Of a stretch of DNA of 34,175 nt, positions 1 through 34,175 are shown one piece after another. Origin of the DNA: a virus; IMG/VR virus record IMGVR_UViG_3300025873_000020, positions 1 to 34,175 of that record; one strand, 5' to 3'. The notes below the pieces were generated by a model. The model searched no databases. It saw nothing but the letters and a program-made list of their open reading frames with translations, and was not told where the DNA came from. Positions within the stretch are counted from its first letter, which is position 1; each line of letters opens with the position of its first letter. The translations under genes and the position numbers were made by a program.

Positions 1-1
1 G

Positions 2-319
2 TTCTCGAAGGATTCAATCCCCGCCTTCGTCCACCGGGAAGAACTGAAGCCGGAGGATCTCTTTACGCCGCCCACCACGAAACGGTCAGCCGGCAGACCG
101 GCCAAGCCCCTCGCCGACGAACTAGTCGCCGCCGTCCTCGAGAGACACGTGAAGCTGGGCCGGAAGGAGTGGGAACGACTCTCGAAGGAGGAGGAGGGCG
201 TGGCCAAGGACAGATTCAACGAGGCCATCTCCAAGCTGAAGATCGCCGGCAGGGTCGAGACCGAGGTCATGGGACCCGGAAAGCCCACCTTCCATTCCCT
301 CAAAAAAGGAACCGTTTAG
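2..319 (+). CDS. C-terminal fragment, possible phage replication ATPase/helicase (partial at left edge)
   Basis: An open frame enters from the left edge and stops at a TAG at 317-319, giving about 105 residues with no start in the window. The segment has a basic linker (KRSAGRPAKP) followed by a helical, charged region (GRKEWERLSKEEEGVAKDRF, then ISKLKIAGRVE) that resembles a winged-helix C-terminal domain. Such tails occur on RepA/RecA-like AAA ATPases of phages, and a replication role would fit a circular map in which it follows the polymerase operon at the right end. The ATPase core is outside the window, so the function is inference. A DNA-binding protein of another kind is equally possible. 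Confidence 0.5.
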   Translation, partial: FSKDSIPAFVHREELKPEDLFTPPTTKRSAGRPAKPLADELVAAVLERHVKLGRKEWERLSKEEEGVAKDRFNEAISKLKIAGRVETEVMGPGKPTFHSLKKGTV

Positions 320-323
320 AGGT

Positions 324-372
324 AGGTCTAAAATACCAACCCCCTAAGAGGGGGTATATAAAGATTAGACCT
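324..372. repeat. Nested inverted repeats (cruciform or RNA hairpin) after the left-edge gene
   Basis: The arms AGGTCTAA (324-331) and TTAGACCT (365-372) are perfect inverted repeats. They enclose an inner hairpin ACCCCCT-AAG-AGGGGGT (339-355). A further arm pair, GGTTCCG (373-379) and CGGAACC (412-418), follows directly. There is no T-run after the inner hairpin, so it is not a classical intrinsic terminator. It may be a transcript 3' end, a processing site or a protein-binding site. The rest of 373-666 has a small hairpin (CGTCC...GGACG, about 427-443) and three AGATCA copies at 552, 577 and 597, two of them within a longer imperfect direct repeat (CACCGTCG at 541 and 581). Confidence 0.5.
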
Positions 373-458
373 GGTTCCGTAGGCTCCACCCACCGATCTA
401 GGACGGGCCGCCGGAACCCGGCCCTCGTCCCTTACGAGGACGCCTTGATCCGGTCGGG

Positions 459-701
459 ATGGAAGCCGAAGGACTTTCGATTAAGAGGAAACAAAAGGCT
501 GCCCTCGTCACCGCCAGAGCAGGCCGACCGCCCCAAGAGGCACCGTCGCTTAGATCAGGTTAGCCTCGCTCAAGCCAGATCACCGTCGATACAGTCAGAT
601 CAGGCCAACCGCTTACCGGGAAGGCGGATCTGCCGGGTATGTCCTATGACGCCATGCGTTATGACCCTAAAGGGTGGGGTCTTCCAGGTAAAGCTCCTTG
701 A
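459..701 (+). other. Possible small gene interrupted by TAG, or decayed ORF
   Basis: From ATG 459 a frame runs 34 codons (MEAEGLSIKRKQ...) to TAG at 561-563. The same frame then stays open for 45 more codons to TGA 699-701 and reads plausibly as protein near its end (PLTGKADLPGMSY, then RYDPKGWGLPG). Genes elsewhere in the window end normally in TAG (for example 317-319), so genome-wide TAG recoding is unlikely. It could be a decayed gene, two tiny ORFs (the second from ATG about 639), or chance. Its end overlaps the tail of the convergent minus-strand gene. Low confidence. Confidence 0.25.
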
Positions 702-1269
702 CCGGCTTGCCGGCATCGCCCTTGCCGGGGCACGGGTTCGGGATCATCCGTTCGCGGATCTCCCCCTTATCCTCCGATATGTCGATTACTTCGGCGGCCT
801 TCATGGAGTCCAGTTCCTTCTTCACCTGATCCAGAGTGGCCGTTCGCTTCACCTCGATGACCTGAGTGGGCTCGCCCTCGGCCTGTCGATGCTTGTCCAC
901 GAGAATGCCGACGGCAATCGGTAATACGCCATCCGGTATCTTTCCGTCCTCTAAGCGGCATATGAAGGTCTCTAAGGCACTTTGAGCGGCGTACCCTATC
1001 AGACCCCTCAGAACGGGTTTGCAGGCCGATATAACGTCCTTCTCGCGTGCCCTGATGACGGCGACGGTATTCGGGCTCACTTTGTACTTCTTCCGAAGGG
1101 TGGTGAGAGCGGTGCCCTCGACCAGTCCCTGGACTACTCCGGCGTAGGCATCAGGCCGCTGGAGCTTCAGGCCGGCGGCAGTGTGGAGTGCGGGGCAGAC
1201 CTCCTCTTCCACCATAGTGGCGGGGAGATTATCTGCATTCTGGTAGATGCGTTTCCTTTTAGTCGGCAT
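667..1269 (-). CDS. HTH DNA-binding protein, small-terminase-like or regulator
   Basis: A 200-residue protein on the minus strand, the only convincing gene in that orientation. Residues about 45-75 (VQGLVEGTALTTLRKKYKVS, then PNTVAVIRARE) look like a helix-turn-helix. It is followed by a helical region (IGYAAQSALETFICRLEDGK, IPDGVLPIAVGILVDKHRQ, GEPTQVIEV) resembling a layout seen in small terminase subunits and related phage HTH proteins. The C-terminus is charged. The start ATG (1267-1269) has no Shine-Dalgarno. It lies a few bases from a 37-bp inverted repeat that overlaps a plausible promoter, which suggests autoregulation. Divergence from terL leaves two readings: TerS encoded oppositely, or a repressor of the late operon. 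The sequence does not decide between them. Confidence 0.65.
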   Translation of the reverse strand: MPTKRKRIYQNADNLPATMVEEEVCPALHTAAGLKLQRPDAYAGVVQGLVEGTALTTLRKKYKVSPNTVAVIRAREKDVISACKPVLRGLIGYAAQSALETFICRLEDGKIPDGVLPIAVGILVDKHRQAEGEPTQVIEVKRTATLDQVKKELDSMKAAEVIDISEDKGEIRERMIPNPCPGKGDAGKPVKELYLEDPTL

Positions 1270-1276
1270 GGAATGG

Positions 1277-1313
1277 GTGTGGTTAATGAGAAACTATTCT
1301 CAATAAGCCACAC
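1277..1313. promoter_or_regulatory. 37-bp inverted repeat, candidate operator before the minus-strand HTH gene
   Basis: The left half GTGTGG-TTA-A-TGAGAA and the right half TTCTCA-A-TAA-G-CCACAC mirror each other around a short ACTA centre, with only a one-base insertion and a mismatch. It sits 8 bp upstream of the minus-strand gene's ATG. On that strand it contains the presumed -10 element and would form the 5' leader. Dimeric HTH proteins commonly bind such sites, so autoregulation by the adjacent protein is a reasonable inference. An mRNA leader hairpin is the alternative. Confidence 0.55.
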
Positions 1314-1324
1314 CGCAACATCAA
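1296..1324 (-). promoter_or_regulatory. Candidate sigma-70-type promoter for the minus-strand HTH gene
   Basis: On the minus strand TTGATG (1319-1324) and GAGAAT (1296-1301) are separated by exactly 17 bp. Each matches the consensus hexamer at four of six positions. The -10 lies inside the inverted repeat at 1277-1313, so occupancy of that repeat would block the promoter. The predicted leader is only about 20 nt and lacks a Shine-Dalgarno. Confidence 0.35.
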
Positions 1325-1571
1325 TTAGACATAATCAATCTTGTGCGAACCAGAGCAAAAAGGGGGTTCAGGTTCCTTTCCTGGTCATAACCAAGCACTT
1401 ACGCAAAAAAGCGGGGCGACCCCATGACCTTCGCACAACCCTCGTCACTACATCTAGTGGTCAAAGAGGGGGGGGGGGTCGAGATTTTTCCGGCCCGCCG
1501 GACCGCGACCGATTACGCCGTGCAAAAAAATTTATGCAGTTGGCGCGTTGCGGTTGGGCGTTTCCCCGCCT
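1314..1571. other. Control region upstream of terL with 11-G run and small palindromes
   Basis: No gene is recognisable here. Visible elements are an uninterrupted run of 11 G (1468-1478); short hairpins CACTA-CATC-TAGTG (1446-1459) and GGGG-CGA-CCCC (1413-1423); a near-palindrome around CTGGTCATAACCAAG (about 1381); and an A-run flanked by TGCA (about 1520-1537). The region separates divergent genes and precedes terL, so it should hold late-operon control and possibly a packaging (cos/pac) site. No consensus promoter for terL could be identified with confidence. Confidence 0.35.
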
Positions 1572-3194
1572 ATGCTCCGCGACATGGCACTCACCTGGAC
1601 TCCGCACCCAGCCGTCCCCGTCCTCACCTCGGAGGAGATGAAGGCTATGGGGGCGGATAGGGTCCTCGACTATTATAACAAGCGCGAGTCCGCGATAGCC
1701 GCTGAACGGGACGACCCCTATCGGCACGGATTTGAACTCGAGCCGTGGAGGCGGGCGGATCGCGAATTGGCCACGCACCAGGAAATCCTCGTTATGGGAG
1801 GAAACCGCGCGAGCAAGTCTGAATGGGCTGCGAAAAGGGTTGTACAATGTTTAGTCAATAACCCCGGCACTATTATATGGTGCCTTACTGAAACGAGCGC
1901 CAACAGTATACAGTTCCAGCAGAAACTTTTATTCAAATACTTGCCGAAGGAGTTTAAGACTTTGGGACGTGGTCACGTCGGTTATGTCGTATACTCATTG
2001 CGCAACGGATTCACGGCCTCGAAGTTCAGCCTACCCAATCGTTCAGAGTGCATATTCCGGAACTGGTCCCAGGACATCTCGACCATTGAGGGCGGCGAGA
2101 TCGGCAGCCCCCAGGAAGCTGTGGGAGGCTCGGAGAATATCGGTTTCTGGGCAGATGAACTTATTCCTTACAGTTGGCTACAAACAATACGTTTTCGCAA
2201 CGTGACGAGGGCCGCGAAGGGGCTGATTTCATTCACCGCCGTTGACGGCTGGAACCAGGTGGTCAAGTCTCTCCTGACGGGCGCCCGCACAATCGAGGAC
2301 GCCCCCGCCTCCCTGATTCCGGGTGAGCGGGTCCCCCTGGTTCAGCAGCCCCTCCGGAAGGCATCCTCGGTCGTCTATTTCCACACCTCGGAAAATCCTT
2401 TCGGCGGATGGTCGAACATGGAGGCGCAACTGGAGGGGGAGAAGCGGGACGTGATCTTGTGTCGAGCTTACGGAGTCCCGACTCGAGCAAGCCGGACGGT
2501 CTTCCCGAACCTGAGCGACAAGAACTACGTCGACCCCGCGAAGATCCCCATTCTGGTTGACCCCGAGAAGAACCCGGCCACCTGGGTCCTCTCCATCGAC
2601 CCTGCGGGAGCGAAGCCGTGGACGATGGTCTTGTTCGGGATAGACGCCCACCAGGTTGCGTGGGCGGTCTCGGAGTTCCCCGACTTCGGCACTTTCGGCG
2701 CCTGGATGGACATGTCGAAGGGCGAGAAGGGGCGCCCCGGCGAGGCGGCCCAACCGAACGGCTACGGCATTCGGGATTACGCCGAGGCCATTCGCGTGAT
2801 GGAGGACGGGCGGGACTGCCTGCGAATCATCGACCCCCGGATGGGGGCGGCTCAATACTCGAAGGCCGAGGGCTCGAGCAACATAATAGATGACCTCGCC
2901 GAGGAAGAGATCACGGTTTATCCTGCGGAGGGCCTCGACATCGAGACGGGAATCCAGGCGATCAACACCCTGCTCGCCTGGAAGACGACCGAGCCGATGA
3001 GTCTGGAGAATAAGCCTCGTTTTATGCTTTCGTCGGAGTGCCAGAATCTGATTGCCTGCCTTCAGGAATACCAGACCGGCGACCTCAAGCACCCCGCTAA
3101 AGATATGGCTGATATTTGCCGCTATTTCGCGGTGGGAAATTTCGAGCACTACGGGGAAGATGAAATGCGGGCTACCGGAACGGGAGGATATTAA
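1572..3194 (+). CDS. terL: Terminase large subunit (TerL)
   Basis: This is the ATPase and nuclease motor that packages DNA into the prohead through the portal. The N-terminal ATPase has a Walker A-like GGNRASKS (residues 76-83) and a Walker B-like FWADE (acids at 195-196). The C-terminal RNase H-like nuclease shows VLSIDPAG (D343), IIDPRMG (D421) and a late acidic motif in KDMADICRY. The length of 540 residues is normal for the family. The start is uncertain: ATG 1572 is used here, ATG 1584 (MALTWTP) is equally plausible, and neither has a clear Shine-Dalgarno. The Walker A has A in place of the more usual G before SKS. The gene begins the packaging/head operon and is followed within 1 nt by a small HTH gene. 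Confidence 0.95.
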   Translation: MLRDMALTWTPHPAVPVLTSEEMKAMGADRVLDYYNKRESAIAAERDDPYRHGFELEPWRRADRELATHQEILVMGGNRASKSEWAAKRVVQCLVNNPGTIIWCLTETSANSIQFQQKLLFKYLPKEFKTLGRGHVGYVVYSLRNGFTASKFSLPNRSECIFRNWSQDISTIEGGEIGSPQEAVGGSENIGFWADELIPYSWLQTIRFRNVTRAAKGLISFTAVDGWNQVVKSLLTGARTIEDAPASLIPGERVPLVQQPLRKASSVVYFHTSENPFGGWSNMEAQLEGEKRDVILCRAYGVPTRASRTVFPNLSDKNYVDPAKIPILVDPEKNPATWVLSIDPAGAKPWTMVLFGIDAHQVAWAVSEFPDFGTFGAWMDMSKGEKGRPGEAAQPNGYGIRDYAEAIRVMEDGRDCLRIIDPRMGAAQYSKAEGSSNIIDDLAEEEITVYPAEGLDIETGIQAINTLLAWKTTEPMSLENKPRFMLSSECQNLIACLQEYQTGDLKHPAKDMADICRYFAVGNFEHYGEDEMRATGTGGY

Positions 3195-3195
3195 T

Positions 3196-3525
3196 ATGAC
3201 CGAGGAACAGGAGGACGAGATAATGAATCTGCGCGAGGAGGGCGTTAGCTGGAAGGAGGTTGCGGAGCGTACCGGCATCCCCCGATCGACCTGCCAAGGC
3301 GTCGTGAAGCGCCTGACTTCGCGGGCAACCGGGCTGGAGGTTCGAGACGCCAGGATATTGAAACCATGCCCGAATCCGCGAATCCTGATGATTTACTTCG
3401 GCGACCGTAAGGACGGCGAATATGCGAAGATGGTGACGAAGCACTGGCTGAACAATAGACCGGGCGCCCGCGTGAAGGTGGCGAAGGTGGAGGGGGAGGA
3501 TGGACTGTACCGTCGAATCGACTGA
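3196..3525 (+). CDS. Small HTH protein
   Basis: A protein of 109 residues. The start at ATG 3196 is fixed by GGGAGG at 3182-3187 overlapping the end of terL. The N-terminal half is a helix-turn-helix of homeodomain-like type (EEGVSWKEVAERTGIPRSTC, then QGVVKRL, residues about 14-40). The second half (PRILMIYFGDRKDGEYAKM, KHWLNNRPGARVKVAKVEG) is unrecognised and may bind a partner or DNA. Its position between terL and portal could suit a small terminase subunit, though it is short for one. The alternative is a late-gene regulator. It overlaps the next ORF's upstream start by 26 nt. Confidence 0.6.
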   Translation: MTEEQEDEIMNLREEGVSWKEVAERTGIPRSTCQGVVKRLTSRATGLEVRDARILKPCPNPRILMIYFGDRKDGEYAKMVTKHWLNNRPGARVKVAKVEGEDGLYRRID

Positions 3526-3727
3526 GTCGCCTGCGGATCGTGATCGGAGGGTGGATTTTATGTTAAGGGAAATGGTGGTGGAAGAGGCTTTATTGAGCAT
3601 TAAGCGGGGACGGGCTCCCCGGCAATTCAGTCTGACTGAAATCTCTGATTTCGTGGGGGCGGGTCCGGCGACTATTATGCGAATCGAGGAATCGGCCCTG
3701 AAAAAATTGAAGAAAAGCATGGTATGA
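3500..3727 (+). CDS. Small protein resembling sigma-70 region 4
   Basis: A protein of 75 residues. Its C-terminal half (FSLTEISDFVGAGPATIMRI, then EESALKKLKK) has the pattern of a sigma-70 region 4 HTH, normally 'EI...LGVS..RV.QIE..AL.KL'. Such a domain would contact a -35 element or act as a co-regulator with host RNA polymerase. There are two possible starts. ATG 3500 has GGAGG at 3489-3493. ATG 3560 has GGAGGG at 3546-3551 with 8-nt spacing and would give 55 residues that keep the whole HTH without overlapping the previous gene. The function is inferred from this pattern only. No sigma regions 1-3 are present. Confidence 0.6.
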   Translation: MDCTVESTESPADRDRRVDFMLREMVVEEALLSIKRGRAPRQFSLTEISDFVGAGPATIMRIEESALKKLKKSMV

Positions 3728-3739
3728 TGGGAGGGAATT

Positions 3740-5818
3740 ATGGAAGATGACAAGGTACAGGAATTTGACGCTAAAGAACCCGACGTGGACGGCCTGAAGT
3801 CCGACCTCGAGCGATGTCGGGTAAACTTATCATATTGGCAGGACATGGCCGAGACGGCTCGGGAGATCCGCCGGAACGAGTGGCCGGGGAAAGGCCGCAA
3901 CGGCCAGAAGGAGGGTGAGGACGCATTCCCTTGGGAGGGGGCGAGCGACCTTTCGGCCAACCTGATAAATCCGCTCATCGACTCCGATGCGGCGCTTTTG
4001 GCGGGGAGCCTGAAGAAGGGCAACCTGGTGGCGGCCCCGACTGAGTCGGGCGACATTGGCTCGGCTAGGATGGTGACTGAGTTCATGCAGTGGAGGATGT
4101 CAACGATGGACGAGTTGCCTCGAGAGGCCGGAGTGGCCGCGAACTACCTGCTCGAGACGGGCATCGCCTTTTTGGGCGTGTACTGGAAGCGTGAGGTTCG
4201 GAGGGTATACGAGCCGCTGACTTTGGAGGAGATCGCCCAGCAGGCTCCCGACGTAGCTGCGGCCATCGCCGACCCCGACATGACCGACGGCGTCATCGAT
4301 ATGGTGCAGGGGGCCTTCCCTAACCTGCGGAAGGCGCGTGTCCGCAAGATGGTGAACGAATTGCGGAAGAAGGGCGTCACGGATATTCCCGGCGAGAAGG
4401 TGATCGCGAACCGCCCTGCGGTCCGGGCCTACGAGCTTGGGCGGGATCTCATCGTGGACTCGAACATCCTCGATCTCCAGTCGGCTCGAGCAATTTATTG
4501 TGCGCATTTTTATACGCCCGAACGTTTGCGGGAGTTGGTGGTGACGGAGGGCTTTGATTCTGAATTTGTCGATGAGGTCATCTCCTCCACCGAGGGCGAT
4601 TTCCCGATGCATACGGATGACAACTATTTAAGTTATCTGTCGGGCGGCTGGGGCCAGCCGGTAGACCAGTATGCCGGCCTCGTCAGGCTCATCACCTGCT
4701 ACCGGAAGGAAACGGACGAGGACGGCGTACCGATCTGCACGACTACGATTTTCTCAGAGCGAGCCGAGGGATGGGCGAAGTACGACACGAATATGTATGG
4801 CGGAACTTATCCGTTCGTCGCCATCACTCGCGAACACCTGTCTCGCAGGCTGTTCGACAGCCGGGGCTACCCCGAACTTCTTCGCGACTACCAGTTGGCG
4901 GTGAAGACGGAAATGGACGCGAGAAGAGACCGGGCCTCGATGAGTACGGTGCCGCCAATTGAGTACCAGGTGGGCCGTCGTCCCGAGAGGATCGGACCGG
5001 GGGCGCAGGTTCCCGTACGCCGCAGGGGAGAAGTAGGGTTCATGGAGATCCCTCGATACTCGCCCGCATCGACGGAGGTGGAGATGCAACTGCGGGCTCT
5101 GGCTGACCGGGTGACCGGTCGCGCGACCGGCCCGGACGACTCGGTGGAGGCGAACGTCCTCAAGCAGAATCTGGTGAACAATTGGCTCCAGGGCTGGAAG
5201 CAGGTTCTTCGGCAGATATGGTCCTTGGAGCGAGAATACGGGGGCCCTGAAATCTGGTTCCGGGTAATGAATAATGACCGGGGGGCTACCCTGATGGTGG
5301 ACGAGACTGCGGATCTTTATGACTTCTCGTTAACGTGGGATACCCTGGACGCCGACCAGGAGAAAGTCGTGAAGAAGCTTGAAGTTATAGGGCAGGTCCT
5401 CGCGCAGTACGACCGCCAGGGCCAGGCGAGATATAACGAATATCTCAGGGTATTCATCGAGGCGGTTGATCCGAACCTCGCAAGTAAGCTCATTATGCCC
5501 CAACAGGAGGCCACCGACAAGGAGGTAATGGAGGCCAGCGCCGACCTCGCGAAGATATATTCGGGGCAGGTCGTGAATGCTCCCGAAGGGGCGAATGCCG
5601 AGCTTCGACTTCAGGTTATGCAGCAGTACCTGCAGGGGACCGAGGAGATCCCCGGAACCGACGTTCAGGAACGGATGCAGACCGATCAGCTTTTCTCCGA
5701 GCGCCTTCAGACGTATGCGTCTCAGCTAGAGTTTCAACAGCAGCAGCAGAAGAACGCCCTCGTGGGCCGGCTGGGGACTGCCCCCGGCAACGTGCCCGGC
5801 ACTTCCGCAGCCGTCTGA
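3740..5818 (+). CDS. Portal protein
   Basis: A protein of 692 residues, in the size range of the large podovirus portals. It forms the dodecameric ring at the capsid vertex through which DNA is packaged and ejected. Supporting features are its position directly after terL, the N-terminal region with WQDMAETAREIRRNEWPGKG and a W/D-rich segment, a central helical and beta core (about residues 100-520) with ANYLLETGIAFLGVYWKREV, and a Gln-rich C-terminal helix (LEFQQQQQKNA) like the barrel helices of P22-type portals. The ATG at 3740 follows GGGAGG with good spacing. The assignment rests on general family resemblance and gene order. Confidence 0.88.
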   Translation: MEDDKVQEFDAKEPDVDGLKSDLERCRVNLSYWQDMAETAREIRRNEWPGKGRNGQKEGEDAFPWEGASDLSANLINPLIDSDAALLAGSLKKGNLVAAPTESGDIGSARMVTEFMQWRMSTMDELPREAGVAANYLLETGIAFLGVYWKREVRRVYEPLTLEEIAQQAPDVAAAIADPDMTDGVIDMVQGAFPNLRKARVRKMVNELRKKGVTDIPGEKVIANRPAVRAYELGRDLIVDSNILDLQSARAIYCAHFYTPERLRELVVTEGFDSEFVDEVISSTEGDFPMHTDDNYLSYLSGGWGQPVDQYAGLVRLITCYRKETDEDGVPICTTTIFSERAEGWAKYDTNMYGGTYPFVAITREHLSRRLFDSRGYPELLRDYQLAVKTEMDARRDRASMSTVPPIEYQVGRRPERIGPGAQVPVRRRGEVGFMEIPRYSPASTEVEMQLRALADRVTGRATGPDDSVEANVLKQNLVNNWLQGWKQVLRQIWSLEREYGGPEIWFRVMNNDRGATLMVDETADLYDFSLTWDTLDADQEKVVKKLEVIGQVLAQYDRQGQARYNEYLRVFIEAVDPNLASKLIMPQQEATDKEVMEASADLAKIYSGQVVNAPEGANAELRLQVMQQYLQGTEEIPGTDVQERMQTDQLFSERLQTYASQLEFQQQQQKNALVGRLGTAPGNVPGTSAAV

Positions 5819-5839
5819 ATAGTGAGAAAGGATCTCCAG

Positions 5840-5896
5840 ATGGACTGGTATTTTTTGGTCCTGCTTACCCTTTTTTTTTGGAGCGGGATCTCTTGA
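5840..5896 (+). CDS. Tiny hydrophobic peptide
   Basis: An 18-codon ORF (MDWYFLVLLTLFFWSGIS) begins with ATG 5840 behind AAAGGA and sits 21 nt after the portal stop. It is almost entirely one membrane-spanning segment. It overlaps the next tiny ORF by two bases (TTGA). Its size allows chance, but the ribosome site and position in an operon support translation. No function is assigned. Confidence 0.3.
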   Translation: MDWYFLVLLTLFFWSGIS

Positions 5897-5946
5897 CTGA
5901 TATTTTCTTAATAGCCCTTTCACTGATATGGGAAAACACGAGATGA
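5893..5946 (+). CDS. Second tiny hydrophobic ORF (TTG start)
   Basis: A 17-codon frame (MTDIFLIALSLIWENTR) could start at TTG 5893, whose last two bases form part of the TGA of the previous ORF. It ends at TGA 5944-5946, overlapping the ATG of the next gene (ATGA). This chain of overlaps suggests translational coupling, but there is no independent Shine-Dalgarno. It may be only a bridge that carries ribosomes to the next gene. Confidence 0.18.
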   Translation: MTDIFLIALSLIWENTR

Positions 5947-6155
5947 CTTTACCTTTGGCCCTCGCTCGTTTGCGGGGGCGGGACGACTGGGAGGTCGTTA
6001 CCGCACACGTGGCGACTGAGCGTGACGCCGCCTTAACTGATTTTCAGGATGGCGACCTCCTCGACAGTCCACAAAAGTTGGCTCGTTTGGCGGGCGAGAT
6101 AGGGGCTTTGGACCGACTATGGAGGATTTTCACTGAAAGCCCTGACGCCCCGTGA
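5943..6155 (+). CDS. Small conserved-looking phage protein of unknown function
   Basis: A 70-residue protein from ATG 5943 (MTLPLALARLRGRDDWEVVT). An in-frame ATG at 5928 lies 5 codons upstream but lacks a ribosome site, while GGGAAA about 8 nt before 5943 and the ATGA overlap favour the later start. The protein is mainly helical and amphipathic, with LLDSPQKLARLAGEIGALDR and LWRIFTE. Its position between portal and scaffold and its small size are typical of accessory head-assembly ORFs. No family is recognised. Confidence 0.6.
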   Translation: MTLPLALARLRGRDDWEVVTAHVATERDAALTDFQDGDLLDSPQKLARLAGEIGALDRLWRIFTESPDAP

Positions 6156-6378
6156 GCAGTTCGCTCGCGAAATTCGGATCTGCCTGAATCGCTGGGTTCA
6201 GGAGTCGGATATCCCGTCCCTGGATTTGGCCGAGATCGCGGCGGGAGTTTTCAACGAATGGATGGACGAGCCCGTGGTGACTTTCGAGCCGGACGTCCTC
6301 ATTGGTGGGGAGGATGGGGACGACGATCCTTACATCGACTGGGAGGGCGATGATGATGACTCCGAGGAAATCATATAA
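6133..6378 (+). CDS. Acidic small protein with a CTG start
   Basis: The frame from 6103 to TAA 6376-6378 has no early ATG, GTG or TTG. A strong GGAGGA (6121-6126) lies six bases before CTG 6133, giving an 81-residue product (MKALTPREQFAREIRICLNR...). The N-terminal half looks helical. The C-terminal half is extremely acidic (GEDGDDDPYIDWEGDDDD, then SEEII). The CTG overlaps the previous gene, and the acidic tail overlaps the start of the next. Codon quality and ribosome site support a real gene that ATG-based prediction would miss. DNA mimicry or a chaperone-like role for the acidic tail is only a guess. Confidence 0.55.
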   Translation: MKALTPREQFAREIRICLNRWVQESDIPSLDLAEIAAGVFNEWMDEPVVTFEPDVLIGGEDGDDDPYIDWEGDDDDSEEII

Positions 6379-6781
6379 ACATGGCGGACCCAAACGTCAG
6401 GGGACGTATTACGAATCTCTATTTAAAACGGCCTGCCTGAAGCGCGGCCTGGATGTTTCGAGCCCTGAGGGCGACCACCTCGATTATGACGCCGTAGTCG
6501 GCGGAAAGAAGGGTCTTCGGAAAGTCCAGGTGAAGGGCACGGCGGTGCCGTTTGGCTCGTCGGGCTACCGGGTAACTATGGGCCACGGTCGGGGGAAGGA
6601 GATTTATGGCGCCGATAGTTTCGATTTTCTGGCGGTTTACGTCGACATCCCCGACGTTCGGGCGTGGTACGTGATACCCCGCGACGCCCTGGGTCGGCGG
6701 AAGACTGTTCGGGTATTCCCCCAGAATCCGGCCAGTAGGGGGAAGTATGAGCGTTATAAGAACGCCTTTCACATTTTGTGA
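6353..6781 (+). CDS. PD-(D/E)XK nuclease-like protein
   Basis: A 142-residue protein from one of three consecutive ATGs (6350, 6353, 6356). Spacing to GGGAGGG at 6341-6347 favours 6353 or 6356. The pattern fits the PD-(D/E)XK endonuclease fold: a helix with E21 (TYYESLFKTACLKRGL), then the core D46 (HLDYDAVVGG) and a Q-x-K strand (LRKVQVKGT, Q59/K61). The C-terminal half (FDFLAVYVDIPDVRAWYVIP) also suits small PDDEXK proteins. It probably cleaves DNA, perhaps trimming during packaging or acting as a resolvase or restriction-like enzyme. It overlaps the acidic gene by 26 nt and is the last gene before the scaffold promoter. Confidence 0.6.
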   Translation: MMTPRKSYKHGGPKRQGTYYESLFKTACLKRGLDVSSPEGDHLDYDAVVGGKKGLRKVQVKGTAVPFGSSGYRVTMGHGRGKEIYGADSFDFLAVYVDIPDVRAWYVIPRDALGRRKTVRVFPQNPASRGKYERYKNAFHIL

Positions 6782-6809
6782 ACTTCACTGAAAAATTCGC
6801 GTAGCTGCG

Positions 6810-6818
6810 TGGTATAAT
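6810..6818 (+). promoter_or_regulatory. Extended -10 promoter before the scaffold gene
   Basis: A perfect extended -10 (TGG followed by TATAAT, hexamer at 6813-6818) lies in the 103-bp gap after the nuclease gene. There is no good -35 at 17 bp, as is usual for extended -10 promoters. It would give a leader of about 60 nt containing an imperfect hairpin (GCGGGGTCC...GGGCCTCCGC, 6824-6851) before ATG 6885. It would boost scaffold and capsid expression up to the terminator at 9258. Confidence 0.6.
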
Positions 6819-6884
6819 TAAATCGGCGGGGTCCATTTTGGGCCTCCGCAGGCGAGACGGCGAACTCCGAAATAAAACGCAGCT

Positions 6885-7913
6885 ATGTCAGATGAATTAG
6901 TGGCCGAGGTTCCGGGCCCAACAACGGGAACAGAGGAAGCCAACACCGGCGTAATGACAGTCGACGAACTCGCCGCCACCTTCGTGGAGCGGGTCGAGTC
7001 CGAAGGCGAGAATCGCGCCGCCGAATCTGAGGCCGAGGGGGAGACGCCCGAGGCAGATGCAGGGGAGGAGAGTGCAGGCGAAGACGTTCTTTCACAGTCT
7101 ATCTCCGAGGAGGGGCAGGACGAGGAGGCCGAGGACGATGGGGAGGAGGAATCCGAACCGGAGGAGGAAGCCGCCGAGGAACCGAAGGGAGTTGGGAAGC
7201 TGCTCAAGCAGGTCAATAAGTTGACCGCCAGGGCGAAAGGGAGTGAGGAGATGGTCGCCGGTCTAAGGGCCGAGATCGCCGCCCTCAAGACCCGGCCCGC
7301 CGAGCAAGCGCAGACTCCGCAAGGTTCACCCGCTCTTGAAGATGTGGCCACTATGCAGGATCTCGAGAAGATCAGGCAGGAGGCTCTGTCAGCCAAGAAG
7401 TGGGCCATGTCTCACATCGGGAAGGAATTTGTCGAGGAGGGGGAAAAGGAATACAGCGGAGACGAGATCCGCGAAGTCCTGGCCCACGCCGACGAATACC
7501 TGACCGAGAAGATTCCGGCTCGGGCATCATTTCTCCACCAGAGGGGGGAATGGACCGAGGATGCGGTGGCTACTTTCCCGTGGCTTTTGACGCGGGAAGA
7601 GGAGTCATCATCCGCATCGGACCTGAGGCTTTTGTACGGCCAGATCGCGAATGATCCGAAGTACGCAGCCCTACTGGCCGCTCTCCCTAATAAGGAGTTC
7701 GTTACCGCCACCCTGGTGAAGGGGATCGAGGCGGTTAAGGCCGAACAGAAGGGGAAGCCTAAGGGAAAACGGAAGAAGGCGCCGCCCAGTCCGGAGGACA
7801 GCGTGGCCCCGCCGACCGACTCCAAGGAAAGTAGAAAACAGAAGAAACGTACAGCCAAGCTTGGGAAGGGCCCGGTCTCGGAAGCACAACTAGCAGCGTA
7901 TCTAACGGATTAA
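6885..7913 (+). CDS. Capsid scaffolding protein
   Basis: A 342-residue protein directly upstream of the capsid gene. The N-terminal third is highly acidic (for example EEGQDEEAEDDGEEESEPEE), followed by a coiled-coil region (VGKLLKQVNKLTARAKGSEE, about residues 102-135). The C-terminal segment is basic (KAEQKGKPKGKRKKAPP, RKQKKRTAKLGK). The acidic, helical and basic-tail plan, together with gene order, is typical of internal scaffolds that drive prohead assembly and then leave. The basic C-terminus would bind the capsid N-arm. No protease motif is seen in it. The start lacks a strong Shine-Dalgarno. Confidence 0.85.
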   Translation: MSDELVAEVPGPTTGTEEANTGVMTVDELAATFVERVESEGENRAAESEAEGETPEADAGEESAGEDVLSQSISEEGQDEEAEDDGEEESEPEEEAAEEPKGVGKLLKQVNKLTARAKGSEEMVAGLRAEIAALKTRPAEQAQTPQGSPALEDVATMQDLEKIRQEALSAKKWAMSHIGKEFVEEGEKEYSGDEIREVLAHADEYLTEKIPARASFLHQRGEWTEDAVATFPWLLTREEESSSASDLRLLYGQIANDPKYAALLAALPNKEFVTATLVKGIEAVKAEQKGKPKGKRKKAPPSPEDSVAPPTDSKESRKQKKRTAKLGKGPVSEAQLAAYLTD

Positions 7914-7932
7914 AAACATTTAAAAAACATCT

Positions 7933-7938
7933 AGGAGG
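7933..7938 (+). promoter_or_regulatory. Strong ribosome-binding site of the capsid gene
   Basis: A full AGGAGG is placed 8 nt before ATG 7947 in an otherwise A-rich, unstructured 33-nt gap. It is the best Shine-Dalgarno in the window, consistent with the capsid protein being the most abundant product. Confidence 0.85.
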
Positions 7939-7946
7939 AATAAAAA

Positions 7947-9212
7947 ATGGCATTGGCAACATCGTACAACGTAACGAGCGATAAGGGCGCGAAAGAGGAC
8001 CTTCTCAATATCTTGAGACTCGTGGAACCTACCGTAACTCCCTTATATTCAACGCTTAAGCAAACTAAAGCGCCCCAGGCTCTTTTGGTTGAGTGGCTGG
8101 TCGATACGCTCTCGAATCCGGAGATCACCGGCGTCATCGACGGCGTCGATTTATCACTGACCGCAGGGGGCACCGACTTCGTCAACCAGATCGACTCTCG
8201 GGCCCGCATGGGCAATCGGGTGACGACTCTGCGGCGCACCTATGCCGTATCCCGGCAGGCGCAGATGATCGACGTAGCTCCCGGTGAGGATCTCCTCGCA
8301 GCGAGCAAGGCGAAGAGCCTGGTCGAGTTGAAGCGTGACATCGAAACCGCAATAGGCAGCGGCAACTCGCAGGTGACCGGCAGTTCGACTGTCGCAGCGT
8401 TGTCCACCGGACTCGGCGAGTTCTCGAATCCCTCCGCAGGGACGGGAGACGTGCCGGCCGGCTTCACCGCCGTTTCGGGCAGTCGCTTCGATCTGTCGAA
8501 TACCGTAGGGTCTGCCGTGATGGCCGAATCCGATCTTCGATCTCTTCTCCAGGCCGTCTACGAGGCTTCCGGAAGCAAGACCGATTTCCGGCTCTTTTCC
8601 GGTCCTTCTGTTGTTAACGAAATATCGGACTTCAGTCGCGCAAGCGCCGGTTCGGCCACGTTCGAGCAGAGCGTAGCGGGAGGCACGTTGAAGCTCTCAA
8701 TTTCTGAGTATCAATCAGATTATGGGGTGCTCAAGGTCATACCGGACCTATTCTTAGGAAGGGAGGAAGGTCAGGCGATTACGAACGCGACGAACGCGAC
8801 ACCAATCGTTGTTACTTCCGCCGCTCACGGCTACGTTAATGACGACATCGTTACCATCAGCGGAGTGGGAGGCAATGATGCCGCCAACGGCACGTTCAAA
8901 GTCGCCGGCAAGACCACCAACACGATCAACTTGGTCACGACCGACGCAACGCCCCCGGTTGGCTCTAATGTAGCCGGCACGGGAGCCTACACTTCGGGCG
9001 GCACGTTGACCAGTGGGAACAACACCGCCCAGGGCGTGTTGAACTCCCGCCGGGCCTATCTCATTCCGGGCGACGACACGGTGAGCCTGAAGTTCCTCGA
9101 GGGCATCACCTCCGAGAAACTTCCCGATCTCGCGGCTGGCCCCAGGGCCTTCGTTGAGGCGATGCTTGCGCTTTGCGTCACCAATCCGCGCGCCTTGGGA
9201 TCGATAGTTTGA
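7947..9212 (+). CDS. Major capsid protein, SU10-like, with inserted FCCH/Ig-like domain
   Basis: A 421-residue protein. The N-terminal region (EDLLNILRLVEPTVTPLYST, then EWLVDTL) and core resemble the SU10/DUF5309-type HK97-fold capsid family. About residues 278-358 form a distinct beta-rich insertion (TPIVVTSAAHGYVNDDIVTI, then SGVGGNDAANGTF) with the repeated pattern known from FCCH-like domains in phage structural proteins. It lies between the strand ending VIPDLFLGREEG and the one starting NSRRAYLIPGDD. The insert probably projects outward as a built-in decoration domain. The gene has the strongest ribosome site in the window and is followed by an intrinsic terminator. Confidence 0.88.
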   Translation: MALATSYNVTSDKGAKEDLLNILRLVEPTVTPLYSTLKQTKAPQALLVEWLVDTLSNPEITGVIDGVDLSLTAGGTDFVNQIDSRARMGNRVTTLRRTYAVSRQAQMIDVAPGEDLLAASKAKSLVELKRDIETAIGSGNSQVTGSSTVAALSTGLGEFSNPSAGTGDVPAGFTAVSGSRFDLSNTVGSAVMAESDLRSLLQAVYEASGSKTDFRLFSGPSVVNEISDFSRASAGSATFEQSVAGGTLKLSISEYQSDYGVLKVIPDLFLGREEGQAITNATNATPIVVTSAAHGYVNDDIVTISGVGGNDAANGTFKVAGKTTNTINLVTTDATPPVGSNVAGTGAYTSGGTLTSGNNTAQGVLNSRRAYLIPGDDTVSLKFLEGITSEKLPDLAAGPRAFVEAMLALCVTNPRALGSIV

Positions 9213-9257
9213 CCCGACAATTGGCAGTTTAGTTTAGTTTATTATGGGGGAAAGTGT

Positions 9258-9290
9258 GGGGCCGGCTCTGGGGAGGGTCGGCCCCTTTTT
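9258..9290 (+). terminator. Intrinsic terminator after the capsid gene
   Basis: The stem GGGGCCG (9258-9264) pairs with CGGCCCC (9279-9285), with partial extension inward, and is followed directly by TTTTT (9286-9290). It lies 46 nt past the capsid stop. It would separate high-level scaffold/capsid transcription from the tail genes, whose first ATG (9303) is only 12 nt away. Read-through must therefore feed the downstream operon unless another promoter exists. Confidence 0.85.
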
Positions 9291-9302
9291 CCTTAGTACT
9301 TT

Positions 9303-9608
9303 ATGAGCGTAAACATTATCATCAGAAAAGGCCCGAAGGGGAAGGCGAGCGCCGGCGAAGTGGGCGACGTCCTCATGCGCCGCGCCGAGCAGGAGGTCGC
9401 CCGCGAAAAGGCGGGCTACCGTGACCGAAGTCGGAAGATCCGCAAGGCCGCCGACGATCACCTCAAGGGGGGAAAGAATCTCCGACCGGTGGCGGTCTAC
9501 GATGCCGCGACCTATCTTCGCCATGAGCAAGAGCGGCCGGGGTGCATGTCCGACCCGGAATACCGCAGGGACTTCCTCAAGCGGAATCCCGAATGCAAGC
9601 GCGACTAG
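9303..9608 (+). CDS. Small charged protein of unknown function
   Basis: A 101-residue, strongly charged and basic protein (IIIRKGPKGKASAGEVGDVL; REKAGYRDRSRKIRKAADDH). Its C-terminus PEYRRDFLKRNPECKRD looks like a short helical motif. The ATG lies 12 nt after the terminator T-run and has no Shine-Dalgarno, which is odd. It abuts the adaptor gene (TAG followed immediately by ATG 9609). Its location between capsid and head-tail adaptor suggests a minor head-completion or assembly role, but no family is recognised. Confidence 0.6.
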   Translation: MSVNIIIRKGPKGKASAGEVGDVLMRRAEQEVAREKAGYRDRSRKIRKAADDHLKGGKNLRPVAVYDAATYLRHEQERPGCMSDPEYRRDFLKRNPECKRD

Positions 9609-10244
9609 ATGAGAACGGTTTCCTACACCGATCTGAAGAACCGTTTCACCTCGGCCATCGGGGTGGCATCACTCCTGACGGCGGAAGAAACGGCCCTCAA
9701 GCGCAGCCTGAACGACAGGGTGCGGGGCGCCTGGACGAAAGCGAAATGGCCCGAGCTTCTGAACGTAGTCTCGAAGACGGTGGCCGCCGTGGACACTTCC
9801 ACCATGAAGGCCGACAAGGCCGTCCAAATCGACAACGCTTCCGACCTCTTCGACGTCTATTCCGTTTGGAACAAGGTTCCTTGGGAAGACCGAACGGCCC
9901 AGAGGATCGAATACACTTTGATGGGCGGCTACCTTGTTCTGCCCGCCGAGACCTCCGAGACGACGGTCTACGTCGTGGGGTCGCAGGTTCCCGCGACTGA
10001 TTACGGGGACGGCACGACCACCCTCCCCGCTTTCCTCGAGCGTTTTCTTTTGGCTGCTGCCGTAGCTGATTTCTACAGAGCCGACTCCCAGTTGGAAAAA
10101 TCCTTTGCCGAGGAGCAGCGGGCCGAGGCTTATCTCTTGGACGAGTTGGACCGGAACGAGCGACTCCAGCAGCAGAACAAGGTCCTCGTCACTCCTTATC
10201 CGGCCTACTGGCCGACACTTTTAGTAACGCAAACCACAACATGA
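9609..10244 (+). CDS. Putative head-tail adaptor (connector) protein
   Basis: A 211-residue protein. The N-terminal helical region (YTDLKNRFTSAIGVASLLTA), a central beta-rich part (QRIEYTLMGGYLVLPAET) and a long helical C-terminal half (PAFLERFLLAAAVADFYRAD, then EEQRAEAYLLDELDRNERL) match the general plan of ring adaptors below the portal, such as P22 gp4-like or T7 gp11-like proteins. Position after the capsid gene agrees. It starts directly after the previous stop codon. Specific family membership cannot be shown by eye. Confidence 0.6.
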   Translation: MRTVSYTDLKNRFTSAIGVASLLTAEETALKRSLNDRVRGAWTKAKWPELLNVVSKTVAAVDTSTMKADKAVQIDNASDLFDVYSVWNKVPWEDRTAQRIEYTLMGGYLVLPAETSETTVYVVGSQVPATDYGDGTTTLPAFLERFLLAAAVADFYRADSQLEKSFAEEQRAEAYLLDELDRNERLQQQNKVLVTPYPAYWPTLLVTQTTT

Positions 10245-10245
10245 T

Positions 10246-10503
10246 ATGGGACAAGTAAACGTTTATAATCTTAGCGGGGGCAACGGCAGCACCTACGTTA
10301 CTGCGGCTGGTCCGCACACGGGCGACTTCTACGCCATCCAGTTCGTGGGAGCCACCACCATCACGGCCATCACGGGCAACATGGTCGGATCGGCTGACCT
10401 CGTCACGGATGCCGTCGAATTTGCCAAGGGGGACGTATTATATGGCCGCTTTAGTTCTCTGAGCATCGACTCGGCCGGCCAAGCCATTCTGCACCACGCC
10501 TGA
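10246..10503 (+). CDS. Small beta-rich virion protein
   Basis: An 85-residue protein (MGQVNVYNLSGGNGSTYVTA...) rich in beta-forming and Gly/Thr residues, with no charge clusters. The middle (FYAIQFVGATTITAITGNMV) and end (VLYGRFSSLSIDSAGQAIL) read like a compact beta-sandwich. Proteins of this look recur between adaptor and tail genes in environmental phages and are presumed decoration or fibre-base components. It is 1 nt from its neighbours on both sides, so it is clearly an operon member. There is no Shine-Dalgarno before the ATG, so coupling is likely. Confidence 0.6.
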   Translation: MGQVNVYNLSGGNGSTYVTAAGPHTGDFYAIQFVGATTITAITGNMVGSADLVTDAVEFAKGDVLYGRFSSLSIDSAGQAILHHA

Positions 10504-10504
10504 G

Positions 10505-11326
10505 ATGCCCTTCGCCGGCATATCTCAGGGCCTCGGCCTGGGTGGCGGGACTCTCGCCACGGCAACGGGCAGCGCCGCCGCCGTAACCCCCTTTATAAAC
10601 GTTTACTCGGTTTCGTTCGACGGCTGCGAGGACTACATGGATTGCGGGGATGATGATGATTTTAGTTTCGGCGATGGAGCCGGCAATGATTCCCCCTTCA
10701 GTGTGTCGGCGTGGATAAAAATGACGGATGCCACGGATTTTATCGTCGCGTCGAAGGACGCGGGGGTTTCAAGCAACCGCGAATATACCATCAGATTCAT
10801 CTCCGACAAGATGCATTTTTATCTGATAGACCCCTCTCCGGGGACAAATTACATAGGCCGGCTATATAACACGGCGGTGACCCCCGAGGAGGGATCGTGG
10901 ATTCACGTGGCGTTCACATATGACGGGAGTAAGAGCGAGACTGGCATAAAGATTTACCTGAATTCAGTCAAAGTGGACGATACATCTTATTCGGGCGGGT
11001 CCTACGATGGGATGACGAACACGTCCCAACAATTTTACATAGGCCGCCAGCATACTTTATATTCATTGGGGAAGTTCGATGAAGTCGCGCTTTTCGATTC
11101 AGAACTCACCCTCACCCAAATCCAAGCCATTTACAATGCTCCACCAAAGGTCCCGACCGCGCTGGGGGTGGACGGATTGAACCTGAGTCCATTGGGGTGG
11201 TGGAGGATGGGGGACGGGGCGGATCGGACGGGGACGACTGTCCCCGACCTAGGCTCCGGTGGGAATCCTGGGGAGTTGGAGGCGATAGGCTCCCCCTTCG
11301 GGTTCGTGGAGGACGTGCCGTCGTGA
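10505..11326 (+). CDS. LamG/concanavalin A-like virion appendage protein
   Basis: A 273-residue protein. After a Gly/Ala-rich N-terminus, residues about 33-215 follow the laminin-G/pentraxin-type jelly roll: VSFDGCEDYMDCGDDDDFSF, SVSAWIKM, WIHVAFTYDGSK, IKIYLNSVKV, FYIGR, and LGKFDEVALFDSELTLTQIQ AIYN. In phages such domains sit on fibres or capsid decorations and bind glycans. The C-terminus (GWWRMGDGADRTGTTVPD) is also usual for this class. It likely contributes to host or surface attachment. Its stop overlaps the GTG start of the next gene. Confidence 0.75.
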   Translation: MPFAGISQGLGLGGGTLATATGSAAAVTPFINVYSVSFDGCEDYMDCGDDDDFSFGDGAGNDSPFSVSAWIKMTDATDFIVASKDAGVSSNREYTIRFISDKMHFYLIDPSPGTNYIGRLYNTAVTPEEGSWIHVAFTYDGSKSETGIKIYLNSVKVDDTSYSGGSYDGMTNTSQQFYIGRQHTLYSLGKFDEVALFDSELTLTQIQAIYNAPPKVPTALGVDGLNLSPLGWWRMGDGADRTGTTVPDLGSGGNPGELEAIGSPFGFVEDVPS

Positions 11327-11565
11327 GCAGGAAATACGTAATCATCGATGGCGAAGACGTCGAAAACGTAGACTTTTCTAAGGTCTTCGAGACGAGCGCA
11401 GATACCCTCCGCTGGAACGTCGATCCGGCCGGGACAAAAACTTTCGTGAAATTCAATGGCGATACGCCCAGTTTTCTAGAAGGGAAAACCCAGTATACCC
11501 ATGCGGAAATCCTCGCGATTCTATCGACGTTGGAATGGAGAGGCCCGCCGGGGGTTCCCCCATGA
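11323..11565 (+). CDS. Small protein of unknown function (GTG start)
   Basis: An 80-residue protein starting at GTG 11323, which overlaps the TGA of the LamG gene. GGAGGA at about 11308 supports this start. It opens with a beta/acidic segment (RKYVIIDGEDVENVDFSKVF) and has a middle reading TKTFVKFNGDTPSFLEG and a helical end (THAEILAILSTLEW). It may be a small tail-associated or chaperone protein. It ends in an ATGA overlap with the lipoprotein-like gene. No family is recognised. Confidence 0.55.
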   Translation: MSRKYVIIDGEDVENVDFSKVFETSADTLRWNVDPAGTKTFVKFNGDTPSFLEGKTQYTHAEILAILSTLEWRGPPGVPP

Positions 11566-11987
11566 GAGCGTTTGTAGGCATGGCGTTATTCGCGTTATTC
11601 CTCGCCGGCATGGGTTGCCGGTCCTCCTCGTTGTTCCCGGTTGCCGGGGCAGTTTCGGGAGCGGCGATTGGCGGTATAGCGGGCCCCGCAGGGGCTGCGG
11701 CAGGAGCTTTGGGCGGTTACGGCGCCGGGGCTTTGGCTCAGGCCCGATCCGATGAAACTTCCGCCGCCGCGACCGCCGTGCAGACTTTGCAGGCCTTGAG
11801 TGAGGGCGACGTCAAAAAACTGCTCGATCTGAAGATGCAGGAACACGGCTCCAGGCTGGACAGCGTGACGGGTGCCATCTGGACCACTCTGAAGGTGGCG
11901 GCATTCGTTGTTCTGGCCTTTCTCCTGATTCCCGTTTTCTGGTCTCGGGCCAATCATAAAAAAATAAAGGAAGTGCTGGAAAAATGA
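11562..11987 (+). CDS. Membrane protein with signal-like N-terminus and glycine zipper
   Basis: A 141-residue protein from ATG 11562 (ATGA overlap). It has an N-terminal hydrophobic signal (MRAFVGMALFALFLAGMGC) with a Cys at a lipobox-like but non-canonical position, and a glycine-zipper stretch (AGAVSGAAIGGIAGPAGAAA, residues about 31-60). A helical charged segment and a strong transmembrane helix (LKVAAFVVLAFLLIPVFW) come near the end, followed by a basic tail. Glycine zippers insert into or bridge membranes. With the two tiny membrane genes after it, this looks like a lysis or holin/spanin-type cassette, though a virion membrane-channel component is possible. Confidence 0.55.
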   Translation: MRAFVGMALFALFLAGMGCRSSSLFPVAGAVSGAAIGGIAGPAGAAAGALGGYGAGALAQARSDETSAAATAVQTLQALSEGDVKKLLDLKMQEHGSRLDSVTGAIWTTLKVAAFVVLAFLLIPVFWSRANHKKIKEVLEK

Positions 11988-12130
11988 AAGCTTTACTCAC
12001 GTTTTACGAGGCCCTCGGCAAGCGGGGCAAAATTATCTTTTGGGCGGCGGTCATCGTGGTCTCGATAGCCGTGATCGAACTATTCAGCGGATGCTCGCTG
12101 TGGAAACTTTCTAAGACGTGGAGCTTCTGA
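11984..12130 (+). CDS. Small single-TM protein (lysis-cassette candidate)
   Basis: A 48-residue ORF in ATGA overlap with the previous gene: MKALLTFYEALGKRGK, then a hydrophobic helix IIFWAAVIVVSIAVIELF, then SGCSLWKLSKTWSF. One membrane span is flanked by basic residues, with a Cys after the span. It is too short to have been listed by length-limited gene calling, but the overlaps on both ends support it. A pinholin, antiholin or small spanin subunit is possible; the sequence does not discriminate. Confidence 0.5.
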   Translation: MKALLTFYEALGKRGKIIFWAAVIVVSIAVIELFSGCSLWKLSKTWSF

Positions 12131-12276
12131 CGGACAGGACTATCTGGGGCGGGATGGGTGGACTCCTCGCTAGTCTGGGGCTATCCCAGTGGTCCCACCT
12201 GGGGTCTCTGGCGGCGGCGCTCTGCACATGCGTTTTCATGTGTATCCGCATTTATCAGGTCACTCGAAAAAAATGA
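12118..12276 (+). CDS. Putative small holin-like membrane protein (GTG start)
   Basis: A 52-residue ORF from GTG 12118, overlapping the previous gene by 13 nt and ending in an ATGA overlap with the nozzle-like gene. It has an acidic N-terminus (MELLTDRT), two short hydrophobic segments (GGMGGLLASLGLS; LGSLAAALCTCVFMCIRI) and a basic end (QVTRKK). Two short spans with a charged tail fit small class II holins. No endolysin is encoded nearby, so assignment to lysis rests on topology only. Confidence 0.5.
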   Translation: MELLTDRTIWGGMGGLLASLGLSQWSHLGSLAAALCTCVFMCIRIYQVTRKK

Positions 12277-13943
12277 GCTACCGAAATTACGGGAAGCTGG
12301 ACGATCCCGTCCGGACGGAGGGTGACGTGGCATTTCGCGGTCTGAACACTTTTATGGAGGCCGAGTCCCTCGAGCCCGGCTTCGTGCAGAAAGCCGAGAA
12401 TATCCGGATGGACGGCGATAGCGCTTCCGTTCGCCTCGGCTGGGATTTCCTCGCGGCCACCGCCAGCGGCCCCCTCAACGCTTTCAGTTATTCCGCCAGC
12501 GATGATGAGGTATTCACATCCGGAAAATACAGCGATCCCGACGACAACAACCTCGACTGGCTCGTCCTGGTGACGAAGACTAAAGTCATCCTCTGGAACG
12601 AGGACACGCCGAACGGCCTGACCGTGAACTACGTTTCCGGCCAGACCGTGACGACGGCCCAGACGCCTACCGTAGTGCAGGCTTTCTCGAAGGTGTACAT
12701 CATGCGACTCGGTCAGCGTCCGCTCGAGTGGGACGGGGACATCACGGCCACGGGGACCGTGGTCGATTCGGAGTTCGGGATGTTATCGGCCTCCTCCCCC
12801 GGAGCCGGCCTGGATGCGTTCCCCTCGACCGACTACGCCCTCTACACATGCAACCGTCTTGTGGGGTTTCAGCCTCCCACCGTTGCCACCTCGACCACGT
12901 CGAAGACGGGTGCCCAGATCATCGTGGCGAGCGAGTTACTTGGCACCGGCATAAAAAGCAGTGAGTCTGAGTTTTATCTGAACCTGGGGTCTGCGGATTG
13001 GGCCGTCGCTGCGATTTCTTACATCGAATCCCAGCTTATCGTGTTTTTGAGGCACTCCGTGCATTGCTTGACGAATTTGCACGCCACTAGTATTTCGGCG
13101 CATTACGAGATCACTCGCGAATATGGGTGCATCGCCCGCCGGAGCATAGCCCAGTCGGGGGCCCAGACTTACTTCCTTTCCGATGCCGGCGTGATGATCA
13201 TGACGCCACAATCGGACCCCGGCAAGGGGATGGGGATAGTGGTTTCGAAAGTTCAGGGCGAGGCGGTTCCGCTATCCCGGCCGATTCAAAACAAGATCCT
13301 CGACGTGAACGAGGACTACGCCCACCTTTCCGCCGGCATTGTCCACGATGGGCGCTACTATCTAAGCTATGCCTCAGGAACCGAGAGCGATACGACGCCC
13401 CGGAACGTGGCGGTCTACGACATTTTACTGGGGGCCTGGGTCTCTATTGACCGCTACCCGGACGGGATTTACGGGTGGGTCACGATGCCCTACGGCTCGA
13501 ATCCCATGCGGTCTAGGCTTTTCGCCACGATGCCAAAGGGTTTCTACCTCATGGAAGAGAACCTTGGTCTGGACGATAGTGGCCGTGAGATAGGCGACAA
13601 TTCGCAGAGCGGGACCACGGCTATTGCCGGGGCCCTGAAGACTCGGAACTATTCCCTCGGAAACCTTTCCGTCAAGCGGTGGAATCGCGGTCAGTTGGGC
13701 GTGAACGTGGTGGCGTCGGATGCCATCGCGGTCGCGGTGAACACGGTTGATCCCGACACTTCCACCGCCGTCCTAAGCTACACGGCTTCAGGCACAGAGG
13801 AAGCCCTTCTGAGATTTGGCGCTCATGCGCGGGGGTTTTCAGCCAACGTCGAGATTACGACTTCCGCCGGAAGCCCGAGCTTTCGCCACGTCAGTATCGA
13901 TGGAACCGAGAACGCCCTGGGGGCCCGCCTGGAGGTCGCGTAA
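12273..13943 (+). CDS. Nozzle-like tail protein (stabilisation protein)
   Basis: A 556-residue protein from ATG 12273, chosen because of its ATGA overlap; upstream in-frame codons lie inside the preceding gene. It starts with FRGLNTFMEAESLEPGFVQK and AENIRMDGDSASVRLGWDF, the 'pledge' seen at the N-terminus of many podovirus nozzle or DNA-stabilisation proteins, and continues as repeated beta-strand segments compatible with a beta-propeller. Such a protein closes the tail tube below the adaptor. Gene order between adaptor and ejection proteins agrees. The exact family needs profile comparison. Confidence 0.65.
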   Translation: MSYRNYGKLDDPVRTEGDVAFRGLNTFMEAESLEPGFVQKAENIRMDGDSASVRLGWDFLAATASGPLNAFSYSASDDEVFTSGKYSDPDDNNLDWLVLVTKTKVILWNEDTPNGLTVNYVSGQTVTTAQTPTVVQAFSKVYIMRLGQRPLEWDGDITATGTVVDSEFGMLSASSPGAGLDAFPSTDYALYTCNRLVGFQPPTVATSTTSKTGAQIIVASELLGTGIKSSESEFYLNLGSADWAVAAISYIESQLIVFLRHSVHCLTNLHATSISAHYEITREYGCIARRSIAQSGAQTYFLSDAGVMIMTPQSDPGKGMGIVVSKVQGEAVPLSRPIQNKILDVNEDYAHLSAGIVHDGRYYLSYASGTESDTTPRNVAVYDILLGAWVSIDRYPDGIYGWVTMPYGSNPMRSRLFATMPKGFYLMEENLGLDDSGREIGDNSQSGTTAIAGALKTRNYSLGNLSVKRWNRGQLGVNVVASDAIAVAVNTVDPDTSTAVLSYTASGTEEALLRFGAHARGFSANVEITTSAGSPSFRHVSIDGTENALGARLEVA

Positions 13944-14230
13944 TGTCGTACAGGGTAGGGGAACTTTTGACCCCCGACACAGTCGGCAGTCTGGCCGAAC
14001 AGGACTCAGACAACGTAAGCATCACGGGTGGCGTACTTTTTAACTCCGGGGGTCTGCATATAAACGGCGTCCCGCTCACCCTCCAGAGCGTCGACGTTTC
14101 GGGGGCCACGGGGAATTTCACCGGAAATCTGATTTTTTGCCCTGACGGCGACGGCGGGAGCCCCTGCCTCGCGGTTTATGATGGCTCGAGCTATAAGCGA
14201 ATTGCTCTGGGGGCGACTATAAGCACTTGA
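13943..14230 (+). CDS. Small Gly/Thr-rich structural protein, possibly fibre-related
   Basis: A 95-residue protein in TAATG overlap with the nozzle-like gene. Sequence segments such as VSITGGVLFNSGGLHINGVP and VDVSGATGNFTGNLIF recall triple-beta-helix or tail-spike head segments, and the end (LAVYDGSSYKRIALGATI) matches the short closing strand found on phage fibre proteins that carry image-like repeats. It is probably a minor tail component. No enzymatic motif is visible. Confidence 0.5.
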   Translation: MSYRVGELLTPDTVGSLAEQDSDNVSITGGVLFNSGGLHINGVPLTLQSVDVSGATGNFTGNLIFCPDGDGGSPCLAVYDGSSYKRIALGATIST

Positions 14231-14242
14231 AAGGACAGTATA

Positions 14243-17200
14243 ATGATGACGAGAAACAGAGACCCGCTGCGCCAAGCCGCAAATCGACTGAATCGCTCGG
14301 CCCCTCAAGGTGAGCGAGTAGCCTACGTGAATCCCTCAGAGGAGCGGCTCATGAAGGCGTTTGGCGGTTCGGGGAGGCCGGTCAACGGAATCCCCAGCTA
14401 TCAGCCCGTAATGCCCGGCTACGGAGAGGCGCTCGGGGAATCGGCTGCGGCCCAGTTGGCTCTCGTAACAGGGAAGCCACTCTCCTACCAGGGGAAGGAT
14501 TACGATTTCTCAGAGATTATCCCTCGAGGGCTCGAGGACATCGTCGCCGCCGAAAGGCCCGGCCGCATGGCCGCAGCCCAGCAGGATACCGACGTCCTGC
14601 GTCGGACGCTTCTGGGGGGCGAACAGACTGCCGATGATCAGGGACGCATAATAACCGGATATAAGGATGTCCCGGCAGGTAGTGTACGCGACGGCGAGCA
14701 GTACCAGTGGCGTCGTTTTGGGACGGGGCCGGCGAAAGACTGGAATCCGCCGAAGGAAAACCCGGAAACGGGCGAGGCGTGGTCAGAGGGTGGCACACCA
14801 CTAGATGCGGGGCTACCGGTTTCCCAGGGGGGAAGACCATTCACTAAGGGTGAGGTGGAAACCTCTCGGTGGGGTTTCGAGTTGTTGGACTCGAAAGGGA
14901 ACGTCGTTCTCCAGAGTGAGCTTAGTGCAGGAGGGTTCGATAACGGTCGGTTCTGGTCGCCCGATGAGGCGATGTCCAGACCCGACGCTGACGGTAAGAC
15001 CGATATTGACCGTTTCTACGACAAGGCGACGCAGCGGGGGTACATGACTTCGGAGCAGGTTTCCGGCATCAAGAAATCCGAAAACCCCGAGCGATTCATA
15101 ATCGGTGGTGGGGGCGACATGTTCGAGCGGGAACCCGAATATCAGAAAGACCCCGAGACCGGGGCAGAGATAAACGACAAGTGGCTCGCCTCGCGGGGGG
15201 AACCCGGACGTGCGGGCCAAACCATCCGCGAGGGCGAGGGCCTCGTCGATCTTTACGGGCCGAAGGGAATCGCGCAGTACGCCACCGCTGAAGACGTTTC
15301 CGGCGTAGGTCGCGACCGCCGAATAACGGAGATTAAAAACCAGCTTACCTCCGGGGCGCTGGACCCGGATTCGGCGGCCGGTGAACGCGCCTATCGAGAA
15401 ATAGAGCGCCTGACGGATCTGAAGGAGGGGGATTTCATGGGCTATAAGGGCCAGGCCGGCATGGCCTCGGAGGCGGATGTTCGAGCGGGTCGCGCTCAGT
15501 CTGTCGGCGAGTTTATGGGGCTGACGGCGGCCTCGCAGGACGCCGCCGAGCACATGGCCCGTCGGCAACGCGAGGCGGATTTGGCCGACGTTGAGCGTCT
15601 AGGCGGAAGAGCCACGGCGGCCTTTCGCGAACAGGGCGACATCGCGGGGGCGCTCACCCAGGCTCGCGAATTGGGGCCCGGAGGGGCTGCGGCTCCCAGC
15701 GCAATCCCCGGAGCGGGTATGGGAGCGGCCGGACCGGCTGCGGAGCAAGTCCGCGAAATGTATTTACGTACCTTGGGCCGTGAGCCCGATCCGAGCGGGC
15801 TCGCGGCCTGGTCTTCCCAGCTACAGGCGGGGAGCGTTACGCCGCAGCAGATCGAGTCCGCTTTCGTAGAGGCTCGCGCGACCGGGGAGGAGCCCGACCT
15901 CCAGCCCATCGAGGGGCGGCTTCAGGCGCAGGCCCAACGGTTGGGCGCGGAACGGCCCGAGGTGACGGGCGAGGGTTACGCGGAACTGGATGCTGTCGGG
16001 GGCCCGACTATGGACGCCCCGACCGGTTACACTCCTTCCGCCGGGATTGCCGGGCCAAGTCTTTCGGTTGAACCGGGGTACGAGGAATTGGACGCAGTGG
16101 GCGCACCGGATATGTCTAGGGGGTACACTTACACTGCCGACACGGGCATTAGTGGCGGCAGGATTGGGCAGGGTGGCGCATTCGACCCGACCAGTGTGGC
16201 GGGACAAGCTCCCCCCGCGCCCGGAGTTTCCATGCCGGTTCAATCGGCGGCAACGCCCGGAGAGCCGCAACTGATGGCTCCGGGTACGGGACCGCCGTCG
16301 GGCACGGACCCTCTTCGACGGCAGTTGATGGGTGAGGCCGGGGATGCCCTGGGCGCCGGCTTGACCGAGCGCGAACGCCGCAACATCGAACAGGCGAGTC
16401 GAACGGCCTCGGGAGCAAGGGGCCGTATGCGTGACTATGGGAGTATAGTCGGCGAGGTCACAGCCCTGACCCAGGAAGATCGTCAACGGCAGGCCATGAA
16501 TCGTGCTTTTGCACAACAGGCGCTCGGGCAAGAAGTCGGTATTCAGGAGGCTGATCTTCAGCGGAGCATGCAGGCCCAGATGGCTAACCAAGCCGCCCGA
16601 AATCGCCAGCTTGAATTCGGCGTGGGCGCCGGACTCCAGCAGGAGCAGGCCCGCGAGCAGATGGCAATGCAGGGGCGGATGGCGGATATCGGCACCGAGG
16701 CCGAACGTCGGCAGTTCGGCGTCCAGGCGGCCCTACAGCAGGAGCAGTTCGGGGCCCAGCAAAATCTTCAGGCACAGCTTGCGAATCAGGCCGCGAAAAA
16801 TGAGGCCATGCGCTACGGGGTGGGTGCGGGCCTTCAGCAGGAACAAGCGCGCGAGCAGATGGGCATGCAGGGCCGCCTCGCGGATTTGGGCGCCGAGCAG
16901 GCGCGTCGGGAACTGGGAGCCCAGCAGGGATTTGCCGCTGAGTTGGCGAATCTCGAGGCGGGCGAGCGAGGCCGGCAATTGGAGTTGGCGTCGGCTGAGT
17001 CCGACATAACCCGCCAACTGGCCCAGCGTGAACTGGCCGAGCGGCAGCGGCAGACGGGCCTCCAGGCCGAGCGCGACTACGCCCGGCAAATGGTCGGGCT
17101 GGAGACCAGCACTGTGGCAGATCCGTTTCAGGCGATTACCGGGCGCCCGATAGCGGGAGCGATTCCCGGCGCCACCGAAGTGGCTCGAGCCGCGAACTAT

Positions 17201-17563
17201 GGGCTGGTGGCGGGACCTCAATTCGTGACCCCTCAGACGGGGCTGGGCTACACGTCCGCGAAGTCTGCGGCAGAGGCTGGAATGTGGGGGGCGCAGCAGG
17301 AGGCTCAAGCCACGAAAAAAGCCGGAAAGATGTCGATGATCGGGAACATCATAGGGGCCTTTTGCTGGGTCGCCCGCGAAGCCTACGGCGCAAACAACCC
17401 GAAGTGGCTGCGCTTCCGCGAATGGATGCTGAATCGAGCGTCCGACGACCTGCGCGAATATTACATGGAACACGGTCCCGCCATAGCGGAGAGCATCCGC
17501 CACGACGAGCCCGCGAAGGCCCGCATGAGGGACACTATGGACGCAGTACTGGAGGGAGCATAA
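14243..17563 (+). CDS. Large Gln/Ala-rich virion protein, putative ejection protein with DUF4214-like segment
   Basis: A 1106-residue protein; ATG 14243 or 14246 after AAAGGA. Residues about 495-545 contain VREMYLRTLGREPDPSGLAA, a DUF4214-like helical motif. Two copies of a GY-ELDAVG-P-M motif follow (about residues 578 and 613). Residues about 740-960 are a Gln-rich coiled coil with two near-identical copies of GVGAGLQQEQAREQM plus MQGR. The C-terminus has CWVAREAYGANNPKWLRFRE, a motif seen at the ends of phage virion proteins. Such proteins are carried in the particle and injected with the DNA. That role is inferred from position after the nozzle gene and from composition. Confidence 0.65.
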   Translation: MMTRNRDPLRQAANRLNRSAPQGERVAYVNPSEERLMKAFGGSGRPVNGIPSYQPVMPGYGEALGESAAAQLALVTGKPLSYQGKDYDFSEIIPRGLEDIVAAERPGRMAAAQQDTDVLRRTLLGGEQTADDQGRIITGYKDVPAGSVRDGEQYQWRRFGTGPAKDWNPPKENPETGEAWSEGGTPLDAGLPVSQGGRPFTKGEVETSRWGFELLDSKGNVVLQSELSAGGFDNGRFWSPDEAMSRPDADGKTDIDRFYDKATQRGYMTSEQVSGIKKSENPERFIIGGGGDMFEREPEYQKDPETGAEINDKWLASRGEPGRAGQTIREGEGLVDLYGPKGIAQYATAEDVSGVGRDRRITEIKNQLTSGALDPDSAAGERAYREIERLTDLKEGDFMGYKGQAGMASEADVRAGRAQSVGEFMGLTAASQDAAEHMARRQREADLADVERLGGRATAAFREQGDIAGALTQARELGPGGAAAPSAIPGAGMGAAGPAAEQVREMYLRTLGREPDPSGLAAWSSQLQAGSVTPQQIESAFVEARATGEEPDLQPIEGRLQAQAQRLGAERPEVTGEGYAELDAVGGPTMDAPTGYTPSAGIAGPSLSVEPGYEELDAVGAPDMSRGYTYTADTGISGGRIGQGGAFDPTSVAGQAPPAPGVSMPVQSAATPGEPQLMAPGTGPPSGTDPLRRQLMGEAGDALGAGLTERERRNIEQASRTASGARGRMRDYGSIVGEVTALTQEDRQRQAMNRAFAQQALGQEVGIQEADLQRSMQAQMANQAARNRQLEFGVGAGLQQEQAREQMAMQGRMADIGTEAERRQFGVQAALQQEQFGAQQNLQAQLANQAAKNEAMRYGVGAGLQQEQAREQMGMQGRLADLGAEQARRELGAQQGFAAELANLEAGERGRQLELASAESDITRQLAQRELAERQRQTGLQAERDYARQMVGLETSTVADPFQAITGRPIAGAIPGATEVARAANYGLVAGPQFVTPQTGLGYTSAKSAAEAGMWGAQQEAQATKKAGKMSMIGNIIGAFCWVAREAYGANNPKWLRFREWMLNRASDDLREYYMEHGPAIAESIRHDEPAKARMRDTMDAVLEGA

Positions 17564-17564
17564 G

Positions 17565-18959
17565 ATGCCGTTAAGAGGGCCATATTTCGGAAGCACCGGG
17601 GGCGCAATTCAAGTCCCCGATTACAGGCATCGCGGGGCGGAAATCGAGGCGCGGGGATACAGTGCCCTGGGGCAGGGCATCGGGAAAGCCCTCCGCGAGC
17701 TTGGGGAGGGATATTTTAAGAAGAAAGCGGAGAAGAAACTGGCCGAGAGCATGGCCGAGAATCCAGTCGTCATGGAAGCTATGTACGGCGCAGGCGAAGA
17801 GTCGCAAGTGCCAATCGAGCGTGAGCAGAGAGTCAAGGACGTCGTCGCTAGTATTCGCTTGGGCGGCGGCGCCGAGAAATTCATAGCCCGCATGGACAGG
17901 TTGAAGGCCGAGCAGCAGCAGCAGCAAAGGCTGAACTTGGCGGAAGATCGGGCGGCTGAGACCGAAGCGCGGTTGCAGGAAACGGCGGGTTTTGCGAAAA
18001 CCCTGTTCCAACAGGGGCAGCAGCTTCGCACTGAGAACGAAAAACTCGCTCAGTTCCTGACCACGCCCACTCGCCCCGCACCGGTGCCTACCGGGTTCGG
18101 TGGCCCGCAGCCAACGGGTTCCCCTCCACGGGAATCCGTCATCGACAAGACGAGGTATCGTCCCGGCGGCCCGGACGCCCTGCCGTCCCCGGCCACGCAA
18201 GGTCTGTCGCCACGCTTTGAGTCACGAGGGGGGGATATAGAGAGATCGGACCTGTCGCCCACTTCTAAGTTGAGAGCCATGAAAGATTTACAGGCACAGG
18301 ACATCCTCAAGCAGGATCGGGAACTCCAGCTTGGGACGGCGAGGCTGACCGCTGAGACTGCGGGTTTAAGTATAAAGGCATCCTTGGCGAAGCCGGCGAA
18401 CGACCTTCGCAAAGAGTTCATAGCTTTGCCTTCGGTGAAGGATTTTAATAAGGTGTATGCCGCCTATAAAAAGGTGGAAAAGGCGTCCAGGGGCGATACC
18501 GCCGCCGACGACATCGCGCTAATTTTTGGCTACATGAAGATCCTCGATCCGGGCAGCACGGTCAGGGAGGGAGAGTTCGCCACGGCAGAGAAGGCCGGGG
18601 GGGTGGACACGCAAATCGTAAATCTCTACAATAAGCTGCGGAAGGGGACGCGCCTTACGGCGCCCCAGCGGGATGAATTCCTAGATTCCGCCGGGGTCAC
18701 GGCACAAGCCCAGTTTGACGAGCTAGGCGGATTCTTGGACTTTTATTCCGACGTCGCCGAGAGGAAGGGCGTGCCGGTTGCGGATGTTGTTCCGAAGTCA
18801 TTCCTTAAAATTCGTCGAGAGGGATTGCGGGGGCCCCTCGCCACGCCACCGGGGCAAACGGCTCCGGTTTCTGTGACCGTCGTCATGGTGCTTCCGAGTG
18901 GGAATCGATTAGTCAAAGCCGAGGACGGCACTTTCTTTGAACTCCCCCCGGAGGAGTAG
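17565..18959 (+). CDS. Putative internal virion (ejection) protein
   Basis: A 464-residue protein starting 1 nt after the previous stop. It has a Gln-rich helical N-terminal half (MDRLKAEQQQQQRLNLAEDR) and a Pro-rich linker (residues about 165-215). A conserved-looking helical domain follows (PSVKDFNKVYAAYKKVEKAS; IALIFGYMKILDPGSTVREG; EFATAEKAGG), a pattern found in phage internal virion and ejection proteins. The C-terminal VMVLPSGNRLVKAEDGTFFE resembles a short beta motif for docking. It sits between two larger virion proteins, suggesting the three form the ejectosome. Confidence 0.65.
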   Translation: MPLRGPYFGSTGGAIQVPDYRHRGAEIEARGYSALGQGIGKALRELGEGYFKKKAEKKLAESMAENPVVMEAMYGAGEESQVPIEREQRVKDVVASIRLGGGAEKFIARMDRLKAEQQQQQRLNLAEDRAAETEARLQETAGFAKTLFQQGQQLRTENEKLAQFLTTPTRPAPVPTGFGGPQPTGSPPRESVIDKTRYRPGGPDALPSPATQGLSPRFESRGGDIERSDLSPTSKLRAMKDLQAQDILKQDRELQLGTARLTAETAGLSIKASLAKPANDLRKEFIALPSVKDFNKVYAAYKKVEKASRGDTAADDIALIFGYMKILDPGSTVREGEFATAEKAGGVDTQIVNLYNKLRKGTRLTAPQRDEFLDSAGVTAQAQFDELGGFLDFYSDVAERKGVPVADVVPKSFLKIRREGLRGPLATPPGQTAPVSVTVVMVLPSGNRLVKAEDGTFFELPPEE

Positions 18960-18962
18960 GGA

Positions 18963-21900
18963 ATGGCTGGTCGGACAGCTATAAGGGGCCTCCCTTTATC
19001 ACAGGCCGCCTTGGACTATCTGGGAGAGGTAGAGGAACCTTCGGTCCCTATGGGCCTCCCCCTGTCGCCGGCTGGATTGGACTATCTCAAGGCCGCGAAC
19101 ACATCGTCTCGGCCCATAACGATGGACGTCGCTCTCTCGGATTTCGACACCTTCAAGGCATTGAAGGACGCGGGGTTCTTTAAGAGCGACGTGGGAGCCG
19201 CCGAGATGGTGTGGGAAGGCGGCAAGCAATTGGTCAAGGACGTGGGGGCATTCGGAAAGTTTGCCGCCAAGGAAGCGGCTGGCGACAGGCCGTACCTGCT
19301 GGGTTTCCCCGGAGTTGCGGCATACAACTTTTTCCTCGGCGGGAATAAGGAGCGAACCAAGAAGGAGGAGGCCAAGGCCAAGGCGACGATGTCGCAGACC
19401 CTCGGCAACGTCGGCCTCAACTGGGAAGCATTGGCTTCCGGGGGCAAACGGGTATTCGACCAAGCGGTCAGCAATCCTTGGGTTCTCACCGTCCCCGGCG
19501 GTCCTCTCTACAACCTATTCTTTGGCGACGAAACCACTGAGGAGGATCTCCAATCGTCCTACGAGTTCTGGAAACAGTCCAACGAAATAGAGAAGCAGCG
19601 GGCGAATGTAGCCGCCGAGATGGCGGAAAGCGATTTCTGGATGATGGGGGTTGACCCGGAGGTCAGGGAATTGATCGCCTCGGGTGAAGTTAAGCCCGAC
19701 ATGCCGGCGGCAATGGGAGGCGCTCTTGCAGCCGATCCTCTCAACTGGCTTCCCCTTGGGGCTGCGGCACAGGCCGCAGGGGTAGGCAGACCCCTCCTCA
19801 CGGGGGCGAACATGGCCTTACTCAACGACACGGGAAAACTTTTGTTTCTCAGGGAAGCGACGAAAGTCGCCGCCAGGAAAACCTCGGACGTCAGGGTCGC
19901 CGACAAATTGCTGGGCAACGCCGCAGCCATCAATCGAAAGATTGCCGAGAACGAGGGCAAGCTCGCTCCTCTCGCGAGGCAGCGAACCGTCGCCCTCGAA
20001 ACCTACGCCAAGCAACGCCCCTTGGGGGACCCTCTTCGCAAGTCGATAGAGGGCGCCTTGGAGGGCGCGCCCGTACCGGGACGGACCACCCCCGGTGCAG
20101 CCGCACTGGGGGGCACTATGGTGGCCGGTGGGAAGACCGCCGAAACCCTCGGCGGCGTACTTGACTTTATATCCACCGTCTCCGCAGAGATAGCGGTCAC
20201 CCTGCTCGTCAAAAGCGGTATGCCCGAAAAAGCCGCCACCGACGTACTCGGCTATGTTTCAAAGTATGGAGCAAGGGGTGCGATTGGGTTGGGAGTGGTC
20301 GGTCTTTCGGACAGCGACTACGACGTTCTTTTGGGCCTGGGGGCGGCCCTGGGCCCGGCCTTCCTTTCCCGATTCGGCAGGGACTTCGCTGTGGCCGGGA
20401 GGCAGATGATGAAGGCAGAGACGGAACTGCCGTACATAACGAGGCTTCGCTCCGTAGGGCCTGAACGATTGGTGGATCAGGCCATCGACAGGACTACCTT
20501 TGGTTCAACGGTAGGTTCGACCTTCAGACGATCCGTGGGAGCGGCTGAAGGAGGAATCGGAAAAAGGATGTTCGGCACTACCGACGTCGCAGGGAGGACA
20601 AGCGGCATGGGGCCGGCCTCGAGCGCCCTAGCCAGGTTCCTTGATCAAACGAAGGTGGGCAGATGGGCGGAAACGGGGGGACGAATAGCGGAGGGAGCCG
20701 CTCACGGCGGCGCAGTTGGAGGGGGCTTTGGTTACGTCGCGGGAGGCGGCGAAATGCCCGAGGCAACGCTCGGGGGCGTGGGCATGGGACTCGTCCTAGG
20801 TCTCGGCGGCGGGGCATTCGGCCAATGGACTCGATTCGCGAACCCCGCCCAACACGTACAGGCCCGTCATGGGGATTTGCTTTATTACCGAGACAACTAC
20901 CTGCCCGCAGGCGAGAAGGAGGCTTTCGGGAAACTGCCGAGGGCGACACAGATGGCAGTCGCCTCCAAGCAACTCAGTCACCCTGATCTGGTCTTCCATT
21001 TCGTCAGAAAGGGAAAAGGGGGGGAGGCGGGAGGTCACTACGTCGAGGACGCCGGTACGGGTCACGGGGTGGGCCATATCGAGGTAAACGTGGATTCGTC
21101 CAGGGCAATCGAGCCGCTCATTGCTCACGAAGTCGTGCACGACGTCGACGCTCGGAGCGGGATGAAGGCGTTCGACGACTTTCTCATAGGCAACGTCTTC
21201 ACCGATACGCCGGGGTTTTTCTCTGAGCGAGTTACCCCGGAAACCAAGAGTCTTCACCCCGAACTTGAGGTAGGGGACTACATCATAATCGGCGAGGCGG
21301 GGAATCCGAGGAACCCTCGTCGATACAAGACCAACGAAGAATTTGATAAACGCCGGGAGGAATACGGCGAGGCAATCGGGGTGACGGAGGGGAGGGGCGA
21401 AATCCTGATGACGGACGAGAGAGTCGTTCGGGAATTGGTGGCCGAGCATGGGGTTGACTATCTACTCAACGACAAGCGCCGCTATCGAGACTTACACGAA
21501 GGCCCCATTGGGGCGGTGATGAGAGGGCTGATGCAGACCGAACTGGTGAACAGCCGCCCCCTCCTCAAGAAGATGATTGGAACTATGGGGGGAGGGTTTC
21601 GACCCGAGGGGGGCCTGGATTCCCCGAACGCTCTGTTCAAGGATATGCAGCGCATACCCGAGGTCACCGAGTTGGTCCGAAAATACAACATGAAGCTGGA
21701 GGGTGTGGACCTCGAGACGAGGGGGAAGAAATTCACTTATCCCGAGGAGGTCAGCACCATCAAGGTCGAGGCCGCCGACATAGCGAAGCAGCCCGAACTA
21801 ATCGACTTGATGCGGGCGGGTACGCTCCTTCGGGTGGACAAGGACGGCAAGGTATCGGCATCCCACGCCATGACGCCCAGGGAGAGGGGAAAGTACAACA

Positions 21901-24900
21901 GGGATTTCTCCGCTGCGGTAAGGGATTCCATCGCCGCCGCCAACGAGCGAGGCGAATTGACCGAAGGTCACGTCAGGCCCATCGAGACGGCTACGGGGGA
22001 AACCCGGTTTGAAGGCCGCTACATATCCAAAGCGGTCATCGACGCCGTCGAGACGCAGGGCATCTGGAACAAGGAGCAGATCGACCTCCTCCGCAGGGTT
22101 AACGAGGTCCTTGAGAGGGGAGAGGGTGACGAGTTCCTCCTGGCCTATTTCAAGGCCACTCCAAAAGGGGGTGGCCGTTACGTCAATGCATCCGTCCAGA
22201 TGGTGACGGAAGTTCCCTACGGTATCGAAATTTCCAAGAAGGGCAATGTCCTCATCCGAACCGTAAACGTCGACCAGTTGGTCAAGAACATCGAGAAGCT
22301 CTTCCGTACCCAGCCGCGCGAGATGGCTCGCCTATTCGGTCCCGACGAGTCAGGCGCCAAGCATGCATTCCACGAGGCCCTCGACCGCTACCACCGCAAC
22401 CACGCCGAGGGGAGGTCCGGCGAATACCTGCTTGATGCTGACCCCGCCCTGGCAGAGCAAAAGCGAAACCTCATCAACTCCGTATTCGGTGCGGGGCGAA
22501 AGGCCCAACTGGACGCAAATCCTTGGCTTGCGGGACTGGGCAAAAAGGCCCCCAGACCGCCGTACAGGAGCCGCCGCCTCGAGCGGATCGGTAAGGTCAC
22601 CCAACTTTCGGGCAAGCGCCCCGTAAACTATGAGAAGATAGCTCGGAACCTCCTGCCAGCCGAGTCAAAGGGTCGCCCGGAGAAAATTCTGCTTCGGACC
22701 ACGCCGGCCGTAAAGGCTCGCGCGAAAGCGGTGGCCGCCGAGCGAGGGATTTCCATGAACGACGCCCTGAACGTGGCCCTCGAGGAGGCCCTTCCGGGGC
22801 GGGAGACCCCAGTGCCGGAGCGGGCTGAAGGTGATATCACCTTGAAATTGACGCCGGAGGAGGAGGCCCTCCTCGCCAAACCCGAGATAGGCGAGCGCGA
22901 GGCCGACGCCTACCGCGAAGCGGTCTCGAAACGTAGAAGGATCGCACACCGGGATTTGCGGGCGAGGCCGCCGGAAGATAGGCTTTTCATGCCCCGCGAG
23001 GACGAACTTCCGCCGCTCCCTTCGGGCGAACCGGCGGGGCCGCGTTATGACCCGAAGCTTTGGATCACCCGTAACGCAAAGGTCTTTGGCCCGTTTTCCC
23101 GCGATGCGGTGGAAGGTTACCTACAATCGAACCGGATTTCGCCGGATGACTTGGCGTGGGTCGATGGAATGGAGGACTGGGGGCCGGTTGACAAGGTCCT
23201 CGGGGAGCCTTCTTACCCTCCCCCCGAAATGCGAGCGCCCAAAGACCCGAGGCAAGCATTCGAGGAAAGGGGCTTCCAGTCGCCGCTCGCCCAAAAGTGG
23301 CTGACGAAGAGCGGGACCCAAGTGCCGGAATTGGCGGAGAAAATTGGGCGGAAATTCGAGCCCACCATCTTCTTTCATGGGGGAGAGGTCGGGCTACATC
23401 AGTCTCGCGGCAGCAGTGAATATGCGTCGGAAGGTAGATTTGAGGGCGAATTCAAACCCCCGGAGGACCCCGAGGGCCGGTGGACCTTCGAGCCCGGCTC
23501 GCCGGTATGGCTCGCTAGGGATGAGTATTTCGCTCGGGAGTATTCGCCGGGGATTAGAGACCCGGTCCGACTGATCACGCGGGTCACGAAGATTTTCGAT
23601 CCCTCGGACCCGGCGCACGCCAAGCTCTTGCACGAATACTACGAGGAACATGGAATCTTGGGCTGGGACATGGAAAAGGGGCGGAATACCGAGAGCAGTC
23701 GAAAGCTAAGTCTCAACGAGCAGGCGCTCTCGTATAAACACGTCCAATACGGGTTCGACACGCTCCAGGCGCTGGGTTTCGACGGCATGTGGGAGAGTCA
23801 ATTTCGCGGCGACAGCGACACCAAAAGACTGAAGCGGCGCATCAAACGCCTGAGGGAAGATCCCGATTTCTTTCGGGATGAAACCCAGCTTATCGTATTC
23901 GACGGCTCCGACCTCAAACTGGCCGCCGACCACGAGATCCCCGTCAGCGGGGAATTTACGGAGAGCGGCAGGCTCTTCATGCCGGCCGGCGACCGCCCCC
24001 TCGGCCTGTCGGACAACATCCGCGACGTCGTCCTTCCGGGCATCCGGCAGGATAAGTTCAGTCGAGGGCAGCTAGAGGCGGCCCTGAGGAAGACTGCGGG
24101 GGCCAGGGCATACGCCGACGAGATCGGCCTGATCGATTGGCTGAAGGATCGAAAGAGCGTTACCAAGGCCGAGGTGGATGCCTTCGTCAAGGAGAACGCT
24201 CCGAGGCTGGAGGAGAAGGTGCTGGAAATGACCGATCCCGGTGGCGGCCCGAATCCTCCTAAATTCTCCGATCCTAAATGGAACGAACCCGGCGGGACGA
24301 ACTACCGGGAAGTGGTGATCAAGTTGCCGGTCGAGGAGGGGAAGGCAGTATTCCCCGACCCCCTACACTTCGGGGACAACGTCTTGCTCTGGCTTCGCCT
24401 GAACGACCGCATAAACGTAGACGGAAAGAAGGTGATGTTCATAGAGGAAGCGCAGTCGAATATGCATCAGACGGGGAGGAAGGAAGGGTATGGTGACACC
24501 ACCACATCGGGGTGGATCGCTACGCGCCAACCTGACGGGAACTGGACAGTACGCAGGGAGGATGGAGAGGTGCGGCATATCAACGTACCAGCAACCACAG
24601 CCGAAGAGGCTATTCGTGCGTCCTTTGACCGAAGCACGCCGCCGCGCAGGGGAGTCCCAGACGCGCCCTTCAAGAAGAACTGGCCCGCCCTCGCCCTCAA
24701 GCGGGCAATCAAGGAAGCCCTCGAGGGCGGCTACGACGAAATCGCATGGTTGGGCGGCGAGGCTCAGGCGGCGAGGTATGATCTGTCGAAGCAGGTGGAT
24801 CGGATTGAATGGACAAGTTTAGAGGATAAGCCGAAACAACGTTTGCTATCCGTATTTTCTAAGGCGGGGGCTAACTTAGAAGACGGGGGTAGGATTTACA

Positions 24901-27728
24901 ACGAATGGATTCCAGAAAACAAAATTCAAGACATAATTGGAAAGGAATTGGCCAGAGAAGTAATAAAGGACTCCTCTGGTTCACTCTCCGGCCTCGACCT
25001 CAAGGTCGGCGGCGAGGGCATGAAGGCATTCTATGACCGCGAACTCGCCTCCATCGCAAAAAAGATTTCCAAGAAGATAGGCGGCGGAAAGGTCGGGAGA
25101 AGCGTGCTTCTCCGAACAGCCTACCCGAAAAATCCTCCAGGCGGCCAGTATGAACATGCCTACTACACCGGCTTCAAACTCCCGAAGAATCCGCAGGCCG
25201 TCGAGAATCTCACGCTGTACATGCCCGCCGAGAAGGCCCCCTCGGACGGCAGGCCCCCCGAACTGATTTACGAGATCGACAAGAAGGGCCAGACCATGCT
25301 GCCTTTCGAGAAAGGATTCCCCCGGAAGGAGGAAACGGAATTCGCCAAAATCTGGAACGAGGACGCCGAAAAGACGGGCGCCCCAAAGGTCGGCACGGGC
25401 GAGATCGGGGAGCCCCCTCCGGGCTGGGAGGCGGGAACCCCGAGAGAGACGAAGGGAGCTTTCGACCCCAGGGCGCCGGACAAGCTCTTCATGCCGGCGG
25501 AACGCGCCGGGGCGCCGAAGGGAAAGGCAGAGAGGGGAGAAGTGACTGTGGGTGAATCGGGTATACTTCTCTATCGACCAAAGCGCGCCCTCCTCGCCGA
25601 AGCTAAAAAACTGCAGGCGGAGGTTTTAGAGCGGGACCCCACCATGGAACCCATAGCCGAGGAGGATATGCACCTGACCCTGGTGAGTCGCCACAAAGCC
25701 CCCAAGGGAATACGCAAGGTTCTCCCCCTGCCTGACTTCGAGATTACACTAAAGGAACCCCGGCACGCCCTAGAGGGTCAGAAGGAGTCGTGGTATGCGG
25801 AGGTGGCCGATCAAAAGTCGGTGGATGACTGGGTTCGCGGGAAGTTGCTTGGGACCAATCCCGATCCGACGAGAATTTACCACATAACTCTGGCGAATAA
25901 GACGGGGAACCCAAGGGATTCCATCGCGTATCCCGAGCCAAGCAAGATTGGCGTCCGCACCGAGCAGGAAATCGCGAAGACTTTGGGCAAACCTGCGTGG
26001 GAGTTGGAACCGCACGAACTGCCCAAGCATGTCTTTTTAAGGGAGTACGCTTCAAGTGGAGTGGATACCGGGGCATATGTGAAACAGCATCAAACGGCGA
26101 TAGAAGACGCTATCGCGGCAGGGAAGCATGTGCCTTACGAGGTGGTAAAAGACTACCCCTCCCAGATGATTCGGTGGATGGCGAGGGATAATACGGGTTA
26201 CCGAGAAATGGGCAAAGGCCACGAAGTCGCCCGTGGGGGTTCCGACAAGCTCTTTTTGCCGGCGGCCCCGGAGGATGCCTCGCCCAACACCGTTTCCTCC
26301 TGGGGGGATGGCGACTCCCCGAGCTTCCCCGCAGGCTACCGACGAGGTCAAGCCGGGTCCAATGAAGATGTGGGGAAACTCTTTCAAGAGAAGTACGTCG
26401 AGAAGTACGGCGAGCCCATAGACCCCTACGACTATGGGCCGGAGGCTATAGAATGGCTGGCTGATATGATTGCGGGCGAAGGCGAGGCGGCGCTTAAACG
26501 AAGGGGCAACGCCGTGGATTGGTACACGACCGCCGTTGAGCGGGCCATGACCATAGCCGAGGAAATCTTTCCCGAAATCAAAACCTCGGCAGAAGCGAAA
26601 GACCGATTCCTGGGGGCGTTGGCGATCACCAGCCAGAACATGCGCGTCTTCGAGAACGCCAAGGCCGCAGTCTACCAGTACGAGCACAAGGCGAAGCACG
26701 GGAAGTTCGACTATGAAATCAACCACGGGGAAAAGGCTCCGGCCATCACCAAGAACCTGCGAGCGTTCGATTTGCTTGAGGCAAAACTAGGTGACAAGTT
26801 GCCTGGTTTTTTTGACAAGGATTTTACGGTCCGCGAGTTGACTCAGTTCGGAAAAAAGTTCTTTGGTGACGAGAAGTTCGCCATCGACGGTAGAATGGAT
26901 GACGCCGTGAAAGGTTCCGCAGTCTTCGGCCCGAAGATTGGGCAAGGTTTTTTCCAGAACCTCAAGGGCAACTACGATCCCGTAACCATTGACCTGTGGT
27001 TGAGACGAACCTTCGGCCGGCTGACGGGCAGGTCGGTGGACGTCAGCCTTTCTCCACAAGCAATCGGGAGGCTGATTTATTCCCACCGGAAAAACACGGG
27101 GAGGCACAAGACCGACTTCGACCTTCCTGATTTTTTGCGAGGTCTGAAGATTTCAGGCTCCATCGCCAAAGACGGAAAAATGCATTTCAAAATCTCAGAC
27201 CGGGCTTTCGAGAGGCTTTTCGGCGAACATGAGCAGGGCGCGGCGAATACCGATGCCGTCTTCCAGTTGGCGGGGCGACTATCCAAGGAATGGGAGCGGA
27301 GGTTTGCCGCAGCGGGAAGGAGTGTCGCGAAGGCCAAATCGGAGCTTCAGGCGAGGGTATCGCCCAAAAAGGGATTTCGGACCGGGAAACCGACCAAGCG
27401 ACTCGCAGCCCGCCTCGCCAAGGCCGAGGCGGAAAAATCTAAGCTACAGGCAGAGAAACCATTCTGGGCTTATGCGGCCACGTCCATCAGTGGAAAACTG
27501 AAGCCCATCGATATCCCGACTCCGCAGGAGAGGGCGGTCATCGTTGAGGCGTTCGGCCGGGCCCTGGAGATACTTCGAGAAAAGGGATACGACTTGACGC
27601 CGGCCGATCTTCAGGCAACCCTATGGTATCCTGAAAAGGATATTTGGGCTTTCCTCAAGGGCGACAAGGCCGATGCCCTAAATATATCCTACGACCAGGC
27701 GATGGAGAAAATACGAGATGCCAGATAA
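18963..27728 (+). CDS. Giant 2921-residue polyvalent protein (metallopeptidase, RHH, GYF_2, ART-like, 2H phosphoesterase and more)
   Basis: An uninterrupted 8.8-kb ORF. In order: two copies of GLPLS.A.LDYL at the N-terminus; Gly/Ala-rich, partly membrane-compatible segments (about 250-640); HEVVH (722-726), an HExxH metallopeptidase signature; an RHH-like helix pair (KAVAAERGISMNDALNVALE, about 1255-1280); a GYF_2-like domain (about 1360-1410); an ADP-ribosyltransferase-like region (about 1465-1660, starting PTIFFHGG); a domain of the large-polyvalent-protein class with FIEEAQSNMHQ and GGEGMKAFYD (about 1780-2050); a 2H phosphoesterase with HLTL (2237) and HITL (2307); a glycosylase-like segment with TIDLWLRR (about 2675); and a coiled-coil C-terminus. 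LFMPA-like motifs recur at 1341, 1671, 2085, 2175 and 2430. It probably enters the host with the DNA and acts on several host targets. Domain names other than HExxH, GYF_2 and 2H are tentative. Confidence 0.75.
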   Translation: MAGRTAIRGLPLSQAALDYLGEVEEPSVPMGLPLSPAGLDYLKAANTSSRPITMDVALSDFDTFKALKDAGFFKSDVGAAEMVWEGGKQLVKDVGAFGKFAAKEAAGDRPYLLGFPGVAAYNFFLGGNKERTKKEEAKAKATMSQTLGNVGLNWEALASGGKRVFDQAVSNPWVLTVPGGPLYNLFFGDETTEEDLQSSYEFWKQSNEIEKQRANVAAEMAESDFWMMGVDPEVRELIASGEVKPDMPAAMGGALAADPLNWLPLGAAAQAAGVGRPLLTGANMALLNDTGKLLFLREATKVAARKTSDVRVADKLLGNAAAINRKIAENEGKLAPLARQRTVALETYAKQRPLGDPLRKSIEGALEGAPVPGRTTPGAAALGGTMVAGGKTAETLGGVLDFISTVSAEIAVTLLVKSGMPEKAATDVLGYVSKYGARGAIGLGVVGLSDSDYDVLLGLGAALGPAFLSRFGRDFAVAGRQMMKAETELPYITRLRSVGPERLVDQAIDRTTFGSTVGSTFRRSVGAAEGGIGKRMFGTTDVAGRTSGMGPASSALARFLDQTKVGRWAETGGRIAEGAAHGGAVGGGFGYVAGGGEMPEATLGGVGMGLVLGLGGGAFGQWTRFANPAQHVQARHGDLLYYRDNYLPAGEKEAFGKLPRATQMAVASKQLSHPDLVFHFVRKGKGGEAGGHYVEDAGTGHGVGHIEVNVDSSRAIEPLIAHEVVHDVDARSGMKAFDDFLIGNVFTDTPGFFSERVTPETKSLHPELEVGDYIIIGEAGNPRNPRRYKTNEEFDKRREEYGEAIGVTEGRGEILMTDERVVRELVAEHGVDYLLNDKRRYRDLHEGPIGAVMRGLMQTELVNSRPLLKKMIGTMGGGFRPEGGLDSPNALFKDMQRIPEVTELVRKYNMKLEGVDLETRGKKFTYPEEVSTIKVEAADIAKQPELIDLMRAGTLLRVDKDGKVSASHAMTPRERGKYNRDFSAAVRDSIAAANERGELTEGHVRPIETATGETRFEGRYISKAVIDAVETQGIWNKEQIDLLRRVNEVLERGEGDEFLLAYFKATPKGGGRYVNASVQMVTEVPYGIEISKKGNVLIRTVNVDQLVKNIEKLFRTQPREMARLFGPDESGAKHAFHEALDRYHRNHAEGRSGEYLLDADPALAEQKRNLINSVFGAGRKAQLDANPWLAGLGKKAPRPPYRSRRLERIGKVTQLSGKRPVNYEKIARNLLPAESKGRPEKILLRTTPAVKARAKAVAAERGISMNDALNVALEEALPGRETPVPERAEGDITLKLTPEEEALLAKPEIGEREADAYREAVSKRRRIAHRDLRARPPEDRLFMPREDELPPLPSGEPAGPRYDPKLWITRNAKVFGPFSRDAVEGYLQSNRISPDDLAWVDGMEDWGPVDKVLGEPSYPPPEMRAPKDPRQAFEERGFQSPLAQKWLTKSGTQVPELAEKIGRKFEPTIFFHGGEVGLHQSRGSSEYASEGRFEGEFKPPEDPEGRWTFEPGSPVWLARDEYFAREYSPGIRDPVRLITRVTKIFDPSDPAHAKLLHEYYEEHGILGWDMEKGRNTESSRKLSLNEQALSYKHVQYGFDTLQALGFDGMWESQFRGDSDTKRLKRRIKRLREDPDFFRDETQLIVFDGSDLKLAADHEIPVSGEFTESGRLFMPAGDRPLGLSDNIRDVVLPGIRQDKFSRGQLEAALRKTAGARAYADEIGLIDWLKDRKSVTKAEVDAFVKENAPRLEEKVLEMTDPGGGPNPPKFSDPKWNEPGGTNYREVVIKLPVEEGKAVFPDPLHFGDNVLLWLRLNDRINVDGKKVMFIEEAQSNMHQTGRKEGYGDTTTSGWIATRQPDGNWTVRREDGEVRHINVPATTAEEAIRASFDRSTPPRRGVPDAPFKKNWPALALKRAIKEALEGGYDEIAWLGGEAQAARYDLSKQVDRIEWTSLEDKPKQRLLSVFSKAGANLEDGGRIYNEWIPENKIQDIIGKELAREVIKDSSGSLSGLDLKVGGEGMKAFYDRELASIAKKISKKIGGGKVGRSVLLRTAYPKNPPGGQYEHAYYTGFKLPKNPQAVENLTLYMPAEKAPSDGRPPELIYEIDKKGQTMLPFEKGFPRKEETEFAKIWNEDAEKTGAPKVGTGEIGEPPPGWEAGTPRETKGAFDPRAPDKLFMPAERAGAPKGKAERGEVTVGESGILLYRPKRALLAEAKKLQAEVLERDPTMEPIAEEDMHLTLVSRHKAPKGIRKVLPLPDFEITLKEPRHALEGQKESWYAEVADQKSVDDWVRGKLLGTNPDPTRIYHITLANKTGNPRDSIAYPEPSKIGVRTEQEIAKTLGKPAWELEPHELPKHVFLREYASSGVDTGAYVKQHQTAIEDAIAAGKHVPYEVVKDYPSQMIRWMARDNTGYREMGKGHEVARGGSDKLFLPAAPEDASPNTVSSWGDGDSPSFPAGYRRGQAGSNEDVGKLFQEKYVEKYGEPIDPYDYGPEAIEWLADMIAGEGEAALKRRGNAVDWYTTAVERAMTIAEEIFPEIKTSAEAKDRFLGALAITSQNMRVFENAKAAVYQYEHKAKHGKFDYEINHGEKAPAITKNLRAFDLLEAKLGDKLPGFFDKDFTVRELTQFGKKFFGDEKFAIDGRMDDAVKGSAVFGPKIGQGFFQNLKGNYDPVTIDLWLRRTFGRLTGRSVDVSLSPQAIGRLIYSHRKNTGRHKTDFDLPDFLRGLKISGSIAKDGKMHFKISDRAFERLFGEHEQGAANTDAVFQLAGRLSKEWERRFAAAGRSVAKAKSELQARVSPKKGFRTGKPTKRLAARLAKAEAEKSKLQAEKPFWAYAATSISGKLKPIDIPTPQERAVIVEAFGRALEILREKGYDLTPADLQATLWYPEKDIWAFLKGDKADALNISYDQAMEKIRDAR

Positions 27729-27903
27729 GAAACCCGAAGTGTACAATTTCAGCCACCCCGATGGCATCGCATCGCAAATGTCGGACAAGCGACTGGCTGG
27801 TTTCATTGACGGCCTGGTTAATCTTTACAGGAAAAAAATGCGAGACGAGCGGAAGAAGTCGGAAGGCGCCAAGCCAAAGAGACCAGACTCGACCGCCGCT
27901 TAG
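27718..27903 (+). CDS. Small charged protein after the polyvalent gene
   Basis: A 61-residue protein whose ATG lies inside the last codons of the giant gene (11-bp overlap). It has a short ordered part (PDGIASQMSDKRLAGFIDGL, then VNLYRKKMRDERKKSEG) and a basic, disordered tail. It is translationally coupled to the giant gene and may be an accessory or chaperone for it. No family is recognised. Confidence 0.5.
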   Translation: MPDKKPEVYNFSHPDGIASQMSDKRLAGFIDGLVNLYRKKMRDERKKSEGAKPKRPDSTAA

Positions 27904-27941
27904 TGGCATTCTCCCCAAAAAAACGCAAGAATCGCGGGGCA

Positions 27942-27960
27942 CCCCCTTTAAGAATGGGGG
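27942..27960 (+). repeat. GC-rich stem-loop with AAG loop after the structural operon
   Basis: CCCCC (27942-27946) pairs with GGGGG (27956-27960). The helix continues with two T-A pairs after a T-T mismatch and closes on an AAG loop. A hairpin of the same design (CCCCCT-AAG-AGGGGG) occurs at 340-354. No T-run follows directly, so termination here is uncertain. The rest of 27904-28090 holds no gene. Confidence 0.35.
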
Positions 27961-28028
27961 GCGGCGCTTGGAATCTCCCCAAACTTTGATAGCCCCACCG
28001 AGCTACCTTTAAAAGAGACGCGCGCGAG

Positions 28029-28060
28029 GGAGGGGTTTTTATCCTCCGAGAATTTTTTTT
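28029..28060 (+). terminator. Weak intrinsic terminator candidate
   Basis: GGAGG (28029-28033) can pair with CCTCC (28043-28047). Five bases later there is a run of eight T (28053-28060). The stem is short and the T-run offset, so efficiency is doubtful. It sits between the structural genes and the DNA-metabolism operon, where a transcript end is expected. Confidence 0.4.
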
Positions 28061-28090
28061 CTTGAACGTTGGCGGGAGAAATGCATTCCA

Positions 28091-28198
28091 ATGGTAACGA
28101 AAGGTGTGGCGATGATTATTAAAATGGTGTGCATACTTGAGATTATTTTCTGCTCGATTGGTCTGGTGGTCTCGGCCATCGCAATCCTGACGTCGTGA
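28091..28198 (+). CDS. Small single-TM peptide upstream of the resolvase gene
   Basis: A 35-codon ORF from ATG 28091 (or ATG 28112, which has AAAGG upstream): MVTKGVAMIIKMVCILEIIF, then CSIGLVVSAIAILTS. Almost all of it is one hydrophobic helix. Its TGA overlaps the GTG start of the RuvC-like gene (GTGA), implying coupling. It could be a lysis or host-membrane peptide. Shortness keeps confidence modest. Confidence 0.4.
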   Translation: MVTKGVAMIIKMVCILEIIFCSIGLVVSAIAILTS

Positions 28199-28644
28199 GG
28201 ATCGTCCTCGCCAGTGACCCCGGAGCGTCGGGCGGATATGCCGTTTCCTTCGGCGCCCTCGACGTGGTGGAACTCTACCCGTGGACGGACGAAACCGAGT
28301 GGCTCGACTACCTCGACCACCTGGCCAATCACGCCGACGCCACCAGCCTAGAGGCGGTGGTGGAACTCGTGCCCCCCTTCGTCGGCAGGGCCATCCCCTC
28401 CTCGGCATCCTTCAAGCTGGGGTACAACTACGGATTCATCTGCGGAAGTTTGCGGGCGAGGGAGATCCCCCTGCACCTTTCCCGTCCGGCCGACTGGCAG
28501 AAGGGACTCGCGGGAGTCCGGGCGGCCTCCGGTTCCAAGAAGAAGCGAGTCCTGCGGGACCACGCCAATCGCCTCTTTCCCTCCCTGAAGCCCACCCTCA
28601 AAACGGCTGACGCCCTGCTCATCCTGAATCACTTTCTCACATAA
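28195..28644 (+). CDS. RuvC-like Holliday-junction resolvase
   Basis: A 149-residue protein (GTG start) with an RNase H-like fold. The first strand carries SDPGASGGYA (D8), the middle has LEAVVELVPPFVG (acidic residue in about 54-57), then SFKLGYNYGFICGSL and DWQKGLAG. The C-terminal helix has LKTADALLILNHF with the final acid. These are the positions of the RuvC-type metal-binding acids. The enzyme resolves branched DNA before packaging. It heads the DNA-metabolism operon (SSB-like, exonuclease, polymerase). Confidence 0.85.
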   Translation: MRIVLASDPGASGGYAVSFGALDVVELYPWTDETEWLDYLDHLANHADATSLEAVVELVPPFVGRAIPSSASFKLGYNYGFICGSLRAREIPLHLSRPADWQKGLAGVRAASGSKKKRVLRDHANRLFPSLKPTLKTADALLILNHFLT

Positions 28645-28669
28645 CGTAAACACCCAAACGAATAATACT

Positions 28670-29413
28670 ATGGCTATACTGACAGCATCACCATCCTCCG
28701 ACGACGGGCCCATCACGGGCTGGCCTCTCGGAGATAATCCACCCGCCGCCGGCCAACAGGTCGCCGTCTGCATCGACATCAAGGACTCCCTCGGCCACGA
28801 GCGTTCAGTCTATGACGATCCCACCCGTACCGAGTTTGTGGACCTCACCCGCTTCCTCTTCGGCCTGCCCGATGGTTCCATGATTCAGACGAAGGAAATG
28901 AAAATCAGCGGCCACGAGAAGAGCGCCCTCATGGCCTTCCTCACGGGATGGCTCGGGTCCGCTCCCCCGCTCGACGGGAGCTTCGACATTTCCTCCATGA
29001 AAGGCCGAGGAGCCCAAATCACCATCGCCCACAAGGTTTCGCAGAAGGGCAAGACCTACGCCGACGTGGTCGGCATCAGCCCCGTCATGGAGCAACTGGC
29101 CGCCCAGCTTCCGCAGGCTGCAAACTTTACCGTTCCCGTTTCGGCGAGTCCATCCGCACCTGCGCCGGCCCCATCGCCGGTTCAGCACACACCCTCGCCG
29201 GCGGGAGCGGTATCTTTCAACTCGCAGCCGGTTCAACCGGCTCAACCGGTCCAACCGGCTCAACCGGTCCAACCGGCCCAACCGGTTCAGCCTCAACCGG
29301 AGGTCGACGTCCAGCCTCAACCGGCCCAACCGGTTCAGCCTCAGCCGGCAGCCGACGTCCAGCAGACGCTGGGCGGTTTCACCCAAGTCCCAACCCAGAC
29401 GACCCCATTCTGA
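28670..29413 (+). CDS. Putative single-stranded-DNA-binding-like protein with QP-repeat tail
   Basis: A 247-residue protein. The N-terminal part (residues about 20-150; MKISGHEKSALMAFLTGWLG; GRGAQITIAHKVSQKGKTYA, then DVVGIS) looks like the compact OB-like domain that precedes a recombination exonuclease in many phages. Residues about 150-247 are a disordered Pro/Gln/Ala tail of QPVQPA repeats ending in GGFTQVPTQTTPF, like the flexible tails of SSB proteins. Upstream there is no Shine-Dalgarno, only an A-rich leader. SSB function is inference from position and layout. Confidence 0.5.
   Translation: MAILTASPSSDDGPITGWPLGDNPPAAGQQVAVCIDIKDSLGHERSVYDDPTRTEFVDLTRFLFGLPDGSMIQTKEMKISGHEKSALMAFLTGWLGSAPPLDGSFDISSMKGRGAQITIAHKVSQKGKTYADVVGISPVMEQLAAQLPQAANFTVPVSASPSAPAPAPSPVQHTPSPAGAVSFNSQPVQPAQPVQPAQPVQPAQPVQPQPEVDVQPQPAQPVQPQPAADVQQTLGGFTQVPTQTTPF
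29228..29352 (+). repeat. 9-bp minisatellite inside the SSB-like gene
   Basis: Tandem variants of a nine-base unit with a CAACCGGTC/CAACCGGCT core encode the QPVQPA tail. Interspersed longer copies of CAGCCTCAACCGG and GACGTCCAG follow. Nine-base units keep the reading frame, so copy number can vary without frameshift, changing only tail length. Confidence 0.8.
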
Positions 29414-29414
29414 G

Positions 29415-30218
29415 GTGGCTATTCTAGTCGGGAAACCCCGTTCCTCCGGCGGTCACTGGTATACCTCGGAGGGGCTCGCGGCCCACACCCAGATAGGAAA
29501 GAACGGACTCGAGCGGAACACCACCCTGCGGGACGCCCGGAAGCTCAGGCTAATCCCCTCGGTCACAACCATCCTCCAGGTATTCGCGAAACCGGGACTG
29601 GAGAGGTGGAAGCAGAACGAGATGGCGAAGGTCGCGTTCGACCTGCCGAGGATCGACGGGGAGGATGCCGACCAATTCGCCCTCCGAGTCCGACTAAAGC
29701 AGGAGGAACCCGTCGAGAAGGCGGCTGACTTCGGGACGGAGATCCATGACGCCATCGAGAAATACTTCGAGGGTGAACCGGTGCCCGAGCATCTGCTGCC
29801 CTATGTGAGACCGGCCTTCGAGTGGAAGCAGGATAAGATGCTGAAATTCATCGAGCGGGAGAAGAAGCTGGTTAACCTCGATCACGGATTCGCCGGCACG
29901 GTGGACATCATCTGCTTTGGGCCTGACGGACAAAAAGGATGCGTGGACTGGAAGACCCGGAAAACCTATGAGGGGAAGAAGGTCACGTCCTACGACTTTC
30001 AGGTCCACCAGATCGCGGCCTATGCCGGAAGCTACTGGGGCGAGGACGCCCTGCTCGCCGGGGAAGTCTTCGGGGCGAACTGCTACATCAGTTCCACCGA
30101 GGAGGGGAGGTTCGTGGTCTGCTCGTACTCCCCCGACGAATTGATCGAGGCGTGGAAGACCTTCGTCTCGGCCTGTGAAATCTGGCGCTCCATTAAGAAC
30201 TACGATCCGAGGCCATGA
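29415..30218 (+). CDS. RecB/Cas4-like PD-(D/E)XK exonuclease
   Basis: A 267-residue protein (GTG start, 1 nt after the SSB-like gene). The exonuclease core is clear: FGTEIHDAIE (H111), GFAGTVDII (D164), CVDWKTRK (D178, K180) and a Q-rich helix QVHQIAAYAGSYW (Q196/Q199). These are the motifs of PDDEXK_1 nucleases that resect DNA ends for recombination, typically working with an SSB or annealing protein, which is encoded just upstream. No Fe-S cysteine cluster is visible, so it is closer to phage RecB-like enzymes than to Cas4. It ends in an ATGA overlap with the RHH gene. Confidence 0.85.
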   Translation: MAILVGKPRSSGGHWYTSEGLAAHTQIGKNGLERNTTLRDARKLRLIPSVTTILQVFAKPGLERWKQNEMAKVAFDLPRIDGEDADQFALRVRLKQEEPVEKAADFGTEIHDAIEKYFEGEPVPEHLLPYVRPAFEWKQDKMLKFIEREKKLVNLDHGFAGTVDIICFGPDGQKGCVDWKTRKTYEGKKVTSYDFQVHQIAAYAGSYWGEDALLAGEVFGANCYISSTEEGRFVVCSYSPDELIEAWKTFVSACEIWRSIKNYDPRP

Positions 30219-30409
30219 GAAATCAACTAGCGGTAAAACCACGCACCGGCACGGGACTCGACGGGGCCCCCAGCGATCCGGGCATCGCCATTCCCGTTCC
30301 GGTCTCCGAACGGTTCAAGGCCAAGGTGGCCGAGGCCGCGCACGAGGACGGCCTCTCGATGGCCGAGTGGGTGCGCCGGCTAATCGAGGAGAAGCTTAAA
30401 TGTGGATAA
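30215..30409 (+). CDS. Ribbon-helix-helix DNA-binding protein
   Basis: A 64-residue protein with a disordered N-terminus, then IPVPVSERFKAKVAEAAHED and GLSMAEWVRRLIEEKLK, the strand-helix-helix pattern of Arc/MetJ-type regulators (compare the RHH-like segment of the giant protein). It would bind DNA as a dimer, perhaps controlling the methyltransferase or polymerase operon. It overlaps the start of the methyltransferase by 8 nt. Confidence 0.75.
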   Translation: MRNQLAVKPRTGTGLDGAPSDPGIAIPVPVSERFKAKVAEAAHEDGLSMAEWVRRLIEEKLKCG

Positions 30410-31683
30410 CGTCGAAAAGCCTTTTACGGTCATGGAATGGTGCGCCGGATACGGCGGCATTGGAATGGGACTCCAGCGAGTTATCCGAAATATGCGCACA
30501 GTCGCTTACTCGGAGATCGAACTTTTCGGCTGCGAAATCTTGGCGAGCCGTATGGAAGCGGGGCAAATCGACGCTGCCCCGATATGGACGAATCTTAAAA
30601 CCTTCCCATGCGAACGCTTTCGAGGAATGGTGGACCTCCTCGTTGCCGGCTACCCCTGCCAGCCCTTCAGCACGGCGGGGAAAAGGAAAGGCGAAGAAGA
30701 CCCAAGGCACCTCTGGCCCTTCATCGAAAGGGCAATTAGTGATGTTCGACCTAACTGGGTCTTCTGCGAGAACGTCGCAGGCCACCTTACCCTCGGCTTT
30801 AAAGACCCAGTATGCCACGACCTGGACGAACTGGGTTACGAAGTTGCGGCGGGATTGTTCACGGCGCGAGGAGATGCGGGCCTGCCGCACAAGAGACAAC
30901 GACTCTTCCTCCTGGCCCACGATAAGAGCGCAGGAACCGGGCTGGACGAGCGAAGGCTACGGCGACAACCTGATGAAGCGGATGGCCCGAATGAGATCCT
31001 CCGAAGTTTGGCCGACCCCAACCGAGATGAGTCGAGTGAGGGACGACGCCCAGATGCAGAAGTGCCTGGACTTTCGAGCGACCAAGGGGAAGAACTCGGT
31101 CCCGCTCTATCTGGAGGAGACGGTGATGCTTTCGGAATTGACCTCGCCCCCGCCGGACCCGGAGCGGAGCAATACTGGTGGGAACCCGCCAGAGTGCTGG
31201 CTAACGATCACTCAGCAGTGCGACATGGAAACGAACGGCCCGAAGGGGAATCAGGGAACCTACCTACTGGGGGCGGTCAAGGAGTCTTGGCCAACTCCAA
31301 GGGCGCAGGAGAACGACGAGCCGCCGGAGAAATGGGAGAAAAGACGGAAGGAGAAGGAGGCGCAGGGAATCAATCTGCACCTCCCCCTGTCGGTCAAGGC
31401 GAAGCAGGAGCAGGAGAGTTGGGCGACGCCTCGAGTGAAGGATTCAGACGGGTGGAGGATGAACCAAGCTCGAGCGAAAGCGGGCAAGCCAGAAGACACA
31501 CTGACGGGACAAGCGATAGACCGAGGCAAAGTGTCGGGCATGAAATTATCACCCCGCTGGGTCGAGGCCCTGATGGGCCTCCCGATAGGCTGGACGGACC
31601 CGACTTGCTCGCGGCCTATCAGTCCTTGGGAAGCAGTGTACACAGCCGCGTCGATGAACTCCGAGCCCTCGGAAATGGAGTGA
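30400..31683 (+). other. Alternative-frame ORF inside the methyltransferase gene (possible dual-coding TRD)
   Basis: The +1 frame relative to the methyltransferase is open for 427 codons (ATG 30400). Its N-terminal part is a meaningless shadow of motifs I-VI. From about 30913 it carries four WPTP-type segments (30913, 31009, 31288 and 31420) and then SPRWVEALMGLPIGWT (from 31549), which is a known conserved C-terminal signature of phage cytosine methyltransferases. At the same four places the main frame reads LAHDK, LADPN, LANSK and LGDAS. Whether it is reached by frameshifting, is an old frame replaced by the other, or is expressed is unknown. Confidence 0.55.
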
Positions 31684-31757
31684 TCCCCGCCGTATCGGCC
31701 AAGGCATTCATAACACTTTACGACGAACTGACGGATGGAAAGGAAGAGACCAAGTGA
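30402..31757 (+). CDS. C5 cytosine DNA methyltransferase
   Basis: A 451-residue protein from GTG 30402 with GAGGAG upstream. Motif I CAGYGGIGMGL (SAM binding, residues 14-24), motif IV GYPCQPFS with catalytic C86, motif VI FCENVAG (about 121-127) and motif VIII QRLFLLA (166-172) are intact. Motif X is near the end (LRALGNGVIPAVSAKAF, about 420-436). The region 173-415, where the target-recognition domain lies, is Gly/Glu-rich and contains repeated LADPN/LANSK-type segments. The same DNA in the +1 frame encodes another conserved-looking methyltransferase C-terminus (see the separate entry). It would protect phage DNA from host restriction. Specificity is unknown. Confidence 0.85.
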   Translation: MDNVEKPFTVMEWCAGYGGIGMGLQRVIRNMRTVAYSEIELFGCEILASRMEAGQIDAAPIWTNLKTFPCERFRGMVDLLVAGYPCQPFSTAGKRKGEEDPRHLWPFIERAISDVRPNWVFCENVAGHLTLGFKDPVCHDLDELGYEVAAGLFTARGDAGLPHKRQRLFLLAHDKSAGTGLDERRLRRQPDEADGPNEILRSLADPNRDESSEGRRPDAEVPGLSSDQGEELGPALSGGDGDAFGIDLAPAGPGAEQYWWEPARVLANDHSAVRHGNERPEGESGNLPTGGGQGVLANSKGAGERRAAGEMGEKTEGEGGAGNQSAPPPVGQGEAGAGELGDASSEGFRRVEDEPSSSESGQARRHTDGTSDRPRQSVGHEIITPLGRGPDGPPDRLDGPDLLAAYQSLGSSVHSRVDELRALGNGVIPAVSAKAFITLYDELTDGKEETK

Positions 31758-31758
31758 A

Positions 31759-31935
31759 ATGTCAATCGAGGAACTCAGGGCGCTTCCCTGGTCGCCCGGC
31801 CCCAAGATGTCCCAAGCCGACTGGCATAAATTCCTCAAGGTCTGCCTCCCCAAGTTCTGGGCGCTGCGAGGGGGACAGCCGCCCACCATGTCGTCTCTCG
31901 ATTTCTCATCTAAAAAGCATGGACGACTCAGGTGA
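31759..31935 (+). CDS. Small protein of unknown function
   Basis: A 58-residue product from ATG 31759 (an in-frame ATG at 31735 overlaps the methyltransferase; AAGGAAGAG about ten bases before 31759 favours the later start). Sequence MSIEELRALPWSPGPKMSQA, then DWHKFLKVCLPKFWALRGG, with a basic end. It is short and helical. No family is recognised. It overlaps the next gene by 17 nt. Confidence 0.5.
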   Translation: MSIEELRALPWSPGPKMSQADWHKFLKVCLPKFWALRGGQPPTMSSLDFSSKKHGRLR

Positions 31936-32140
31936 AATCGACTGGAAATATTCTTGCCCGAACGGCGAAGGCGGTAACCTCGTGGTGGTCGAGCATCCGC
32001 TCGGCGGTGAGGCGCGGATTCGCCTGCAAGGGGACGAGTGGCGCCTCCGGATTACCGGGGAAGACGTCCCCGAACGCCCCCACGAAAGTCTCGAAGACGC
32101 GCTCTGGTACGCCCAACGCATCCTGGCCGACAGGCCCTGA
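31919..32140 (+). CDS. Small acidic protein of unknown function
   Basis: A 73-residue product from ATG 31919 (MDDSGEIDWKYSCPNGEGGN...), inside the end of the preceding gene. The beta-rich middle (LVVVEHPLGGEARIRLQGDE, then WRLRITGED) and short C-terminal helix (SLEDALWYAQRILADRP) suggest a compact alpha/beta fold. It is 3 nt from the polymerase gene, so it is probably translated with it; a replication accessory role is a guess. Confidence 0.55.
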   Translation: MDDSGEIDWKYSCPNGEGGNLVVVEHPLGGEARIRLQGDEWRLRITGEDVPERPHESLEDALWYAQRILADRP

Positions 32141-32143
32141 CGG

Positions 32144-33901
32144 ATGATAGCTTTAGACCTAGAAACTGTCTGGTCGGACCAGTACTCGGTGGCCACCCTC
32201 GGCCTCGACCGATACGTCCTAAACCCCCAGTTCAGGGTCACCCTCGTGGCCCTCTGGAGTCCCGAGTTCCAATGGGTGGGGCCTCCCCTCGAGTTACCCG
32301 TCGAGCGGATACGGGGTCAACAACTCTGCGCGCACAACGCCGAGTTCGATTCGGTCTGCTGCCGCCTCGCAATCCACCGGGGCCAGATGCCCGCCTTCGA
32401 GCCCGCCGGCTGGACCTGCACCGCCGACATGGCCTCCTGGCACCAAGTCCCCCGAAGCCTCAAGGGAGCGACGAAAGAACTTTTCGCCATCGACATGTCG
32501 AAGCAGGCCCGCGACGACATGAAGGGCCTGGACCCAGAGATGGTCGGCGGCAACCCCATCTTCAGGCAGTATGCCCTAGATGACGCCAAAGCGTCATGGG
32601 ACATCTGGAACGAATTACAAATCGGGTTTCCCGAGAAGGAGGCCCTCCTGTCCGAATTGACCCGAAGGATCGCGGGCACCGGGCTGCCCTTCGACGGGCC
32701 GATGGCGAACGATTTCATAATGGCCCTCGAGGATTCGGAATTGGTCTGCGAAAAGGAGATCCCCTGGAGGCGCGGGCCGAAGCCCGCCGCCATCGGGTCA
32801 ACCGTCGCCCTAATCGAGGCGTGTAAACTGGCCGGCATCCCCCCACCCCCATCGACCAACGAGAACGATCCCGAGTGCATGGTCTGGAAAGCCACCTATC
32901 CCGCCCAGGGTAAATGGGTGGACGCCATGACCCGCCACCGAAAGGTTACCAAGGCGGCCAAGCAGCTTCTAAGCATTCTCATGCGGAAGAGACCCGACGG
33001 CCGGGTATCCACTCGCCTGAAATACTGCGGCGCTCCCCATACCGGTCGCTGGTCGGGGACCGGAGGCGTGAACTTCCAGGCCCTCCCGCGAGGCGAGGTC
33101 GAGGGCACCTCGGTAAAGAAGTGCCTCTCAGCCCCCGCCGGGAAAGTCCTCGTTACCGTGGACCTTTCACAGATCGAACCCAGAATCCTCCACTGGCTGG
33201 CCGGCGACATGCCCTTTCTCGGCCTCCTCGCCGGGGGCATCGATCTATATGAAGCGCACGGGCGAGCGAGCGGCCTCTACCAGGAGGACGAACCGATGAA
33301 GGATTTCGCCCCCGAACTTCGCCACCTCTGCAAGGCTCGCGTCCTCGGCCTGGGATACGGTTGCGGGGGTCAGCGATTTGCCGCCGTGGCGGAAGCCCTC
33401 ACGGCGGGCAACCTCACGCTCGACGCCGCCCAAGCAGCCCAACAGGTAGCCGGCTACCGGAAACAGAATCCCCTCATCCCCGCCCTCTGGCAGAAGCTGG
33501 AAGACTTCGTCACGGCGTCCATCTCCCAGACTGACGGCGACATCGTCGTGGTCGAGACTCGGAGCGGGAAGCCGATCAGGTATTTCGAGGTGAAGGAGGA
33601 GGCCGGACGACTCTCCGGAACGACCGTCCGAGGCGGCCCCCGAAAGAAGCTGTGGGGCGGTCTGCTGACCGAGAACCTGGTTCAAGCAACCGCTCGAGAA
33701 ATTTTCGCGGACGGCCTCCTCAAGGTCGCCGCAGCCAACCTCCCAATCTGCCTGCACGTCCACGATTCGATAACCGTGGAGGTGGCCGAGGCTGAAGGGC
33801 GGGCGGCTCTGGACCTAATGGTCACATTGATGACCGAGCCGCCGGCATGGGCCGAGGGCCTTCCCCTCGCCGCAGAGGGTGAAGTGAAAGGATATTATTG
33901 A
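32144..33901 (+). CDS. Family A DNA polymerase with 3'-5' exonuclease domain
   Basis: A 585-residue replicative polymerase of phage type. Exonuclease: IALDLET (D5, E7), AHNAEFD (D69) and YALDD (Y143, D147), so proofreading should be active. Polymerase: motif A VTVDLSQIE (D340), motif B CKARVLGLGYG (K397) and motif C HVHDSITVE (H540, D541). It is short for the family and has no 5' nuclease domain, as in T7-like and other compact phage polymerases. Its TGA overlaps an ATG at 33901. The GGCNN repeat array starts 14 nt later. Confidence 0.95.
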   Translation: MIALDLETVWSDQYSVATLGLDRYVLNPQFRVTLVALWSPEFQWVGPPLELPVERIRGQQLCAHNAEFDSVCCRLAIHRGQMPAFEPAGWTCTADMASWHQVPRSLKGATKELFAIDMSKQARDDMKGLDPEMVGGNPIFRQYALDDAKASWDIWNELQIGFPEKEALLSELTRRIAGTGLPFDGPMANDFIMALEDSELVCEKEIPWRRGPKPAAIGSTVALIEACKLAGIPPPPSTNENDPECMVWKATYPAQGKWVDAMTRHRKVTKAAKQLLSILMRKRPDGRVSTRLKYCGAPHTGRWSGTGGVNFQALPRGEVEGTSVKKCLSAPAGKVLVTVDLSQIEPRILHWLAGDMPFLGLLAGGIDLYEAHGRASGLYQEDEPMKDFAPELRHLCKARVLGLGYGCGGQRFAAVAEALTAGNLTLDAAQAAQQVAGYRKQNPLIPALWQKLEDFVTASISQTDGDIVVVETRSGKPIRYFEVKEEAGRLSGTTVRGGPRKKLWGGLLTENLVQATAREIFADGLLKVAAANLPICLHVHDSITVEVAEAEGRAALDLMVTLMTEPPAWAEGLPLAAEGEVKGYY

Positions 33902-33914
33902 TGGATTTTTCATT

Positions 33915-33995
33915 GGCGCGGCTGGGCGCGGCTGGGCGAGGCGAGGCCGGGCGGGGCGAGGCAACCCATCGGGCTTCGGCCCGACAGTTTTCAGA
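33915..33995 (+). repeat. Array unit 1
   Basis: Ten pentamers (33915-33964) with variable pairs GC, TG, GC, TG, GA, GA, CG, GG, GA, AA. The tail hairpin is TCGGGC-TTCG-GCCCGA (33969-33984), then CAGTTTTCAG. Unit length 81 nt. Confidence 0.9.
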
Positions 33996-34088
33996 GGCGT
34001 GGCGAGGCCGGGCCTGGCCTGGCGAGGCGAGGCTCGGCGAGGCTCGGCAAGGCAACCCATCGGGCCGAGAGGCCCGACAGTTTTCAGT
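33996..34088 (+). repeat. Array unit 2 (GNRA-loop variant)
   Basis: Twelve pentamers (33996-34055) with variable pairs GT, GA, CG, CT, CT, GA, GA, TC, GA, TC, AA, AA. The tail hairpin is TCGGGCC-GAGA-GGCCCGA (34060-34077): seven base pairs instead of six, loop replaced. Unit length 93 nt. Confidence 0.9.
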
Positions 34089-34175
34089 GGCGCGGCATGG
34101 CGAGGCGTGGCGTGGCGAGGCGTGCCACGGCGAGGCGAGGCGAGGCAACCCATCGGGCTTCGGCCCGACAGTTTT
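34089..34175 (+). repeat. Array unit 3 (cut by window end)
   Basis: Twelve pentamers (34089-34148) with pairs GC, AT, GA, GT, GT, GA, GT, then one deviant GCCAC (34124-34128), then GA, GA, GA, AA. The hairpin is TCGGGC-TTCG-GCCCGA (34153-34168), then CAGTTTT at the window edge. Confidence 0.9.

Follow-up and report, generated by a model that had tools for sequence, protein, structure and literature searches.

A probable array of VIPR guide RNAs at the contig end of a tailed phage

VIPR is a phage weapon described in 2026 (preprint PMC13142463, bioRxiv 2026.04.26.720920). Its protein, Vipr, is a phage-encoded, CRISPR-RAMP-like protein of ~20 kDa that binds guide RNAs (vrRNAs), each made of 9-16 YNNGG repeats, with GGY conserved and NN hypervariable, and of an invariable structured 3' tail (PMC13142463). 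The arrays flank vipr and are carried mainly by phages, the NN letters recognise double-stranded DNA with a one-base skip and no PAM, and the system represses competing phages, prophages and satellites, NN-dependent DNA targeting having been shown (PMC13142463). Expression of RNAs of ~100 nt, their binding by Vipr, the one-base-skip rule and repression are all established by that paper, which distinguishes seven types and proposes that this gapped-code, RNA-guided DNA recognition is older than CRISPR (PMC13142463).

We analysed a window of 34,175 bases, the complete IMG/VR virus record IMGVR_UViG_3300025873_000020, which ends on its right side in three pentamer runs of 10, 12 and 12 units (33915-34175). 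We are highly confident that they form, in a tailed phage, an array with three or more VIPR guide RNAs. Its features, with the upstream neighbour, are as follows.

32144-33901, plus strand: DNA polymerase I family gene of the phage (PolA), upstream neighbour of the array and gene-order marker (Pfam/PHROGs scan)
33915-33964, plus strand: candidate vrRNA 1, variable region of 10 GGCNN units (direct reading); NN GC TG GC TG GA GA CG GG GA AA
33965-33991, plus strand: candidate vrRNA 1, constant 3' tail with CCCA, hairpin TCGGGC-TTCG-GCCCGA (33969-33984) and CAGTTTT (fold -11.3 kcal/mol, z -1.9)
33996-34055, plus strand: candidate vrRNA 2, variable region of 12 units (direct reading); NN GT GA CG CT CT GA GA TC GA TC AA AA
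34056-34084, plus strand: candidate vrRNA 2, constant 3' tail with CCCA, hairpin TCGGGCC-GAGA-GGCCCGA (34060-34077) and CAGTTTT (fold -14.9 kcal/mol, z -3.9)
34089-34148, plus strand: candidate vrRNA 3, variable region of 12 units, with GCC for GGC in one (34124) (direct reading); NN GC AT GA GT GT GA GT AC GA GA GA AA
34149-34175, plus strand: candidate vrRNA 3, constant 3' tail, stopping at the record's last base (tail comparison and fold)
34139-34175, plus strand: 37-bp exact repeat of 33955-33991, common to units 1 and 3, its last base being that of the record

The first-pass annotation had described strictly phased pentamers with a fixed GGC; the runs of 10, 12 and 12 bear out the phasing, whereas GGC is exact in only 33 of the 34 pentamers (GCCAC at 34124). 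As it had also noted, all three runs end in GGCAA and continue with CCCA, a hairpin and CAGTTTT; the hairpin is the same in units 1 and 3, and that of unit 2 has another loop and one pair more. The variable dinucleotides do differ between units, any two agreeing at 2-3 of 10-12 positions, and the entropy of NN in the array is 1.6-1.8 bits per position. The motif GGCNNGGCNNGGCNNGGC (four GGC in phase) occurs 21 times in the window, always inside the array, whereas 100 dinucleotide-preserving shuffles give an expectation of 0.02; outside the array, the longest GGYNN run in the whole window has 3 units. Pentamer counts within the published range of 9-16, NN that differ from tract to tract and a constant hairpin tail after each tract are thus all found here, as in VIPR.

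CRISPR arrays consist of identical direct repeats of ~21-40 nt with unique contiguous spacers of similar length between them. We rule out such an array in the window, where the variation lies in the NN of every pentamer and a tandem-repeat search of the array returned a period of 5/93 only. The first-pass annotation was correct in excluding a CRISPR array, iterons and a microsatellite, and two of its suggestions, a guide RNA and a reading five bases at a time, were the right ones, the layout matching that of vrRNAs (PMC13142463). By the same token, its statement that no named system has this layout does not stand, and its G-quadruplex, template and recombination or replication readings gained no support.

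The window is of phage origin, as indicated by a SU10-type major capsid protein, a phage exonuclease, a phage DNA polymerase and the IMG/VR listing, and so agrees with the occurrence of VIPR mainly in phages and proviruses. Its relatives are few: a search with PolA returned a single distant locus (L132). The protein encoded at 1548-3194, called terminase by position, had no Pfam or PHROG match and one relative in phage records, at 31% identity (Phage C75C1), which suggests poor sampling of this phage lineage. One ORF of 2921 aa (18963-27728) takes up about a quarter of the record, and an imperfect tandem repeat at 29228-29363, within the ORF at 28670-29413, codes for a QPAQPV-type linker. The window contains no tRNA genes. 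Scans of 14 window proteins with Pfam and/or PHROGs revealed no cas genes, the record being incomplete at the array end; a weak match to a PHROG named 'CRISPR/Cas system associated' is the phage exonuclease at 29415.

The architecture recurs widely. The pattern (GGCNN)9GGC matches at least 120 IMG/VR viral contigs, where the arrays are mostly intergenic, lie in many different phages and keep GGC fixed while NN changes, with several blocks per locus. Blocks end differently from phage to phage, in 4-nt phase breaks, in hairpins or in nothing obvious, and many arrays directly precede a ribosome-binding site and start codon. In SUSP1 (L131), arrays lie on both sides of ALH47069.1 (195 aa). A Vipr profile, built up from the SUSP1 Vipr as its only seed on the ORFs of 122 loci that the DNA pattern alone had retrieved, found a Vipr gene in 89 of the 122, in every case at most 1 kb from the array (median 20 nt, distances being taken from stop-to-stop ORFs) and on its strand in 88 of the 89. 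One further Vipr appeared in L037 once short, truncated ORFs were admitted; there was none in 51 control viral loci fetched for other patterns. Conversely, when the search was seeded with a protein of the L022 clade, same-strand GGYNN arrays were found within 2.5 kb in 60 of 79 Vipr loci. The support that the first-pass annotation had asked for in advance, that arrays recur in other phages and differ in NN, was therefore obtained, with Vipr adjoining in most loci.

Two comparisons bear on the nature of the linked protein. A profile of array-linked proteins (40 rows, SUSP1 among them) matches PDB entry 36pp, 'SUSP1 Vipr protein' (E 2e-32), and an AF2 model of the L022 protein, obtained without SUSP1 (pLDDT 92.4), is matched by RAMP chains from Csm and from CRISPR complexes of type VII (E down to 5e-07). 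As modelled for the L022 protein, a Vipr linked to arrays has a RAMP fold. Guides differ between loci with closely similar Viprs: in eight loci with Viprs 79-100% identical to that of L022, the NN of the first array agree at 9.7% of positions, and GGC and the tail are kept. The change of NN between close relatives is turnover of guides and not a fixed element drifting. Two PHROGs of unknown function, phrog_4652 and phrog_5926, include the SUSP1 Vipr and the adjacent vap1 and can now be named.

The survey also produced several side observations on arrays. No Vipr was recognisable with SUSP1- or L022-type profiles by the GGCNN arrays of L116, L127, L113, L078, L027, L111, L031 and L106, several of which have both flanks; their Viprs may belong to divergent types, or the arrays may be orphans. 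Runs of nearly pure (GGCAC)n, (GGCTC)n and (GGCAG)n with no Vipr (L065 9715-9772, L102 5653-5710, L103 11147) are probably false positives of the DNA pattern, either microsatellites or coding repeats. In other loci (L015 1995-2351, L030 5698-6000, L125 2402-3556, L130 7833-8111), the blocks of one phage are set apart by a recurring break of 4 nt, such as TTAT in L130 and CGCA in L030, which moves the phase by one and is placed like a comma between guides. These are perhaps the staggered arrays of the preprint, whose main text names staggered and hammerhead arrays and not a tRNA-like module (PMC13142463). We observed a module of the latter kind after arrays near Vipr in L021, L084, L211/L212 and L214, with a T-arm (GGTTCGANTCC) on an acceptor-like stem and, in most of them, no complete tRNA gene. 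Of 597 arrays, 14 (6 loci) have the T-arm motif at most 120 nt away, and elsewhere it occurs only 15 times in 4.6 Mb of strand sequence. Stem and T-arm are present in the folds of at least two of these modules, which may serve as a tail or as a signal for processing by RNase P/Z.

The window itself has no detectable Vipr gene in its 34 kb (best E 1.9 and 6.7), and the record ends inside the array. It stops at 34175, so any flank bearing vipr or vap past the array falls outside it. The contig probably breaks within the array, at the 37-bp repeat: short-read assemblers are expected to stop at an exact repeat such as the one closing the record, and the array therefore probably continues. Gene order points the same way. 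In L101, PolA (28% identical to that of the window) comes first, followed by an array, by vipr, by a gene homologous to SUSP1 vap1 (28%, E 3e-14) and by further arrays; L083 likewise has PolA upstream of its arrays and vipr. Because the break is inside the array and the order of PolA and array is that of L101 and L083, the simplest expectation is that the phage's own vipr probably lies a short way beyond the end of the contig. Near vipr, the L022 clade also has distant relatives of the RuvC-like and SSB-like genes present in the window.

A different account of the missing gene would be that the phage carries guides only, an orphan vrRNA array, and depends on a Vipr from a prophage of the host or from a co-infecting phage, or jams it. 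The window's 34 kb without Vipr would fit it, as would the other contigs that have arrays, both flanks and no detectable Vipr (e.g. L116, L127, L113, L078). Yet the contig breaks inside the array, and 89 of 122 loci have vipr at most 1 kb away; moreover, several of the loci without Vipr are also cut at an edge near the array, and L037 gained its Vipr with truncated ORFs. We consider an orphan array improbable. The same low credence goes to its stronger version, an undescribed VIPR subtype with a short, terminator-like CCCA-hairpin-CAGTTTT tail, in a phage that has no vipr of its own and borrows or jams that of a competitor.

Readings outside VIPR fare worse still. TRAP, a ring-shaped RNA-binding protein, uses 11 triplets with 2-nt spacers, and the arithmetic of the window is the same (fixed triplet, 2-nt spacer, ~11 units); a platform for a TRAP-like protein, acting on translation of the next gene or on its attenuation, NN serving as free spacers, would also suit the many arrays just ahead of a ribosome-binding site and start codon. 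But the arrays are linked to a RAMP protein, their NN are replaced wholesale between near-identical relatives, and a cis-regulatory site needs no several distinct units per locus. The published NN-dependent DNA targeting and repression (PMC13142463), if valid for the window's clade, largely refute this platform, to which we give almost no credence. Just as hard to credit is a microsatellite, an assembly artefact or a low-complexity coding repeat. A few matches to the pattern do consist almost purely of (GGCAC)n or (GGCTC)n and have no Vipr (L065, L102), but in the window NN entropy is high, GGC fixed, the tails constant and the layout of the units non-coding, and recurrence of the architecture in more than 100 unrelated contigs with vipr adjacent refutes it.

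If the window encodes VIPR guides, as we favour, each unit would yield a transcript of ~80-90 nt comprising the GGC/NN run and the constant hairpin tail. Vipr subunits, small proteins of RAMP fold, would oligomerise along it, each holding a GGC, and the exposed NN would pair with double-stranded DNA, one target base being skipped between pairs (NNxNNxNN...). Once bound, the target, which is usually a competitor (phage, prophage or satellite), would be transcriptionally repressed. For the window, both transcription of the array and its targeting of a competitor are putative.

Searches of viral and genome contigs returned no convincing natural target for the three guides. One-base-skip seeds of eight NN from guides 1, 2 and 3 matched 7, 17 and 27 viral loci. 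Extension of these matches stayed at chance level except in L139, where 20 of the 22 letters of guide 2 agree, a result that is weak after correction for the number of tries and at a site that is not wobble-aligned. Under the one-base skip, guide 3 (11 NN) had no exact match in genome contigs; guide 2 (10 NN) had 3 there, at chance level and in unrelated proteins (VERLL[DE]ES[DE]S). Matching of guides against loci with 0-3 skips, over 2.3 Mb, gave no clear excess at any skip, and the high-ranking matches of the window at skip 1 are biased, the loci having been fetched with the same seeds. Over 348 guides, the first base of NN is G-rich and the second uniform, and codon positions 1-2 fit them better than background does (log-likelihood -8919 against -9094). 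The codon coherence of NN guide by guide is not significant (reached by 365 of 2000 shuffles), so we do not use codon-likeness as proof.

VIPR is already published, and what is new here is a further example with a tail of its own, not a new system. The window thus adds to VIPR a phage with its own tail type. The survey, made from raw DNA and without the authors' data, finds GGYNN arrays and Vipr together in dozens of phages, with guides that turn over between near-identical Viprs. A simple DNA pattern finds such arrays even where the protein is missing, and each of them is a readable list of the phage's presumed rivals.

The tails closest in plan to those of the window are found in the L022 clade of IMG/VR VIPR loci (L022/L184, L037/L208, L186-L196, L070, L100), where GGCNN arrays lie directly behind vipr and the runs similarly end in GGCAA, followed by a short linker, a hairpin and AGTTT. 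Since GCAAAC can pair with GTTTGC in the L022 clade, the final constant GGCAA of the window's runs probably belongs to the tail; this outer pairing is reduced in the window. The likeness is one of plan, and we do not claim homology. A covariance model of L022-type tails (R1) did not match the window's tails and no other viral contig matched the window's tail pattern, hence we regard this tail as the window's own. Rfam, searched on the window at both thresholds, gave no family (best sub-threshold E 2.6-3.1), and blastn of the array against phages returned only a spurious 31-base match.

Class 1 CRISPR arrays resemble that of the window in joining variable guide parts to a constant RNA handle and in having a RAMP-fold partner protein, but the window lacks direct repeats flanking contiguous spacers, its variable letters being two in every five. 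The type II VIPR of SUSP1 stands nearer. Its arrays are mostly GGT, whereas those of the window have GGC in all but one pentamer, and the plain 6-7 bp hairpin with CAGTTTT of the window has no visible sequence relation to the SUSP1 tail. Neither vipr nor vap is present in the record, and assignment of a type needs the Vipr. Nevertheless, the arrays of the window and of SUSP1 are both phage-borne, both have 9-16 pentamers with a fixed GGY and variable NN, and in both the consecutive units are shorter than 100 nt, each with its own constant structured 3' tail.
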